DNA from: Leptolyngbya sp. NIES-2104
GTDB lineage: Bacteria; Cyanobacteriota; Cyanobacteriia; Leptolyngbyales; Leptolyngbyaceae
Assembly (NCBI RefSeq): GCF_001485215.1
Contig: NZ_BBWW01000001.1
Coordinates: 1,426,001 to 1,490,000 of the forward strand
Length of the DNA: 64,000 bases
Reading direction: 5' to 3'
A program made the position numbers and the translations under genes. Positions 1-64,000 of this stretch are shown piece after piece (the stretch's first letter is position 1; every line of letters starts with the position of its first letter). The notes under the pieces are model-generated. The model was not told the DNA's origin and did not search any database. It saw nothing but the letters and a program-made list of their open reading frames with translations.

Positions 1-1196
1 TACCCCGTTCCCGTCTGATTGTCTGGATCATTGTGCGTCACCGTATCGACTAATCCCCCAGTCCGCCGTACGATCGGCACACACCCATACCGCATTGCTA
101 ACATTTGGCTAATTCCACAAGGCTCAAATCGAGACGGCATCAAGAACGCATCCGATCCTGCATAAATTCGACGCGCTAAAGCATCGTTGTACAGTAAATA
201 GACCGACATTCGCCCACCGTAGCGCGATGAGAGTTGCCACATCTGAGTTTCGTAATAGCGATCGCCCGTTCCCAACAAAATAAATTGAGCATCCGTATAG
301 GCAAGATAGCGATCGAGAATCTGAATCACTAGATCTAACCCTTTCTGCTCGACTAATCGCGACACCATTCCGACCAAGAACGCTTTGGAATTGACTTCTA
401 GACCCACTTCTTCTTGAAGGGCGATTTTATTGGCTCGTCGATCGTCGATCGTTTCAATTGAAAACGGTTTCGTCAACGCTTTATCCGTTTCTGGATCATA
501 AGAATCCGTATCGATTCCATTCACGATTCCAGACACTTTCCCGCCGATAAACGACAGCAATCCCTCTAGCGTTTCGCCATACGTTGGCGTTTTGATTTGT
601 TCTGCATAGGTCGGCGAAACCGTCGTCACCCAGTCTGCAAACTGCACCGCCGCCGCCATCGTGTTATGTCCCTGCATATACCAAGGGCACCACGTCATCT
701 GTTCCAACTTCCAGCGCCAAGGACCCTGATACGCCAAATTGTGAATCGTAAAAATCGTAGAAATATCCGGGTCTTGGTGCATCCACACCGGAATCATTCC
801 CGTATGCCAATCATGACAGTGAATAATATTTGGCTTCCAATAGTTCCAGGCAAACTCCGCCGCCCCATTTGCAAAAAATGTAAACCGCCAATCTTCATCT
901 TCTCCGCCATAAATCCGACGCGGATCAAATGCCGGATGTCCAAACAAATACAGCGGCACATCCGTCCCTGGCAACACCGTTTCATATACAGCAAAGGCAT
1001 TGAACATGGCAGATCCTTGCCAAACAGGTTCCGCCGGAATCTTAATCTTGTCATTGAGAAAGCCAAAGTACGGTAGGAAAATCCGGACATCATGCCCCAT
1101 CGCTCTTAACACAGCGGGCAATGCTCCGACCACATCACCCAATCCACCCACTTTCGCGATCGGTGCTGCTTCCGCTGCCACAAACAAAATCCGCAT
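1..1196 (-). CDS. glgA: Glycogen synthase (ADP-glucose type), C-terminus cut by window edge
   Basis: Transfers glucose from ADP-glucose to the growing alpha-1,4-glucan chain in glycogen synthesis. The reading frame opens with ATG at 1196 and runs off the left edge; about 398 of an expected 470-490 residues are visible. The N-terminus carries the GT5 ADP-glucose-binding signature [13 protein letters not shown] at residues 15-27. Typical GT5 segments follow: [38 protein letters not shown] and, near the edge, [12 protein letters not shown]. The family and reading direction are clear. It transcribes leftward, divergently from the Uma2 gene. It is the first of several glucan-metabolism genes in the window (GH31, GH65, malQ). 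Confidence 0.95.
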
Positions 1197-1292
1197 CTGG
1201 CTTTCCTCTTTGGTTTCGCACTGTCATCATACCGAAATGACCCTCCCCATTTCCGGGTATGTCAAAATCAAAGAAATGCTGAGGTTCGTCTG

Positions 1293-1961
1293 ATGATTAT
1301 TCAAGTTTCGACTCCTCCCTTGGAAAGCGGCGATCGACTGTCCCGCACTGAGTTCGAGCGTCGTTATGCTCAAGCCCCTCATTTGAAAGCTGAATTAATT
1401 GAAGGAGTCGTATACGTGGCATCACCTGTTCGAGTTAGACAACACGGCAGACCTCATGCACAACTCATGACCTGGTTGGGAACTTACGCTGCCGCAACTC
1501 CAGGCGTTGATATTGCCGATAACTCTACCGTTCGGCTTGATCTCGACAACGAGCCACAACCTGATGCTTTATTGCGAATTGAACCAGAAGTCGGTGGCGG
1601 CTCTCGAATTACTGAAGATGACTATATCGAAGGTGCGCCAGAACTGGTCGTCGAAATTGCTGCCAGTAGTGCATCGGTTGATCTCAATGCCAAGCTGAAC
1701 GCTTATCGTCGAAATGGCGTAAAGGAATATTTGGTTTGGCAAATTTATGAAAATCAAATTCGCTGGTTTCACTTACAAGACAGCGAGTATGTGCCGTTGG
1801 AACTTGAAGCGGGTGTGATCAAAAGTCGGGTGTTTCCGGGATTGTGGTTAGAGATCGGCTCACTCCAACAAGGCGATATCGCGATCGTGTTATCAATGCT
1901 CCAAACTGGTTTGAGCAGTCCGGAGCATCAGGAATTTGTCGATCGACTTAAGCAGATTTAG
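1293..1961 (+). CDS. Uma2-family putative restriction endonuclease-like protein (DUF820)
   Basis: A 222-residue member of the Uma2/DUF820 family, which expands greatly in cyanobacteria and has a PD-(D/E)XK nuclease-like fold; no cellular role is established. Visible family features are the N-terminal [11 protein letters not shown]-type strand, the PDALLRI motif, the segment [14 protein letters not shown] and the KEYLVWQI segment, which carry the predicted active-site acidic residues and lysine region. The 3' end overlaps the 3' end of convergent cysH by 14 bp. It is one of three Uma2 genes in this window (others at 32262 and 61296). Confidence 0.85.
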
Positions 1962-2694
1962 TCGGATTCATCGCGTGTAAGCCACATTCTTTTTTCGTGG
2001 CATCTTCCCACCACCAGCGTCCTTCTCGTTCGTGCTGATTGGGCAAAACTGCTCTGGTGCAAGGCTCACATCCAATACTGATAAAGCCTTTTTCGTGCAG
2101 CGGATTGTACGGCACTTCAAACCCGCGAATATACAGCCACACATCCGCAGAAGACCAGTTCGCCAAGGGATTGAACTTGATCAATTGTCGATCGTCAGAT
2201 GAGAAAGCCGTATCTACTTGCGCGACCGGAACCGTTGCACGAGTCGAAGGATTCTGATCTTTACGCTGTCCAGTAATCCAAGCATCTAATGTTCCAAGCT
2301 TGCGGCGTAATGGTTCTACTTTCCGAATTCCACAGCATTCGTTGTGTCCGTCTTCGTAAAAGCTGAACAATCCCTTTTCGCTGACGAGCTTCTGAACTTT
2401 CTCAGTGTCGGGGAAAAGAATGTCGATCGACAAACCGTAGTGCTTTCTAACTTGCTCAATAAACTGATAAGTCTCAGCGTGGAGTCTACCCGTATCGAGG
2501 CTAAATACCTGAACTTTTTTGCCCAAGCGATGTGCCATATCGATCAGCACAACATCTTCTGCACCGCTGAACGAGATAGCAATATTGTCAAATTGATCCA
2601 ACGCCCGCGCCAGAATTTTCTGGGGGCTTTGGGTTGAGAGTTCCGCGTCTAAACTCGCAATGTCTAGATCGGATTGCGCGATCGTTTGCGCCAT
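1948..2694 (-). CDS. cysH: Phosphoadenylyl/adenylyl-sulfate reductase
   Basis: Reduces activated sulfate to sulfite in assimilatory sulfate reduction, with thioredoxin as electron donor. The 248-residue protein has the N-terminal PP-loop segment ([14 protein letters not shown]), the sulfonucleotide-binding region [11 protein letters not shown], and the C-terminal catalytic motif KKECGLH with Cys237. It also carries the paired cysteines C120-C121 and C209-x2-C212, which in this family ligate a [4Fe-4S] cluster. That pattern is found in APS reductases and in some bifunctional enzymes, so substrate choice (APS or PAPS) cannot be settled from the sequence. It stands alone; no other sulfate genes lie nearby. 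Confidence 0.92.
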
Positions 2695-2760
2695 GATTGT
2701 GTTCTCCGGCGTTCCCTAGTAATGCGTTTTCTATTATCGATCTTTATGTACGCGATCGTT

Positions 2761-3729
2761 TTAGCTGCGGTTAATCGTGGCGAAAATCTCGTCGAGAATT
2801 TCCTGCGCCCCTTGTTTTTTTGCTCGACGCGCGAGTTCAGTTCCGAGCTTTTCAGCATCGGTTGCCAGTCCTGAAACGCTATCTTTCACGAGTCGCTGAC
2901 CGTCCAAACTTGCAACGATTCCCGTCAGCGTTAAGGTATCGCCTTCGATCGTTGTATTCACTCCGATCGGCACCTGACACCCGCCTTCTAATTCCCGCAG
3001 AAATGCTCGTTCTGCATAACAGCGATAAGCGGTTGGCTGATGTTGTAACACTTTGAGAATTTCAAGAATCTCGGTATCTCCTTCACGGCATTCGATTCCG
3101 AGTGCACCTTGACCGACTGCATGAAGGGAAATTTCAGCGGGAATGGATTGATGAATACGATCGCTTAAATCCAATCGATTCAATCCCGCCGCCGCTAAAA
3201 TCAGCGCATCATACTCACCGTCATCTAGCTTCTTCAATCGCGTGATCACATTGCCCCGCACATCTTTGAAGCTCAGATGCGGGTAATGATGCCGCAACTG
3301 AGCCAACCGACGCAACGACGACGTTCCAATCACCGATCCTTCTGGTAATGAAGCGAGGTCTTTATCTTTGTGCTTTTCATGCACGACCAGCGCATCTGCG
3401 GGATCTTCGCGCTCCGTGACGCAACCGAGCATCAAACCATCCGGAAGCCGAGTCGGTAAATCTTTGAGGGAATGCACCGCAAAATCTGTCGTGCGATTGA
3501 GCATTCCATCTTCGAGTTCTTTAGTAAATAAGCCTTTATCGCCAATTTTTGCCAATGCGACATTGAGCACTTTATCGCCTTGAGTCTCCATTGTGTGGAC
3601 TTCAAACGTGCGATCGGGAAATGCTTTCTGTAACTGCTCCTGCACCCAATAAGTCTGCACTAATGCAAGCTGACTTTTACGCGAAGCAATACGGATGGTA
3701 CGGGTTGGGCTAGAAACAGTTGAAGACAT
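2761..3729 (-). CDS. hemC: Hydroxymethylbilane synthase (porphobilinogen deaminase)
   Basis: Polymerises four porphobilinogen units to hydroxymethylbilane in tetrapyrrole synthesis, feeding heme, chlorophyll, phycobilin and corrin. The 322-residue length is normal. Signatures: [15 protein letters not shown] at the N-terminus, [10 protein letters not shown], the [10 protein letters not shown] loop, [20 protein letters not shown] and the dipyrromethane cofactor attachment site [10 protein letters not shown] (Cys near residue 253). The gene is monocistronic and leftward; its start region faces the HicAB locus across about 210 bp. Confidence 0.96.
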
Positions 3730-3942
3730 AATTAACGGGAAGTTGAAACGTGCTTTTCAAGTGGCTTTCTTCACCTTACCGTAGTGTGAGACCCGATTTG
3801 TGCGCGATCGCGCTTGAATTCGTTACAGATGATTAAGCAGAACATTCTCTGCGATCGAGCAAATTTGCACAATAAACGAAGATAAAATACTTCATCGCAC
3901 AGGAGTAGGCTTTCATAAAATTGTTGCTCCAATAGAATAGAA

Positions 3943-4203
3943 ATGAAAAAGATCAAGCTTGTTGAACTCTTCCTATCTGAACCTGTTGAGGTTAGATTTG
4001 AAGAAGTTCGTGCTTTGCTCAATGCTTTCGATTTTGAAGAAGTTCGATCGAAAGGCAGTCATCATACTTTTCGTGATTCAGAAGGACGAACAATAACTGT
4101 TCCGAAGAAAGGTGGACAGAAGGTTAAACGAACTTATATTAAAGAAGTTGTGAGCTTGCTTAAGTTAGAAGAGTGGTATGCCAATCAGCAAGAAAAATCC
4201 TGA
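3943..4203 (+). CDS. hicA: HicA-family mRNA interferase toxin
   Basis: Small (86-residue) double-stranded-RNA-binding-fold toxin of a type II toxin-antitoxin pair; HicA proteins cleave mRNA. The diagnostic segment is SKGSHHTFRDSEGR followed by ITVPKKGGQKVKRTYIKEV: the histidine after GS is the catalytic residue in characterised HicA toxins, and the following strand and helix complete the fold. This version has about 20 extra N-terminal residues compared with the shortest HicA proteins. Its last 26 bp overlap the start of the downstream antitoxin gene, in the usual toxin-first order. Confidence 0.88.
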   Translation: MKKIKLVELFLSEPVEVRFEEVRALLNAFDFEEVRSKGSHHTFRDSEGRTITVPKKGGQKVKRTYIKEVVSLLKLEEWYANQQEKS

Positions 4204-4435
4204 GTCTCTGGAATACTATTTGAATTTGACCTATGCCGTAACTGTCTATCCTGAGCCGGAAGGTGGTTATGTTGCTACGATTAAAGACCTTCCTGGCTGT
4301 ATCACTCAGGGTGAAACGGCTGAAGAAATTATGGAAAACATTGAGGAAGCGCGGCAGTTGTGGATCGAAACTGCCTACGATTTTGGTGATCCGATTCCTT
4401 TACCTTCTGATCACTTATCTGCTAAAGCTTCTTGA
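4178..4435 (+). CDS. hicB: HicB-family antitoxin
   Basis: Partner antitoxin that neutralises HicA. The 85-residue protein has the partially degraded RNase H-like HicB core: YAVTVYPEPEGGYVATIKDLPGCITQGET followed by a helix AEEIMENIEEARQLWIETA and the typical YDFGDPIPLPS ending. No clear C-terminal ribbon-helix-helix or HTH DNA-binding domain is visible, so autoregulation may be weak or need HicA. Translation is coupled to hicA by a 26-bp overlap. It ends 14 bp inside the 3' end of the convergent oxidoreductase gene. Confidence 0.88.
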   Translation: MPISKKNPESLEYYLNLTYAVTVYPEPEGGYVATIKDLPGCITQGETAEEIMENIEEARQLWIETAYDFGDPIPLPSDHLSAKAS

Positions 4436-5486
4436 TTATTTTTTCTTGAACTTCTGCTGCGGTTGCAGGTGCTAACAAAACCCCATTTCGGTAATGTCCG
4501 GTTGCAAGTAAAACATTCGGCTCAATTTCTTCAATTACGGGAGCCGGACGACCTTGAGGACGCGGACGCAATCCAAACCACGATCGAACAATTTCAGCCC
4601 CTTTCAAAGCCGGACAAAACTTGATCGCTTGTCGCATCACTTCATCAAACATTGCTCGATCGGGCGGCAACACTTCCCCCGCTTCAGTCGGAAATTCAAC
4701 CGTCGCCCCAACCCAATACTCCGAATTTCCAAGTGTCACAATATGAACATCATCGCCCGTAATCACAGGTAGGGGTTTATCGCTCAACGGCTTCGGTAAT
4801 CGAACGTGAATCGCTTGACCGAGAACCGGGCGAATATCTATTTTTTCAATTCCACTCGTTCCCACTCCCGCAGAAATCACGACATAATCCGATTCAATCA
4901 CCCCTTGCGAGGTTTGAATCTGCTGATTTTGCCGTCCAATCACCTTGGTTCCAAATTGAAAATTTACGCCTCGGAGTTTTGCGCCTTCGATGAGAGCTTG
5001 AGTGAGCGCGACTGGATTGATTTGTCGATCGCTCGGTGAGTAGATCGCGGCAACGGCTCGATCGAGAAACGGAAACTCTAATTTCAATCGTTCCTGATTC
5101 CAAACTTCGAGCGCTAAATCTTGTTTCCGTCGCACTTCAACTAAACGATGCCAAACTTCTAAATCGTCAGAAAATTGCAGCATCAAAATGCCTTGACGGT
5201 TAAAGGGAATCGATCGACCCGTCAACTCTTCTAGCTCTGAAACCGTTTCGTTGTAATACTGAATTCCTGCCAGTCGCATTCTCAAATTGCGACCTTTTTC
5301 TTTTTTGCTAATCGCGCCCATCAATACACCGAGAGCCGCCCCTGTTGCGTTTGGGTACTCGGTCAAATCGGCTTGAACGGGTGTCGGTTGAGCATCGACA
5401 ACGGTAATTTCTAAGTCTGAAATTTTGCTGAGTTCGTAAGCGATCGTGGCTCCGACCACTCCGCAACCGACGATCGTAATTCTCAT
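4422..5486 (-). CDS. FAD-dependent D-amino-acid/glycine oxidase-family oxidoreductase
   Basis: A 354-residue DAO-family flavoprotein likely to oxidise an amino acid or other secondary amine. The N-terminus has a Rossmann dinucleotide-binding motif (VGCGVVGATIAYEL) ending in an acidic strand residue (VVDAQP) that binds the FAD ribose. Later segments include GVLMGAISKKEKGR, NRQGILMLQ, VISAGVGTSGIE and the C-terminal FAD signature LLATGHYRNGVLLAPATA. It resembles ThiO-type glycine oxidases of thiamin synthesis in length and C-terminal motif, but no thi genes are adjacent, so substrate is left open. Confidence 0.85.
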   Translation of the reverse strand: MRITIVGCGVVGATIAYELSKISDLEITVVDAQPTPVQADLTEYPNATGAALGVLMGAISKKEKGRNLRMRLAGIQYYNETVSELEELTGRSIPFNRQGILMLQFSDDLEVWHRLVEVRRKQDLALEVWNQERLKLEFPFLDRAVAAIYSPSDRQINPVALTQALIEGAKLRGVNFQFGTKVIGRQNQQIQTSQGVIESDYVVISAGVGTSGIEKIDIRPVLGQAIHVRLPKPLSDKPLPVITGDDVHIVTLGNSEYWVGATVEFPTEAGEVLPPDRAMFDEVMRQAIKFCPALKGAEIVRSWFGLRPRPQGRPAPVIEEIEPNVLLATGHYRNGVLLAPATAAEVQEKIIKKL

Positions 5487-5538
5487 AGATCAGGGCGAAG
5501 TAGAAATATGTTCAAAATTCATCCTTCGCCCTCCTGTT

Positions 5539-5982
5539 CTAGCCTTGCGGAATCAACTTCGCGAAAGCATCCAAATCTTTCACCGTTTCCCCATAGTAGC
5601 GAACTGCATCTTTATAGTTGTTCACGGCTGAAGCTTGATCGATTTCGACCAAATCATTTGCGATTTGTTTTGCCAAATCACGAGCAGGCTTTTGCTCATT
5701 CGGTAACAAGCTGCCAGCCACGCGGCTCATGAAAACGCGGATTTCACCCAACGGACCGTGAATGAAATTGCGAGCAAAAATAAAATCTTCTTTCTGAATC
5801 AACTCTTGCAGCTCAGGTAACCGATCGCTTAACGCCGTCAAATCTTTCGCGTAGCCTTGAATTTCCGCGATCTTTTCCGGGGTGTAAGTCGGTTTCACAG
5901 CCTGCGGACTGCTGCATCCAACCATCACGATCGCCATTAGGGTGCAACACAAAAGCGCCAAAATAGAACGTAACTTTGCCAT
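5539..5982 (-). CDS. psbQ: Photosystem II extrinsic lipoprotein PsbQ (CyanoQ)
   Basis: Lumenal lipoprotein bound to the oxygen-evolving side of photosystem II. The 147-residue precursor has a hydrophobic signal peptide ending in a lipobox (VMVGC, Cys23 predicted to be lipidated). The mature part is a four-helix bundle with the family segment FARNFIHGPLGEIR followed by MSRVAGSLLP. The promoter region is shared with the divergent Deg/HtrA protease gene starting at 6164. Confidence 0.9.
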   Translation of the reverse strand: MAKLRSILALLCCTLMAIVMVGCSSPQAVKPTYTPEKIAEIQGYAKDLTALSDRLPELQELIQKEDFIFARNFIHGPLGEIRVFMSRVAGSLLPNEQKPARDLAKQIANDLVEIDQASAVNNYKDAVRYYGETVKDLDAFAKLIPQG

Positions 5983-6163
5983 AGCCTTATCTTCTAAATC
6001 ACTGGTTCACCGCGCCTTCAAACCCTTTGAAAATAACGCAGTCTGTGTAAAGAAGTGTATCCCAAAACGTGCCCCTCCGAAGTCCTGCTACGAGAAATAC
6101 CAACCAGATTCAATCAGCGAAGATAAACTGAATACTACCGCTGTTATTTCTGCGCTTAGGTTT

Positions 6164-7342
6164 ATGGTTCTCTCCTTTAGACAAGTCGCGATCGGAGCTT
6201 CGTTGTTAGCCGTCGGTGGTGGAGCTGGCTTAGTGGCAAATCACTATTTGACCCAGCGAGGTGGACAACCGTTTCAGGTGCAACTCGCGCCACCCAGTAC
6301 AATTTCAGTGTCTCCCGACGCGAGAAATAATGAGAATTTTATTTCTGCGGCAGTCGATCGTGCAGGTCCGGCAGTGGTGCGAATTAACGCAACTCGCCGC
6401 GTATCGAGCAATGTTCCCGAAGCTTTTCGGAACCCAGTCTTCAAGCGATTCTTTGGTGATCAGCTTCCGGCACCTGAAGATCGAGTCGAACGCGGAACGG
6501 GATCGGGCTTTTTGCTCACTTCGGATGGTCGCTTATTAACGAATGCTCATGTAGTCGAAGGGACAGACACCGTTGAAGTCACCCTGAAAGATGGACGCAC
6601 GTTTGAAGGACGAGTCGTGGGAGCTGATCCCGTCACTGATGTAGCCGCTGTCAAGATTGATGCGAACCAACTCCCGATCGTGACACTCGGAAAATCAACC
6701 AGTTTAGTTCCGGGGCAATGGGCGATCGCAATCGGCAACCCGCTCGGATTGGACAACACCGTGACAGCGGGAATCATTAGCGCGACAGGTCGATCGAGTA
6801 GTCAAGTCGGCGTTTCGGATAAGCGCGTGAGTTTTATCCAAACCGATGCAGCGATTAATCCAGGAAATTCGGGCGGACCTTTGTTGAACGATCGCGGTGA
6901 TGTGATCGGCATTAATACTGCAATTCGGGCGGACGCTCAAGGGTTAGGATTTGCGATTCCGATCGAAACCGCTCAACGTGTTGCAGAACAGCTTTTCACC
7001 AAGGGCAGCGTTGATCATCCGTATCTGGGCATTCAGATGATTGATTTAACAGCGGCGATTCGTGAAGAATTAAATAAAGAGTCAGGCGGACAGGCACAAG
7101 TAACGGAAAATCAAGGGGTCTTTATCGCCCGAATTGCCGAAAACTCGCCCGCAGCACAGGGAGGTTTACGTCCCGGTGACATTATCAAGAAAATTAATGG
7201 AAAGGATGTGCAAACGGCTTCCGATGTTCAAACACTGGTTGAAGCAAGCCAGATCGGGACACCGCTTCAAGTCGAAGTGAAGCGAGGAAATAACACACAG
7301 ACGGTTCAAGTTCGTCCGGGCGCATTTCCGAAGCAAAGATAA
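6164..7342 (+). CDS. Deg/HtrA-family periplasmic serine protease with one PDZ domain (HhoA/HhoB-like)
   Basis: Quality-control endoprotease of the cyanobacterial Deg family. I choose ATG 6164 (392 residues) because the frame upstream to 5942 has no family character, while the protein from 6164 opens with a signal or membrane-anchor helix (VAIGASLLAVGGGAGLVANH). The trypsin-like domain has the catalytic triad at His129 (LTNAHVVEG), Asp159 (VTDVAAVKI) and Ser236 (NPGNSGGPLL). A single PDZ domain (about residues 285-385) contains GVFIARIAENSPAAQGGLRP. Cyanobacteria carry HtrA, HhoA and HhoB paralogues; length fits HhoA/HhoB, but the exact orthologue is not decided. Confidence 0.93.
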   Translation: MVLSFRQVAIGASLLAVGGGAGLVANHYLTQRGGQPFQVQLAPPSTISVSPDARNNENFISAAVDRAGPAVVRINATRRVSSNVPEAFRNPVFKRFFGDQLPAPEDRVERGTGSGFLLTSDGRLLTNAHVVEGTDTVEVTLKDGRTFEGRVVGADPVTDVAAVKIDANQLPIVTLGKSTSLVPGQWAIAIGNPLGLDNTVTAGIISATGRSSSQVGVSDKRVSFIQTDAAINPGNSGGPLLNDRGDVIGINTAIRADAQGLGFAIPIETAQRVAEQLFTKGSVDHPYLGIQMIDLTAAIREELNKESGGQAQVTENQGVFIARIAENSPAAQGGLRPGDIIKKINGKDVQTASDVQTLVEASQIGTPLQVEVKRGNNTQTVQVRPGAFPKQR

Positions 7343-7371
7343 AGGCTGAGCGCATCTTGAAACGGGTGCGC

Positions 7372-7695
7372 TTAGATCTCGTCAATCCTGTTTTCGAGTT
7401 CCATCCGCTGTTCCATCTGGCGGAGAAAATAGCCGGTCAACATGGCTGAAGCGAGGAGTCCAGCAAGATTCTCGCGATCGGTGGTGATTTTGACGTTGAA
7501 GCCGTCACCCGGTAGGACTCCGACCAAGCCTTGGACATTGTGGGAGACGATTTGCTTGACTTGGGGACTGACTGATCGAGCCACCCGCTCTAAAACTTCG
7601 GGCGGTTGGTGCTGAAGGTAACGCAGCAAAGCATTCGCGTCGTTGGCTTCTGCATCGGTGTGAAGAAAGTTCGCGCTGTCAGGATTAAATGCCAT
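7372..7695 (-). CDS. DUF760 family protein
   Basis: Small soluble protein of a family conserved in cyanobacteria and plastids with no assigned biochemical role. ATG 7695 gives a 107-residue protein beginning MAFNPDSANFL; an in-frame upstream ATG at 7719 would add eight residues. The core is LLRYLQHQPPEVLERVARSV, then a linker, then the glycine-rich GVLPGDGFNVKITT and a helix AGLLASAMLTGYFLRQME, which is the typical DUF760 pattern. It is convergent with the HtrA-like gene, about 30 bp apart. Confidence 0.8.
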   Translation of the reverse strand: MAFNPDSANFLHTDAEANDANALLRYLQHQPPEVLERVARSVSPQVKQIVSHNVQGLVGVLPGDGFNVKITTDRENLAGLLASAMLTGYFLRQMEQRMELENRIDEI

Positions 7696-7841
7696 TGGGT
7701 TCCACAAAAACCTATCCAATCATTTTGGCATTTCTTTACAAAATCGCCCACTTTGAAACCGGGAAAATTAAATTCTTTAAATTTGGGGTGCAGAGCGGGA
7801 TTTTGTATGATCTTGATATTCACTGCGATCGCACTATTTTT

Positions 7842-8447
7842 ATGACTTCTACGCTGTCAGATTTCACTGCGGTTTTAGAGCAAGCGGCACAAGCTTTTCA
7901 GGATTCTGCGACAAGCCGACCGGATGCGGAAAAGGTGGTAGAAGCCTTGTTGCAGGCAGAAAAGGTGGCGAAGCAAACGGCGATCGAGTATTCGTTTTCC
8001 CAACTCGAAGGACAGTGGAGACTCTGCTTTGCCACGGGAACCCGGAAGATTCGACAGGGCGGAATCAAACTCAAAAAAGGTTATTACGTCCCGAAGATTG
8101 CGAAAGCTCAGATTTCATTTGATTCCAAAACCGAAAAGATTGGCAATTTGGCGCAGCTTGGAGTGCTGACCTTGAAATTTTCAGGTCCGGCTCGGTATCA
8201 AACTAAGAAGAATTTACTCGCGTTTGAATTCACTCAGCTTCAAGTGTGTTTGGGGGAGAAACCGATCTTTTCGCGATCGGTTCGGGGTGGAGCGGAGAAA
8301 GAACAGGCATTTGATGAGACACCGATCGCGAAACTTCCCTTTTTTGCATTCTTTGCGATTAGCGATCGCTATATTGCCGCTCGTGGTCGTGGCGGTGGGC
8401 TTGCACTTTGGGTCAAGAGCGATCGCCCTTCTGGAAAAACTGCTTAA
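7842..8447 (+). CDS. PAP/fibrillin-like protein (plastid lipid-associated protein family)
   Basis: ATG at 7842 gives 201 residues; the frame is open back to 7689 but that extension looks non-coding and overlaps the divergent DUF760 start. The segment LEGQWRLCFATGTRKI matches the start of the lipocalin-like barrel in plastid lipid-associated proteins, where the consensus is an L-x-G-x-W-x-L strand. The ending YIAARGRGGGLALWVK resembles the last barrel strands of that family, which bind thylakoid or plastoglobule lipids. Family assignment rests on these motifs. The 3' end overlaps the convergent DUF2358 gene by 35 bp. Confidence 0.7.
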   Translation: MTSTLSDFTAVLEQAAQAFQDSATSRPDAEKVVEALLQAEKVAKQTAIEYSFSQLEGQWRLCFATGTRKIRQGGIKLKKGYYVPKIAKAQISFDSKTEKIGNLAQLGVLTLKFSGPARYQTKKNLLAFEFTQLQVCLGEKPIFSRSVRGGAEKEQAFDETPIAKLPFFAFFAISDRYIAARGRGGGLALWVKSDRPSGKTA

Positions 8448-8841
8448 GAATCTCTCCAGGGGGTCGATCCCAAGTATCAATATGATTGTTGAGCAATCCT
8501 TCAGAATTGATGCTGTAAGTAGAAGTTCCATTGAACAATAGTTTTGCTTTCCAAGGTACTCTCAAAGTTCCGCGTACTGTCCATTCTGCCAAAATCGTTG
8601 ATTCATCTTTGGGATAAACTCGATGCAGATCAAAAAATAGTTCAGTGAAGAAAAGTTTTCCGTGGAAGCGCAACGTCCAGAAGATAATGCGGTAATTGAA
8701 CTTCCACTTAAACGTATTGACGGGATCTTTGAAGAAAATATCTGAACTGTAGATGTCGTAAGTAATATCTTTCTCAAACAATGTTGGAAGATCTTGTTTG
8801 AGTGTATGAATGATTTCGTCGATGCGTGCTTGTTCAATCAT
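8413..8841 (-). CDS. DUF2358 (SnoaL/NTF2-like) protein
   Basis: A 142-residue protein fitting DUF2358, a cyanobacterial and plastid family with an NTF2-like cone fold and unknown ligand. Visible features: LKQDLPTLFEKDITYDIYSSDIFFKDPVNTFKW, given here as the region at residues 14-46, which holds the usual YDIY and F-x-DP elements, and the aromatic-rich sheet later (WTVRGTLRVPWKAKL, TWDRPPGEILKQF). It overlaps the start of the upstream MBL gene by 8 bp, so the two are probably cotranscribed. Confidence 0.75.
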   Translation of the reverse strand: MIEQARIDEIIHTLKQDLPTLFEKDITYDIYSSDIFFKDPVNTFKWKFNYRIIFWTLRFHGKLFFTELFFDLHRVYPKDESTILAEWTVRGTLRVPWKAKLLFNGTSTYSINSEGLLNNHIDTWDRPPGEILKQFFQKGDRS

Positions 8842-9730
8842 CCCAATCGCCTGTGTCTTGATTTAGCCCCATCCAATTTAGGCATCGTTGCATTGCTTGG
8901 TGCATGGTCTCAAGATCGGCATGGTAGCGTCGTCCATGTCCAGGTAGCACCCACTCGAAATCGTAGTGGCTGAGATGTTGCATCGATCGCTTTAATTCAT
9001 CCCAAGAATACCAGCAAGCTTCTCGAAAGCCGACCAGATGATTTTGTCTAGCTGACCAAGCGAGATGATCGCCTGAAAATAAGAAACGATTCTTGTACAG
9101 TAAAACGGTGTGTCCTTTGGTGTGACCGGGAACGGGAATAATTAGCAATTCTGGATCGAGTTGAATTAGCTCGGTTCCAGTAAGTTTAATTTCAACGCTT
9201 TGAGTGCTGCGGGTAATTTCATCGGAATGCAAAATGCGATCGCAGCCGAAATGATCGCGAAACTTCTGATGATCTGCAACATCATCGCGATGTGTAAGAT
9301 AGAGATATCGAATTCCACCCATTGCTTCTAATCGTTTCACCAACGGCGGCGCGAATCGAGGTGAATCAACTAAGATGTTGCCATCAGAATGCTGAATTAA
9401 ATAGCTTGCAGCCCCAAAAGAATTCTCAGCGTGATAACCACAGTGATAAACGTTTTCAGTGATTAAGATCGGAAAACTTTCTTGAGCGAGTTTGATATCT
9501 TTGGGCTTTTCAACGGTTCCGATCGAGGAAGTTGGACAAGCAAGTAAAGCTTGCATTGCTCGTAATCGTTCGGATTCGGTTTCGGGTTGATGGAATACGA
9601 TTGATTGACTGCCTTCACGGGTAAACACTTCCGGGGTCATCCACCGACAAGTATCACAATCGATGCAAGAGCGATCGACGTAGAAATCTCCTTCAACATT
9701 CTGAACGCGACGATCAGTTAAGTGAGCCAT
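8834..9730 (-). CDS. MBL-fold metallo-hydrolase with N-terminal ferredoxin domain
   Basis: ATG 9730 (298 residues) starts at MAHLTDRRVQ; an in-frame ATG at 9748 would add six. Residues 18-70 form a ferredoxin-like module with Cys22-x2-Cys25-x2-Cys28 and a distal CP pair at Cys65, so a [3Fe-4S] or [4Fe-4S] cluster is expected. Residues 95-270 are a metallo-beta-lactamase domain: THRDDVADH at 146-154 (in place of the usual HxHxDH), PGHTKGH with His203, SGDH with Asp221, and PGHG with His265. The coupling of an iron-sulfur domain to an MBL hydrolase suggests a redox-linked hydrolase. The substrate is unknown. Confidence 0.85.
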   Translation of the reverse strand: MAHLTDRRVQNVEGDFYVDRSCIDCDTCRWMTPEVFTREGSQSIVFHQPETESERLRAMQALLACPTSSIGTVEKPKDIKLAQESFPILITENVYHCGYHAENSFGAASYLIQHSDGNILVDSPRFAPPLVKRLEAMGGIRYLYLTHRDDVADHQKFRDHFGCDRILHSDEITRSTQSVEIKLTGTELIQLDPELLIIPVPGHTKGHTVLLYKNRFLFSGDHLAWSARQNHLVGFREACWYSWDELKRSMQHLSHYDFEWVLPGHGRRYHADLETMHQAMQRCLNWMGLNQDTGDWDD

Positions 9731-9948
9731 GATTGACTCCAGAAACAATACGATCGATCATAGCGCTTGGATTTTGTCGATCAATTAGAGATGCCCAACG
9801 ATCTCTGAAAAAATTGAAAATTTCTGTTCATGGGTCGCCCAGGGTTCGAGAGTAAAGCCAGAGCACTAAGAACAGTGCAGTGAGACTATTTCTAACAATG
9901 TCGTTGTCGGGTGTGCCTAGAGCTGTATCTAGACAAGATTTGAGGGGA

Positions 9949-10212
9949 TTAAGAATACTGAACGATCTTCAAGAGACAATCGATTTCGTTCGATAACAGA
10001 GTAATGTCATTCGTCGGTCTTGAGTAGCCTGCGAGTTTGCTTGTCAGGACAGGATTACGATCGCCAATCAACTCAACGAGCCGCGTCACATCTGAACCAT
10101 TGAGGCGGATAATTCCGGTTCGGTTGGCATTGCGCGATCGAAAGTCTGTTAGTTTTTTTAGCAATGCTGCCTTCTCAGTGCGCGATTGTGCGGCTTCGAT
10201 GTCGGACTGCAT
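9949..10212 (-). CDS. Hypothetical 87-residue protein
   Basis: I do not recognise a family. The N-terminal half is helical and charged (residues 1-35), then a segment GIIRLNGSDVTRLVELIGDRN and a final helix ending LLKIVQYS. No strong ribosome-binding site precedes ATG 10212. Immediately upstream on the same strand lies an open stretch (10235-10465) that looks coding but has no proper start, so this region may be a degraded locus. Confidence 0.4.
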   Translation of the reverse strand: MQSDIEAAQSRTEKAALLKKLTDFRSRNANRTGIIRLNGSDVTRLVELIGDRNPVLTSKLAGYSRPTNDITLLSNEIDCLLKIVQYS

Positions 10213-10234
10213 CTAAGTGATGAAACCGAAAGTC

Positions 10235-10465
10235 CTACTGGTATTCATACAAAACCCGCAATTTTCGTATATTCTGACACTTCAGATTCACGATCATTGA
10301 TGCGATTTCAGCCTCATTCAAACTGGAAATTTCACCAAAGTAAGTACGAATCTTAGGATTTCCTAATAGGCTGAATCTGAGCGAGGCTGTGTCCCAATCA
10401 AAACATTTAGAGCTTTCGCAAGCCTTCGCGGAGAAGAAAGAGATTAGCGATCGCGCTTTTTCACA
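10235..10465 (-). pseudogene. Apparent gene remnant without a start codon
   Basis: On the minus strand a frame is open for 76 codons from a stop at 10466-10468 to TAG at 10235-10237. The last 55 residues have a convincing protein-like composition: FDWDTASLRFSLLGNPKIR, then TYFGEISSLNEAEIASMIV, ending NIRKLRVLYEYQ. No ATG, GTG or TTG occurs in the frame before codon 49, so a normal start is missing. The upstream side is occupied by inverted repeats. I infer a truncated or decayed gene; I cannot name the family. Confidence 0.35.
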
Positions 10466-10472
10466 TCAAATT

Positions 10473-10530
10473 CGCGTGTGAGAACCGCTGTAAAGAGATC
10501 CAAGCCTACTAATACAAGCTCTCACACGCG
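10473..10530. repeat. Inverted repeat, 10-bp arms
   Basis: CGCGTGTGAG at 10473-10482 is repeated as its exact reverse complement CTCACACGCG at 10521-10530, with 38 nt between. The pair lies directly before a second, stronger inverted repeat and after the apparent gene remnant. It may be a structured RNA, a terminator pair or the remains of a mobile element; nothing distinguishes these. Confidence 0.6.
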
Positions 10531-10534
10531 CAAA

Positions 10535-10591
10535 AACCGCGATATCGATCACTCCTAACTAAAAACTAGATGCGCGATCGATATCGCGGTT
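10535..10591. repeat. Perfect 16-bp inverted repeat
   Basis: AACCGCGATATCGATC (10535-10550) pairs perfectly with GATCGATATCGCGGTT (10576-10591) around a 25-nt loop. It sits 70 bp downstream of the minus-strand tRNA-His 3' end. The arms have no U-run on either side, so a simple intrinsic terminator is not a good fit. It may be a mobile-element end, a protein-binding site or a structured transcript. Confidence 0.7.
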
Positions 10592-10660
10592 CATCTATTC
10601 GGTTGTTTTTGGCTCTAGGGAAACTTTAGGAAAACTTCCGACCGCAACGGCTACAACCAG

Positions 10661-10735
10661 GGCGAACGATGGGACTCGAACCCACGAGATGGAGGTACCA
10701 CAAACCTCTGCCTTAACCACTTGGCTACGCTCGCC
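10661..10735 (-). tRNA. tRNA-His (anticodon GTG)
   Basis: Folds into a full cloverleaf on the minus strand. The acceptor stem is GCGAGCG with CGUUCGC, with an encoded G at position -1 opposite discriminator C73, the identity element of tRNA-His. The anticodon stem GAGGU/ACCUC encloses a seven-base loop with GUG, and the T-loop reads UUCGAGU. CCA is not encoded. The flanking region towards DUF4359 has no gene. Confidence 0.96.
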
Positions 10736-10856
10736 ATTCGTTTTTCACTATATCACAAGCGACGAGAAGTTTAAAAAGAGAAGTGAAAAAAATTCGTGAA
10801 CCTCTAGACGTGGTAAAACGTCGAAGAAACCCGATCGTGAATTGAAGTGGTGCGGA

Positions 10857-11246
10857 ATGAAAACATCTCAAATTCTCCTCGGTGTAGTGGGGCTAGCTGT
10901 GCTGGGAATTGCTGGACTGATGGCAGCGACGAATCCAGATGAAGCAGCATTCGGAGAGTTCGCCTTGGAGCAGGTGAAAACTCAGGGGTGTAAAGAAGCG
11001 CCTCAAATTATTCGGCAGCAGTGCCCCCAGTTTGTGCAGGAGAATCAGGCACAGGTGAAAAAATTAATCGCTCAAAGCACAGAGCGGCAGAATTATGGAT
11101 TGTTTAGTTTATATCGCACGAATTTATCGACGCGATCGATTATTCCAGATTTGCCCGTATTTCTCGATGTGCCTGCGTTCCAGCTAGAGACGGTCGGAAT
11201 GATGGGCAGGTTTTATATCTATCAAGCTGAGAAAGTGCAGCGTTAG
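10857..11246 (+). CDS. DUF4359 membrane-anchored/exported protein
   Basis: ATG 10857 gives 129 residues starting MKTSQILLGVVGLAVLG; the frame extends back to 10842 without improving the start. One N-terminal hydrophobic helix (about residues 5-25) is followed by AATNPDEAAFGEFA, the hallmark of DUF4359, then a soluble region with two cysteines (GCKEAP, QQCPQF) that could form a disulfide, and a C-terminal segment ETVGMMGRFYIYQAEK. Function is unknown. Confidence 0.75.
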   Translation: MKTSQILLGVVGLAVLGIAGLMAATNPDEAAFGEFALEQVKTQGCKEAPQIIRQQCPQFVQENQAQVKKLIAQSTERQNYGLFSLYRTNLSTRSIIPDLPVFLDVPAFQLETVGMMGRFYIYQAEKVQR

Positions 11247-11335
11247 AATTGGCAAATGGTTGAATTCGCGGCAATTTTATCGATCTCAAACAGCGTATTG
11301 ACAAAAACTTATAACATCCTGCCGACAGTCATTTA

Positions 11336-11380
11336 TTTGCAAGCGTCCACTGCCTGTGTACCATAGAGGGTCTAGACCCT
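11336..11380 (+). promoter_or_regulatory. Candidate promoter with a 14-bp palindrome before phosphoketolase
   Basis: TTTGCA (11336-11341), 17-bp spacing and TACCAT (11359-11364) form a plausible sigma-70-type promoter. The perfect palindrome AGGGTCTAGACCCT occupies 11367-11380, where transcription would start, a classic operator position. A separate TTGACA at 11298 has no well-placed -10. The role is inferred from position and symmetry only. Confidence 0.4.
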
Positions 11381-11406
11381 AATTAACAGAATGCAGCAGG
11401 TGAAGC

Positions 11407-13620
11407 ATGACCGCACTCACTCCAAACCCCACGGCTACCCAACCCGCCTTTACCGCAGGCATTCAGTACTTTAGCGACACATTGCCAGGGTTTGAGACGT
11501 ATGGCAAAACGCCTGCGATCGCACCTGGACAAACCGCCATTTCTGATCCGAGCGATCAGGATGCAGGCTATCAAACGATGTTAGCCGCAGATGCGTTACG
11601 CTACTTGATTCTGCAAATGACCGCTTCTAAAGCGTCTGGACATCCGGGCGGATTTGCAAGTCAGGCAGAAGCGTATGCGGCGTTTGTGATGCTCGGTCAC
11701 AAAAATATCATTACCGAAGTCGGACACCATGCACCCGGTTTTTATAGTGCAATGTTTCTCGATCGCTCACTCGAAGACATGGGGATCGAAACCGTTCAGC
11801 AATTGCGCGATCGCTTCCGGGAAAAACATGGCTTGCTCGGTCACTTATCTGGTTTCATTCCGGGAATTCTCGCGCCAGCAGGTCCGCTCGGTCAGGGTCA
11901 ACATTTCGCCATGTCAGCGGCACTCTTACATCGCGATAAACTCTTTCCCTTTACCGTGGGCGATGGTGGCTTAGGCGAACCGTACATCATGAGTGCGATG
12001 GCACACTTCAACACGGCGTTTCCGGGTGTGACCAACTTTTTGCCGATTCTAGTGTGGAATGGCTATTCGCAAGAGCATCACAGTATGGTGTCGCTCAAGA
12101 CGAATGAGCAGATGATTGACTACTGGAAAGGGAACGGATTTGAGAATGTGATTCTGGTCGATGCGAAAGATTTTGACGATCGTAATCAGCCGAGTGATTA
12201 CGTAGACAGCACGATTTTCTCGCTGGAACAGCGGATTAATTTCACCAATTCGGTGCTGGTGGGTGCGAGTGAAGCGGCGCGATCGGCTTTAGGTGGTCAG
12301 TTAACGGTGTTCATCATCAAACAGCTAAAAGGTGCGGGCGTTCATGCGAAAGGCTCGAAATCGCACAATCTTTATGCTCAACATACGTTAGACAACGAAG
12401 ACATTGTGACCGCACTCAAAACGCGGGCGTTGACTCCTGAAGCTTGGGCACTTGTCCGATCGAACTGTGAACAAGCTGGAGGCGGACCCGCGAGTAAAAC
12501 GGTTGTCACTGAATTCACACGAGAGCTTCCTGATTTAGGACAGTTGCCGCTGGAAGAATATGCAGTGGGCGGTGATGCGAAAGTTTCGACGACCGCAATG
12601 GGTCGATTGGTTGGACATGTGGGACAGCACGATCGAGCGTTCCTCGTCACCAATGCAGACGGAAATGAAGCGTCTGGAATTGCCAATATTAACCAGGCGT
12701 TGAAGATTATTCACCCGACTGAAGATTCACTTTATAACCAAGCTCCAAACGGTCAAGTGTATGAGCCATTAAGTGAAGATGCCTGTGCAGGATTAGCGGC
12801 AGGATTGGCACTGATGGGAAGTCGATCGCTGTGGTGTTCCTACGAATCTTTCGCGATCAACGGTGTACCAATCTGGCAAACGGTGACGCAAGCGATGGCA
12901 GAATTACGCCGCCCGACTCCTTCGACGATTACCTTATTTACCGCAGGTGCATTAGAGCAGGGTCGGAACGGTTGGACACACCAACGCCCTGAAATTGAAG
13001 CATATTTTGCCGCAATGATGCGAAACGGGAATGTTTTTCCATTGTTTCCAACCGATGCGAATGGGATTCAAGCCTGCTATGAATGGGCATTGACCACGAA
13101 AAACAAAGGCGTGGTGATTACTGCGAGTAAGACACCGTTGCCGATTCGGACAACCTTTGAGCAGACTAGACAAGGCATCGAACAAGGCGCGATCGTCCTG
13201 CATGAATCGACCGGATCGAAGTCGATCGTGTTTGCGGTTGTGGGCGATATGATTTTGAATCCTGTGTTTGCTGCGGCTTCGACGTTGGAATCTCAAGGGT
13301 ACGGAGTGCGAATCGTGTCGATCGTTAATCCGCGACGGTTGTATCGTGCTTCAGACGTGGCTTGGGAGATTTGCTCAGAGCCAGATGGCGGATTCTTGGA
13401 TGATGCAACGTTTGAAACCTTTTTTGGTGGGGATGCGCTGATTGGGGTGACAGGTGGCGCAAGTGGAATGTTAGAGCCGATCATGCTGCGGAGTGCGGCG
13501 AAACGGGACACCTTCACCTGGAAGCGGGGCGAGACGACAGCAACTTCAGGTGAATTGATGGCGGTGAATGGCATTACCGCAGAAGGATTGGCGAAACGGG
13601 CGATCGATTTGGCGAAATAG
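11407..13620 (+). CDS. Phosphoketolase family protein (short cyanobacterial type)
   Basis: Thiamin-diphosphate enzyme of the D-xylulose-5-phosphate/D-fructose-6-phosphate phosphoketolase family, which splits sugar phosphates to acetyl-phosphate plus an aldose phosphate. Features: KASGHPGGFASQAEAYA (about 76-92), GHLSGFIPGILAPAGPLGQG, the ThDP/Mg motif VGDGGLGEPYIMSA near residue 183, and HAKGSKSHNLYAQH. At 737 residues it is shorter than classical enzymes (about 790-820) and resembles the second cyanobacterial paralogue, whose activity is less well defined. A transketolase-like activity is possible. The adjacent S51 peptidase gene follows directly after the stop codon. Confidence 0.82.
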   Translation: MTALTPNPTATQPAFTAGIQYFSDTLPGFETYGKTPAIAPGQTAISDPSDQDAGYQTMLAADALRYLILQMTASKASGHPGGFASQAEAYAAFVMLGHKNIITEVGHHAPGFYSAMFLDRSLEDMGIETVQQLRDRFREKHGLLGHLSGFIPGILAPAGPLGQGQHFAMSAALLHRDKLFPFTVGDGGLGEPYIMSAMAHFNTAFPGVTNFLPILVWNGYSQEHHSMVSLKTNEQMIDYWKGNGFENVILVDAKDFDDRNQPSDYVDSTIFSLEQRINFTNSVLVGASEAARSALGGQLTVFIIKQLKGAGVHAKGSKSHNLYAQHTLDNEDIVTALKTRALTPEAWALVRSNCEQAGGGPASKTVVTEFTRELPDLGQLPLEEYAVGGDAKVSTTAMGRLVGHVGQHDRAFLVTNADGNEASGIANINQALKIIHPTEDSLYNQAPNGQVYEPLSEDACAGLAAGLALMGSRSLWCSYESFAINGVPIWQTVTQAMAELRRPTPSTITLFTAGALEQGRNGWTHQRPEIEAYFAAMMRNGNVFPLFPTDANGIQACYEWALTTKNKGVVITASKTPLPIRTTFEQTRQGIEQGAIVLHESTGSKSIVFAVVGDMILNPVFAAASTLESQGYGVRIVSIVNPRRLYRASDVAWEICSEPDGGFLDDATFETFFGGDALIGVTGGASGMLEPIMLRSAAKRDTFTWKRGETTATSGELMAVNGITAEGLAKRAIDLAK

Positions 13621-14352
13621 ATGATGAACGATCGCGTCAAACAAATTGTAGCGATGGGCGGCGGTGGCTTCTCAATGGAGCCAGAGAATCCACTGCTCGA
13701 TCGCTATATTCTTAATTTGACTCAGTCTGAGACTCCGAAAGTTCTCTTTCTGCCAACTGCAAGCGGCGATAGAGATCGTTATATCGTTCGCTTCTACAGT
13801 GCGTTTCTCAAATTTCCTTGTATCCCTTCACATCTATCGCTCTTCAATGCGCCGCTTGCGGACTTGCGATCGCTGATTTTTGCTCAGGATATTCTCTATG
13901 TCGGAGGTGGAAGTACAAAGAATCTGATCGCGTTATGGAAGGCTTGGGAATTAGATCAAATTCTGCGGGAAGCTTGGGAGCGTGGAATTGTTCTTTGTGG
14001 ATTGAGCGCTGGATCACTCTGCTGGTTTGAATCAGGAGTGAGTGATTACCTTAATAACGGCGAAATGGCAGTGTTGCAATGTCTCGGATTTCTACCGGGG
14101 AGCCACTGTCCGCACTACGATGGCGAAGCGACTCGTAGACCTGCTTACCATCAATTTGTAGAACAATCCCGCCTTCCTGCTGGATATGCAGCGGATGACG
14201 GGGTTGGACTGCATTTTATTGGAGATCAGTTGAGCGCGATCGTGAGTTCTCGACCGGATGCAAAAGCCTATCGAGTTAAGAAAATCGGCGATTCAGTTCA
14301 TGAAACGCCTTTACAACCTCGTTACTTAGGTGATTCTTCTATACAGAAATAA
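13621..14352 (+). CDS. Peptidase S51 (dipeptidase E/cyanophycinase-like) family protein
   Basis: A 243-residue member of the S51 clan related to aspartyl dipeptidase PepE and cyanophycinase. The nucleophile elbow is GLSAGSLCWF (Ser near residue 138). The glycine-rich VAMGGGGFSME start, LFLPTASGD and YVGGGSTKNL segments are all typical of peptidase E-like proteins. The Asp/Glu-rich HCPHYDGEATRRPAYHQF region carries the histidine and acid residues of the active site. Its ATG starts at the base after the phosphoketolase stop, implying cotranscription, although no functional link is evident. Confidence 0.82.
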   Translation: MMNDRVKQIVAMGGGGFSMEPENPLLDRYILNLTQSETPKVLFLPTASGDRDRYIVRFYSAFLKFPCIPSHLSLFNAPLADLRSLIFAQDILYVGGGSTKNLIALWKAWELDQILREAWERGIVLCGLSAGSLCWFESGVSDYLNNGEMAVLQCLGFLPGSHCPHYDGEATRRPAYHQFVEQSRLPAGYAADDGVGLHFIGDQLSAIVSSRPDAKAYRVKKIGDSVHETPLQPRYLGDSSIQK

Positions 14353-14397
14353 CTTGTATCGGGCAAAATAAGCTTAACCTGTTCTAAACACTGAACA

Positions 14398-14655
14398 ATG
14401 GAAGACAATACGACCGTCTCAGTTTGCGTTGGCACATTCGATCAGTTCGGAATGCCGATCACGATTACAAAACATCTCAGCGACTGCGCGACGATCGCGT
14501 TTCAAACAATCACGCTCAATCTTCTTCTCGCACACGCACTCAAACTAGAAGCAGCTGAAACCACGATCATTCGACACACTGACGGTTCTCATATCCGTAT
14601 CGATCGCACACTCAAAGGCTTCACGGGATATGTCGGTACTGATGAAGCCAAGTAA
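14398..14655 (+). CDS. Hypothetical 85-residue protein
   Basis: No family recognised. The sequence is a compact alpha/beta type: an initial strand VSVCVGTFDQFG, a central helix LLLAHALKLEAAE and ending IRIDRTLKGFTGYVGT. It lies 45 bp after the S51 gene on the same strand and could be the last gene of that unit. Confidence 0.5.
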   Translation: MEDNTTVSVCVGTFDQFGMPITITKHLSDCATIAFQTITLNLLLAHALKLEAAETTIIRHTDGSHIRIDRTLKGFTGYVGTDEAK

Positions 14656-14721
14656 TTCCTACTATCAAAAAACTTAATGCTTGCGTCACAATAGAGGCAT
14701 TGGCAATCTTTGAGTCGCACT

Positions 14722-14865
14722 ATGGCACAGATGGACGATCGTAAAAAACGCATCATGGAGCACTTAGCTCGCAGCACGAACGATTTTAGCAAACCGCAAC
14801 CAATTCGCTCTCCAGAGCGTAAACAGCGGATTCTCGATCACATTCGTCGTACTACAGGTAGTTAA
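14722..14865 (+). CDS. 47-residue basic protein with a duplicated DRK-x-RI-x-x-H motif
   Basis: ATG 14722 to TAA 14865. Residues 5-18 (DDRKKRIMEHLARS) are repeated at 31-44 (PERKQRILDHIRRT), giving two similar amphipathic, Arg/Lys-rich helices separated by a linker NDFSKPQPIR. The intact frame and the strong terminator directly after it support a real gene. I do not know its function. The symmetric basic helices suggest binding to nucleic acid or to a partner protein, which is inference. Confidence 0.6.
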   Translation: MAQMDDRKKRIMEHLARSTNDFSKPQPIRSPERKQRILDHIRRTTGS

Positions 14866-14870
14866 AGAAA

Positions 14871-14898
14871 AGAGCGATCGTACGATCGCTCTTTTTTA
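14871..14898. terminator. Bidirectional intrinsic terminator
   Basis: The 22-nt perfect palindrome AGAGCGATCG-TA-CGATCGCTCT (14871-14892) is followed by a T-run on the plus strand and preceded by A-rich sequence that gives a T-run on the minus strand. It separates the 47-residue gene from the convergent phytochrome kinase gene. Confidence 0.85.
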
Positions 14899-17055
14899 TT
14901 CCTGGCGAACCGGCAATTCGATCCAAAACTCCGTACCGTGATTCAGTTCAGAAATACATTGAATGGTGCCTCCATGTTTCTGAACCACAATTTCATAGCT
15001 AATAGCAAGCCCCATTCCAGTTCCTTTGCCGATCGGTTTTGTGGTGAAAAATGGATCAAAGATTCGCGATCGCACATTTTCTGGAATGCCACTTCCATTA
15101 TCTCGAATGCAAATCGCAACCCGATCCGGCTCGACTAACTTTGTGGTAATCCAGATTTGGGGCGTTTGTGAGTTAGTTTCTTCAAGAGCATCGATCGCAT
15201 TACTCAGAAGATTCATGAACACTTGATTCAGTTGCCCCGCATAACATTCAATCAGTGGTAGATCTCCGTACTCTTTGATCACCTTGCTCTCTGAACTCAG
15301 ACGATGTTGCAAAATCAAGAGCGTGTTATCAATGCCCTCGTGAATATCAACCGCTTTACATTCCGCTTGATCTAGTCTTGAAAAGTTCCGCAGTGAGAGC
15401 ACAATTTGGCGAATTCGATCTGTTCCAACCTGTAGCGAAGATAAAGTCCTGGGAAAGTCTTCACGCAAAAACTCCAAATCGATCTCGTCTGCTTGCTCGA
15501 CAATCTCCGATCGCGGATTCGGATAATACATCTGATAAGCATCAATCAGCGAAAGGAGATCAGTGACATAAGTATTGAGGTGACTGATATTTCCATGAAT
15601 AAAGTTCACTGGATTGTTAATCTCATGAGCCACACCCGCGACTAACTGACCCAAACTTGACATCTTTTCAGTTTGAATCAGTTGGCTTTGAGTTTGCTGT
15701 AAGGTTGACAGCGCTTCTGTTAATTGCTCTGCCTGATGGCTAGTTTGCTGTAATAGTTGTTCTAATCGGGCAGTTCGCTCTTGCACTTGAAGTTCTAAGC
15801 TGGCGTTCAAAACCTGTAACTGTTGATGCGTTTCGTATTGCTGAATCGCAGTCGTGAACTGTTGAGCGATCGCACAAGCAAACTCTAAATCGATCTCCGT
15901 CCAAGGTTCAATCTGTCCCTGATAAGTTTCTTTCCAAACTTCAAATGACTGACGCGGATAAAGTTGTCGCTGATCGGGATCAACACGTCCTGCCCAAAGA
16001 ATTTCAGTCTCAATCTCATCTCGAAACACGGTCAGATATCCGAGCAATTGCTGTCGATACCATAAGGGGATGATCATCAATCCGCGAATGTTTGTTGAAC
16101 GAAACGCAGGCTGAAGATTTCTCAGCATCGGCTCTTTGTAGAGATTCGCGATCGCCCAAATGGAATCTTGCTCAGATTGAAAGCGCTCTTTCCACGCACC
16201 GTATTCTTCTAGCAGTGCAAACGGAGCACTTTCGGGCATTTTCGGCTGGCTACCGAATTGGAACAATCGCACACAGTTACTGGGAAGCTGTGGATCACGC
16301 GGCGAATGTAGCTCAGCAGCCAGAGATTTTGCATAAACCCAGAGCCGTCCACCCGAACCCTTAAAGGCAGAAACCGTACATTCTAAAGCCGCTTGAAGTT
16401 CGATCGTCGAAAGGGAATGCAGCAATCCACAAATTTGATTCAAAACAGATTCACGCTCTGCTTTTGCGCGGGCTTGGTCTGTGAGATTAAATTGCGCGAT
16501 CGCAACCGTGAGTAAATCCACCACCATTTGGAGCGCTTGAACTTGCTCTTCAGCGACAGATTGCGGTTTAGCATGATGCACAACTAGCAATCCCCAGAGA
16601 ACTGTCTCTTGCAGAATCGGCATCACTAAAGAGGATTTCACGCCCATTGCCGTCAGATATTCTGCGTGACACGAATCTAGGGGACGATAGCGAATTTCTT
16701 CTGGTGCAGTCGGATCGACTCCCGTTTGACCAATTGCGCGCTCTGCTAGATTCACAATCGATCGAGCACGAGTTTTGATAAACACTTCTCTCGCACGAGG
16801 CGGAATATCATCCGCCGGAAAGGTCAAGCCCAGTAACGACGGTAAACGCTGCTCACGAATCCATTCGGCGACGACACGCCCGGTTTCATCCGGCAAAAAT
16901 TGGTAAATTTTGACGCGATCGCAGTTCAAGAACTGTCCCACTTCAGTCACGGTAGTCGTGAGTGTTTCTGAAAGAGACTGCGATCGCCGAACCCAATCGG
17001 TGACTCGACTTAACAATCCTGCCTCTGGACTCGAAACCATGCTCTGACCCGTCAT
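14896..17055 (-). CDS. Knotless (Cph2-type) phytochrome histidine kinase
   Basis: Light sensor with GAF1-GAF2 photosensory module and kinase output, 719 residues. GAF1 (about 25-190) has [11 protein letters not shown] at 79-89, the phytochrome DIP motif, and the bilin-attachment pair Cys129-His130 in [13 protein letters not shown]2 (about 200-405) carries a phytochrome-like tongue: WAG at 354-356 and PRQSFEVW at 367-374, the PRxSF element that contacts the chromophore. There is no N-terminal PAS domain, hence knotless, like Synechocystis Cph2. A coiled coil (about 410-465) leads to a HisKA H-box with His477 ([11 protein letters not shown]), an N-box ([10 protein letters not shown]) and G-boxes ([17 protein letters not shown]). 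Likely a red/far-red sensor; no receiver is fused. Confidence 0.9.
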
Positions 17056-17172
17056 ACTGTGCTCCTCACTGAAAGCTTTTTTTCGACGACAACAGTTTAA
17101 GAACCACGTTCCCGTCTCAAGGCTCAGTATGGTCAGATTTCAAAAAAAACTATGATCCGAAGAACGCAATTT

Positions 17173-17535
17173 CTAACGGTTCGTGGAATGAGTTGCTTTT
17201 GGGTTGCGCGATCGAAACTCTGAACAGTCATTCGCCGCCGGGGTCATCGCGACATGAGGATTGACAGCGCACTTCATGTACGGATTGTTACTAAAGTACT
17301 GGCATTTCTTACAGGGAAGCTGTGCGATTTGACGGGTATTTTTCACTTCTTTGCGATTTAACTTCCAGGTATCCGCGATAATGCAAACCACCCCCGCCCA
17401 AATTGCAATAAAGCAAACTGGCACTAGGAGCAATGAGGCTTCCTGCGCAATCGACGGATTGGCAGCGGGAGCGCGATCGACCGGGGTCGGAGCAATTTCA
17501 GTCTGAGCAAGAATGGGGGTTTCGATGAGCGGCAT
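17173..17535 (-). CDS. Single-span membrane protein with C-terminal four-cysteine motif
   Basis: ATG 17535 gives 120 residues (an in-frame GTG at 17556 would add seven). A hydrophobic helix LLLVPVCFIAIWAGVVCIIA is followed by a short soluble domain with CKKCQYF, YMKCAVNP and NDCSEF. The four cysteines could bind zinc or form disulfides. The CxxC-x8-NPYxKCAVxP pattern looks like a conserved cyanobacterial module, but I cannot name it. It lies between two sensor kinases, in the same direction. Confidence 0.6.
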   Translation of the reverse strand: MPLIETPILAQTEIAPTPVDRAPAANPSIAQEASLLLVPVCFIAIWAGVVCIIADTWKLNRKEVKNTRQIAQLPCKKCQYFSNNPYMKCAVNPHVAMTPAANDCSEFRSRNPKATHSTNR

Positions 17536-17763
17536 GATGACAGTGGGGAGGCGCACAGTAGGGAGGAAATGCTTCTATTATTTGTAGCGATCGCCGTTGC
17601 GGACTATCTCTACCGGGGGAGTTGGCTTGAAATTGACCTGGGTATATCTACAGATGGAGATCGATAAAGATCAAACGTGAATCTCTGCCTAGTGAACGGA
17701 TGTGAAAGTGACTGAGCCTCGCTAAGATAGCCCAAACGTTACCCTATGACGCGGAGGTCTAGA

Positions 17764-18255
17764 ATGATTCAGCGACTATTGATCGGCGGATGTACAATCC
17801 TGGTCGCGGGCTTAGTTTCGCTTCCGGTTCGTGCTCAACAAACTCCGCAAGCTCCCAGACCTGCTCAAACCACGAATCAAACGGTGACACCCGCAGAAAC
17901 TCGTCAATTTGCGAATGCGGTGAAACAGGTGTTAGCCATTAGCCGCCAGTCGGAAGACCAAGCGGTTAAAGCGATTCGGAGCGAGGGACTCACTGAGCAG
18001 CGATTCGATGAGATTTTCCGTTCAGAGCGTAATCCTCAGCAAAAACCGTCGAAACCCGTCGAAGCAAGTGAGAAACAGAAATACGATCGAGCACTGGCGA
18101 AATTGGTGCAATTGGGCAAAGACAATGATGCTAAGGTCGAAAGCGCTGTGAAGAAAGAAGGATTGGATGTTCCTCGCTTCAATCAGATTTTTCAGGTTGT
18201 GCGATCGAATCCCCAGTTACGTCAACAGGTGCAGCAATTGATTCAGCAAAATTAG
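17764..18255 (+). CDS. DUF4168 exported protein
   Basis: ATG 17764 is chosen because GGAGG at 17753-17757 sits seven bases upstream; an earlier ATG at 17746 lacks such a site. The 163-residue product has a signal peptide (LLIGGCTILVAGLVSLPVRA, residues 4-23) and a two-fold repeated helical domain: TRQFANAVKQVLAIS...EGLTEQRFDEIF and YDRALAKLVQLG...EGLDVPRFNQIF. This internal duplication is typical of DUF4168 proteins, whose function is unknown. The stop is seven bases from the 3' end of the convergent cyanobacteriochrome gene. Confidence 0.8.
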   Translation: MIQRLLIGGCTILVAGLVSLPVRAQQTPQAPRPAQTTNQTVTPAETRQFANAVKQVLAISRQSEDQAVKAIRSEGLTEQRFDEIFRSERNPQQKPSKPVEASEKQKYDRALAKLVQLGKDNDAKVESAVKKEGLDVPRFNQIFQVVRSNPQLRQQVQQLIQQN

Positions 18256-18261
18256 GGTGTG

Positions 18262-20373
18262 CTACCGCGACTGATCGAATGTGAGTGTGAAAGCAGTTCG
18301 ATCGCGGCTGCTTTCCACTGCGATCGTCGCTCCCAATCGTTCGGTTAATTTCTTCACCACAGCGAGTCCGAGTCCGGCTCCACTCGCTTCCCAGATATCG
18401 CGATCGGGAATTCGATAGAACTTTTCAAAAATTCGCTGTAACTGTTCAGGGGTCATTTCTGCACTGGAGTTGCTCACACAGAGTTGTAATTGATTGTTGA
18501 TCGCGATCGCTCTTACAACAATATCGCCGTTTGCGGGTGTGTACTTGTAAGCATTGTTGAGCAACTCCACCAAGATTCGCTCTAGATAAGTTAAATCGGT
18601 TTTTAGAAGCGGAAGTTGTTTGTGAATGTCGATTTTGAATTGTTGCTGACGAGTGGAAGCGCGATCGCGAAAGGGTGCAGCGGCGCGAGGAAGCCAAACA
18701 TTGAGATCGATTTTAATCGGGTTGATCATTTCACCTGCATCTAAGTAAGACAACGTGAGTAAGTTATCAATCGATCGAATCTCACGTTGGCATTCGCGCT
18801 CTAGAATCTCGATCGTCCGAATCACAGTCGGATTGTCTGAAGTAAGCGCACCTTTAAGCTCTAAAACTTTTTGCAAGGTTTGAGTTGCAAGCGAAATACT
18901 ACTAATCGGTGTGCGAAGCTCATGAGTGATGCTGGTAAGAAATTCGTCTTTGAGTCGAATTAGTGTCTCTAAACCTTCCGCTTTAGTTTGAACCGTTTGA
19001 TAAAGGCGAGCTTGACGAATCGCGATCGCGCATTGATTGGCAATCTGTTGCACAAAATCGATCTCATCTTGTTCAAACATGCGATCGCGAATCAGCCAAA
19101 GATCGCCTAAAATTCCTTGGTCATCCACAATTGAACAAGCTAAGTGAGCGGTGCTTGTATCATTGGGAGCGACAAAACTTGGATCATCGTAACGCTCAAC
19201 CAATGCTCGATCGAGTTTCAAAACCTGTGTTAGCTCTTGTGTGACCGATTGCAAAATTTGATTTTCATCCAAGGTGTCGCGAACCTTTTCGGTGATTCTT
19301 CTAGCAAGTTTTTCAAAGTTTAGAATCTGCTGTAGTTTCCGAGTCCGTTCTTCGACTTGAAGTTCTAGCTGAGCATTAATATCTTGAACTCGATTCAGTA
19401 ACTCTGCTTGTTGAACCGCAATTCCAACTTGGGTGGCTAATTGTTTTAACAGATCAACGGTCGAGGACTGCCAATGACGTGCACCTTGACAATGTTGAGC
19501 GATTAATAATCCCCAAAGTTGCATCTCAGACACGATCGGCACAACCAAATTCGCTCGAACTTGGAGTGAAGCAAGCAGTTCTTGGTGACAGGGCTGTAAG
19601 TTTGCTGCATGGATATCACCCACGACTTGAATGCGTCCATTTTGGTACTGTCGAATGTGAGTCTCTGTGAAGCAAGGATCTTGAAAATTTCTGCCCAAAA
19701 TCGCTTCCCAAGGCGAATTCACCGATTCAACAGCGATCGTGCCACTCCAATCCGGTTCAAAGCGATAAATCAAAACGCGATCGGTATCGAGAAACAGCCG
19801 CACTTCTTCGACTGTCCGATATAGAATCGTGTTCAAATCCAGCGATTCTCGAATCCGTAGCGCGATCGCGCTAATTAGTTGTTCTCGATTTTGCTGATAC
19901 TGAAGCGCTTCTAATGCAGTTTGTTCTGGGGTTTGCTCAAAATGATTTTGTGAATTCAAGAGTTTGCAGGTTAGTACAATAAAAGTAACGTGATGCGAAT
20001 CTTCAAAGGTATCAATTTCAGCGATGACATCAATGCTTTGTCTATTCTCACGAATCAGCGAGAAGATGAGGGATGAACGCAGATTAGAATGCTGAAATCC
20101 TTCGGAAAGTGCGCTGTGTAACCTTGATCGATCGCGAATATGAAATAGACTAGATATTGATCGCCCGATTAGGTCTTGTGAGGAGTAGCCCAACTGTATC
20201 AGGCATCGATCGTTGGTGTTAATAATCGTGCCAAAGCGATCGAGCGTGAATTGAATCGAGTGCGGTGCCGAGGGTGTGAGTGAGATGGCACTGTCGCGGT
20301 CTGTCTTTGAGGAAAACTCTTTCACAGCGATGTCCTTGGGGCGATTGAGAGGAGCGTTTGAATTGAAGCTCAA
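18262..20373 (-). CDS. DXCF cyanobacteriochrome histidine kinase (PAS-GAF-GAF-HisKA-HATPase)
   Basis: A 703-residue light-sensing kinase. A PAS-like region (about 35-140) precedes a cyanobacteriochrome GAF domain (about 170-325). That GAF contains the DXCF motif DPCF at 232-235, with the second chromophore cysteine Cys234, and the canonical bilin site Cys262-His263 (LQPCHQELL). Both cysteines are needed for blue-absorbing DXCF photocycles, so a blue/green or related two-cysteine cycle is expected. A second GAF (about 355-458) lacks these cysteines. The kinase has His484 in SITHELRTPIS and an ATPase domain ending GAGLGLAVVKKL. No receiver is fused; the divergent receiver gene at 20610 is a candidate partner. 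Confidence 0.9.
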   Translation of the reverse strand: MSFNSNAPLNRPKDIAVKEFSSKTDRDSAISLTPSAPHSIQFTLDRFGTIINTNDRCLIQLGYSSQDLIGRSISSLFHIRDRSRLHSALSEGFQHSNLRSSLIFSLIRENRQSIDVIAEIDTFEDSHHVTFIVLTCKLLNSQNHFEQTPEQTALEALQYQQNREQLISAIALRIRESLDLNTILYRTVEEVRLFLDTDRVLIYRFEPDWSGTIAVESVNSPWEAILGRNFQDPCFTETHIRQYQNGRIQVVGDIHAANLQPCHQELLASLQVRANLVVPIVSEMQLWGLLIAQHCQGARHWQSSTVDLLKQLATQVGIAVQQAELLNRVQDINAQLELQVEERTRKLQQILNFEKLARRITEKVRDTLDENQILQSVTQELTQVLKLDRALVERYDDPSFVAPNDTSTAHLACSIVDDQGILGDLWLIRDRMFEQDEIDFVQQIANQCAIAIRQARLYQTVQTKAEGLETLIRLKDEFLTSITHELRTPISSISLATQTLQKVLELKGALTSDNPTVIRTIEILERECQREIRSIDNLLTLSYLDAGEMINPIKIDLNVWLPRAAAPFRDRASTRQQQFKIDIHKQLPLLKTDLTYLERILVELLNNAYKYTPANGDIVVRAIAINNQLQLCVSNSSAEMTPEQLQRIFEKFYRIPDRDIWEASGAGLGLAVVKKLTERLGATIAVESSRDRTAFTLTFDQSR

Positions 20374-20609
20374 AGTTTAAACCACGACTGCGATCGAGAT
20401 TTGAGTCCATCACAGTCTATTAAGAAAGTATTAACTTTTTCAATGAAGTTCGCCTGTTTTTGCTGAATGTTGCAGATTTGCAAAATGTTCGTGAGCATGT
20501 ACTTTGTTTTCTCATACACAATTTTAAGAAAGTCTGAGAGATTTTAAGATTTTCTTTATTTTTGGCGGAAGATCAGCTATTAATAGTGAAGGATGCGCGG
20601 TGAGACACT

Positions 20610-21026
20610 ATGAGCAATCGACTTTCTAACCAGCACCCCCTTCGGGCATTGGTTGTAGACGACGACTTGGATTCGGTCATTCTCTTAACAACGGTGCTGG
20701 AAATGTATGGAATCGATGTGATTGCTGCGACCTGTGCAACTCAGGCAATGAATCGCATTCGATCGCTGCCAGATATTTTGATTGCAGATTTGGCGATGCC
20801 GTTGATGGATGGCTTTGATCTGATCCGGCAAGTTCGAGCATTACCCCAGAATCAGGGTGGAGAGATTCCAGCGATCGCGGTTTCTGCCTGGGCTGCGATC
20901 GAGGCTCAAGAAAGAGCGATCGCTTCTGGATTCCAAAGATTTTTGGGGAAGCCATATCAGCACGATGAATTGATCGATATGGTGTCCCAGTTGACAGGCT
21001 GGAAAGTCACAGAATTTGCAGCGTGA
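20610..21026 (+). CDS. Single-domain response regulator (CheY-like receiver)
   Basis: A 138-residue lone receiver. It has the acidic pocket VVDDDLD, the phosphoacceptor aspartate in LIADLAMPLMDG, and the conserved lysine in FLGKPYQ. There is no output domain, so it must act by protein contact or phosphotransfer. It is divergent from the cyanobacteriochrome kinase with 236 bp between, and convergent with the SDR gene 4 bp away. Pairing with either nearby light-sensing kinase is an inference from proximity. Confidence 0.88.
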   Translation: MSNRLSNQHPLRALVVDDDLDSVILLTTVLEMYGIDVIAATCATQAMNRIRSLPDILIADLAMPLMDGFDLIRQVRALPQNQGGEIPAIAVSAWAAIEAQERAIASGFQRFLGKPYQHDELIDMVSQLTGWKVTEFAA

Positions 21027-21030
21027 ATGG

Positions 21031-21852
21031 TTAATAATCCTTATCGCTGTTCTTAAACGTTCGTCGCATCACCCACTGTAAAACATCCGGGAAAAGCCGC
21101 TGCGAAATCACCGAAGCCCCCGCAGACCCGACAACCACTTCTGTTTTCTTATGCTTCACCGCATCAAGAATCGACTTCGCCACATCATCCGGCTTTTCAA
21201 CCACAGGAACACTCAGAACCTGCTCTAATTGTTTCCGACGTGCGATCGCATCTTCCTCATCCTTCCCGCGAAAGATCGCCCGCTCCATAAATTCGCTGTT
21301 GATCAAATTCGGATAGATTCCACACACCGTAATTCCTTTCGGCGATAGCTCAGACTGTAAGCTTTGCGTCAATCCCGTGAGTCCAAATTTGCTCGTCGTA
21401 TACGGCACAAGATAGGGGATCGGAACCTTGCCACCCGATGAAATCACATTCACAATCATGCCGCGCCCTTGAGAAATAAAATGCGGCAACAGGGCATGAA
21501 TCGTATGAATATAACCCCAAAGGTTTGTATCGATCGCAGTATGCCAATCTTCGAGCGAGAAGCTATCCGCTGGACCTGAAATATAAATCCCCGCATTATT
21601 GACTAAAACATCGATCGAGCCATACTCAGAAATAGCGCGATCGATCATCGTTTTCACTTGATTTGCATCACGGGTATCGGTTGGAATTGCAGTCACTCTA
21701 GGTGCGATCGACTTTAATTCCTCAGCCGTTATGTTTAAGCGATCAACGTTCCGAGAAGCAAGCACCAAATTGTACCCGTTTTCAGCAAACCGTTTCGCGG
21801 TCGCTCTTCCAATCCCTTGAGACGCGCCAGTGATAATAACTGTAGAAGCCAT
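21031..21852 (-). CDS. Short-chain dehydrogenase/reductase
   Basis: Classical SDR of 273 residues. NAD(P)-binding motif TGASQGIGRA at 8-17, LVNNAG for the adenine pocket, catalytic Ser near the NVISSGG strand, and YTTSK with catalytic Tyr and Lys. The Arg in SRN after the second strand favours NADPH. The C-terminal tail (SQRLFPDVLQWVMRRTF) is basic and amphipathic. Substrate cannot be assigned. Confidence 0.9.
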   Translation of the reverse strand: MASTVIITGASQGIGRATAKRFAENGYNLVLASRNVDRLNITAEELKSIAPRVTAIPTDTRDANQVKTMIDRAISEYGSIDVLVNNAGIYISGPADSFSLEDWHTAIDTNLWGYIHTIHALLPHFISQGRGMIVNVISSGGKVPIPYLVPYTTSKFGLTGLTQSLQSELSPKGITVCGIYPNLINSEFMERAIFRGKDEEDAIARRKQLEQVLSVPVVEKPDDVAKSILDAVKHKKTEVVVGSAGASVISQRLFPDVLQWVMRRTFKNSDKDY

Positions 21853-22234
21853 GATAACGATGAATTAAAGCATTCTTTTAGTGTGGTTGAAATCATAACA
21901 AATGCGTCTAACTTGCGTTAGATTTCGGTCATTTATCTTCTCAATAAACATCAGTTTTTAATCTTGAAAAGATGTGGCTTTTAGGTAGAGAAGCTTTTAG
22001 CCCCTTGGAGAGATAGAATCCAACCGTTTAATTTCTAAGCTGTCGAGTAATGCAATTTTCTTGCTGTTTCTTCATTTCATAAACTTTGTGCTTTTATGAA
22101 TGAAATCTGTAGAACCGAATCAGATCTACAACCTCGCTTAGAAATGTTAATATTTGTGAAGCGTTATCCAATTTGTGTAGAAGCAGCATTTGTTGAAACT
22201 TGCCGCTCATTCTGAATGTTTGTGGAGTTATCCC
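21853..22234. promoter_or_regulatory. Divergent intergenic region between SDR and crtW
   Basis: About 380 bp without a convincing gene. It is AT-rich and contains the small inverted repeat TCTAAC-TTGC-GTTAGA at 21907-21922, a possible regulator site. GGAG at 22223-22226 serves the crtW GTG start. Both genes probably take their promoters from here. Confidence 0.4.
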
Positions 22235-22999
22235 GTGGTTTCTTTCCGTTCCGCCCCGATCCAGCCTGCTCAAGATTTTGGAATTTATGTCGATCGCGGT
22301 GTTTTCGTCGCGCTGTCGGTGATTGGCACTTGGGCTGCAAGTCTAGCAGTTTTGCTGACGGCAAATGTTGCAGAGATGCCACTTCCAGTCATTCTTGCTG
22401 CGATGGCAGTTCAAACTTTTTTATACACAGGATTATTCATCACGGCTCACGATGCGATGCACGGCGCTGTTTCTCCCAGCAATCGTAAACTCAATGATTT
22501 TATTGGATCTGTTGCGCTTCGCGTTTATGCGTTGTTCTCACTAAAAGAAATGATCCGGACGCATTGGGAGCATCATGCTCATCCGGCTTCCGAACTCGAT
22601 CCCGATTATCATAACGGTAAAAATAAGAATTTCTTTTCTTGGTACTCCTATTTCATGGTGCGCTACTGGAGTTGGACGCGGATTATCGGTTTAGTTGCGG
22701 CATACCACATCATGCACCGGGTGTTTCACATTTCTGAAATGAACTTGACGCTGTTTTGGATGATTCCGTCGATCGCAAGTTCGATTCAACTGTTCTTCTT
22801 TGGTACGTTTCTACCGCATCGTGAGCCTGCTGGCGGTTATCAAAACGAAAGTCGCGCTCAAAGTAGCAATTGGTCGCCGCTCTGGTCGTTTATCACCTGC
22901 TATCACTTCGGCTATCATTTAGAGCATCATGAGCGCCCGGATCTTGCCTGGTGGCAGCTTCCCGGACTGCATCAACGGCGATTAAGGCAGGAACACTAA
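22235..22999 (+). CDS. crtW: Beta-carotene ketolase (CrtW type)
   Basis: Membrane di-iron oxygenase that adds the 4-keto group to beta-carotene or myxoxanthophyll precursors, making echinenone, canthaxanthin or keto-myxol. GTG 22235 (254 residues) follows GGAG by nine bases; upstream TTG 22190 would add 15 residues without family similarity. The histidine boxes are present: HDAMHG, HWEHHAHP and HLEHHERP, with hydrophobic segments between them. It is not in a carotenoid cluster; the next gene is a methyltransferase 3 bp after its stop. Confidence 0.9.
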   Translation: MVSFRSAPIQPAQDFGIYVDRGVFVALSVIGTWAASLAVLLTANVAEMPLPVILAAMAVQTFLYTGLFITAHDAMHGAVSPSNRKLNDFIGSVALRVYALFSLKEMIRTHWEHHAHPASELDPDYHNGKNKNFFSWYSYFMVRYWSWTRIIGLVAAYHIMHRVFHISEMNLTLFWMIPSIASSIQLFFFGTFLPHREPAGGYQNESRAQSSNWSPLWSFITCYHFGYHLEHHERPDLAWWQLPGLHQRRLRQEH

Positions 23000-23002
23000 G
23001 CG

Positions 23003-23830
23003 ATGTCAAATTGGGTAGAAGTTCTCAACGAGTACTCGAATAAGGATCTAGAACAGCGTAAGGTTTGGTATTCGCCAGTTGTCGAAGCCTACGATCGAGC
23101 AAGACCCCGCTACCCAAAACAGTTGATTCAGCGCATTGTTGAAGTGGCTCGGTTAGCTCCTCGATCGAAAATTTTAGAAGTCGGCTGTGGTTCTGGAGTG
23201 GCTACGGTCGATTTTGCTCGATTGGGGTACAGCATTGATGCGGTTGAACCGAATTTAGAATTCTGTCGACTGGCAGAGCAACATTGTTCAGACTATCCGC
23301 AAGTCAGGATCATTCCCCAAACGTTTGAAGAATGGCAGGTAGAACCGGGAAAGTTTCAAATCGTTCTTGCTGCGAATGCTTGGCACTGGATCTCATCAGA
23401 CATCAAGTACGTTAAAGCATCTGAGGCATTACAGAAAAATGGTGCTTTAGTGCTGTTGTGGAATATGTCACTAGAGCCAAGCTATGAAGTCTATCAAGTG
23501 CTGAATGAGGTTTATCAACAGTTTGCGCCCTCTGTAGCACCGAAGTACGAAGGTAAAGAGACTCAGGAAGAGATTTTACAAGGCTTGGGAAAATTGATCG
23601 GTGATTCGGGATTGTTCGGGCTTCCGGTGCAGGAATCGATCGAGTGCGATCGCGTTTATGACACTGAGCGATATCTCTCGCTTTTAAGTAGCTATTCACA
23701 GTACATTGCTTTAGAGCCGACGGCGCGAGAAGCTTTGTTTGCGGGATTGAGAACGGTGATCGATCGGCAATTCGAGGGTGAGCTTCAATTGTTTAATCTA
23801 GCTGCTTATCAAATTGCAAAAAAGCTTTGA
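23003..23830 (+). CDS. Class I SAM-dependent methyltransferase
   Basis: A 275-residue Rossmann methyltransferase. SAM-binding motif I is ILEVGCGSGVATVDFARLG (about 53-71), followed by an acidic loop (VEPNLEF) and NAWHWIS, a form often seen in methyltransferase type 11/12 proteins. The N-terminus (YDRARPRYPKQLIQRI) matches the same group. Spacing of 3 bp after crtW suggests one transcript, but whether it modifies a carotenoid is unknown. Confidence 0.85.
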   Translation: MSNWVEVLNEYSNKDLEQRKVWYSPVVEAYDRARPRYPKQLIQRIVEVARLAPRSKILEVGCGSGVATVDFARLGYSIDAVEPNLEFCRLAEQHCSDYPQVRIIPQTFEEWQVEPGKFQIVLAANAWHWISSDIKYVKASEALQKNGALVLLWNMSLEPSYEVYQVLNEVYQQFAPSVAPKYEGKETQEEILQGLGKLIGDSGLFGLPVQESIECDRVYDTERYLSLLSSYSQYIALEPTAREALFAGLRTVIDRQFEGELQLFNLAAYQIAKKL

Positions 23831-23867
23831 GACCGTATTTGAAAGATGTTCGTTTGTTGCGTCATCT

Positions 23868-23990
23868 CGCCCTGAAATGAATTTCGGGCTAATCGATGAA
23901 AGTCCTTTGAAAAGGACTAAGAGGCTGAAAATTTTTCCCAGTCTACTTCAGTAGACTTTCCACGGTTAGCCCGAAATTCATTTCAGGGCG
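23868..23990. repeat. Cruciform repeat element, copy A (REPIN-like)
   Basis: A 25-bp perfect outer stem (23868-23892 with 23966-23990) encloses two hairpins. Hairpin 1 at 23901-23918 is AGTCCTT-TGAA-AAGGACT; hairpin 2 at 23940-23957 is AGTCTAC-TTCA-GTAGACT. The loops TGAA and TTCA are reverse complements of each other, so the whole unit is roughly symmetric. A second unit with the same internal plan but different stem sequences lies at 44767-44894. Confidence 0.85.
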
Positions 23991-24049
23991 GGAGGCAATC
24001 GAAGCGAAGAGACTTTCTAAACTCCCTATACTGAATTGGTCTTTAAGCG

Positions 24050-24385
24050 CTACCGAAACTGATTCACTAGATAGCTAAGAAAAGCCAAGTCAATTAATCC
24101 GACTAACACTGCACCGATAATCAAGCCTTTCATTGATGCAAATCTTCGCTGTCGCCAGAACACAACAACCAGCGGAATAATGTAGAGCAGTTGAGTAATC
24201 CCGATAAAGTAGACGGCTGCATTTAGAATAACGGCTGCACTAAAAGCCCACTCCGCCCTGGGAGGAAGCCCTAGCCGCTGAAGAATGAACAACAGAAGAG
24301 CGGCGATCCCGATCGTCGTAATCGCCAATAAAATCGCCAAGAGAATTCCGCGAACGATCATTCGCCATTCATTTGATTGAGTCAC
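24050..24385 (-). CDS. Small membrane protein, about three spans
   Basis: A 111-residue hydrophobic protein with predicted spans near residues 11-35, 45-75 and 86-107 and basic loops (FWRQRRFASMK). No family recognised. It begins just before the cruciform repeat on the left and is divergent from the next small membrane protein gene. Confidence 0.55.
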   Translation of the reverse strand: MTQSNEWRMIVRGILLAILLAITTIGIAALLLFILQRLGLPPRAEWAFSAAVILNAAVYFIGITQLLYIIPLVVVFWRQRRFASMKGLIIGAVLVGLIDLAFLSYLVNQFR

Positions 24386-24558
24386 TCGATCGCTCCTGTC
24401 TGCGAGTCCTAAATAATCTCTAGTTAAATTGAAATCGTCACCAGTTTAGATCAGCATATCTTGACGTGTGGGGGGTTAGACCCTATCACGGTTGGGAACA
24501 CTCAGTGATAAATTGAAACGCGGATTATCTAGGTGCGATCGCACAACCAGTTAGACGT

Positions 24559-24843
24559 ATGACGAGATCATTTGCAGCTTTGGTGAGCTTAGTTTGTTTG
24601 TTCCTTGCTTCTTGTAGCTTTCTAGTCGTCACTTCAGATTGTTATGGCTCCATTCGAGCCGGGATCATGAGTATTTTGATGTCGGCACTGGCTTGGGGAT
24701 ATTTGAATTTGGTAAATGAAAAGCCGATCGGAGCTTGGTTATTGATGTATCGCAGCGGGATCGCGATCGCAGGTACGATCGTTTTCTTCGCGCTCGGTCG
24801 AATCCTAGGTGCGGTACAAGCGACGGGTTGTCAAATCGGCTGA
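24559..24843 (+). CDS. Small membrane protein
   Basis: A 94-residue protein with an N-terminal hydrophobic stretch (ALVSLVCLFLASCSFLVV) and further spans around residues 35-48 and 68-88. The LASC sequence resembles a lipobox, but no clear mature soluble part follows, so a lipoprotein is doubtful. Function unknown. Its 3' end overlaps murQ by 13 bp, convergently. Confidence 0.5.
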   Translation: MTRSFAALVSLVCLFLASCSFLVVTSDCYGSIRAGIMSILMSALAWGYLNLVNEKPIGAWLLMYRSGIAIAGTIVFFALGRILGAVQATGCQIG

Positions 24844-25742
24844 TTTTGCAGCGCCGCCCGTAAATTTCCTTGATGTTCACGCAACAAGCGATCGCTCTCT
24901 GACTTTGATGATCCTGACCAGTGCATCATCAAAGCAATCTTCACAGAGCGATCGCTTTTTTCTAATAACTCTGCGGCTTGTTCTCGGTCTAAATCAGTTA
25001 AATCAGACAAAATTCGCAACGCTCGATCGTGCAACTTAGAATTCGTCACGGCAACATCGATCATTCGATTGCCGTACACTTTACCCAATCGCACCATTGT
25101 TCCAGTCGATAAAATATTCAATGCCAATTTGGTCACAGTTCCCGCCTTTAAGCGAGTCGAGCCTGCTAACACTTCCGCCCCAACTAACAATCGAATATCC
25201 ACATCGACATCAATTTGCACTTGTTCTTGAGGCACACAAGCAATAAAAACGGTGATTGCACCCCGGTTTCGAGCTTCTAACAATGCACCGTGAACATAAG
25301 GAGTTGTTCCACCTGCGGCAATGCCGACCACAACATCGAGATTGCTCACTTGTCGATCGTCGATCGCTGCCGCTCCCTGATCCGCCAAATCCTCCAACCC
25401 TTCAGAACTTCGTAACAGCGCATCTGCCCCCCCTGCAATAATGCCCTGCACCATTTCCGGCGGTGTACAGAAAGTAGGCGGGCATTCCGCTGCATCTAAC
25501 ACCCCCAATCGCCCGCTAGTTCCAGCACCGACATAGAACAATCGCCCTCCTTGACGGAGCTTTTCAGCCGTGAGATCGATCGCTTGTGCTAAAGGCTCTC
25601 GTGCTTGTGCGATCGCGCGAATTGTCTTCGCGTCTTCTTGATTAAACACATCCACAATTTCGAGCGACGAAAGCTGATCGAGATTTGCACTAGCAGGATT
25701 CACTTGCTCGGTCAGTAAATGTCCTCTGGGCTGAAGTTGCAT
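24831..25742 (-). CDS. murQ: N-acetylmuramic acid 6-phosphate etherase
   Basis: SIS-domain lyase that cleaves the lactyl ether of MurNAc-6-phosphate in recycling of cell-wall sugars. ATG 25742 (303 residues) begins MQLQPRGHLLTEQVNP; an in-frame ATG four codons upstream is possible. Characteristic segments are RLFYVGAGTSGRLGVLDAAECPP at residues 66-88, IIAGGADALLRS, VVVGIAAGGTTPYVHGAL with the catalytic region, and the SIS-type GTVTKLALNILST ending. The gene is convergent with the small membrane protein. Confidence 0.95.
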   Translation of the reverse strand: MQLQPRGHLLTEQVNPASANLDQLSSLEIVDVFNQEDAKTIRAIAQAREPLAQAIDLTAEKLRQGGRLFYVGAGTSGRLGVLDAAECPPTFCTPPEMVQGIIAGGADALLRSSEGLEDLADQGAAAIDDRQVSNLDVVVGIAAGGTTPYVHGALLEARNRGAITVFIACVPQEQVQIDVDVDIRLLVGAEVLAGSTRLKAGTVTKLALNILSTGTMVRLGKVYGNRMIDVAVTNSKLHDRALRILSDLTDLDREQAAELLEKSDRSVKIALMMHWSGSSKSESDRLLREHQGNLRAALQNQPI

Positions 25743-25867
25743 AACAGTTCTCAAAAAAATGCACCTTGCATTCTACCAGACGGTGATCTTTGAACCTAAC
25801 GGAAGACAGAGGCACGATCGCATTTCAGACCGCATCTTGGAGACGATGACTTCTCGTTGAGGAAACT

Positions 25868-26650
25868 ATGCAATTGTTGGGAAAAGTTGCGGTGGTCACG
25901 GGAGCCGGATCAGGAATTGGACGTGAAACAGCGATGCTGCTTGCGGAACAAGGCGCGATCGTAGGTGCGATCGATTGGTCTGCCCAAACCGTTGAGGAAA
26001 CGGTAGAGAAGATTCAACTCCAAGGCGGGACGGCAATGTCTGCGATCGCGGATATTTCTCAACCGGATCAGGTAGAACGTGCGATCGGGCAGATTGTTGA
26101 CCAGTTAGAAAGAATTGATATTGTGTTCGCCAACGCTGGAATCAATGGTCTGTGGGCACCGATTGAGAAGATTACTCCCGAAGATTGGAATAGAACGATT
26201 AATACAAATTTAAATGGAACGTTTTACACCGTGAAATATGCGGTTCCTTATCTAAAAAAACAAGGTGGATCAATCATTATTACCTCTTCAGTGAATGGAA
26301 CAAGAACGTTTAGTAATACAGGTGCAACCGCGTATTCCTGTACGAAAGCGGCTCAAGTTGCATTCACGAAGATGATCGCTTTAGAACTCGCAAAACATAA
26401 AGTGCGGGTGAATGTGATTTGTCCAGGCGCGATCGGCACAAACATTCAAAACACCTCGAAACAGATTGACATCGATCAAATTCAAGAGCCTTCGTACTAT
26501 CCTAATGGTCGCGTACCGTTAAACGGTGGGCTACCGGGAAGATCCGATCAAGTCGCTCAATTAGTTCTGTTTCTCGCTTCTGATGTTGCCAGCCACATTA
26601 GCGGAACAGAAGTTTGGATCGACGGTGCAGAATCATTGTTAGTCGGCTAA
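25868..26650 (+). CDS. Short-chain dehydrogenase, glucose-1-dehydrogenase-like
   Basis: A 260-residue classical SDR: TGAGSGIGRE cofactor motif, FANAGINGLW, catalytic Ser in IITSSVNGTR and YSCTKAA with Tyr-x3-Lys, and the C-terminal SGTEVWIDGAESL typical of sugar and ketoacyl SDRs. It lies 21 bp before the GH31 gene on the same strand, so a role in sugar metabolism with that glucosidase is plausible. The substrate is not known. Confidence 0.88.
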   Translation: MQLLGKVAVVTGAGSGIGRETAMLLAEQGAIVGAIDWSAQTVEETVEKIQLQGGTAMSAIADISQPDQVERAIGQIVDQLERIDIVFANAGINGLWAPIEKITPEDWNRTINTNLNGTFYTVKYAVPYLKKQGGSIIITSSVNGTRTFSNTGATAYSCTKAAQVAFTKMIALELAKHKVRVNVICPGAIGTNIQNTSKQIDIDQIQEPSYYPNGRVPLNGGLPGRSDQVAQLVLFLASDVASHISGTEVWIDGAESLLVG

Positions 26651-26671
26651 GTTATTTATTCAGTCAAAATC

Positions 26672-28987
26672 ATGCCTCAAGTTTTTGGAAAGCTCCCAAC
26701 AACTCGCCAGCCTTGGACTTCGCTCGGAAATGTCGATCGCGTTGATGTTTCCGATCGCGTTATCCTCCTCACTTGCGGCGAAGCTTGCCTCAAAGTGAGC
26801 ATTCTGGCAGCAAATTTGATCCGAGTTCAACTCGCGCCAACTGGCAGCTTTTTACCGCGTCGATCGTGGGCAGTGAATCGACCCGACGAAGACTGGGAAA
26901 CAATCAAATTCAACATCGAGGAAAAAGAATCGATCGAGATTCAAACCGATCAAATGCGCGTGGTGATTGATCGATCGCCTTGTCGTATTCGCTGCTATGA
27001 TTTGGACGGCAAACCCTTTGCAGAAGATACGAATATTGCTTGGCGAATGGGTCAGGTCGCTTGTTGGAAAAAGATCGAAGCTGAGGAACATTTCTACGGA
27101 TTTGGGGAACGGGCGGGACTATTAGACAAGCGATCGCAGATTAAAACCAATTGGACAGTCGATGCGCTCGATTATTCAGCGATCGATGATGAAATGTACC
27201 AAGCGATCCCGTTCTTCATCGCGCTCCGTCCGCAGTTGAACTATGGAATTTTTCTCAACATTACCCATCTAAGCCAGTTTGATTTAGGAGCAACTGAACC
27301 GGGAATCTGGCAGATGCAAGCTCAGGCTCCAGAACTCGACTATTACATCATTCATGGCACCTCTCCCGCTCAGATTCTCGAAACCTACACTGAGCTAACC
27401 GGAAGAATGCCACTGCCGCCAAAATGGTCGATCGGCTATCATCAATGTCGCTGGAGCTATGAAACCGCAGAGATTGTAGAGAAGCTTGCACAAGAATTTC
27501 GATCGCGCAAAATTCCCTGTGATGTGATTCACTTGGACATTGATTATATGCACGGCTACCGAGTGTTTACCTGGGGTCCAAAACGCTTTCCTGATCCAGC
27601 AAAAATGATTGCAAATCTAAAGCAAAACGGCTTCAAGGTTGTCACGATTGTTGATCCAGGCGTGAAGTACGAACCGGACGGAGACTATCCGATTTACCAC
27701 GAAGGTTTAGAGAAAGATTGCTTTGTGAGAAAAACAGACGGTAGCTTAGTTGCTGGGTATGTTTGGCCCGATAAATCTGTGTTTCCTGACTTTCTACGGG
27801 CTGAAGTGCGTCAATGGTGGGGCGACTGGCAGCGCAAACTGACCGAAGTCGGAGTCGAAGGCATCTGGAATGACATGAATGAGCCTTGTCTTGCCGATCG
27901 ACCCTTCGGAGATGACGGTCAACATATCCCCTTTCCAATGGATGCACCACAAGGCAATCCTGAAGAAGGCGGAACCCATGCAGAAACCCATAACTTGTAT
28001 GGATACAACATGGCGCGTGCTGCCGCAGAAGGTTTAAATCGATTGAGATCAAATCAGCGATCGTTTGTCTTAACCCGCTCTGGATTTGCCGGAGTGCAAC
28101 GCTGGTCTTCGGTCTGGATGGGCGACAATCAATCACTCTGGGAACACCTCGAAATGTCTCTCCCGATGCTCTGCAACATTGGACTATCTGGAGTGCCTTT
28201 TGTCGGTGCAGACATTGGTGGATTTGCGGGAAATGCAACAGCAGAACTATTTGCGCGATGGATGCAGGTGGGAATGCTCTATCCATTGATGCGGGCGCAC
28301 TCTTCTATGACCACCGCACAACATGAACCGTGGGTCTTTGGTGAGCAAGTTGAAGCGATTTGTCGCGAGTACATTGAACTCCGCTATCGATTGCTGCCTT
28401 TCTTCTATACATTGTTCTGGCAAGCCTCACAAACAGGTGCACCAATTCTTCGACCCTTGCTGTATGAGTATCCCAATGATGTGAAGACCTATCACATTCA
28501 TGGTCAAGTTCTGCTTGGATCACATCTGATGGCGGCTCCTGTGTATCGTCCAGGTGTGGAGTATCGTGCAGTTTACTTACCTGAAGGCACTTGGTTTGAT
28601 TGGTGGACAGGCGAAAAATTCAATGGCAATCAGACGATTCTTGCTCATGCACCTTTAGAACGGATGCCAATGTATGTCAAAGCAGGGGCAATCATTCCGA
28701 TGCAGCCTGTGATGCAATACGTGGATGAACACTCGATCGATGAATTGCATCTCAAAGTCTATCCCGGTCAAGGCGAATTTACACTGTACGAGGATGATGG
28801 TCGATCGTTCGACTATCAATCGGGACAGTTTGCTACCACAACTTATCGCGTGAACAATAACGCAGTTGAAATCGAAGCACGTCAAGGACAGTTTCGACCG
28901 AGCGATCGCACTTTGCAAGTAGAACTCGTTGGAATCGGTGAACAATCGATCGACGATGATGGTACTGCGAATGTAGTGAGTTTTTAA
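26672..28987 (+). CDS. Glycoside hydrolase family 31 alpha-glucosidase
   Basis: A 771-residue GH31 enzyme. N-terminal galactose-mutarotase-like beta domain (about 1-250), catalytic barrel with HLDIDYM, the nucleophile aspartate in GIWNDMNEP near residue 402, and the acid/base aspartate in WMGDNQSLW near residue 484. The proximal and distal beta domains follow. It is expected to release glucose from alpha-glucans or maltooligosaccharides, probably intracellularly because no signal peptide is present. It is cotranscribed with the SDR and overlaps the convergent Rpn-like gene by 4 bp. Confidence 0.95.
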   Translation: MPQVFGKLPTTRQPWTSLGNVDRVDVSDRVILLTCGEACLKVSILAANLIRVQLAPTGSFLPRRSWAVNRPDEDWETIKFNIEEKESIEIQTDQMRVVIDRSPCRIRCYDLDGKPFAEDTNIAWRMGQVACWKKIEAEEHFYGFGERAGLLDKRSQIKTNWTVDALDYSAIDDEMYQAIPFFIALRPQLNYGIFLNITHLSQFDLGATEPGIWQMQAQAPELDYYIIHGTSPAQILETYTELTGRMPLPPKWSIGYHQCRWSYETAEIVEKLAQEFRSRKIPCDVIHLDIDYMHGYRVFTWGPKRFPDPAKMIANLKQNGFKVVTIVDPGVKYEPDGDYPIYHEGLEKDCFVRKTDGSLVAGYVWPDKSVFPDFLRAEVRQWWGDWQRKLTEVGVEGIWNDMNEPCLADRPFGDDGQHIPFPMDAPQGNPEEGGTHAETHNLYGYNMARAAAEGLNRLRSNQRSFVLTRSGFAGVQRWSSVWMGDNQSLWEHLEMSLPMLCNIGLSGVPFVGADIGGFAGNATAELFARWMQVGMLYPLMRAHSSMTTAQHEPWVFGEQVEAICREYIELRYRLLPFFYTLFWQASQTGAPILRPLLYEYPNDVKTYHIHGQVLLGSHLMAAPVYRPGVEYRAVYLPEGTWFDWWTGEKFNGNQTILAHAPLERMPMYVKAGAIIPMQPVMQYVDEHSIDELHLKVYPGQGEFTLYEDDGRSFDYQSGQFATTTYRVNNNAVEIEARQGQFRPSDRTLQVELVGIGEQSIDDDGTANVVSF

Positions 28988-29871
28988 TGCTGTTCTTGCA
29001 GCCAGATTTCCAAATCGTTTAGCGTTCTAAATCGCAGTAGGGCTAATGCGAGTGATTCTAGTTTTTCGTTTGGGAGATTCTCGATCGTATTCTGAAGTGA
29101 TGTAGGAATTTCACCAAGTAAACTGGTCAGTTGCCGAATAATAACTTGCCGACTTCCTTGCTCCATCCAACTTGTTACAATTTCCATAATTTCCTCGCGC
29201 TCAACTGGTTCGATTCTAGCAATCTCAGCTTGAAAAACTTGCTGCTCCTGTGAGTTCAATTTCAAATAAGTATCGACGAAACCAGAAATTAGTCTTGTGC
29301 GAGCCGGATCAAGCCTTAAGGTTGCCAATAGGCGAAGACACTCCGCTTTCACTCTGGGGCGGTCTTCAACAGCAATTCGCATTTTAGACATCAATGCTGC
29401 TGCAACTGGATTCGCTTGGTCTAAAAAACTCCGCCAATTCAATCGATTCAATTGTATTGAGGCGAAATTAAACTCTAAAACCTTCAAGTTCGGAAACTGT
29501 ACAATATGCTGATGTGGCTCTTCTCGATGAGGGTCATCAAACGAGAAAACCACGATCGGATACACCCGCTGAACATACTTTTGATACAACCTTGCGAAAT
29601 AGAAAAACATTCGCCTCGTGAAATTAGTCTCAGAAGAAGACTGCGCCTCAACGTGAATCAGAATTGCGGCATCTTCTCCCAATAATTGTACTTCAGCAAG
29701 TAAGTCAATAATCTTTTCTTCACCGGAAGTGAGATCAACAAAGTATTCTTGCTGCAAAAACCGAATGGAATCGAGAGCGATCGCAGTGGCTATCTCTGGC
29801 GCAAATAGTTCGAGAAACTCAATGAAGAAAGTTGAGATTAACTCTTTAAATAAGCGATCGTGATCAATCAT
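28984..29871 (-). CDS. Rpn-like PD-(D/E)XK nuclease with C-terminal DUF4351
   Basis: A 295-residue protein of the recombination-promoting nuclease/transposase-like family common in cyanobacteria. The N-terminus has HDRLFKELISTFF and the nuclease core IDLLAEVQLLGEDAAILIHVEAQSS, with an acidic cluster and E-x-Q in the position of the PD-(D/E)XK site. The C-terminal 60 residues (RQVIIRQLTSLLGEIP to LENLPNEKL) form a DUF4351 helical module. Activity in the host is unproven; these genes may be domesticated mobile DNA. Confidence 0.8.
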   Translation of the reverse strand: MIDHDRLFKELISTFFIEFLELFAPEIATAIALDSIRFLQQEYFVDLTSGEEKIIDLLAEVQLLGEDAAILIHVEAQSSSETNFTRRMFFYFARLYQKYVQRVYPIVVFSFDDPHREEPHQHIVQFPNLKVLEFNFASIQLNRLNWRSFLDQANPVAAALMSKMRIAVEDRPRVKAECLRLLATLRLDPARTRLISGFVDTYLKLNSQEQQVFQAEIARIEPVEREEIMEIVTSWMEQGSRQVIIRQLTSLLGEIPTSLQNTIENLPNEKLESLALALLRFRTLNDLEIWLQEQH

Positions 29872-29881
29872 TATTAAATGC

Positions 29882-30376
29882 TCACATAGATAAACACATT
29901 CTGAAACGTTTATTTTCTTGTTGTCCTTGACTCAAGATTCTTTCCATTGCTTTTAATTCGTTAATCACACCTCTATTATCTTGCTCTTCATCCCATTTCT
30001 GCTCATCGTCTAATCCGATGTCAAATTCCTGCTGAGGTGAATAGATATGACCAAGTAGTGCGCGAACTGTTACTAAGCCAACCTCTGATGCAGTCCATTG
30101 AGGCTCAATGCTCCACAATAGACTTCCTTGGTAATACCAAGCTCCATTAATAAATTCACTTTCTGCTTCAAACTCAGCTATCTCCGCTTCGTCAAAAACA
30201 GCATCATCACGAGTTATGCTGGTAAAGCTAGTAATTGTCGCAACCCCCAATTGCTTTGCGATCGCATCTAATTTTTCAATCTGATGAGGAATTGTTTTCC
30301 AATCTACTCTTGAGCGCTTTCCTGAAAAGTAATATTTATCGTAGCCCTCCAATGCAGGTATTAATTGAACGCCCAT
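29882..30376 (-). CDS. Hypothetical acidic protein
   Basis: ATG 30376 (164 residues, MGVQLIPALEGYDKYY) seems the better start; the frame opens at 30418. The protein is acidic, with segments VDWKTIPHQIEKLDAIAKQL, ITSFTSITRDDAVFDEAE and SEVGLVTVRALLGHI. I do not recognise a family, but the length and composition are consistent with a real gene. It is 10 bp upstream of the Rpn-like gene in the same direction. Confidence 0.5.
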   Translation of the reverse strand: MGVQLIPALEGYDKYYFSGKRSRVDWKTIPHQIEKLDAIAKQLGVATITSFTSITRDDAVFDEAEIAEFEAESEFINGAWYYQGSLLWSIEPQWTASEVGLVTVRALLGHIYSPQQEFDIGLDDEQKWDEEQDNRGVINELKAMERILSQGQQENKRFRMCLSM

Positions 30377-30517
30377 TGTTTCTCTCCACTCTGAACAAGC
30401 TTTAATGGCAGCATACAACAGTACTTCTTCCCCAAATCCGTCAAAATCCTAAAGCCCTCTACATCTCTCCAGAATTCACCCGATAATAAATAACCGAGAA
30501 GTTTCCGAGGTTGTCTT

Positions 30518-32227
30518 ATGAGCTATCGCATGAATCGCCGCGCCTATGCCGAAACCTTTGGTCCGACTGTGGGCGATCGAGTCCGTCTCGCTGACACCGA
30601 ACTGATCATCGAAGTCGAACAAGATTTAACGACTTATGGCGATGAAGTGAAATTCGGCGGCGGTAAAGTGATTCGTGATGGTATGGGACAATCTCCGATT
30701 ACCAATGAAGATGGCGCAGTCGATGCGGTAATTACCAATGCGCTGATTCTCGATTGGTGGGGGATTGTAAAAGCGGATGTGGGAATTAAAAATGGCAAGA
30801 TTTGCGCGATCGGGAAAGCCGGAAATCCCTATATTCAAGACAATGTAACCATCATCATCGGACCCGGAACCGAAGCGATCGCGGGTGAAGGGATGATTCT
30901 CACCGCTGGCGGCATTGATACGCACATTCACTTTATCTGTCCGCAGCAGATCGAAGTTGCGATCGCATCGGGTATTACAACAATGATCGGCGGTGGAACC
31001 GGACCCGCAGCGGGAACGAACGCCACCACTTGCACTCCAGGACCTTGGTACATTCATCAAATGCTACGAGCGGCTGAAGCATTCCCGATGAATCTAGGCT
31101 TTTTAGGCAAAGGAAATGCCAGCCAACCCGATGCACTCGAAGAACAGATTAAAGCGGGTGCAATGGGATTGAAGCTACACGAAGATTGGGGAACGACACC
31201 AGCCGCGATCGATACTTGTCTGAGTGTTGCTGATGACTATGATGTGCAGGTTGCCATTCACACGGATACTTTGAATGAAGCGGGCTTTGTCGAAGATACG
31301 ATCGCGGCTTTCAAAAATCGTGTGATTCACACCTATCACACCGAAGGGGCAGGCGGCGGACACGCTCCAGACATCATCAAAGTTTGCGGCGAAGCGAATG
31401 TGCTTCCCTCTTCGACCAATCCAACACGACCTTACACATTAAATACTTTAGATGAACACTTAGATATGTTGATGGTCTGTCACCATCTTGATCCGAGCAT
31501 TCCTGAAGATGTCGCCTTTGCAGAATCGCGGATTCGACGAGAAACGATCGCGGCTGAAGATATTTTGCATGACATGGGTGCGTTTAGTATGTTATCTTCG
31601 GACTCGCAAGCAATGGGACGCATCGGAGAGGTAATCATTCGGACGTGGCAGACCGGGCACAAGATGAAAGTACAGCGGGGAGCCTTGTCGGAAGATAGCG
31701 ATCGACATGATAATTTTCGAGCTAAACGCTATGTTGCCAAGTACACGATCAATCCTGCAATCACGCATGGTATTGCTGAACATGTGGGATCAGTCGAGGT
31801 AGGTAAGTTAGCAGATCTCTGTCTGTGGCGACCTGCAATGTTTGGTGTGAAGCCAGAGATGGTGATCAAAGGCGGAATGATTGCTTGGGCACAGATGGGA
31901 GATGCAAATGCCAGTATTCCGACTCCGCAGCCTGTTCATATGCGCCCGATGTTCGGTAGTTTTGGAAGTGCGATCGCGCCGATCTCCCTAACCTTCGTTT
32001 CTCAAGCATCTTTGAAAAAGGGCGGACTCGATTCACTCAATCTCAATCGTGCGTTAGTGCCCGTTTCTGGAATTCGCAGCTTAACGAAACGCGATATGAA
32101 ACTCAATGATGCGATGCCTCACATGGAAGTGGATGCAGAAACTTATGAGGTTCGAGCCGATGGAGAACTCTTAACTTGTGAACCAGCAACAGTTCTACCA
32201 ATGGCACAGCGATATTTTCTGTTCTAG
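30518..32227 (+). CDS. ureC: Urease subunit alpha
   Basis: Catalytic subunit of urease, hydrolysing urea to ammonia and carbamate with two nickel ions. 569 residues, standard length. Diagnostic elements: HIHFICPQQ (nickel histidines), KLHEDWG with the carbamylated lysine near residue 219, [22 protein letters not shown] and the flap [14 protein letters not shown]. ureA, ureB and accessory genes are not in this window; in many cyanobacteria the urease genes are scattered, so this is a stand-alone ureC. Confidence 0.97.
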
Positions 32228-32261
32228 ATGGCTAAAATTGAAGCATTGCGACGAGGTGAGT

Positions 32262-32828
32262 ATGAATCAACCGATAACGGAGCGGATGAGATGGACGATC
32301 GCAGATTTAGACCTTCTGCCGATCGACGATCGACGTTACGAAATTATTGGCGGAGAACTATTTGTGACTCGCGCCCCGCATTGGAAACACCAGAAAGCTA
32401 TCAATCGTGCTGCAAATGCACTCGATGACTGGTCACAGCAAACTCAACTTGGCGAAGCAGTTCCTACACCCGGAGTTGTCTTCAGTGATGCTGATAGCGT
32501 GATTCCTGATGCCGTGTGGATCAGCAATGAGCGATTAGCAACTGGACTCGATCAAGCAGGGCATCTCATTGTTGCACCAGAATTAGTGGTCGAAGTGCTG
32601 TCATCGGGAGCGGAGAATATTAGACGCGATCGCGAACTCAAACTTCGCCTCTATTCGTCGCGGGGTGTGCGAGAGTACTGGATCATCGATTGGCAAGCTC
32701 AACAGATGGAGGTTTACCGCCGAGAATCCGCAGCACTGACGCTGGTTGCAACACTATTTCCAAGTGATGAGCTTACAAGCCCTCTCTTACCTGGGTTTAC
32801 AATGTCGATCGCGTCTCTGTTTACATAG
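32262..32828 (+). CDS. Uma2-family endonuclease-like protein (DUF820)
   Basis: ATG 32262 (188 residues) with GAGG at 32253 as ribosome-binding site; the frame is open from 32178 inside ureC. Family features: RYEIIGGELFVTRAPHWKHQ, PDAVWIS, APELVVEVLSSGAENIRRD and REYWIIDWQAQQMEVYR. The PD-(D/E)XK-like core is complete. Function is unknown. It starts 35 bp after the ureC stop and ends just beyond the 3' end of convergent GH65. Confidence 0.85.
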   Translation: MNQPITERMRWTIADLDLLPIDDRRYEIIGGELFVTRAPHWKHQKAINRAANALDDWSQQTQLGEAVPTPGVVFSDADSVIPDAVWISNERLATGLDQAGHLIVAPELVVEVLSSGAENIRRDRELKLRLYSSRGVREYWIIDWQAQQMEVYRRESAALTLVATLFPSDELTSPLLPGFTMSIASLFT

Positions 32829-35226
32829 ATTGATCCTTAATACAGGCTTCAATTTGATCAAACTGCTTGATGTCGCAAACAATTGATTCCCCTGAGTGCA
32901 GGACAATCTCTTCGCCTTGATGTTCGATCGACAATTTCGCGCCTTCTTGCAATAAGTAAGTTGCTTTGTCGTGCGTCATCTCAATGTCTAATCGCTGTCC
33001 TTGTAGAATTAGAGCGAATTTCATGCGCTTTAAAGTCTTCGGAAGCCGTGGATGGAAAGCGAAACTGCCGTCAGAATCTCTTAATCCTGCAAATCCGTAG
33101 ATCATAATCATCCAGGTTCCGCCCATTGATGCAATGTGACAGCCATTTTTCACATTCCCCGCTACATCGGCTAAGTCCATCAAGGTCGCATACCGCGCAT
33201 ACTCGATCGCTTGATCCATCTTGCCAATTTCCGCAGCTACGATCGCTTGAATACAAGCCGACAGTGAAGAATCTCCAGTGGTCAGTGGATCATAGTATTC
33301 AAAGTTCCGCCGCTTTTGTTCGCGTGAAAATTCATGACCTAACAAGAACATCGCCAGTACAATGTCTGCCTGCTTGATCACCTGGTGGCGATAGATCACC
33401 AAAGGATGGAAATGTAACAACAACGGATACTTATCAGCAGGGATGTTCTCAAAGTCCCAAGGTTCTTGCTCCAGAAAGCCGTCGTGCTGTAGGTGAACGC
33501 CTGACTGTTCATCAAATGCAAAATACATGTTGTCAGCAGCTTTCTGCCAGTTGTCTACTTCAGAGAGTTCAATCTGGGTTTTAGCAACTAAAGCTTCAAA
33601 GCGATCGGGATAATTCTCATGCAGATGGCGAATCACTTTGGCAGCATACCAAAGGTTTTCTCGCGCCATTAAATTCGTATAAGTGTTGTTGTCTACAACC
33701 GTGTTGTACTCATCGGGTCCAGTGACTGCATGAATGCAGAATTGATTGTTCGATCGTTTTGAGAAAAATCCTAAGCTAACCCACATTCGCGCTGTTTCGA
33801 CCAGCATTTCTGCACCAGCATCACACAGAAATTCATCGTCCTGAGTCACTTTTATGTACTTCTTCAGGGCGTACATAATATCAGCATCAATGTGATACTG
33901 TGCCGTTCCTGCTGCATAGTAGGCGGAAGCTTCTTCGCCGTTGATCGTTCTCCAAGGGAACAATGCACCTTCTTGACTGACTTCTTTGGCACGTTCTCTC
34001 GCTTTATCTAGCATTCCATAGCGGAACATCAAGAGATTTTTTGCAACAGATGGAACCGTATAAGTCAAAAACGGCATCACATAGATTTCTGAATCCCAGA
34101 AGTAATGCCCATCATAAGCTTGACTCGTCAATCCTTTTGACGGAATTCCCGCACCCTCTGATCGCGCTGAAGCCTGTAAGATATGAAATAGATTGAATCT
34201 CAAAGCTTGCTGCAATCGTTCCGGTGTTTCGTCGGGATGATCGGGTTCTCCATCAATCTCGATGTCACTGCGATACCAAAAATCATCTAAGAATTCACGC
34301 TGGCTCTTTAATAGTTCATCGAATCCATGCTTCATTGTTCGATCGAGGGTTCGTCTCGCTCGATCGTGCAATTCCTCACCATCCCACCGCTCTGAATGAT
34401 GATAGGTAATAAACTTCCTCAAGCAAATCGTCGCGCCCTCTTTCGCTTCCACACTAAAGACAACTTTGCCCAAATCTTCAGAACATTCGTGACTGTAGTC
34501 AAACTCACAATCAGATTCAAACTGATGATCCACACCACACGCGATCGCCATTCCACTATTTCGAGTTTTATGGCTCAAGATCAATCGCTGGTCTAGCTCT
34601 TCATGCTGTTCAGGCAGTAAAACTCGCTCACTAAAAGTCTTTGCTAACCGAGGATCATTACTACCCTCACTGTTGTCCGGTTCGTACCGCACCTCAGAAG
34701 AGATAATGATCGGAGCATCCCCCTTGAGCAGTGTCACTTCGTAATCGATCGCGGCTACATGACGATGCACAAACGAAACGAGTCGCTGCGATCGAATTCT
34801 CACTTGCTTCCCGGATGGAGTCTCCCAGATGATTTCTCGATCGAGCGTTCCTGTCTGCATGTTCAACGCTCGTTCAAACTTCGACAGTTTCGCCGTGGGC
34901 AGATGGAACAGTTCATCGTCTACATAAAGCTTGATGATTTTGCTGTCCGCGACATTGACGATCGTTTGACCCGTTTTCGCATACCCGAATGCGTCTTCGG
35001 CGTACTCAATTTTGTACGACTCGTAACAGCCATTAATAAAGGTGCCGTTCTGCGCGACTGGATCGCCCTCTTCATACACTCCTCGCATTCCCAGATAGCC
35101 ATTTGCCGTGGAGAATAATGTCTCCATCTGAGCGAGGCACTCTGGATAGAATTGGGTTTCAACCCAGCGCCAAGGATCGTGCGGGTAAATGCGTTTCGGT
35201 GGATGGATGGGTTTACGATGTAGCAT
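32821..35226 (-). CDS. Glycoside hydrolase family 65 phosphorylase (maltose/trehalose/kojibiose type)
   Basis: An 801-residue GH65 enzyme, which phosphorolyses an alpha-glucobiose to beta-glucose 1-phosphate and glucose. Conserved parts: FSTANGYLGMRGVYEEGDP near the N-terminus, GLTSQAYDGHYFWDSEIYVMPF, the general acid glutamate in TGPDEYN near residue 504, HYDPLTTGDSSLS region and the phosphate-binding HIASMGGTWMIMI segment. Specificity among maltose, trehalose and kojibiose phosphorylase cannot be read from sequence alone. With GH31, malQ and glgA it adds to storage-sugar metabolism. Confidence 0.92.
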   Translation of the reverse strand: MLHRKPIHPPKRIYPHDPWRWVETQFYPECLAQMETLFSTANGYLGMRGVYEEGDPVAQNGTFINGCYESYKIEYAEDAFGYAKTGQTIVNVADSKIIKLYVDDELFHLPTAKLSKFERALNMQTGTLDREIIWETPSGKQVRIRSQRLVSFVHRHVAAIDYEVTLLKGDAPIIISSEVRYEPDNSEGSNDPRLAKTFSERVLLPEQHEELDQRLILSHKTRNSGMAIACGVDHQFESDCEFDYSHECSEDLGKVVFSVEAKEGATICLRKFITYHHSERWDGEELHDRARRTLDRTMKHGFDELLKSQREFLDDFWYRSDIEIDGEPDHPDETPERLQQALRFNLFHILQASARSEGAGIPSKGLTSQAYDGHYFWDSEIYVMPFLTYTVPSVAKNLLMFRYGMLDKARERAKEVSQEGALFPWRTINGEEASAYYAAGTAQYHIDADIMYALKKYIKVTQDDEFLCDAGAEMLVETARMWVSLGFFSKRSNNQFCIHAVTGPDEYNTVVDNNTYTNLMARENLWYAAKVIRHLHENYPDRFEALVAKTQIELSEVDNWQKAADNMYFAFDEQSGVHLQHDGFLEQEPWDFENIPADKYPLLLHFHPLVIYRHQVIKQADIVLAMFLLGHEFSREQKRRNFEYYDPLTTGDSSLSACIQAIVAAEIGKMDQAIEYARYATLMDLADVAGNVKNGCHIASMGGTWMIMIYGFAGLRDSDGSFAFHPRLPKTLKRMKFALILQGQRLDIEMTHDKATYLLQEGAKLSIEHQGEEIVLHSGESIVCDIKQFDQIEACIKDQSM

Positions 35227-35346
35227 TGAGGCAGAAGTTTTCTAATGGATTGAGATGGCTTCTATCCTGCTGATTTCAGGGTTCAAATCGCATCTGACTT
35301 TCAGTAGAAGTTTAAAGATCGTAATCCTTCCGTATCTTGTGTATTT

Positions 35347-35775
35347 ATGACTGCATCCGATTCATTTTCTAACTGTGTTCAAACGCTGGCACTCGATCGC
35401 ATCGATCGACATCTCTTCATTTGCGCTGACCAAACGAAACCGCTCTGTTGCAGTAAAGAACAGGGACTGGAAGCATGGGACTATCTTAAAAAACGACTGC
35501 GTGAATTAAAGCTAGACACCCCAACTACAGAGCGTCCTAGCTGTATCTTTCGCACCAAAGCTAACTGTTTGAGAGTTTGCGATCGCGGTCCGGTTCTCGT
35601 GGTCTATCCTGACGGTGTTTGGTATCATTCCGTCACCCCGGAGATCATCGATCGGATTATTCAAGAACATCTCATCGGCAATCGAATTGTTGAAGAGTTT
35701 GCGTTTTTGAGACACCCGCTACCCGAACCCCAAATCAATTCTGAAAAAGACGAAGATCGTATTATTTCTGACTAA
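35347..35775 (+). CDS. Thioredoxin-like [2Fe-2S] ferredoxin
   Basis: A 142-residue protein of the thioredoxin-fold ferredoxin family. Cysteine positions Cys26, Cys34/35, Cys74 and Cys78 in HLFICADQT, LCCSKEQG and NCLRVCDRGP fit the C-x(8-9)-C ... C-x3-C cluster pattern, and VVYPDGVWYHSVTPEI follows as in other members. It may act as a soluble electron carrier. Its stop overlaps the convergent hypothetical gene by 4 bp. Confidence 0.85.
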   Translation: MTASDSFSNCVQTLALDRIDRHLFICADQTKPLCCSKEQGLEAWDYLKKRLRELKLDTPTTERPSCIFRTKANCLRVCDRGPVLVVYPDGVWYHSVTPEIIDRIIQEHLIGNRIVEEFAFLRHPLPEPQINSEKDEDRIISD

Positions 35776-36035
35776 AAAAAGGCTAAATTTCCGTTAGAGT
35801 GAATTTGAACAAACACCCGCAGAATTAACGATTTGCGATCGCCAAAACCAATGACTCCCGCGTAATTTCTGTCTTTGTTTAAACATTCCCAAACGCAATA
35901 AGTAACTGTTCTTAGAACCGCATCCAAGCGGATTCTCTCAACTTCATCTGAAAAAAGTTTAACTTCTTGACGAGTCGGATATAATGACTCGTGACCTATA
36001 GACAGAAATCTGGATTCTTCCAGTTCTTGAATCAA
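35772..36035 (-). CDS. Hypothetical 87-residue protein
   Basis: No family recognised. The frame begins at TTG 36035; no ATG is available near it. Segments such as RQEVKLFSDEVERIRLDAVLR and VTYCVWECLNKDRNYAGVIGFG are protein-like. Start codon and reality are uncertain. Confidence 0.4.
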   Translation of the reverse strand: MIQELEESRFLSIGHESLYPTRQEVKLFSDEVERIRLDAVLRTVTYCVWECLNKDRNYAGVIGFGDRKSLILRVFVQIHSNGNLAFF

Positions 36036-36164
36036 ATTCGAGTATGGTAATCCAGAGTAACCCGTCCAATCGAAGCGCTACGCGACTCTGATCCCTCAGA
36101 ACCCGTAGAATAGCTTAGTCATGTGTAAACGTTGATTAGATTCAGGCAGAGCGAGTAGCACAGC

Positions 36165-36815
36165 ATGAAGGAAACCAGTTCAGGGAATCACAGACGATTG
36201 CTGCTGATTGATGATGACCCTAACCTAATTCTGTTGGTTAAAGATTATCTGGAGTTCCGAGGGTATGAAGTCGTAACCGCAGAAAATGGGCGGGAAGCGC
36301 TGGAAGTCCTCGAACAAGATGTGCCAGACATGATTATTTGCGATGTGATGATGCCAGAAATGGATGGTTATCAACTCGTAAGCAATATCCGTCAAGATCC
36401 CAAGACAAGCTGGATTCCAGTGTTGTTTCTTTCCGCGAAGGGTCAAAGCCAAGATCGCGTAAAGGGTCTCAATATCGGCGCGGATGTTTACATGGTGAAG
36501 CCGTTTGAGCCAGAAGAATTGGTGGCGCAAGTCGAATCTTCGCTCAAGCAAGCTTCCAGACTGATTCAACACAAGGATGCAAAAGGTGGCGATAATGCTC
36601 CGAAGATCCAAGTTCCATTTGATGTGGAGTTGACTCCGACTGAATTAAGGGTGGTTCAGTTTGTGGCGCGAGGAATGGCGAACCGCGAAATTGCCGAAGA
36701 ATTAAATGTGAGCCAAAGAACGATCGAGAGTCATGTGAGTAATATGCTCGGTAAAACCGGATTGCATAATCGGACGGAGTTAGCTCGCTGGGCGATCGAG
36801 AATAGTATGGCGTAG
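36165..36815 (+). CDS. NarL/LuxR-type response regulator
   Basis: A 216-residue regulator. Receiver: IDDDPNL acidic pocket, phosphoacceptor Asp in IICDVMMPEMDGY, conserved Lys in YMVKPFEPEEL. The C-terminal LuxR-type helix-turn-helix (about 150-216) reads RGMANREIAEELNVSQRTI followed by ESHVSNMLGKTGLHNRTEL. Similar cyanobacterial regulators resemble the plastid Ycf29 group, but I cannot fix the target. No kinase is adjacent. Confidence 0.9.
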   Translation: MKETSSGNHRRLLLIDDDPNLILLVKDYLEFRGYEVVTAENGREALEVLEQDVPDMIICDVMMPEMDGYQLVSNIRQDPKTSWIPVLFLSAKGQSQDRVKGLNIGADVYMVKPFEPEELVAQVESSLKQASRLIQHKDAKGGDNAPKIQVPFDVELTPTELRVVQFVARGMANREIAEELNVSQRTIESHVSNMLGKTGLHNRTELARWAIENSMA

Positions 36816-36832
36816 GGATCAAATTCTGGTGA

Positions 36833-36863
36833 AGGACGATCGTAGAATTTTTACGATCGTCCT
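36833..36863 (+). terminator. Hairpin after the response regulator gene
   Basis: AGGACGATCGTA (36833-36844) pairs with TACGATCGTCCT (36852-36863) around a T-rich 7-nt loop. It has no U-run, so it may be a pause or processing structure rather than the terminator itself. Confidence 0.55.
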
Positions 36864-36885
36864 GATTCATGCTGAAAAAAGTGAA

Positions 36886-36923
36886 GGGCAGGAGCAACTC
36901 GAAAATGCTCCTGCCCATTTTTT
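36886..36923. terminator. Bidirectional intrinsic terminator
   Basis: GGGCAGGAGCA (36886-36896) and TGCTCCTGCCC (36906-36916) form an 11-bp stem, followed by a T-run on the plus strand. On the minus strand the stem is followed by TTCAC then T6, so it can also serve the small gene at 36949. Confidence 0.85.
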
Positions 36924-36948
36924 ATGAAATTAAGTAACGCAATTCTGA

Positions 36949-37047
36949 TTACATCTGCGACATCAATGTCACCAATCCAGCACAAGCAGTCGCAAGTAAC
37001 ATCACCAGCCCAAACGATTCACCCAAGTGCTTTTTAGAAGTCTGCAT
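36949..37047 (-). CDS. 32-residue single-span membrane miniprotein
   Basis: ATG 37047 to TAA 36949 encodes 32 residues with a basic N-terminus (MQTSKKHLGESFG) and one hydrophobic span (LVMLLATACAGLVTLM). An excellent ribosome-binding site, AAGGAAAGG, lies about four bases before the ATG, and a terminator follows. Size and form resemble small thylakoid subunits, but it does not match one I know. The 266 bp upstream to the methylase gene hold only promoter-like AT-rich sequence. Confidence 0.6.
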   Translation of the reverse strand: MQTSKKHLGESFGLVMLLATACAGLVTLMSQM

Positions 37048-37313
37048 ACGACCTTTCCTTAACGTATTGATTGGATTTCTTAACAGTATCAGCCTCTCTC
37101 ATATTCAAGTTAAAAAGTAATGTAAGTTATGATTCTCTAACAATTCTTAATTCAATCCACAGCCAGCACTCCGCTTTTCTCTCGATCGAGAGATTGACTG
37201 TAGTTTTTCTTAAGGTGTGGGAAGAGCGATCGTTACAGTTGTAATGAATTGCTGAGGATTATGAGCACGTTCGGTCAGGTATACTACTCTTCCAGAGTGG
37301 TTCAGGTTGGCAG

Positions 37314-38180
37314 ATGAGTAAAGTGATTGCATTTGGATGGTATGGCGGTAAATTTAATCATCTCAATTGGCTGCTTCCGTTACTGCCAGAAGCAACTCAT
37401 TACTGTGAACCCTTTGCTGGATCTGCGGCAGTGTTGTTAAATCGTCCTCCTGCTTTTGTGGAAACGTATAACGATATTGACGGAGAAGTGGTGAATTTCT
37501 TTCGGGTATTGCGCGATCGACAAGAAGAACTCATTCAAGCGATCGGACTCACTCCATTTTCGAGAGAAGAACTCCGAATCGCTGCGGAAGAACCGACTGA
37601 GAATTTAACAGAACTCGAACGAGCGCGACGGTTTTTTGTGAGAGCGCGTCAAGTGAGAACAGGTCTAGCTCAAACCGCCAGCGCGGGACGTTGGGCACAT
37701 TGTAAACTGACTAGTCGAGCAGGAATGGCAGGAGCAGTTTCTCGATGGCTTGGCAGTGTTGAAGGACTTTCTGAAATTGTGCAGCGATTATTGCGGGTGC
37801 AAATTGAGAACGCTCCAGCGATCGAGGTGATTCAGCGCTACGACAGCGAGGAGACTCTGTTTTATTGTGATCCTCCTTATCCGCACGATTCGCGAGGAGA
37901 TGCGAATGCTTATCGATATGAGATGAGCGATCGTGATCACGAAAAATTAGCTGAAACACTCCGAGCCGCAAAAGGAAAAGTTGCACTATCGGGCTACCAT
38001 TGTACCCTTCTAGACAAGCTTTACAAGGATTGGCATTGTATTGATGCCCCTTCAAAACAATGCCTTTCCGTGAAGCAACCCCGAACAGAAGTCTTGTGGA
38101 CAAATTATGAGATTCCGATCGTATGTCAGCCCCCAGCGAAATTCTCGATCGAGCCTTCCAACGCGCTAACGCAAATTTAG
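37314..38180 (+). CDS. D12-class DNA adenine N6-methyltransferase
   Basis: A 288-residue Dam-like methyltransferase. FGWYGGKFNHLNWLLPLLP at the N-terminus carries the SAM-binding GGK motif, YCEPFAGSAAVLLNRP the FxGxG-type motif I, and FYCDPPYPHD near residue 185 the catalytic DPPY. It overlaps the following endonuclease gene by 58 bp, so they form a restriction-modification pair. The recognition site is unknown. The last 20 residues read through the overlap and may be poorly conserved. Confidence 0.9.
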   Translation: MSKVIAFGWYGGKFNHLNWLLPLLPEATHYCEPFAGSAAVLLNRPPAFVETYNDIDGEVVNFFRVLRDRQEELIQAIGLTPFSREELRIAAEEPTENLTELERARRFFVRARQVRTGLAQTASAGRWAHCKLTSRAGMAGAVSRWLGSVEGLSEIVQRLLRVQIENAPAIEVIQRYDSEETLFYCDPPYPHDSRGDANAYRYEMSDRDHEKLAETLRAAKGKVALSGYHCTLLDKLYKDWHCIDAPSKQCLSVKQPRTEVLWTNYEIPIVCQPPAKFSIEPSNALTQI

Positions 38181-39256
38181 AACAGCCGATTATCTTAGCT
38201 GCTGAGATTCGCGATCGTACAACCTACGTCGCTCGTAATCTCAAAAATCGTGCGGGTATTCGATTGCTGATGGCGTGTTTGCTCGCAAAACTTCACCGTC
38301 CTGATGTAGATATCAGAAAGCCGTACACAGAAATCGGGGACATAGACTCTTTTTCTGGTAGAACTTATGATGAGCGCTACATCACTGCTTTCATCAATCA
38401 GCACAGTTTACCCTGTAATAGCACAACTGCGTTTCTAACCCCAGCACTACGCAACCGTAATACAGTTTTAACAACAGAAATCAATCTTGTTGGAAAGCCA
38501 CCACAGTTATATCAAGCGGTTCTGACACTCCTTGATGATGTCTACTGCAATCGCGTCACTTCAGAAGACTTGTTAGCTGAAATTGTCCGATCGCTACTGA
38601 TTGATAGAAACGAGCGACAGCAAAGAATTGATGCCTTAGTTTCAGGATTGAGAACAACAGACGGTGCTGTACCCTTGTCATCAGAAGATATTGTGAATCT
38701 AATTGAAAAACATTTGACCCTCAAAGGAACAAGTCGGCTTCCGGTGCTTGCAATCGCCGCTGTGTATCAGTCTGCCGAACAGTTTCTTGGAGAAAGAGTT
38801 CTCATGCTACAAGCGCACAATGCGGCTGATCTTCAAACAGGTGCATTAGGTGATGTCGAAATTACTTTGCTTGCTGATGATGAAGTTGTGACCAGCTACG
38901 AAATGAAGAATAAGCGGATTACACGCGAAGATCTTGATCGAGCATTGCAAAAATTGTCTGCTAGTGAAAAACGAGTTGATAACTATATTTTCATCACAAC
39001 GGAAGCGATCGACAAAGAGGTTCAGGATTATGCACGTTCGATGTATCAAGAAACAGGCGGAATAGAATTCGTAGTTCTAGATTGTATCGGATTCATTCGC
39101 CATTTCCTACATCTATTTCATCGTTTGAGAAGTAGATTTCTGGAAGCTTATCAGACGCTGCTTCTGACAGAACCGCAAAGCGCTGTGAGTCAGCCTGTTA
39201 AAGAAGCTTTTTTAGCAATGAGGCAAGCAGCAGAAACGGGAATGGAGGAGATCTGA
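38123..39256 (+). CDS. SacI-like type II restriction endonuclease
   Basis: A 377-residue protein recognised by the N-terminal block NLKNRAGIRLLMACLLAKL, then FSGRTYDERYITAFI and LPCNSTTAFLTPALRNRN, typical of the SacI-family restriction endonucleases as I recall them. The catalytic region is probably LGDVEITLL (near 245) plus SYEMKNK (near 259), a PD-(D/E)XK arrangement. It is translationally coupled to the adenine methylase. SacI itself cuts GAGCTC, but family membership does not fix the site, and an adenine methylase partner points to an A-containing target. Confidence 0.65.
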   Translation: MSAPSEILDRAFQRANANLEQPIILAAEIRDRTTYVARNLKNRAGIRLLMACLLAKLHRPDVDIRKPYTEIGDIDSFSGRTYDERYITAFINQHSLPCNSTTAFLTPALRNRNTVLTTEINLVGKPPQLYQAVLTLLDDVYCNRVTSEDLLAEIVRSLLIDRNERQQRIDALVSGLRTTDGAVPLSSEDIVNLIEKHLTLKGTSRLPVLAIAAVYQSAEQFLGERVLMLQAHNAADLQTGALGDVEITLLADDEVVTSYEMKNKRITREDLDRALQKLSASEKRVDNYIFITTEAIDKEVQDYARSMYQETGGIEFVVLDCIGFIRHFLHLFHRLRSRFLEAYQTLLLTEPQSAVSQPVKEAFLAMRQAAETGMEEI

Positions 39257-39293
39257 AACACATCTTTAGCCGTTGTCTCTATTGTCGATCGCT

Positions 39294-40121
39294 CTACCTT
39301 TGATGATATTCACGCCATTGGGCGATCGTTCTTGGCGGAGTTGATCGCCGCACAGATTCAGGCAAAAGCGACCAAATTTCTAACAACGTCGGCAATCCAA
39401 GCTGTAACTGTTCGAGTAACGCCACATTCGAGAAAACAGTTTCAGTCCGATCGACAAGAATCACCTGCCCTGCATCTAGAACAATCACCCAATCCGCCCA
39501 AGCGTAAACCAAATCGAGATCATGAGTCGCGATCGCGATCGTTGTTCCCTTGTCATGAATTCGATCTAGTTCTCGAAACAAATTGCTAGTTTGCCGTTTA
39601 TCCAAATAAGCGGTTGGCTCATCTAAAAGTAACAGTTCGGGCTGTAGTGCCATCACACCCGCAAGCGCAACTCTGCGCTTTTGTCCCAAGCTCAAATGAT
39701 GAAGCGGACAATGCTCTAAGTCTTTTAGAGAGAAATCGATCAAAGTTTGCTGTAATCGTTGAGCAATTTCTGATTTCGTAAGCTGCAAATTGCACAGCCC
39801 GTAAGAGATGTCTTCACTCACTGTTGCTGCAACTAATTGCCGTTCTGGATCTTGAAAGGCGAGTCCGATTCGCTGTCTCCATTGATTCAGAGCAGCAGCA
39901 TGATATTTTAACGGTTCTCCTCGCCAGCGAATTGTTCCAGCATTCACGCGATACAGTCCATCGGCAAGAAAGAGCAAGGTTGATTTACCACAGCCATTAT
40001 GTCCCACGATCGCAGTTTTCTGTCCTGCTAAGATCTGAAAACTCAACTGTTGCACCGCAAACCGATCGCTGTTTGGATAGCGATAAGACACGTCCTGAAA
40101 CTCAAGTAGCGGCTGCATCAT
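39294..40121 (-). CDS. cbiO: Cobalt ECF/ABC transporter ATP-binding protein
   Basis: ATPase of the CbiMNQO cobalt importer. 275 residues with Walker A GHNGCGKST, signature LSLGQKRR, Walker B LLLLDEPTAY and switch histidine in TIAIATHDLD. Last gene of the minus-strand operon cbiM-cbiN-cbiQ-cbiO, starting 4 bp inside the cbiQ stop. Confidence 0.93.
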   Translation of the reverse strand: MMQPLLEFQDVSYRYPNSDRFAVQQLSFQILAGQKTAIVGHNGCGKSTLLFLADGLYRVNAGTIRWRGEPLKYHAAALNQWRQRIGLAFQDPERQLVAATVSEDISYGLCNLQLTKSEIAQRLQQTLIDFSLKDLEHCPLHHLSLGQKRRVALAGVMALQPELLLLDEPTAYLDKRQTSNLFRELDRIHDKGTTIAIATHDLDLVYAWADWVIVLDAGQVILVDRTETVFSNVALLEQLQLGLPTLLEIWSLLPESVRRSTPPRTIAQWREYHQR

Positions 40122-40903
40122 CTGAACTCTAAAATCAGCAATCCAACACAGCCTAACACTGACTCGATCGCATATCGTTTGGAGTAATAATGCTTCTGAG
40201 TTGAATACACCTCAAAGGTTCCATTAAACCCACGAGCATTCAGCGCAAGGGAAAAATCGCGATAGTGATGCAGCGATCGCACTAACAATTGACTAATCAA
40301 TAATCCCACACTATGCATCCATCGTTTCCGCGTCCGATATCCGCCTCTTGCTTGCTGTGCAAACTGCAATTCGGTCACAACATCAAAAAACAAGAAGACA
40401 AATCGATACATTAACAGTAATAGTTCAGTAATCAGCGTTGGCACCCGTAACTGTCGAAACAGATTCAGCAAATCAGTGAATGGAATCGTAAACAGAATGA
40501 ACAATAAACAAGACGTACAGGAAAGCGATCGCATTGCAATCTGGAATGCTTGAATGATTCCACTGCGGCTGATGAATAGATACCCGCTTCCAATTGCAAC
40601 GCCTTGAAGTTCGTCATTCTGAATAGCTGCAATTTGATCAATCGCAACTGCATTCAGCACCAAAGCTGGAATACTGGTTAACAAAAAGATTCCAGCTACG
40701 GCTAACAGTTGAAAATAGACTGGAGCAGGAATTCGCGCATAGGCGATCGTCCAAACCGCCAACCAAACCATGATAAGAAACTGTGGAATCGGATGCACAA
40801 CTAGCGCAATCATGAGAACTACGATCGCGAATCCAAATTTCTGCACAGGAGCGATCGGGCGCAATCGATTCTGATAAGCATAAACATCCAAGTGATGATG
40901 CAA
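40118..40903 (-). CDS. cbiQ: Cobalt ECF/ABC transporter transmembrane protein
   Basis: Membrane coupling subunit of the cobalt importer. The start is TTG 40903, giving MHHHLDVYAYQNRLRPI, the family-typical N-terminus; it abuts the cbiN stop. The 261 residues have five to six hydrophobic spans and the coupling motif AQQARGGYRTRKR followed by the SLALNARGF segment, both contacting CbiO. Confidence 0.92.
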   Translation of the reverse strand: MHHHLDVYAYQNRLRPIAPVQKFGFAIVVLMIALVVHPIPQFLIMVWLAVWTIAYARIPAPVYFQLLAVAGIFLLTSIPALVLNAVAIDQIAAIQNDELQGVAIGSGYLFISRSGIIQAFQIAMRSLSCTSCLLFILFTIPFTDLLNLFRQLRVPTLITELLLLMYRFVFLFFDVVTELQFAQQARGGYRTRKRWMHSVGLLISQLLVRSLHHYRDFSLALNARGFNGTFEVYSTQKHYYSKRYAIESVLGCVGLLILEFR

Positions 40904-41194
40904 TTACTTCTGCTCCCGTTTCTCAGTTCTGCCTCGATAGCGCCCAATCACAAAGCCAATGACACCCGCCCCTAATGCGGCTTGTGAAGCAAACAATAGA
41001 CTTTCGACTTCTGTACTTGGCGGTTCAAAGAATGGTTTAAACCAAGGCTCATATCCCGGTTTAAGTTCCCCGATCGCAGTTTCAGCCTGACCATCTGATC
41101 CACTAAATTCCCCTTTAACAAACAAGAGCGGAAAAACTGCTAGAACAATCACCGCGATCGCTAATCCCCAATTTTGCAGCTTTGACGATTTCAT
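40904..41194 (-). CDS. cbiN: Cobalt transport protein CbiN
   Basis: Small auxiliary membrane subunit. ATG 41194 gives 96 residues starting [15 protein letters not shown] and overlaps the cbiM stop by 4 bp. Two hydrophobic helices flank a periplasmic loop ([31 protein letters not shown]) that is characteristic of CbiN, followed by [15 protein letters not shown]. Confidence 0.9.
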
Positions 41195-41946
41195 GATTGC
41201 TCCTGCTTGAGTAGATTCAAAGTTTCCAAATCTTCCCGTCCGTAAGATTGCAGCCAATTCCACACCAGAACGGTGAGCAATCCTTCACTAATTGCCAGTG
41301 GCACCTGAGTCACCGCAAAAATTCCCGCAAACTTGAGAAATGCAGCGACGAACCCCCCTTGTGCGGCTGGAAACGCCAACGCTAACTGAATCGAGGTCGT
41401 GACGTAAGTAAGCAAATTTTCCAAAGCTGACGCACAAAAGATCGCGACTTTTTGATGTCCAGTTTGCAGAATCAAATGATAGACCCCGTACGCCACGAAA
41501 GGACCTACGATCGCCATCGAAAACGCATTCGCTCCTAATGTGGTCAGTCCACCATGCGCGAGTAACAATGCCTGAAACAGCAGCACGAGTCCACCCAACA
41601 CCGACATCACCGACGGACCAAACAAAATCGCACCTAATCCAGTTCCAGTCGGATGCGAACAACTCCCCGTCACCGATGGAATTTTCAGCGCCGATAACAC
41701 AAAGGTAAAGGCACCCGCTAACGCCAGTAGCGGTTTAAGTTGGGGATTTTGTCGCGTGATGCGTGTCAGCGATCGTACTCCCACGACAAAAAATGGAATC
41801 GACACAACCCACCAAAAAATCGCCCACTCGACCGGTAGAAACCCTTCCATGATGTGCATCGCATGGGCAGGAGTGGGAGAACCGATAATCAAATAAGAAC
41901 TTAGCCCTACGATTGCAGTAAGGCGCAATAATTTATGATGTTTCAC
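41191..41946 (-). CDS. cbiM: Cobalt transport substrate-binding protein CbiM
   Basis: S-component that binds cobalt. GTG 41946 gives 251 residues: a signal peptide ending at HA, then MHIMEGFLP, whose Met-His-Ile-Met tip forms the metal site after cleavage at the conserved position. [19 protein letters not shown] and [20 protein letters not shown] are family signatures. It is the first gene of the operon and sits 40 bp downstream of the cobalamin riboswitch, so it is expected to be switched off when cobalamin is plentiful. Confidence 0.95.
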
Positions 41947-41987
41947 TGAGTCTGTACCTCGCAGACGGTTTGATAATCAATCAGCAT

Positions 41988-42132
41988 GGCACGCTGAGCG
42001 GCTTCGGCGGGCATTCTGGCTCAGAGAAGTAATCTCATCACAGTTGCGGGACAGCGGTAGCTTTGCACTACTCTTTCCCCGTTACCTCTAGCGACTGCTT
42101 CCCGCTAGAACCGATGCAAACCTCAGCGTACC
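41988..42132 (-). promoter_or_regulatory. Cobalamin (B12) riboswitch controlling cbiMNQO
   Basis: The minus-strand leader contains the conserved core GCGGGAAGCAG ... GCTGTCCCGCAACTGTGA, and near its 3' end GAGCCAGAATGCCCGCC, matching the cobalamin aptamer elements. P1 is an 11-bp stem between 42122-42132 and 41988-41998 with one G-U pair. Immediately downstream, TCAGCGTGCCATGCTGA can form a hairpin that shares the P1 3' arm, a good switching helix. A perfect TTGAGCA-AAA-TGCTCAA hairpin lies just upstream at 42143-42159 and may terminate malQ. Confidence 0.9.
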
Positions 42133-42181
42133 ACCGTTGAGCATTTTGCTCAATCTAACCGTTACTCACTGCAACATCGTT

Positions 42182-43699
42182 TCAATCCGGTTGATCCTCG
42201 CTCTTTTGTGGGGCACGTCCAAATAGATGCGTGAGGCTAGCAAATCGATCGCGAATTTCATCGCTCAACAAATCAGAGCGATATCGCCACCCCCAGTTTC
42301 CTTCTGCTTTTCCAGGTGCATTCATTCGGGCATCTGTTCGCAGTCCCATCAAATCTTGCAGAGGAACGATCGATAAGACGGCAACTGAACTCATTACCAA
42401 TCTGATCAAATCCCAATGAATACCTTGATCACTAATGCAACCGAGATAGTTCCACAATTGACCCCGCTCATAGTCTGAAAGGCTCTCATACCATCCGATC
42501 GTCGTATCGTTATCGTGGGTTCCCGTGTAGACAAGACAGTTACGCGGATAGTTAAAAGGGAGATAGGGATTGCCCGGATCAGACCCAAATGCAAAGTGAA
42601 CAATCTTCATCCCAGGAAACTCAAATTTATCTCTGAGTGCTTCAACCTCTGGAGTGATCACGCCTAAATCTTCTGCAAGGATCGGTAGCTTTCCGAGCTT
42701 ACGATCGAGCACCTCAAAAAACAAATCCCCTGGAGCTTCAATCCAGTTACCGTAAATCGCGGTTTCTTCACCTTGCGGCACTGCCCAGTAAGCCTGAAAG
42801 CCTCGGAAATGGTCAATCCGAATCCAATCGACTAAATCGAGCATTGCTTCAAAGCGTTGTATCCACCATTTGAAGTCGGTCTTTTCGAGATAGTCCCAAT
42901 CATAGATAGGATTGCCCCAAAGTTGCCCAGTCGCACTAAAGTAATCGGGTGGAACACCTGCCATCAGTTCAGGATGTCCGGTTTCAGGATCAAGTCTGAA
43001 GTTCTGAGAATTAGCCCACACGTCTGCACTATCATGAGCGACATAAATCGGAATGTCCCCAATGATTTGAATCCCATTTTCGTTTGCATGTTGTTTGAGC
43101 TTCATCCATTGGCAGAAGAACTCATACTGTAGAAATTTTTGATAGTTAATCTCATCTTGTAAGCGGGCTTGGGCTTTCTCGATCGCATTCGGCTTAAACT
43201 GCATGATTTCTGGTTCCCAGTCATACCAGCTTTTACCGCCGTTCTCATCTTTTAGCGCCATAAACAGCGCATAGTCTTCGAGCCAGAATGCTTTCCCAGT
43301 GCAAAACTCAGCAAATTCTCGCTGCTCAGACGGTTGATGTTTGAACGCCTCATACGCTTTTCGCCACAGCGGAACTTTGGTTGCATACACGCGATCGTAG
43401 TCCACCCCGTTTTCCCAAAAGTCCGGTAGATTGTAGAAATCGGATTCTTCTAGCAAACCGCGATCGCGCAATGTCTCTAAGCTAATGAGCAGCGGATTGC
43501 CTGCCATTGACGAATACGACGCATACGGCGAATTTCCATAGCCTGTAGGACCGAGTGGTAAAACTTGCCAATACTGCTGACCACTGTGCACCAAGAACTC
43601 GATAAACCGATGAGCTTCGGCTCCGAGTTCACCAATCCCAAATCGACCGGGAAAACAGGTAGGATGCAGCAAAACGCCGCTCGATCGCTTCAAAGACAT
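42182..43699 (-). CDS. malQ: 4-alpha-glucanotransferase (amylomaltase)
   Basis: Transfers segments of maltooligosaccharides between glucans. ATG 43699 (505 residues, MSLKRSSGVLLHPTCF) is chosen; the open frame reaches 43900 without family similarity. GH77 features: GRFGIGELG, LPLGPTGYGNSPYASYSS, RIDHFRGFQAYW with the nucleophile aspartate, ILAEDLGVITPEV with the acid/base glutamate, and YTGTHDNDTTIGW. Works with glgA, GH31 and GH65 in glycogen turnover. Confidence 0.95.
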   Translation of the reverse strand: MSLKRSSGVLLHPTCFPGRFGIGELGAEAHRFIEFLVHSGQQYWQVLPLGPTGYGNSPYASYSSMAGNPLLISLETLRDRGLLEESDFYNLPDFWENGVDYDRVYATKVPLWRKAYEAFKHQPSEQREFAEFCTGKAFWLEDYALFMALKDENGGKSWYDWEPEIMQFKPNAIEKAQARLQDEINYQKFLQYEFFCQWMKLKQHANENGIQIIGDIPIYVAHDSADVWANSQNFRLDPETGHPELMAGVPPDYFSATGQLWGNPIYDWDYLEKTDFKWWIQRFEAMLDLVDWIRIDHFRGFQAYWAVPQGEETAIYGNWIEAPGDLFFEVLDRKLGKLPILAEDLGVITPEVEALRDKFEFPGMKIVHFAFGSDPGNPYLPFNYPRNCLVYTGTHDNDTTIGWYESLSDYERGQLWNYLGCISDQGIHWDLIRLVMSSVAVLSIVPLQDLMGLRTDARMNAPGKAEGNWGWRYRSDLLSDEIRDRFASLTHLFGRAPQKSEDQPD

Positions 43700-43798
43700 A
43701 GAATAAACACGAGGAAAAGGCTTTTGGAACTGTAACACAAGACCGAAAAAGCCAATCTCTGCCGAAAGAAGAATCAAGATTCGTTCACACAATTTTTT

Positions 43799-44227
43799 AT
43801 GGCTCATCGCAATCCTGCTCCGACGGTTGACATCATTATCGAACTCGTCGATCGACCCCACCGCCCGATCGTGCTGATCGAACGCCTCAATCCCCCCCAC
43901 GGCTGGGCAATTCCCGGCGGATTCATCGATTACGGCAATTCAGCCGAAAAAACAGCACAGCTTGAGGCGCAGGAAGAAACCGGACTCGAAATCGACCTGG
44001 TTGACCTGCTGGGTGTGTATTCTGATCCGAACCGGGATCAGCGCCAACACACGATGAGTATCACCTATATTGCAACCGCGATCGGTGAACCCAAAGCTGG
44101 AGACGATGCGAAAAATGTTCGAGTTATCGACATTTGGCAGATCCCGAAGAATTTATGTTTTGATCACGATCGCATTTTGCACGATTATTTACAGTACAGA
44201 AATTATGGAATGCGACCCAGAGTATGA
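43799..44227 (+). CDS. NUDIX hydrolase with a degenerate Nudix box
   Basis: A 142-residue nucleoside-diphosphate-X hydrolase-like protein. The box reads [19 protein letters not shown] followed by EETGLEIDL. Compared with the Gx5Ex7REUxEExGU consensus, the first glutamate is Asn and the R of RE is Leu, while the EExG glutamates that bind the metal are intact. The sequence [20 protein letters not shown], at residues 14-33, resembles ADP-ribose pyrophosphatase-like members. The gene overlaps ridA by 4 bp. Confidence 0.85.
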
Positions 44228-44610
44228 AAAAAGTGATTCGGACTGATGCGGCTCCGGCTCCGGTTGGACCTTACAATCAAGCGATCGTGGCTCAAGGATT
44301 GGTATTCGTTGCCGGGCAAATTTCGCTTGATCCAGCAACTGGGGAAATTGTTGGAGCCGGGGAAATCGTCGCTCAAACTGAACGCGCTTTGACGAGCATG
44401 AAGGCGATTCTGGAAGCTTCTGGATCATCGATGGCGAACGTCGTGAAAACCACCGTGTTCCTAAAAGACATCAATGATTTCGCGGCGATGAATGCGGTCT
44501 ATGCGAAGTACTTTGAGGAAGAGACTGCACCTGCTCGAATCTGTGTTGAAGTCGCACGATTGCCAAAGGATTTGTTGGTCGAGATTGATTGCATTGCAAC
44601 GGTGAATTAG
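44224..44610 (+). CDS. RidA-family reactive intermediate deaminase
   Basis: Hydrolyses 2-aminoacrylate and related enamines or imines released by PLP enzymes. The 128-residue protein has the family signatures [33 protein letters not shown], and the C-terminal block [20 protein letters not shown], whose Arg and Glu form the active site. Starts inside the NUDIX stop, so the two are translated together. Confidence 0.92.
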
Positions 44611-44630
44611 GCGAGCGATATTGATATAAA

Positions 44631-44657
44631 AAACCCTCCGAATCGATCGGAGGGTTT
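44631..44657 (+). terminator. Intrinsic terminator after ridA
   Basis: AAACCCTCCGA (44631-44641) and TCGGAGGGTTT (44647-44657) form an 11-bp stem with A-rich 5' and T-rich 3' flanks. Confidence 0.8.
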
Positions 44658-44766
44658 AAAGTCATTAGACCTTTTGCGTGAGTCCGAAATGCTCACCGAA
44701 TAGAATAATACCGGTGGCGAATTCGACCTCAGCATCGTTCGCAGTGTCTGCGCTGCGTTGTCCGTC

Positions 44767-44912
44767 CGCGCCGGAATGAATTCGGCGCTCCTCCAAGCGA
44801 AGTCAGTTGAAACTGACTGGAGCGTTTGCCGTTCCCTCTTCAGTCCTGTTCACAGGACTTCGCCTGGGGGAGCGCCGAATTCTATTCCGGCGCGGATCTA
44901 TTCCGGCGCGGA
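44767..44912. repeat. Cruciform repeat element, copy B, with a tandem 16-bp duplication
   Basis: Outer arms 44767-44790 and 44870-44894 are near-perfect complements, differing by one inserted base. Hairpin 1 at 44801-44818 is AGTCAGT-TGAA-ACTGACT; hairpin 2 at 44842-44859 is AGTCCTG-TTCA-CAGGACT. The design equals copy A at 23868 although stem sequences differ. The end of the 3' arm is duplicated: a 16-bp unit TCTATTCCGGCGCGGA occurs at 44881-44896 and again at 44897-44912. The rest of 44658-45007 has no gene that I can support. Confidence 0.85.
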
Positions 44913-45007
44913 TCAGTGCAACGAACGAGGGATTTGTGATCATTTTTTCAATTTGCCACCAGTATTATTCGCCCAGGCGTTCACGCAAGAAGTCTAGGGT
45001 TTGCTAC

Positions 45008-46126
45008 TTAGTCGATCGCGATCCCTGTTGCAACCTTTTCGGGTTCCGGTGAAACTGCGATCGGCTTTTTCGCAATCAGGTACTTACTCATAAAGTGAAC
45101 CTGCTCAGAGACGGCTTCAAAACCAGCATCAGTCAAACGCTTGGTTAAATTGTCTGTGGTGTAGTGGCGGTAATACGGCTCGTGGAAAATTTCGGGGAAA
45201 TTCTCCATTGCGATCGACAATTCCGGTGAATCACTCATCTGAATCGAATCACAGATGATGAACGTTCCACCCGGTTTCACCACTCGGAACGCTTCATTAA
45301 TCACGTTCTGACGCGCTTGAGGTGGCAATTCGTGGAATAGAAACACGCTCGTCATCGCATGGAAATAGTTATCCAAGAATGGAAGCTCTTCGCCGTTCCC
45401 TTGTACCAACTGCGGCAAAGTTCCAGGAATTTGAGACAGCAATTGATTCGCCTTTCTCAGATAAGCCGCCGACAGATCCACCCCGTACAGTGAAGCTTTC
45501 GGCAACGTTCCACGAATATTTCTCAGCGTACGACCCGTTCCACAAGCAACATCCAGAATCTTAATTTGATTCGGTGGTATATCACTAAACGCTTTTAAGC
45601 CTTCTTTCAAGGGAGCTAACACGCGTCGCCGCATCGGGTCAGCGGTTCCGTTAAACAAGAGTTCAACCTGCAAATCATAGAGATTCGCAGACTCATCACT
45701 CAAGTACCCGTTGGTCTGATGATGGAAGTTCTGAACGTAATAGCTCGGTAAACCTTGCGTTTCAACTTCAGATGTAAAATCCTGATAGCGCTTCTCATTG
45801 ACGCGCTGCCACATTTCCGGCATATCGAGCCAAACCGCAGGATAGAAGCGGAAGAAATCATCCCACGAATTGTCGAACAGTAGGCTGACTGGGTAAATGC
45901 CTTTTTCAGCATCTTGCCAGTCGGTTTCGAGAATGGCATCCATCCGCTTTTGAATGGTTTGAATCAGTTCGAGCGTAAGCGGCTGGGGTTTTGGTTTGGT
46001 GACTTCGGGAGGGGGTGCAACCATATTCAGCAGTTGAGTACTGACGGCTTTATGCACCAATCCAAAATAGCTTTTTCCTTGCTGAACGGTCTGATATGCC
46101 AGCTTTGTTAATGTATCTTCGGGCAT
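45008..46126 (-). CDS. SAM-dependent methyltransferase, cyanobacterial UbiE-like
   Basis: ATG 46126 gives 372 residues starting MPEDTLTKLAYQTVQQGKS; the frame reaches 46234 without support. The first 180 residues are a cyanobacterial-specific helical extension (SYFGLVHKAVSTQLL, YPVSLLFDNSWDDFF). A class I methyltransferase domain follows with ILDVACGTGRTLRNI, YGVDLSAAYL and LFHELPPQARQNV, then VVKPGGTFIICDS, typical of UbiE/COQ5-like enzymes. Substrate unknown; it lies downstream of glnA's terminator on the same strand. Confidence 0.82.
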   Translation of the reverse strand: MPEDTLTKLAYQTVQQGKSYFGLVHKAVSTQLLNMVAPPPEVTKPKPQPLTLELIQTIQKRMDAILETDWQDAEKGIYPVSLLFDNSWDDFFRFYPAVWLDMPEMWQRVNEKRYQDFTSEVETQGLPSYYVQNFHHQTNGYLSDESANLYDLQVELLFNGTADPMRRRVLAPLKEGLKAFSDIPPNQIKILDVACGTGRTLRNIRGTLPKASLYGVDLSAAYLRKANQLLSQIPGTLPQLVQGNGEELPFLDNYFHAMTSVFLFHELPPQARQNVINEAFRVVKPGGTFIICDSIQMSDSPELSIAMENFPEIFHEPYYRHYTTDNLTKRLTDAGFEAVSEQVHFMSKYLIAKKPIAVSPEPEKVATGIAID

Positions 46127-46213
46127 GGTGGTGTGCAACAGCAATCTACGACTATGAATAAGTGTAACGAATTCTGATCCGTGAGTAGCGTCATCGATCG
46201 AACGATTTTGAAT

Positions 46214-46250
46214 TGAAAAAAGCGATCGAGCCATGACAGCTCGATCGCTT
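46214..46250 (-). terminator. Intrinsic terminator of glnA
   Basis: On the minus strand AAGCGATCGAGC (46250-46239) pairs with GCTCGATCGCTT (46231-46220) and is followed by a T6 run. It lies 24 bp after the glnA stop and separates glnA from the methyltransferase. Confidence 0.88.
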
Positions 46251-46273
46251 CTGGGTTCAAACTCTAGAACGAA

Positions 46274-47692
46274 TTAGCAATCGTAGTAGAGCATGAATTC
46301 ATACGGATGAGGGCGGATGCTCATTGGAATCACTTCGCGATCGAGCTTGTAGCTGATCCAGCTTTCGATGAAGTCTTCCGTAAACACACCACCCGAAGTC
46401 AGGTAATCGTGATCGGTTTCCAAGTTCTTCAACGCTTCCGCCAAAGATCCAGGAGTCGAAGGCACTTTCGCCAATTCTTCAGGGCTGAGTTCGTAGATGT
46501 CTACGTCTAACGGCGAACCCGGATCGATCTGGTTCTTGATGCCGTCAATACCTGCACAGAGCATTGCTGCAAACGCCAAGTAGGGGTTCGAGGTTGCATC
46601 CGGGCAGCGGAACTCTAAGCGTTTTGCTTTCGGGTTGGCTCCAGACAGCGGAATCCGCACCGATGCCGATCGATTCCCTTGCGAGTATGCCAAGTTCACC
46701 GGAGCTTCAAATCCAGGAACCAAGCGCTTGTAAGAGTTTGTGGTCGGGTTGGTGAACGCCAGCAACGAAGGCGCGTGTTTCAGAATTCCACCAATGTACC
46801 AAAGTGCGTTTTGGCTCAATCCAGCGTATCCGTCGCCTGCAAAGGTCGGTTCGCCATTGTTCCAAATCGACTGGTGACAGTGCATCCCAGAACCATTGTC
46901 ACCAAAGACAGGTTTCGGCATGAACGTGATCGATTTACCGTATTTACGACCGACGTTTTTGATCACATACTTGTAGGTCATCAACCAGTCCGCCGCCTCC
47001 ACCAGTGTTCCAAAACGGAAACCGAGTTCGCACTGTCCGCCCGTTGCCACTTCATGGTGATGTTTCTCGATCGGGACTCCACATTTCGCCATCGTCAAGA
47101 GCATTTCCGATCGCATATCTTGCGAGGTGTCGGTCGGCGCAACCGGGAAGTAGCCTTCTTTGTTCCGGGGCTTGTATCCCAAGTTTCCGCCCGGTTCTTG
47201 ACGACCAGAGTTCCAAATCCCTTCAGCGCTGTCTACGTGGTAGTAGCCTTCGTGCTGGTTTTGGTCGTAGCGGACATCATCGAAAATGAAGAACTCAGCT
47301 TCAGGACCGAAGAACGCGGTGTCGCCCAAACCAGTCGTTTTCAGGTAGTCGATCGCTTTTTGGGCAATCGATCGCGGGTCGCGGCTGTAAGGCTGTCCGG
47401 TACGCGGCTCTTTGATCGAGCAAATCATGCTCAGCGTTTTGTGTTCCATGAACGGATCGATCCAAGCCGTGTCCGGATCAGGAACCATCGACATATCCGA
47501 CTCATTGATCGATTTCCAACCCCGAATACTCGATCCATCAAATGGAACGCCATCGGTAAAGCTGCTTTCGTCAATTTGGCTTCTGTGCAGGGTAAGGTGT
47601 TGCCAAATTCCTGGCGTGTCAATGAATTTAAGATCGATTAACTCAATCCCTTCATCATTGATCTTTGCCAAGATCTCTTGTGGGGTCGCCAT
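46274..47692 (-). CDS. glnA: Glutamine synthetase type I
   Basis: Condenses ammonium and glutamate, the main nitrogen-assimilation step. 472 residues, the normal GS-I length. Landmarks: [11 protein letters not shown], the metal-binding [10 protein letters not shown], the [16 protein letters not shown] signature, [40 protein letters not shown] and the [13 protein letters not shown] end. The upstream NtcA site and -10 element explain expression under nitrogen limitation. No adenylyltransferase gene is nearby; cyanobacteria instead use inactivating factor peptides, none of which I see here. Confidence 0.97.
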
Positions 47693-47800
47693 GAAGTACT
47701 CCTAGTAAGTCGCGTAACTTGCTCAACGCTGAGCGCCTGTTGCGGGTTGGATCGCTCGTGAAGGCTCACGTCGATCGCTCACCACAATCTGTTCTGAATC

Positions 47801-47842
47801 ATGGTATGGAGACGTTTCACGCAGTTTTGTATAGGACGCTAC
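47801..47842 (-). promoter_or_regulatory. NtcA-activated glnA promoter
   Basis: On the minus strand the site GTAGCGTCCTATAC (47842-47829) matches GTA-N8-TAC inside a longer symmetric TTTTGTA/TACAAAA setting. Exactly 22 bp further downstream is TACCAT (47806-47801), a TAN3T -10 box. This is the textbook class II NtcA promoter layout. The remaining part of 47693-48109 has no gene; it also holds the apcF promoter, where TAAACT near 48012 may be a -10. Confidence 0.9.
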
Positions 47843-48109
47843 AAAATCGAATCAGTTCAGCAGAATTAAGTATTGATTAACGATCAAAAATGTTACCGAC
47901 AGAGATTTACGTATGCGATCGTTGCGCCCCGATTAAAATTTGTAACGTTTGTCTCATTTAGCGGTTACGTCCGGGGTACGGTTCAACTTAGGCTCAAACC
48001 ATCGTGGTAAACTGAGCTTAAATCTTTTAACGATGCGGATTCCTTAAAGCTTGCTGTGGTTGGGAATTCGGCGAAACTCAAATTGAGCCAATTTTGGGAG
48101 AAGACTTTC

Positions 48110-48619
48110 ATGCGGGACGCAGTGACAAGCCTGATTAGAAACTACGACATTACAGGGCGATATTTAGATCGCAATGCGATCGATAGCCTGAAATCTTATT
48201 TTGATACCGGAATGGCTCGCGTTCAGGCGGCTGCGCTTATCAATTCGGACGCGGCTGGAATCGTACGCCAAGCAGGATCGCAATTGTTTGACGAAAATCC
48301 AGAGTTAATTCGTCCGGGCGGAAATGCGTATACAACTCGTCGCTATGCAGCTTGCTTGCGCGATATGGATTATTACTTGCGCTATGCGACTTATGCGCTG
48401 GTGGCAGGCGATAACGATGTTTTAGATGAGCGCGTTCTGGAAGGATTGCGGGAAACGTACAATTCGTTGGGCGTTCCTTGTGGTCCGACGGTGCGCGGGA
48501 TTCAAATCATGAAGGACATTGTGAAGGCACAGGTGGCAGCGGCTGGGATTTCCGATACGCGGTTCCTAGATCAGCCGTTTGATTACATGTCGCGAGAATT
48601 GGGCGAGAAAGACATCTAA
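48110..48619 (+). CDS. apcF: Allophycocyanin beta-18 subunit
   Basis: Minor core phycobiliprotein that replaces ApcB in terminal-emitter trimers and helps pass excitation to chlorophyll. ATG 48110 (169 residues) with GGAG nine bases upstream; the frame also runs back to 48056. MRDAVTSLIRNYDITGRYLD, GSQLFDENPELIRPGGNAYTT and the tail EKDI distinguish ApcF from ApcB. Cys82 (YAACLRD) binds phycocyanobilin and Asn72 (PGGN) is the conserved methylated Asn. It is an isolated gene, followed by a strong terminator. Confidence 0.95.
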   Translation: MRDAVTSLIRNYDITGRYLDRNAIDSLKSYFDTGMARVQAAALINSDAAGIVRQAGSQLFDENPELIRPGGNAYTTRRYAACLRDMDYYLRYATYALVAGDNDVLDERVLEGLRETYNSLGVPCGPTVRGIQIMKDIVKAQVAAAGISDTRFLDQPFDYMSRELGEKDI

Positions 48620-48637
48620 AGCGTTTGAATTTGTGTG

Positions 48638-48671
48638 AAATGGGCAGAGAACCAAAATTCTCTGCCCATTT
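48638..48671 (+). terminator. Intrinsic terminator of apcF
   Basis: A 14-bp stem between 48638-48651 and 48658-48671 (AAATGGGCAGAGAA and its complement) with a six-base loop and a short T-rich 3' flank. Confidence 0.88.
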
Positions 48672-48936
48672 CTATTAGGCTTGAATTCGATGGATCGTCT
48701 CACTCCATTGCAGTGCTCTTTGCGACTCTACAATTTTGCAGCGGGATAAATCAGCAGATTGAGCCGAAACGGGGCGAAGAGAGGACATAGGAAGAATGTG
48801 ACGATTTCTATATCAACATTTTGCAAAGCTTAGAACAAGCTCCAGAACCGTAGATTTCTCGAAAATGGCGAAGGTAAGACCAAGATCACAGCAGACAGCT
48901 TATGCTAAAAGGTGATCTTGAGTGTGCAACTTCTTT
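48672..48936. other. Intergenic region between apcF and a hypothetical gene
   Basis: About 265 bp without a supported gene. A minus-strand frame of 37 codons (48675-48788) exists but lacks a ribosome-binding site. The part after 48800 probably contains the promoter of the following gene. Confidence 0.4.
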
Positions 48937-49317
48937 ATGCCTACTCCCTGTCACATTGTCGTTGAAGGCAATCCTGCGATCGTTTACGCCAGCCGTAACG
49001 GTGCGCCTGAGAAAATGCTGCCGATTTTGGAATCATTTCTCGATACGTTTTGGCAAGAACGCGACGCACTCGGTGAAACGCAAGATACGCCAGAATGCTT
49101 AGTCGCTCAGGTCGTCGTGCGATTTGGCTTTGAGATTTGCGAAGATGATTTCTCAAACCTAAAAGTCGGGCTGAAATATGACCCAACAGCGGCTTATCTG
49201 TATTTCATTTCAGCAGAGCGACAATTGAGCGTGTGGAGTCCGACCGATAACTATCGATCGAATCCCTCACTCGGACTAAAAGCCTGTCATCAGTTGAGAA
49301 CAGTTTCGATCGGATAA
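48937..49317 (+). CDS. Hypothetical conserved-looking protein
   Basis: ATG 48937 gives 126 residues beginning MPTPCHIVVEGNPAIVYASR, a better start than the upstream 48922 codon. Segments VAQVVVRFGFEICEDDFSNL and YLYFISAERQLSVWSP are protein-like; I do not recognise the family. It ends 2 bp before convergent ftsX. Confidence 0.55.
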   Translation: MPTPCHIVVEGNPAIVYASRNGAPEKMLPILESFLDTFWQERDALGETQDTPECLVAQVVVRFGFEICEDDFSNLKVGLKYDPTAAYLYFISAERQLSVWSPTDNYRSNPSLGLKACHQLRTVSIG

Positions 49318-49319
49318 GC

Positions 49320-50219
49320 TCAAATCTTGGCAAATCGTCTCACAGCTAATACACTTCCCACCAATCCAACCATTCCGCCAAACGCCAACAGAATCAAGGG
49401 CAGCGCTAGTAAATTAATCGAATGCGATGTGGCAGTGGTGAGAAATTGCACAAATTCTGCTTGTCCGCTCAGTTGATGGCGGATAAATTTTTGAATCGCC
49501 TGAATGAGAGAAAACGCGATCGCCGCTCCCAGCACGCCAAACGCCACTCCTTGAGTTAGAAACGGCAAATAAATCCAGCTTCGAGTAGCTCCGACAAGCT
49601 GCATAATTTCAATTTCTTTTCGTCTTGCCAAAACGATAAATCGAATTGTTGTATTAATGACCGCGATCGCGGTTCCGGTTAATACTGCGATCGTTGCGGT
49701 ACTCATCCAGTTAAATCCTTTATTCAACTGAGCAATCCGCTGAACCGCTTCGCCAACATACTGAACTTCTTCGACTCCCCGAATTTTTTTCAGCTTCTCT
49801 GCCAAAGTCGGCACAGACTCAGACGATCGCGCTTTTACTTTCAATTCATCTACTAATGGATTTCCCTCTAATTGCTGCGTTGCGTCTCTAAGGTTCGACA
49901 AACCGAGTTCTTGAACCAAATTGCTCCAAGCTTGCTCTTTAGAAACATCTTGCACCGATGCAACTTCCGGCAATCGTTCGACAACCGATCGCAAAACATC
50001 CGCTGACACCCCCGTTTCAAGATAAGCCGACACTTCCAACTGACTCCCAAACTGAGTCAGCAAGCTCTCCAACTGCCAAGAAGCCTGTAGACTCACTCCG
50101 AATAGAAACAGCAGCACCGTCACCATACTCACCGCTGCCCAATTCATCCAACCTCCACGCCACAATCCGAGTAACGTTTCGCGAAACAAATAATCCAATT
50201 TCGTGAAGAACCGAACCAT
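49320..50219 (-). CDS. ftsX: Cell division ABC-type permease FtsX
   Basis: Membrane partner of FtsE, controlling peptidoglycan hydrolases at division. ATG 50219 (299 residues, MVRFFTKLDYLFRETL) follows a good GAGGGAG site; the frame runs from 50273. It has an N-terminal span (WAAVSMVTVLLFLFGVSLQ), an extracellular domain of about 110 residues with VSKEQAWSN, and three C-terminal spans. The motif RKEIEIMQLVGATRSWIYLP is the FtsX coupling region. ftsE is not adjacent. Confidence 0.93.
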   Translation of the reverse strand: MVRFFTKLDYLFRETLLGLWRGGWMNWAAVSMVTVLLFLFGVSLQASWQLESLLTQFGSQLEVSAYLETGVSADVLRSVVERLPEVASVQDVSKEQAWSNLVQELGLSNLRDATQQLEGNPLVDELKVKARSSESVPTLAEKLKKIRGVEEVQYVGEAVQRIAQLNKGFNWMSTATIAVLTGTAIAVINTTIRFIVLARRKEIEIMQLVGATRSWIYLPFLTQGVAFGVLGAAIAFSLIQAIQKFIRHQLSGQAEFVQFLTTATSHSINLLALPLILLAFGGMVGLVGSVLAVRRFAKI

Positions 50220-50368
50220 CTTTTCTCCCTCAATGCGCGAAACCCTTGTAGCATCCGAATTCAAAACCAGCATCCGAAGCTTCCACTGAATTCGTCCCGG
50301 ATTCGCTAAAATAGAGCTAACACGGAATCAGTCCGACCTTCTATCTCCATTTTTAGGTGAACCATCCC

Positions 50369-50932
50369 ATGTCTTCTGTAGTTCTGGTTGAGAAGAAAAA
50401 GTTAGAAAATCCGCCCTTAAAAATGCACCACATGGGCGATCGCGTCTTGCGTCAGCCTGCGAAACGAGTGGCGAAGGTGGATGATGAAGTGCGCGAAATC
50501 GCCCGTCAAATGCTGCAAACGATGTACAGCGAAGATGGCATCGGGCTTGCGGCTCCTCAAGTTGGGATTCACAAACAAATTATCGTGATCGATATCGAAC
50601 CGGACAAACCCGAAGCGCAACCGCTGGTGTTGATTAATCCGGTAATTAAAAAATTCGGCACTCAGACCTGTAGCGGTCAAGAAGGTTGCCTCAGTATTCC
50701 AGGTGTTTATCTCGATGTCGATCGACCTGAAACGATCGAGGTTTCTTTCAAAGACGAAACCGGACGTATGAGAACGATCACCGCTGATGGTTTGTTATCT
50801 CGCTGTATCCAGCACGAAATCGACCACTTGAACGGCGTTCTGTTTGTCGATCGCGTCAATAACCAACTTGCCCTAACTCAAGAACTGAAAAAACGCGGCT
50901 TCTCTGCGAATGATGTCCGCGCCGTCCGATAA
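50369..50932 (+). CDS. def: Peptide deformylase
   Basis: Removes the formyl group from nascent proteins; metal-dependent. ATG 50369 (187 residues) has AGGTGA nine bases upstream; the GTG at 50357 is a weaker start. All three active-site motifs are present: GIGLAAPQVG, EGCLSIPG with the metal Cys, and QHEIDHLNG with the two metal His and catalytic Glu. Class 1B-like length. Confidence 0.96.
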   Translation: MSSVVLVEKKKLENPPLKMHHMGDRVLRQPAKRVAKVDDEVREIARQMLQTMYSEDGIGLAAPQVGIHKQIIVIDIEPDKPEAQPLVLINPVIKKFGTQTCSGQEGCLSIPGVYLDVDRPETIEVSFKDETGRMRTITADGLLSRCIQHEIDHLNGVLFVDRVNNQLALTQELKKRGFSANDVRAVR

Positions 50933-50940
50933 TAAAGGCT

Positions 50941-50966
50941 AACCGTCAGAACACTGGCGGTTTTTT
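50941..50966 (+). terminator. Intrinsic terminator of def
   Basis: AACCGTCAG (50941-50949) pairs with CTGGCGGTT (50954-50962) around AACA, followed by a T-run. Confidence 0.85.
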
Positions 50967-50987
50967 AGTCTTTGAGGAAAACGTCTT

Positions 50988-51191
50988 ATGATCATGACCC
51001 CCAAAAGCGGTTTATTTCTCGGTGTATCTTGCGTGGCTGCGATCGCTGCGGTCGGATGCGTGTTTGAACTCACTTCAGGCAATCCAGAATACGGCTCAAT
51101 GATCACCGGGATTATTCTGGCGATCAGTGCTCCTTTAACCGTCATTTCCTTTATCGCAGCGGTCGCTGATGCCAGAGCCAACAATCAATAA
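50988..51191 (+). CDS. Small two-span membrane protein
   Basis: 67 residues with hydrophobic stretches near 9-28 (LFLGVSCVAAIAAVGCVFEL) and 38-60 (MITGIILAISAPLTVISFIAA). GAGG lies ten bases before ATG 50988; ATG 50994 is an alternative. Function unknown. Confidence 0.55.
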   Translation: MIMTPKSGLFLGVSCVAAIAAVGCVFELTSGNPEYGSMITGIILAISAPLTVISFIAAVADARANNQ

Positions 51192-51337
51192 TAAAGATTT
51201 CTAAGGGTTTGCTGGTTGTCGGGATCTAAACATGATAGAGATCCCAAGATACGTATAGAATGTGCGCTAGAAATTAACTTCGTTTCCCTGTTTCTACCGT
51301 ATGTCTAGCGCGAACGCCCACTGCTCGAACTTCTTCT

Positions 51338-52678
51338 ATGACGGGCGATATTAGTACCATAGCCTGCCTTCGGCAACTGTCGATCGGCAATCCTTCTGAC
51401 TCGAAATTACTGGTACATGCTTTATCGATCGATGACGTGACTGCGATCGGACGCGATCCCCGTTGTCAAATCGTGATCGATCCGCTGTTGTTCGCGTCAG
51501 TTTCGCGCCGTCATGCCGAAGTTCGCCCGTGTGAACCGACTGAAGCAGAGCGTCCGTCCTGGTGGATTTGTGACCTCAATAGCTCGAATGGCACGTATTT
51601 GAACGGGCAGCGGTTGAGAGGATGTCAGGTTTTGAAATCTGGCGATCGCGTCACTTTAGGCAGCGATGGACCCGATTTTATCTTTGAATACTACGGTGAT
51701 TCCTATCAGGAAAATTCAGCCGTGATTGAAGCTGATGTGTCCGTTCCGATGCCAACGGATTCAGTCACGTTGACGCAGCTTTTCCCGATCGTTTCTACCG
51801 GGCGAGAACTAACCCGAAAAGCTTATCTTGTTCCGAGTGTCATCACAATTGTCTTTGTTGTTTCCTTATTTGTTGCAGTTGGACAACCGTTACTATTCAA
51901 TCGACTATTAGCAGGATATATCGCGCTGGTTGGGTTTTATTTTGTTTATCAACTCTGCGGCAAGAGAAAACCCTGGTGGGTGATGGTTTTAGCTGCAATG
52001 GGAACATACTTTTTACTTCGCAGTCCTGTTTTACCGCTATTTGTTGAAATCTTTCGGAACATCTTACCGGGACAAGTTCCAACGCCTGGAGAACCGATCA
52101 ATCCTCTTGAGTTATTGATTCGGATGTTCTTCGGAGCGGGATTGATGGAAGAACTGCTCAAAGCGATTCCGTTAGCGGTACTGTTTTTAATCGGGCGATT
52201 TTTGCCTGCCCCGTGGAACGATCGAGTCGGAATCTGGGAACCGCTCGACGGTATTCTTTTGGGTGCTGCTTCCGCTGTTGGATTTACCTTAGTTGAAACC
52301 CTAGGGCAATACGTTCCAGACATGATCCAAACCACTTCTCTACAACTGGGAACCGGATGGGATCAGCTTCGAGGCTTGCAAGTTTTGATTCCGCGATTGC
52401 TTGGTGCCATTTCGGGACACATGGCGTACAGCGGATATTTCGGCTACTTTATTGGGCTGGCAGTTCTCAAACCTCGACAAAGCTGGTTAATTCTTCTTAT
52501 CGGCTATCTCACTGCTTCTGGACTTCATGCGCTGTGGAACGTGATGGGCAGTGTGAGCGAAATTCTACTTGCGCTCGTCGGCATGGTGTCTTATGCGTTT
52601 CTGGCGGCTGCAATTCTGAAAGCTCGAAGTTTGTCGCCAAATCGATCGCAGAACTTCGCCACCCGCTTAAAATCCTAG
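51338..52678 (+). CDS. FHA domain fused to a PrsW-family intramembrane protease
   Basis: 446 residues. N-terminal FHA domain (about 25-125), which binds phosphothreonine: IGRDPRCQIVIDP, SVSRRHAEVRP, LNSSNGTYLNGQ and SGDRVTLG. The remainder has about eight membrane spans with the PrsW signature glutamates LMEELLKAIPL and metal-binding-type histidines in GHMAYSGYFGYF and GLHALWNV. Fusion of a phospho-reader and a site-1-type membrane protease suggests a signal-controlled protease, perhaps acting on an anti-sigma factor. The substrate is unknown. Confidence 0.88.
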   Translation: MTGDISTIACLRQLSIGNPSDSKLLVHALSIDDVTAIGRDPRCQIVIDPLLFASVSRRHAEVRPCEPTEAERPSWWICDLNSSNGTYLNGQRLRGCQVLKSGDRVTLGSDGPDFIFEYYGDSYQENSAVIEADVSVPMPTDSVTLTQLFPIVSTGRELTRKAYLVPSVITIVFVVSLFVAVGQPLLFNRLLAGYIALVGFYFVYQLCGKRKPWWVMVLAAMGTYFLLRSPVLPLFVEIFRNILPGQVPTPGEPINPLELLIRMFFGAGLMEELLKAIPLAVLFLIGRFLPAPWNDRVGIWEPLDGILLGAASAVGFTLVETLGQYVPDMIQTTSLQLGTGWDQLRGLQVLIPRLLGAISGHMAYSGYFGYFIGLAVLKPRQSWLILLIGYLTASGLHALWNVMGSVSEILLALVGMVSYAFLAAAILKARSLSPNRSQNFATRLKS

Positions 52679-52811
52679 CGCTACGAAAAATTCTATCTTT
52701 CGAGGTACTCAATTTCGGAATGAGTTCGTCTTTAGTGTGACGTAATTTGCAACGCTGGATCACTACGCTCAAATAGTAAGCATCGAAATCAATCAATTTA
52801 ACCATTCGACT

Positions 52812-53837
52812 ATGACTTTGAATTCACGACCCAAAACAGCGCTAAAACTCTTTTTACCGCTGATCTCAGTTTCGATCGCGCTCGTAGCAGGCGAACTCAA
52901 GGCGAATGCAAAAGAACCCAGCACGACTCAGACCGCTCCTGTCGCGATCAAAGGCGCTGCACTCTTAGGGCAACCGTCGATCGATGTGAACCAAACAATC
53001 CGACGCGAATTCTCCACTGATTCCCGCTTCACTGTTGCTCAAACCACGCCCTCTACTCCCAGTGAAATCACTCCTGGTCGTTCGGTTCCAGGAAGCACCC
53101 CCTCTGGCACTCCGACCAATCCCTCCGACGTAACGCCGAGCAATACGACTCCGGGAACCACGCCTATCACCCCCAGTACCACCCCCGGCACGACTCCGAT
53201 CACACCGGAAACCACTTCACCAGGGACAACCCCCATTACTCCGAGCACTACGCCCACGACTCCGAGCACTGTTCCCATCACACCGGAAACTACGACTCCG
53301 AGCACCACGCCCACCACTCCAGACACAACCACACCCGGAACAACTACACCCACCATTCCAGACACAACCACACCCACCACACCCGGAACCACACAAGAAC
53401 TGGCACCGGGTCGCGCAACTCGATCGGGGTCTAGCTATGTTGGAATCGGCGGTAACATCGGGATCGGCAATGGTGATATTTCTTTGGGACAAGGAAGCTT
53501 TGCCGTTCTTAGTAAAATTGGCTTGACCCGAAACTTCTCGGTTCGTCCGTCTGTGTTAATCAACGACGATGTTGCGATCCTTGTGCCAATCACCTACGAC
53601 TTTAGCTTCGGTGAAGGTCCAACGGGCGGTCTTGGGTTTTCAGCGGCTCCATTCTTGGGGATTGGCGCAGCAATTTCAACGGGTGACGATGGCGATGTCG
53701 GTCTGTTGTTGACAGGTGGAATTGATGTTCCGCTGTCGTCTCAGTTCACAGCGACTGCTTCGGTAAATGCTTCTGTAACCGGACAGTCCGCAGTCGGTAT
53801 TCTGATCGGTGTCGGCTACAACTTCGCAGGTTTCTAA
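52812..53837 (+). CDS. Exported protein with Thr/Pro repeat linker and beta-barrel-like C-terminus
   Basis: 341 residues. A signal-like hydrophobic N-terminus (FLPLISVSIALVAGEL) is followed by a disordered region (about 80-195) of short PSTTP, TTPIT and TTPTT units, and a C-terminal domain with alternating glycine-rich strands (YVGIGGNIGIGNGD, GGLGFSAAPFLGIGAAIS, VGILIGVGYNFAGF) ending in an aromatic residue, as in outer-membrane proteins. I infer a surface or outer-membrane protein with a Thr/Pro spacer. The repeats give spurious Val-rich frames on the other strand. Confidence 0.6.
   Translation: MTLNSRPKTALKLFLPLISVSIALVAGELKANAKEPSTTQTAPVAIKGAALLGQPSIDVNQTIRREFSTDSRFTVAQTTPSTPSEITPGRSVPGSTPSGTPTNPSDVTPSNTTPGTTPITPSTTPGTTPITPETTSPGTTPITPSTTPTTPSTVPITPETTTPSTTPTTPDTTTPGTTTPTIPDTTTPTTPGTTQELAPGRATRSGSSYVGIGGNIGIGNGDISLGQGSFAVLSKIGLTRNFSVRPSVLINDDVAILVPITYDFSFGEGPTGGLGFSAAPFLGIGAAISTGDDGDVGLLLTGGIDVPLSSQFTATASVNASVTGQSAVGILIGVGYNFAGF
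53060..53395 (+). repeat. Low-complexity ACC/CC-rich tandem repeat tract
   Basis: Codes the Thr/Pro region of the preceding protein. Irregular 9-27 bp units such as ACTCCGAGCACTACGCCCAC recur with variation. Repeat number is likely to vary between strains. Confidence 0.75.
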
Positions 53838-53855
53838 GTTAAATCTGCTGATGTT

Positions 53856-53899
53856 AATTTCGCTCTCTAGACATTCTTGTTAGGGGAGCGAAATTTTTG
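53856..53899 (+). terminator. Intrinsic terminator
   Basis: AATTTCGCTC (53856-53865) pairs with GAGCGAAATT (53886-53895), followed by a T-run. It separates this gene from the convergent ATPase gene. Confidence 0.7.
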
Positions 53900-53900
53900 T

Positions 53901-55214
53901 TTAAAGCGTAAATTCAGCAAATTCATCATCTGTTGTTTTTACTGTTGCAGATTGATATTGCTGAGTAGTGATTAACTCATTGAATTTTAACTGTGGATTC
54001 TGCTGTAGCACATTCAATGCAGTCATAAAATCACGAATAATCTCACCCGGTGTGAGGCGAGTTTCAGTCCCGATTTTGCTACCTCGAACCGCAGCAATAA
54101 AGTGAGTGATTTCACTTGAAGTAATCTGTTTTTTCAGTTCATAGTGAGTGCAAAAGACAGTTGCAATTCTCTGCAATAAGATTTGAAGTTCGCTTTCACT
54201 TAATGGCTCAAGAAAAATGACCGGGGAACTGGTATCGATCGCTTCACTCTGTACCACCCGACTCTGAGCCGTCCGACGCTGCCACGCTGGATCGCTATAC
54301 AATCCACGTCTTGGATCTTCCAAAAACTGAGGAGTTCCGCCGATCAAAATGCCAAGATGACTGACTTTCCCTTGCATCGCATCATTGAACATTGCTAGAA
54401 GCTTGTCATAGTTATTTTGACGAGCGATCGCGGTCGGAATTTTCGACAAATGCACCACTTCATCGAGAATGATGATCAATCCTTTGTAATCAATATCCGC
54501 TGCAAATCGAGCAATCAATTTAACGTAGTCATACCAAGAATCGTCATCGATAATCACCCTCACACCTAATGCCGCTTTCGCTTCGGTCTTAGTTGAAAAT
54601 TCTCCTCGTAACCAGCGCATCGCGGATTCTTTTTTGGTTTCATCATTCGATCGATATCCCGTCCAATACGCAATAATCACCGTCGCAAAATCAAACCCAT
54701 TCACTAAATCCGCGACATCCTGAGTAACCAATCGAATTCGCGCTTCAACGTGCTGATCAAAACCTTCCTCGTTCGGCTTCATTCCGGTTTCTTGTGCAAC
54801 CTGAGATTGAATTGCCGCAATCCAGCGCTCTAGAATAATTGTCAATGCGCCACCTTCTGGACGGCTCTTAGTTGCCAGATTTCGCATTAGTTCGCGATAG
54901 GTGGCGACTCCTGCCCCTTGACTACCTGTTAAACGTCGATCGGGCGTAATATCCGCATCCGCCACCACGAATCCGCTCTCCATTGCCAAGTTCCGAATCA
55001 GTTGCAGCGTAAAGCTTTTCCCTGCTCCATATCGCCCAATCACAAATCGAAACGCCGCCCCACCATTCGCGATATGTTCAAAATCCTGTCGAATCGCTGC
55101 AATTTCTTTTTCTCGTCCGACTGCAATTTGGTCTAACCCCACTCGCGGCACAACGCCAGCGCTAAGAGCATTGACGAGGGCAGTTGAGACGCGCTTGGTG
55201 AGTTTAGGCTGCAT
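53901..55214 (-). CDS. P-loop ATPase resembling BrxD/DUF2791 (BREX-type) proteins
   Basis: 437 residues. Walker A GRYGAGKSF at 60-68, Walker B LIIILDEVVHL near 245, and a sensor-like HLGILIGGTPQF. The layout (N-terminal GREKEIAAI, helical insert, long C-terminal lid with EPLSESELQILLQRI) fits the DUF2791 family, including BrxD ATPases of BREX phage-defence systems and Ter-type stress systems. Here no other BREX or Ter gene is present; it is the last gene of a housekeeping-like minus-strand block. The function is therefore open. Confidence 0.7.
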   Translation of the reverse strand: MQPKLTKRVSTALVNALSAGVVPRVGLDQIAVGREKEIAAIRQDFEHIANGGAAFRFVIGRYGAGKSFTLQLIRNLAMESGFVVADADITPDRRLTGSQGAGVATYRELMRNLATKSRPEGGALTIILERWIAAIQSQVAQETGMKPNEEGFDQHVEARIRLVTQDVADLVNGFDFATVIIAYWTGYRSNDETKKESAMRWLRGEFSTKTEAKAALGVRVIIDDDSWYDYVKLIARFAADIDYKGLIIILDEVVHLSKIPTAIARQNNYDKLLAMFNDAMQGKVSHLGILIGGTPQFLEDPRRGLYSDPAWQRRTAQSRVVQSEAIDTSSPVIFLEPLSESELQILLQRIATVFCTHYELKKQITSSEITHFIAAVRGSKIGTETRLTPGEIIRDFMTALNVLQQNPQLKFNELITTQQYQSATVKTTDDEFAEFTL

Positions 55215-55277
55215 AAGAGTACGATCGCATTCAGTGTTTTAGGTTAGCACTAAAGAATGCGATCGATAAATCTGCTC

Positions 55278-55724
55278 CTAATCCGGTAAAAAATCATCGT
55301 CTAAGATTGAGGTCACATCGTATAAACATTCAGTTGGAAACGTGTCTATCGGCAGTCCGGTTTCGGCTTTTGCCTGTTTGGTTGCCCTGATGTACGACTC
55401 AGCCAGAATTGTTTCAAAATAAGGCTTGAGACTGGGAGAATCTTGCAAATCATCTCGCAGACGATAGCGATGTTCGAGCAGGCTAGACTCCCAGCTACTA
55501 CTTCGTTTTTCCGGTTGATACTGCCACTTGAGAAGATGCAGCAACACAACAATCAAGTTGCTCTTTAAGCTGCGCCGCTGACTTCGTGCCATGTCTTCAA
55601 TTTCATCAATTAAATTGTCCCAGTCGATGCGGTCATAGTGACCTTGCCGCAAATCGTCAACCGTCGTTTCAATCCACTGCAAGTAGTCAGTTTCATACAA
55701 TAATCGCTGTTTTGCCTGAGTCAT
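55278..55724 (-). CDS. DUF29 family protein
   Basis: 148 residues. Conserved start YETDYLQWIETTVDDLRQGHYDRIDWDNL and the LIDEIEDMARSQRRSLKSNL helix identify DUF29, a family abundant in cyanobacteria and without an assigned activity. Gap of 3 bp to ycf46 upstream and 63 bp to the ATPase downstream, suggesting a common transcript. Confidence 0.88.
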   Translation of the reverse strand: MTQAKQRLLYETDYLQWIETTVDDLRQGHYDRIDWDNLIDEIEDMARSQRRSLKSNLIVVLLHLLKWQYQPEKRSSSWESSLLEHRYRLRDDLQDSPSLKPYFETILAESYIRATKQAKAETGLPIDTFPTECLYDVTSILDDDFLPD

Positions 55725-55727
55725 GAT

Positions 55728-57251
55728 TTACTCCGGTTGTTGAAGTTGGCGCTGAATACGATCGCTGAGTTGACTATGTTTCGATGCCAGTCGCGCTTTC
55801 CCTGCCGCCGCCCAATCTTGCAGAAAATCAATCTGTTCTTTGGCAGTTCGAGCGAGGGGAACAATCTGGCTGGCAGCTTCGAGAATGTCATCGGTGGCAA
55901 AGTCGCGATTTTGGCTAAACCCGATGTGCATCGCTTCGATTAAGGTTTGCTCGATTTCGGCTCCTGAGAAATCTGGCGTTTCGTAGGCGAGTCGATCGAG
56001 ATCATACTGCTTCAAATTGTGCGGACGCAGGCGAGAAAGATGCACGGAATAGATCGATCGACGTTCTTCTTGACTTGGCAATCCGACAAAGAAAATCTCA
56101 TCGAATCGTCCTTTTCTCAGCATCTCTGGCGGTAAAGCTTGAATATTGTTTGCAGTCGCAACGACAAATACAGGCGATCGCTTTTCAGCCATCCAAGTGA
56201 TAAAGGTTCCGAATACGCGGCTGGTCGTTCCCGAATCGCTGCGCCCGTCTACACCCGAAAACGCTTTATCAATTTCATCAATCCACAACACGCAAGGTGC
56301 AAGCGCTTCGGCAAGTTGAATCATCTGACGAGTGCGGGACTCTGATTCTCCGACCAGTCCACCGAACAAGCGACCGACATCTAATCGGAGTAGGGGTAAA
56401 TGCCAGTGATGCGCGATCGCTTTTGCGGTCAATGATTTTCCGGTTCCCTGAATTCCCACGAGCATCAAGCCTTTGGGATGCGGTAATCCATATTGTCTTG
56501 CACGATCGCTAAACGATCCACCCCGACGAATCAGCCAATCTTTCAAGTTATCCAATCCGCCAATATCTGAAATATCTTCTTTAGCTGGATAGAAATCTAG
56601 AATCTGAGTTTGGCGAATCGTTTGCCGTTTTTCTTCGAGAATCAATTCGACATCTTCTGGACGAAGTTCACCATGCAGCGCGAAGGCTCTCGCGAGAACC
56701 CGACGAATTCGCTCGATCGATAATCCTTGGCACGATCGCACTAATTCATCGAGTGTTTTCGGCTCTAGTCGATGTCCGGTTGCACTTACTAGCCGTTCGA
56801 TCTCAGTTTTAATCTCTGCCCCACCTGGAAGCGGAAACTCTAGAACAGTCAGCACTTCGCTCAAATCATCAGGAATCGAAATTTGAGACGATAACAGAAC
56901 TAAATTCTTAGGTTGAGATTTCAACAATCGCGCCAGATTTCTGAGTTTTCGCGAGATCGAAATGTCTTCTAAGAATCGATGAAAGTCCCGCAGGATAAAA
57001 ATCGCAGGCGCACTCATCGGTAGTTTCTCAACGAATTCAAGCGCTTGTAGAGGATTGCGTTTTCCGAATCCGACATCGTTGGGATTGCCTTGATAGCCAT
57101 CGACAAAATCCCAGGTGTAAACCGCTCGATCGCCTTGAGCTTTCGCGGATTGTGCGATCGCGGCTTCGACTCGTTCTTCTTCACGAGTCGGAATGTAGAT
57201 GATCGGATAACGCGCCCGGACGAGCAGATTGAATTCGTCGCTAAAACTCAT
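55728..57251 (-). CDS. ycf46: AAA ATPase Ycf46
   Basis: 507-residue AAA+ ATPase conserved in cyanobacteria and red-lineage plastids. N-terminal domain LLVRARYPIIYIPTREEERVE, then an AAA domain with Walker A VGIQGTGKSLTAK, Walker B VLWIDEIDKAFSG, and GRFDEIFFVGLPSQEER arginine-finger region. Reported links are to CO2/bicarbonate handling, but the role remains unclear. Confidence 0.93.
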   Translation of the reverse strand: MSFSDEFNLLVRARYPIIYIPTREEERVEAAIAQSAKAQGDRAVYTWDFVDGYQGNPNDVGFGKRNPLQALEFVEKLPMSAPAIFILRDFHRFLEDISISRKLRNLARLLKSQPKNLVLLSSQISIPDDLSEVLTVLEFPLPGGAEIKTEIERLVSATGHRLEPKTLDELVRSCQGLSIERIRRVLARAFALHGELRPEDVELILEEKRQTIRQTQILDFYPAKEDISDIGGLDNLKDWLIRRGGSFSDRARQYGLPHPKGLMLVGIQGTGKSLTAKAIAHHWHLPLLRLDVGRLFGGLVGESESRTRQMIQLAEALAPCVLWIDEIDKAFSGVDGRSDSGTTSRVFGTFITWMAEKRSPVFVVATANNIQALPPEMLRKGRFDEIFFVGLPSQEERRSIYSVHLSRLRPHNLKQYDLDRLAYETPDFSGAEIEQTLIEAMHIGFSQNRDFATDDILEAASQIVPLARTAKEQIDFLQDWAAAGKARLASKHSQLSDRIQRQLQQPE

Positions 57252-57300
57252 AACTCGCTTTCTTAAAGTACGGTCTTTCTACTACCGTACAACAATCAAG

Positions 57301-57801
57301 CTAGTTGAGATGACCCTTCAAGGCTTGCAGTGCTGCCCAACGGCTGTCAATCCCCGGACTCTTAATTTCGTCTGCCACTTCAATCCCAGCACAGTCTTTC
57401 GCACAGAGTTGACGCTGCGGAATTTCGAGCGAAAGCTGCTCATAGAGCCAAGCTTCAGGGTCAAAGTAACCGTTTGGCAACAAGGTTTCAACCAGATCGT
57501 CCATTGAAAGATCTTTATCAAGCGGCAATTCATCTAATTGATCCGCCGTTTCATCGAGCCAGATCATTTCTTTGGGTTCGATCGCTAATCGATGATTAAA
57601 CTGCTGCAAACAGCGATGGCAGGTCAGCGTAATGATCGTTTCTACCTTGGCTGAAATTTCGAGAAAGTTGCCTTGATGCGTGATTTTGATCCAGCCTTGA
57701 ACCGGAGTGAGCGTTTTCAGGTCTTTCAGAAACGTCTTGAACTCGATCGTTTTAGTCTGTTCTGGACACTGAACCAGGCGAGGAATGTGAATAGCTTCCA
57801 T
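57301..57801 (-). CDS. YceD/DUF177 family protein
   Basis: 166 residues. DUF177 members are linked to 23S rRNA accumulation and are often next to ribosomal genes. Conserved elements: IETIITLTCHRCLQQFNHRL with CxxC, EMIWLDETADQLDE, and a C-terminal LCAKDCAGI cysteine pair, a possible zinc site. It continues the minus-strand block after jag. Confidence 0.85.
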   Translation of the reverse strand: MEAIHIPRLVQCPEQTKTIEFKTFLKDLKTLTPVQGWIKITHQGNFLEISAKVETIITLTCHRCLQQFNHRLAIEPKEMIWLDETADQLDELPLDKDLSMDDLVETLLPNGYFDPEAWLYEQLSLEIPQRQLCAKDCAGIEVADEIKSPGIDSRWAALQALKGHLN

Positions 57802-57924
57802 AGGATTTGATACTGAAGAGAGCGATCGTAATCTCAGTTACGCTTACACTTAACAAACAAAGAGCGGAAGACTTGCCACGTACAGCACAATTTTCCCGCT
57901 CCTTTAGTTTATCGAATCAAGCTG

Positions 57925-58428
57925 CTATGTCTCGTCTGAACCTGATCCAGCTAACCGAACCACCAAACGCCGATCGGGTTCTTGACCCCGACTAAATGTT
58001 TCAATATCTGCACTGTCTTGAAGAATTGAATGCACTTGACGACGCTCGGCAGAAGAAAGCGATTTGATTTCGTATTCTTCGCCTGTTTCGCGCACTCTGG
58101 CGGCGGCATCTTCAGCGATCGCGGTTAATTCTGTCAGCCGTTGGGCGCGGTATCCGTTGATCTCGATCGTATAAGCGATTTGCTCTTCCTGCCCGATATT
58201 CAGAACTGAGCTTGCCAAGTATTGAATCGAATCGAGAACCGCGCCGTTATTGCTGAGTAACGCTTCGATTTGATTGGGCTGAAGGGAAGTATGGTCGATC
58301 GTCAACCAGCAGCTTTTTTCAGCGGAGGTATTTCGGATTTCAGCGGTTACGGTTGCCGGAAATGCAGCCAGCTTGAGAAATGTTTCGAGCCACTGCTGCC
58401 CCCGCTGCTGTAATTGAGTTTCAGCCAT
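57925..58428 (-). CDS. KH-R3H single-strand nucleic-acid-binding protein (Jag/KhpB)
   Basis: ATG 58428 (167 residues); a GTG at 58440 would overlap the yidC stop. A KH-like segment (LSNNGAVLDSIQYLASSVLNI) precedes an R3H domain (AAARVRETGEEYEIKSLSSA, with the RxxxH helix ERRQVHSIL). Bacterial homologues are RNA-binding regulators placed after yidC, as here. The N-terminal Jag domain is reduced. Confidence 0.88.
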   Translation of the reverse strand: MAETQLQQRGQQWLETFLKLAAFPATVTAEIRNTSAEKSCWLTIDHTSLQPNQIEALLSNNGAVLDSIQYLASSVLNIGQEEQIAYTIEINGYRAQRLTELTAIAEDAAARVRETGEEYEIKSLSSAERRQVHSILQDSADIETFSRGQEPDRRLVVRLAGSGSDET

Positions 58429-58439
58429 ACGTTCCAACA

Positions 58440-59600
58440 CTATGCCTTCTTCTTACGACCGGGTTCAAACGGGAGAGTATCATCTCCACCATCCGACTTT
58501 GCACTCCCACCACTTGTTTTTGCAGTTGCCGCAGCATCCGCATCGACGAGCTTCTGAAGATTCTCAGGTAATGGCTCACGCGACAGAATGAAGGTCTGCC
58601 CCGTTTGGAAAATGTTCGCCAGCACCATGTACATCAGGACACCAGCGGGCAGCGGGAAGAACAAGAACATACCGGAGAAAATCACAGGTGTAACTTTGTT
58701 GATGGTGTCTTGTTGAGGATTGCCCGTCGAACCTTGTCCTGAAATCAGTTGACTAATGTACAAGCTGAGTCCGAAGAAGACGATCATACCGATGATGTCC
58801 CAGTGGAATGTTCCATCTGGATCAACCGCTCCGACTCGTCCAAGCTGATCGATGAACAAGAAGCCTTTATCCGCAGCGATTCCAGGAACGAAGGCTTGAA
58901 TCGTCGCATCTCCAGCCTGAAGTGCTTCGATCGTGCCGTCATCGTTAATCTTGATTCGCTCTGCGCCGTTCGTCGCTTTGAATCTCGGAACCAGATGGCT
59001 CTCAGGATATTCCTTCAAAAGCTCTGAAAACGGCTTGCCGTCTACAGTTTGAAACTCGATTTTGGTTTTCTCACCGACAGCGAGTTTTGTGCCAGCGGGA
59101 GCGATCGCGCTAATTTTCGCGTGAACGCCATCTTCTACATAAACGTTTTGAGGCGGCGTGATAAAAGCTTGCGGTGCGACTTGTTCGATTTGGGCTTGAG
59201 GTGCAATCTGGAGGTTCACCGTATAAGGAACATCCGAGAAAGGTGATCCTCTTAAAGTTGCAAACAGCGCGAATAGAATCGGCATTTGTAACACGACAGG
59301 CAAACATCCCGCCAGTGGATTACCGAATTCCTTGTAAACCGCGCTCATTTCTTCCTGCTGTTTTGCAGGATCACTCTTATACCGTTCCTGAATTTCTTTA
59401 ACGCGCTTTTGCATCACAGGTTGTGTCACCTTCATGCGGCGCATACTGCGGATTGAACCTGCACTGAGCGGGAAGAGGGCAAAGCGAATGACTAGAGTCA
59501 ACGCTACGATCGCCAACCCATAGCTCGGCACGATCCCGTAGAAAAAATCCAGGATCGGCAGCATCACGTTATTGGATAAGAAGCTTACACCAAAGTCCAT
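58440..59600 (-). CDS. yidC: YidC/Oxa1/Alb3 membrane protein insertase
   Basis: 386 residues. The first span and [21 protein letters not shown] contain the conserved hydrophilic-groove Arg; [22 protein letters not shown] and later [22 protein letters not shown] are the family signatures. A large insertion (about 140-255) lies between the second and third spans. The tail is basic and Ala/Gly-rich, suitable for ribosome binding. Confidence 0.93.
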
Positions 59601-59681
59601 TCGCTTTACGTCTACCTACTAGGGTCTAAAGAGTTAGGGCATTCAAAATGCCAAATCCAGTGTAACGCTCAGGGCGCAAAT

Positions 59682-60080
59682 TTACGGTTGACTTCCAAGG
59701 CTACCGCTTACTTTTTTCGCCTTTTCAGAAAGTCGCTCATTAATAAAGTCGTACACTTCCCGGAACTTCGGAATTGCTCTAAGCTCAAGGCGGCTACCGT
59801 CTCTAAGCGTTAACACCATATCGCCGTAAGTTCCAATTCCACGGGGAACCGTCACAACTTTCGTGATTTCCGAATAGATGACATCTGAGCGATCGCGTCC
59901 TTGCCAGCCACCGACGACACTAATTCGACGGTTAGTAATGCGATACCGCAACCAGAGCGCCCGCACGATCGCACCGACCGTGAGCGGCAAGCAAATCACG
60001 GTGAAACCTAAGAGAACGTTGATAATCAAATCCCCAATATGAGGTCCACCTTCGTAGAAGACTTCTTCTTTAACTGCCAT
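59682..60080 (-). CDS. PH domain-containing membrane protein
   Basis: 132 residues. A hydrophobic span (LIINVLLGFTVICLPLTVGAIV) is followed by a bacterial PH-like domain with RYRITNRRISVVGGWQGRDR and VIYSEITKVVTVPRG. It overlaps rnpA by 11 bp. Commonly found between rnpA and yidC in cyanobacteria. Confidence 0.82.
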   Translation of the reverse strand: MAVKEEVFYEGGPHIGDLIINVLLGFTVICLPLTVGAIVRALWLRYRITNRRISVVGGWQGRDRSDVIYSEITKVVTVPRGIGTYGDMVLTLRDGSRLELRAIPKFREVYDFINERLSEKAKKVSGSLGSQP

Positions 60081-60417
60081 TGAGCACCTCAGCTTTAACC
60101 AATAACTGCTCTAATTCTTGCAGATATTGAGGATATTCACACTCGGTCGCTTCGATTCGCACACCAATGACGATCGAGAATCCTGGTTTTGTTCTGGGCA
60201 AGAAACTTCTCAAAATCGCTCGAACCTGCCGCTTGATTCGGTTCCGAACCACGGCACGTTTGCTGACTTTCTTACTAATCGAAATACCGATCCGGGTTGG
60301 TTGCTCCGGACGTTTCAGCACTCTTAAATTAAAACAGTGAGAACCTCGACGAAATCCGCGCTGATAGACAGCATCAAAATCTCGTCGATGTTTCAGTCGA
60401 TTTTCTTGCGGCAGCAA
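60070..60417 (-). CDS. rnpA: Ribonuclease P protein component
   Basis: 115 residues; protein cofactor of RNase P. The start is TTG 60417 (MLPQENRLKHRRDFDAVYQRG). The RNA-binding motif is GISISKKVSKRAVVRNRIKRQ followed by VRAILRS. Located just after rpmH, as in most bacteria. Confidence 0.94.
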   Translation of the reverse strand: MLPQENRLKHRRDFDAVYQRGFRRGSHCFNLRVLKRPEQPTRIGISISKKVSKRAVVRNRIKRQVRAILRSFLPRTKPGFSIVIGVRIEATECEYPQYLQELEQLLVKAEVLNGS

Positions 60418-60425
60418 AACAGCGA

Positions 60426-60572
60426 TCAGGAAGATGAAACTGACAGGCGCAACCGTCCTTTCTTACGGCGTGCTTGAATCACTTTTTGTCCATTTTTCGT
60501 CCGCATCCGAGCGCGGAATCCTGATACCCGTCTGCGTTTGCGGCTTGTTCCGCCTAAAGTGCGCTTCGTCAT
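60426..60572 (-). CDS. rpmH: Ribosomal protein L34
   Basis: ATG 60572 to TGA 60426 encodes 48 residues: [20 protein letters not shown], then [20 protein letters not shown] and a short tail. This is the classic L34 sequence. It is the first gene of the rpmH-rnpA-PH-yidC-jag block and is too short for ordinary length cut-offs. Confidence 0.97.
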
Positions 60573-60608
60573 GTCCGTGGCTCCAGTGAGTCGATATTAA
60601 TTCCCAAG

Positions 60609-60647
60609 CAAAAAAGAAGTAGACTGCGGGAAAAGTCACAGTCTACT
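60609..60647 (-). terminator. Terminator of the DUF2808 gene
   Basis: On the minus strand AGTAGACTG (60647-60639) pairs with CAGTCTACT (60626-60618), followed by CTTCTTTTTTG. It isolates the DUF2808 gene from rpmH. Confidence 0.8.
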
Positions 60648-60666
60648 AGCGTACCATGAATTTTAA

Positions 60667-61179
60667 TTACTGAATCGTGACGATCCAGGTTCCGATGTCG
60701 CGCAACAGGGGGACATCTCCAGGAGAGAGAATGCGACAGTTGAAGTAGAACATGCCGCCGCTGTTGGGATTTCGGACATTGTTAAAAATCAGTTCGACGT
60801 TCGAACCTGCCGGAACGGGTTCTTGGGGAAAGACTTGGAGCACGTAGTTGTCTTTTTCCCATTGCACTTCTTGAACGGCAACTTTTTTGTCATTCACTAG
60901 AAGCTCGACGTTTTTCGGGTCGAATGTGCCTCGGAAGTAGTTCGGGTAATCGATCGAGAATTGAGCGATCGCGACTTTCACCTTGTCGCGTCCGATGCGG
61001 AACCGATAGCGATCCCAAGACCCGCTATTTCCACCAAAATCCAGACGATAGCTCAGTTGTTTTCCCGGTTGAACGCCGCTGAAGATGGTCAATCCAGGCA
61101 GACCTTGAGCGAACGCAACCAGGGGCACCGCAGCGACCAAACTTCCCGCAATGGCGAGCGTTGAGACGATCCGACGCAT
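60667..61179 (-). CDS. DUF2808 exported protein
   Basis: ATG 61179 (170 residues) has AAGGATG upstream. Signal peptide IVSTLAIAGSLVAAVPLVAFA, then a beta-rich domain with FGGNSGSWDRYRFRIGRDKVK and VQEVQWEKDNYVLQVFP, matching DUF2808, a cyanobacterial periplasmic family of unknown role. Confidence 0.82.
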   Translation of the reverse strand: MRRIVSTLAIAGSLVAAVPLVAFAQGLPGLTIFSGVQPGKQLSYRLDFGGNSGSWDRYRFRIGRDKVKVAIAQFSIDYPNYFRGTFDPKNVELLVNDKKVAVQEVQWEKDNYVLQVFPQEPVPAGSNVELIFNNVRNPNSGGMFYFNCRILSPGDVPLLRDIGTWIVTIQ

Positions 61180-61295
61180 TGAACATCCTTTCAGCAGCAT
61201 AGATAAGTTAGGGGTTAAGTTCATTCAACATTGAGATTAGCAGGAATGCGCGTGAGGGGCTACCGAGAGCGACGCGATCGAGCCTGATTTTGTTC

Positions 61296-62021
61296 CTACG
61301 AAAGTTGATTCGGATCGATTCCGAGTTCTCGCAGTTTTGCGGCTAAGATTTCCGCTCGTTGTTCTGCTTCAGTAGCTCGTTGTTCTGCCGCCTCTGCCCG
61401 CTGTTGTTCGGCTTCTTCAGGTAAGGGCACGAGAGAACCGTTTTCAGTGAATAGACGGAGTTGTCGATCGTGAATTCCAAGATAGAAGCCAATCTCGCGA
61501 CTCCATAGCTGTCCTTGCGGATTTGGAATCAGAGCCTCATAGCGACCCTGAATCAGTTGAAAGCCTTGAAATTCGAGTGTGACCGGATCGAGCCAGAAAT
61601 ATTCTGGAACGCGCCAGATCGATTGGTAGATTTCTTTTTTCTCACCTCGATCGACATCCGCCGTGGAATCAGACAGCAGTTCGATGATCAAGTTTGGATA
61701 TTGACCGTTTTCGTGCCAAACTGTCCAACTTTTTCGTCGATCGGGTCGAGTGCCAAGAACGACGAAGAGATCAGGACCTCGGAAAAATTCTGACTTCTTC
61801 TGATTCGGGCTGTAATAAACCGTTAGATTTCCCGCAACATAGACATCGCTGCGTCCTCCCATTCCATCAGGGCGAAAAATCCAGCGAATCAAGCGAACGA
61901 GCAAATCAATTTGATCACGATGTAGGTCACTTTCCAAGGGCGGTTCGTCGCTCCACAAGTCGGGTGGTGGCAAGGGTGAGTCGTCAGCCAGCAACGGAAC
62001 TTTGGGAATCGCTTGTGTCAT
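61296..62021 (-). CDS. Uma2-family endonuclease-like protein with Gln/Glu/Ala-rich C-terminus
   Basis: ATG 62021 (241 residues). The nuclease-like core has SDVYVAGNLTVYYSPNQKKSE, PDLFVVLGTRPDRRKSW and YPNLIIELLSDSTADVDRGE, then WRVPEYFWLDPVTLEFQGF. The C-terminus is a repeated heptad-like EAEQQRAEAAEQRATEAEQR coiled coil. Third Uma2 gene of the window. Confidence 0.85.
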   Translation of the reverse strand: MTQAIPKVPLLADDSPLPPPDLWSDEPPLESDLHRDQIDLLVRLIRWIFRPDGMGGRSDVYVAGNLTVYYSPNQKKSEFFRGPDLFVVLGTRPDRRKSWTVWHENGQYPNLIIELLSDSTADVDRGEKKEIYQSIWRVPEYFWLDPVTLEFQGFQLIQGRYEALIPNPQGQLWSREIGFYLGIHDRQLRLFTENGSLVPLPEEAEQQRAEAAEQRATEAEQRAEILAAKLRELGIDPNQLS

Positions 62022-62182
62022 GGCAGCAAATCTCAAACACCAGGAATTTTTATTGTATCAGGGCATTTGTTCTAATGATTTGTTAAACAGATTGAATTTA
62101 GATTTCAAGATGTGAAATTCAGCGCGGATCGTTGATATTTTTTCATTAAGCATTTAAGAAGTGAGGCTCATAAAAGTTTTTG

Positions 62183-62211
62183 TTAGATTGCCCATATTCT
62201 GAACTTATAAT
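62183..62211 (+). promoter_or_regulatory. Candidate promoter of pntAB
   Basis: TTAGAT (62183-62188), 17 bp, then a consensus TATAAT (62206-62211), about 110 bp before the pntA ATG. The remainder of 62022-62323 is AT-rich with no gene. The match is good at the -10 and weak at the -35. Confidence 0.45.
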
Positions 62212-62323
62212 TTCTGAAAGTTTGCTGGATGAATTACTTTTTGAAGCACGAGGGATTGAATTTCTTGTGTTTTCGAGTATGACTGAGAAAAGCTGTTACA
62301 CACGCATCAACTGAGGAGACAGC

Positions 62324-63952
62324 ATGACGATCGCGATCAATAAAGAGTCAGGGGCGGAACGTTCACCAAGTCAGCATCCCGTTATCTACCGGAAAATTGG
62401 AATTCCAAAAGAAATTTATGCGGGAGAATGTCGAGTCGCGGCAACTCCAGACACGGTAAAGATTTTGCAGAAATACGGTTTTGAAGTTTTAGTTGAATCG
62501 GGCGCGGGAGAAGCTGCAAATTTTTCAAATCAAGCTTATTTAGATGCAGGTTGTCGAATCATTGTTGATACAGAAACGCTCTGGTCTTATGCAGATTTAA
62601 TTCTGAAAGTTCGCCCCCCGATTTGGAATTCAAATTTAAACAAACATGAAGCAGATTTGCTGCATGAAGGCGCAACTTTAATTAGTTTTATTTGGGCAAA
62701 TCAGAATCCAGAATTAGTCGAACATTTGGCAAATCGGAAGGCGACCGTGTTGGCGATGGATGCCGTCCCTCGAATTAGTCGCGCTCAGAAGTTAGATGCG
62801 CTCAGTTCGATGGCGAATATTGCTGGATATCGGGCTGTGATTGAAGCAGCACAGCAGTTTGGGCGATTTTTTACCGGGCAAATTACCGCAGCGGGGAAAG
62901 TTCCACCTGCGAAAGTTTTGGTGATTGGGGCGGGAGTTGCGGGATTGGCGGCGGTGGGAACGGCACGATCTCTGGGTGCGATCGTTCGGGCATTCGATAC
63001 TCGTCCTGTCGTGAAAGAGCAAGTTCAAAGTTTAGGAGCAGAATTCCTAGAGTTGCAGTTTGAAGAGGATGGAACGGGACAGGGTGGTTATGCGAAAACC
63101 ATGAGTCCTGAGTTTATCAAAGCTGAGATGGAACTATTTGCGGCTCAGGCGAAAGATGTCGATATCATCATTACGACCGCACTAATTCCGGGTAAGAAAG
63201 CTCCAACCTTGATTACAACAGCGATGGTTGAGAGCATGAAAGAAGGTTCTGTGATTGTTGATCTGGCAGCCGAACAAGGTGGAAATTGTGAAGTCACAAA
63301 ACCGGGTGGAATTTATCGATACCAAGGTGTAACGATCATTGGACTCACTGATTTACCGAGTCGAATGGCAGCACAAGCAAGTCAGCTTTACGGTAAGAAT
63401 CTGTGTCATTTGCTCGATGATATGGGGCGAAATGACAACTACCACATTGATTTAAATGATGAAGTAATTCGAGGTGCGTTAGTCCTACATCAAGGTGAAA
63501 CCGTTGAGCCTTTACCGAAAGTTGCGCCCGCACCGCAGAAGGTTGAAACGCCCACTGTTGAAGTTCCTATCGTTAAAACTCGCGCAGCGAAGCTGATCCG
63601 TGCCGGATCGACACCCACTTGGATTTGGACAGTACTACTAGGGGCAGTATTGTTAGGGATTGGCACGATCGCGCCTCCATCCTTCCTCAGTCACTTCACA
63701 GTATTCGTTCTCGCCTGCTTTATCGGATGGCAAGTAATCTGGAACGTGAAACCCGCACTACATACACCTTTGATGAGTGTGACGAATGCAATTAGCGGCA
63801 TCATCATTCTCGGTGGAATGCTTCAGATTTCCGGTACTCCGACTTCTGCAACCACGATCTTAGGCGCGATCGCAATTCTGATCGGCACGATTAACATCGC
63901 AGGTGGCTTCCTCGTCACACAGCGAATGCTCAAAATGTTCCAAAAACAATAG
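62324..63952 (+). CDS. pntA: NAD(P) transhydrogenase subunit alpha (fused, with C-terminal membrane part)
   Basis: Proton-translocating transhydrogenase, moving hydride between NADH and NADP+ across the thylakoid or plasma membrane. The 542-residue protein has an N-terminal NAD(H)-binding domain I ([53 protein letters not shown]) and a C-terminal set of about four spans ([36 protein letters not shown]), linked by a Pro/Val-rich hinge (about 390-425). So PntAA and PntAB are fused, as in the E. coli alpha subunit. pntB follows after 9 bp. Confidence 0.95.
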
Positions 63953-63961
63953 AGGTGTGCA

Positions 63962-64000
63962 ATGTTTGACAGTCTTTCTAATGTGGCTTACATTGCCGCG
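63962..64000 (+). CDS. pntB: NAD(P) transhydrogenase subunit beta, start only
   Basis: ATG 63962 begins MFDSLSNVAYIAA and runs off the right edge after 13 codons. The identity rests mainly on position next to pntA and the PntB-like hydrophobic N-terminus. Confidence 0.65.
   Translation, partial: MFDSLSNVAYIAA

Follow-up and report, generated by a model that had tools for sequence, protein, structure and literature searches.

A four-hairpin, probably REP-like repeat within IS5-type element ends in Leptolyngbya sp. NIES-2104

Analysis of the window, the whole 64,000-nucleotide stretch of the Leptolyngbya sp. NIES-2104 genome considered here, revealed two structured repeats, copies A and B, each lying between convergent open reading frames (ORFs). 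The core of copy A is bounded by two arms of 25 bp (forward strand, 23868–23892 and 23966–23990) that are perfect complements of each other and enclose two inner hairpins, also on the forward strand and of a kind whose stems covary: H1 (AGTCCTTTGAAAAGGACT, read as AGTC CTT TGAA AAG GACT; 23901–23918) and H2 (AGTCTACTTCAGTAGACT, read as AGTC TAC TTCA GTA GACT; 23940–23957). Each arm also forms a hairpin of its own. The left arm includes the complement of a TTAG tag, and in the right arm TTAG itself stands just before the hairpin (23966–23969), in agreement with a TKAG consensus from 188 half-units of other genomes and in a position comparable to that of the guide tetranucleotide of REPs. The perfect arms and the two AGTC hairpins had been recognised in the first-pass annotation and are borne out here, while the coordinates it assigned, 23868–23990, cover the core only; alignment with other copies and a search for terminal inverted repeats place the core within a MITE-like element of ~198 bp with degenerate ends, spanning about 23831–24028. 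The left terminal inverted repeat is a degenerate GAGGRTGTTTGAAAAG (23831–23846, forward strand) with five mismatches to the family end, and the right one (24013–24028, reverse strand) is likewise degenerate, with four; an end search found no matching TNA duplication in the flanks of copy A.

Copy B has the same plan on the forward strand, with a left arm at 44766–44791, H1 at 44801–44818 (AGTC AGT TGAA ACT GACT), H2 at 44842–44859 (AGTC CTG TTCA CAG GACT) and a right arm at 44869–44895, its arms being complementary throughout apart from a single additional base in the right-hand one. The core of copy B shares 73–75% identity with the ten other places in the genome that match it best, copies of the subfamily F2 (below) among them, and its outer flanks (44655–44741 and 44899–45005) recurred in no other match when 40 of 120 candidates were scored. 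Both copies are strongly folded, with z-scores of −11.18 for copy A and −11.44 for copy B that none of 200 shuffles equalled in either case.

The repeat is abundant in the genome. The strict two-hairpin pattern AGTCNNN-TGAA-NNNGACT N10-40 AGTCNNN-TTCA-NNNGACT, which leaves the three stem bases free and overlooks elements with other loops, occurred 82 times and its backwards control not once; a repeat confined to the two copies in the window, an outcome that the first-pass annotation had allowed for, was thus not what the genome search found. Single AGTC hairpins numbered 156 forward and 164 reverse (0 and 1 in the controls), and a BLAST search with copy A gave 80 matches from the 40 scored of 227 first-look candidates, every place matching on both strands because the element is nearly palindromic. 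Two inverted hairpin units are present in many intergenic copies in this genome: by simple ORF calls, 60 of 63 sampled copies lay between ORFs and three inside an ORF call, a setting that may reflect tolerance rather than function. Among the matches listed, four places showed the same loop orientation in both hairpins (G000, contig C1: 279500/279539, 1324125/1324164, 1606239/1606278 and 1906611/1906650), as would result from in-place inversion of one loop.

Comparison of 172 cores, clustered at 90% identity into 41 clusters (eight from this genome) that are not independent events, revealed that the variable stem bases change in a paired manner, as the first-pass annotation had proposed from copies A and B. 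The free stem bases were paired in 95.9% of cases for H1 and 97.6% for H2, compared to shuffle means of 52.9% and 53.3%, and the linkers were paired in 71.2% compared to 55.6%; sliding the partner by one or two positions lowered the pairing of H1, H2 and linker to 27–43%. All three free positions paired in 141 of the 148 hairpins of 74 distinct cores from other genomes (L062–L158), and two paired in the other seven. Pairing of H1 with H2 showed no signal over the 41 clusters (55.3% compared to 53.7% in shuffles), and a rod formed by these two hairpins was rejected. Both arms formed their own hairpin in 25 of the 41 clusters, and in 16 of these fewer than 18 of 24 positions matched between the two arms. 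The selected structure is thus a series of separate hairpins rather than a long rod. The complementarity of the two loops, also pointed out in the first-pass annotation, is present, but it follows from the dyad symmetry of the element, H2 being an inverted H1, and hence gives no independent sign of loop-loop contact.

A single mismatch within the three free pairs was found in 24 of 98 sampled hairpins of this genome and in 12 of 254 from other genomes, a higher frequency here that fits relaxed selection, although these hairpins are non-independent because the difference probably goes back largely to one founder mismatch in F2. In F2 copies (e.g. L032, L035), the stem of H2, AGTCCCCTTCAGTGGACT, contains a C-T mismatch, which sets it apart from most hairpins of other genomes.

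Outside the core, many copies in this genome share a frame. Alignment of 30 copies in a common orientation (L027, which lacks the anchor word, was left out) gave the outer ends GAGGRTGTTTGAAAAG...CTTTTCAAACAYCCTC with TNA at the flanks, and defined a subfamily, F1, whose H2 is that of copy A and of which copy A is a degenerate member. A search for these ends at 45 loci of this genome, excluding duplicates and copies without both ends placed, yielded 28 distinct copies with at most five mismatches at each end, a few of them F2; both ends of 21 of these had at most two mismatches. In this well-preserved group, 15 of 21 copies had identical 3-nt flanks, compared to 0 of 21 in offset controls, and 18 of 21 had TNA on both sides. 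The four F1 copies measured were 206–209 bp long. Comparison with a same-genus genome (G403) revealed the empty site of one copy, L029, where the joined flanks match positions 13–600 of the query at 85% and the element is absent; further same-genus genomes matched one side or separate places. In another genome (G402; L354, about 416–603), a different stretch of ~186 bp occupies the place of L029.

The genome also contains an insertion sequence (IS) with the ends of F1. Among its 15 DUF4096 matches, seven loci (L050–L056) have GAGGGTGTTTGAAAAG on one side and the same end with one base changed on the other, 915 bp apart; they share the 16-bp end GAGGRTGTTTGAAAAG with F1, and all seven copies are flanked by matching TNA triplets. 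The IS encodes an IS5-family transposase (NF033580, 209.7 bits, cut-off 110), and one IS copy, L050, sits at the end of element copy L026. From these shared ends and duplications, the IS5 transposase is likely the mover of F1 in this genome. F2 differs in its H2, its arms and its ends, which are near CTAGGGYGTGTTTTAAARCC, and no fitting partner was found for it among the seven DUF4096 loci checked for inverted ends (the 15 less the seven of F1 type and less L048).

Terminal repeats, TNA duplications and a partner IS in the same genome could explain the spread of F1 here by themselves, which is the case for a plain IS5-derived MITE, in which the terminal repeats alone would matter and the internal palindromes would be inherited filler without function. 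The more frequent hairpin mismatches in this genome, non-independent as they are, also look as if the interior were less constrained here. We nevertheless regard such a MITE as an unlikely explanation: the hairpin covariation over 41 clusters disfavours it, and the same core, with compensated stem changes, is found in other genomes between the other ends GACYTCTTGCAAAA, TGTCAACTTAA and TACGASTTTTTCACTTA, as well as beside Y1 transposase genes in cores that lack a two-sided frame (L140, judged by eye, and L248, the same place as L215).

In the phylum to which the window belongs, judged from named loci to be Cyanobacteriota, 12 of 386 genomes contained strict cores, this genome included. Among the matches listed, they occurred in Nostoc, Microcoleus, Oscillatoriales and other cyanobacteria, and in metagenome-assembled genomes (MAGs) labelled Chloroflexota, Poribacteria, Prevotellaceae, KSB1 and Gracilibacteria; beyond the phylum sample, the contig scan is an uneven sample that gives an "at least" distribution, and contamination may lie behind the MAG labels. 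A search for frame ends with at most two mismatches around 63 cores from the six genomes richest in loci, 11 of these cores being close to an end of the extracted DNA, found both ends around 7 of 9 cores in USR001, 10 of 14 in KVJ20, 11 of 12 in NMS8 and 8 of 11 in CHAB 5715, all with TGTCAACTTAA; around 10 of 10 in Desmonostoc, nine with GACYTCTTGCAAAA and one with TGTCAACTTAA; and around 3 of 7 in Poribacteria, with TACGASTTTTTCACTTA. At random places within these loci, such ends were found in 17 of 1260 cases. TA was present on both sides of eight of nine Desmonostoc copies, and two of three Poribacteria copies had 7-bp duplications. GACYTCTTGCAAAA, TGTCAACTTAA and TACGASTTTTTCACTTA are putative ends of DDE transposons. 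One genome has a PF01609 locus (G101, L306) where a 920-bp stretch contains two ORFs and carries GACCTCTTGCAAAA at each end, and no IS with TGTCAACTTAA on both sides was found among 30 of 85 PF01609 matches in four genomes.

Several TGTCAACTTAA-framed copies (among L090, L110, L135, L167 and others) sit at the centre of a further inverted repeat, for example ACGGCAATGCCCATTG / CAATGGGCATTGCC, which suggests that these copies prefer to insert into palindromes. In a Poribacteria MAG, three copies (L119, L136 and L197) have one element end exchanged for another shared sequence, GGTCGGCTGCCCCCTCAAAGTTC, and are possibly recombinant.

Analysis of Y1 transposases in the 11 other core-positive genomes, sampled as 30 loci and 20 chosen stretches, connected the AGTC hairpins with one gene group. 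An AGTC hairpin lay within 700 bp of 11 of 52 Y1 frames, three of the 11 being repeats of one gene and the 52 including repeats or pieces of single genes. The tree was built from 36 proteins after removal of three identical proteins and, by choice, of 12 rows (three gene duplicates, the others fragments or weak, distant matches; the fragments and weak rows had no AGTC hairpin). In it, a 12-row clade comprised exactly the rows with the motif Y...Q..HH (12 of 12, compared to 0 of 24 outside). Its subclade a consists of L140, L215, L229, L232, L233 and the remnant from this genome, and AGTC hairpins occur within 700 bp of all five intact rows, flanking four of them on both sides and L229 on one; three of the six rows of subclade b have an AGTC hairpin. 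None of the 24 IS200-like rows of the tree had AGTC hairpins nearby, and a general companionship of these hairpins with IS200-like Y1 genes was rejected.

A profile built from the five subclade-a sequences (A1) matched 34 of 386 genomes at E 1e-20. With a locus search for perfect stems and loops of 3–5 nt, AGTC hairpins were present in 21 of the 26 loci scoring at least 173 bits (16 of 21 once the five profile sequences are set aside) and absent from the other five, and six scrambled tags together produced a single hit in the same 26 loci; six of these 26 subclade-a genes carry a stop. AGTC hairpins were also present in four of eight sister-type loci, in one of nine weaker non-cyanobacterial loci and not in the one weak Nostoc locus. 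The profile was matched in 9 of 12 core-positive genomes compared to 25 of 374 core-negative ones (Fisher p 2e-8, kinship ignored). Because the nine include the broken gene of this genome and four genomes with the sister type alone (G129, G195, G336 and G338), an intact subclade-a gene is present in just 4 of 12 (G099, G101, G245 and G382), and three (G039, G068 and G153) had no profile match at E 1e-20. Of 14 genomes reached via core loci, seven, including Poribacteria, Nostoc KVJ20 and three of five Chloroflexota, gave no match at E 1e-10, and three of the seven matches in the others score like subclade a, one with a stop. The enzyme was therefore not found in every genome that carries the elements. 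A REP family can persist after its enzyme has gone, and this patchy presence thus weakens, without ending, the case for a partnership with the Y1 group.

This genome itself contains a single Y1 match (C1:1776063-1776401), which carries one TGA, scores 128.3 bits and covers profile positions 27–138 of 148; its 3.3-kb locus contains no strict AGTC hairpin. The remnant groups with subclade a (96/93), on a long branch, and joining it to the sister subclade instead is compatible with the data (p-AU 0.145). The idea of a canonical RAYT in this genome was rejected, the sole Y1 match being truncated and having a stop, which is also what became of the search for a RAYT gene that the first-pass annotation had proposed.

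A canonical REPIN moved by a RAYT (TnpA_REP, class 2), the explanation offered in that annotation, would account for the inverted dimer, the largely intergenic copies and the Y1 genes found amid such hairpins elsewhere. The part of the proposal that stands is a REP/REPIN-like core, which is supported because AGTC hairpins surround one Y1 gene group in other cyanobacteria. The canonical enzyme is highly improbable, and for this genome largely refuted by its broken Y1 gene. Four of the five associated enzymes scanned scored 22.9–25.8 bits with the REP_Tyr_transpos model (cut-off 80) and the fifth had no match, whereas all five passed the IS200/IS605 model (75.5–96.1 bits, cut-off 55). The consensus at the hairpin foot is TKAG (TTAG in copy A) and not GT[AG]G or CGTC, and the TNA duplications at F1 also argue against this mover. 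In the 188 half-units of other genomes, the TKAG positions were T in 85%, T or G in 84%, A in 87% and G in 84%; an automatic call places the foot of the arm hairpin at two positions, so the foot, and likewise the tag, is not sharply defined.

Strong folding and covariation, together with the convergent ORFs around copies A and B, would also be expected of a structured RNA or mRNA 3'-end element, whose hairpins would be selected in transcripts as stabilisers or terminators, and convergent gaps are indeed more frequent among the intergenic copies of this genome (19 of 60) than among window gaps of at least 100 bp (3 of 24, with 12 tandem and 9 divergent). The remaining copies, 33 tandem and 8 divergent, argue against such a role, as does the near symmetry of the element, by which both strands fold alike. 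No Rfam gathering match was found at copy A or B with 4227 families, so that the structured-RNA alternative of the first-pass annotation was not borne out, and it would leave both the target duplications and the association with Y1 genes unexplained; we consider an RNA element very doubtful, although a secondary effect on mRNA could exist. Least credible is an internally deleted IS200/IS605-type element whose halves would be the left and right IS ends with the gene lost: hairpin ends are typical of that family and the associated enzymes pass its model, but in the four loci read no Y1 gene was seen between H1 and H2, the gene lying outside whole elements in L140, L215 and L232 and facing the arms in L233.

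We propose, with a probability of roughly 0.7, that the repeat is the REP-like core of a TnpA_Y1 subclass 1.2 transposase, captured in this genome by an IS5-family transposase, and not a canonical REPIN/RAYT system. The core would consist of an arm hairpin, a linker with the TKAG tag, an AGTC hairpin and a spacer, followed by the mirror image of these, and would form a REPIN-like dimer of compound REP half-units owned by HUH transposases of subclass 1.2. These enzymes would act on the hairpins in single-stranded form, binding and processing them, the AGTC hairpin presumably having a part in this mechanism and TKAG being a natural candidate for the guide tetranucleotide. A tetranucleotide 5' of the hairpin guides single-stranded DNA cleavage by HUH transposases of this kind, according to two published accounts (PMC6006769, PMC8266576). 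In this genome, TnpA_Y1 would have decayed to the truncated remnant with a stop, and F1, copy A included, which now lies between IS5-family terminal inverted repeats, would be spread in trans by the DDE transposase of the IS5-family element, leaving TNA target duplications. Taken across genomes, the core would represent a widespread class of REP-like elements of an orphan HUH lineage, TnpA_Y1 subclass 1.2. This class would have switched mover repeatedly, with at least three apparently DDE-type frames distinguished by end sequence and by target duplication (TNA in this genome, TA in Desmonostoc, 7 bp in Poribacteria), and would still be spreading where the HUH enzyme is broken or not found; we hold the chances for and against this wider proposal to be about even.

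Like REPIN/BIME elements with TnpA_REP, the element is an inverted hairpin pair in many intergenic copies and has a Y1 gene amid the elements elsewhere; unlike them, it has two hairpins per half-unit, TKAG instead of GTAG, a DDE-type frame in this genome and an IS200-like enzyme that appears to fit subclass 1.2 and not class 2. In its length of 206–209 bp, 16-bp terminal repeats, TNA duplication and same-genome partner, F1 resembles IS5-family MITEs, from which it differs by an interior made of a conserved, covarying four-hairpin core common to elements with other ends. Nezha is said to be a cyanobacterial MITE, to go by the title of a 2008 article by Zhou et al., and small dispersed repeats are reportedly very small mobile repeats of cyanobacterial genomes, to go by a title of Elhai et al. 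from the same year; in both cases the likeness to our element is one of titles. The titles and abstracts seen in the literature contained no description of the four-hairpin element, and an earlier one is possible, Nezha and the small dispersed repeats being known by title.

By motifs and length, which are not the published profiles of the subclass, the associated enzymes would belong with TnpA_Y1 subclass 1.2: they share the Y---Q--HH pattern, the HUH and WQ motifs and the occurrence in Cyanobacteria given in the published description (PMC6006769), and their length of about 136–150 amino acids agrees with the median of 148 given there. That subclass was tabulated in 2018 with "no" under REP and described as lacking IS properties, "generally" without IS200-type terminal structures (Quentin et al., PMC6006769). 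Unlike the subclass as described there, such genes are surrounded here by AGTC hairpin elements. If these four-hairpin elements are the substrate of subclass 1.2, the orphan lineage would become directly testable in vitro. In its composite form, one non-autonomous element would have been served by two chemically unrelated systems, a single-strand HUH and a double-strand DDE transposase, a case that would bear on the survival of repeat families beyond their transposase.

Two Rfam matches were found elsewhere in the window, both on the reverse strand: 5_ureB_sRNA at 30671–30957 (115.2 bits), possibly by homology to a ureB gene alone, and a Cobalamin riboswitch match at 41989–42130 (51.8 bits). 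Among the Y1 genes, L206, L216 and L226 of subclade b lie amid another compound repeat with a GTAG-preceded hairpin, for example TTTGTTTGTGTAG followed by CCGCGATTTCAATCGCCG.
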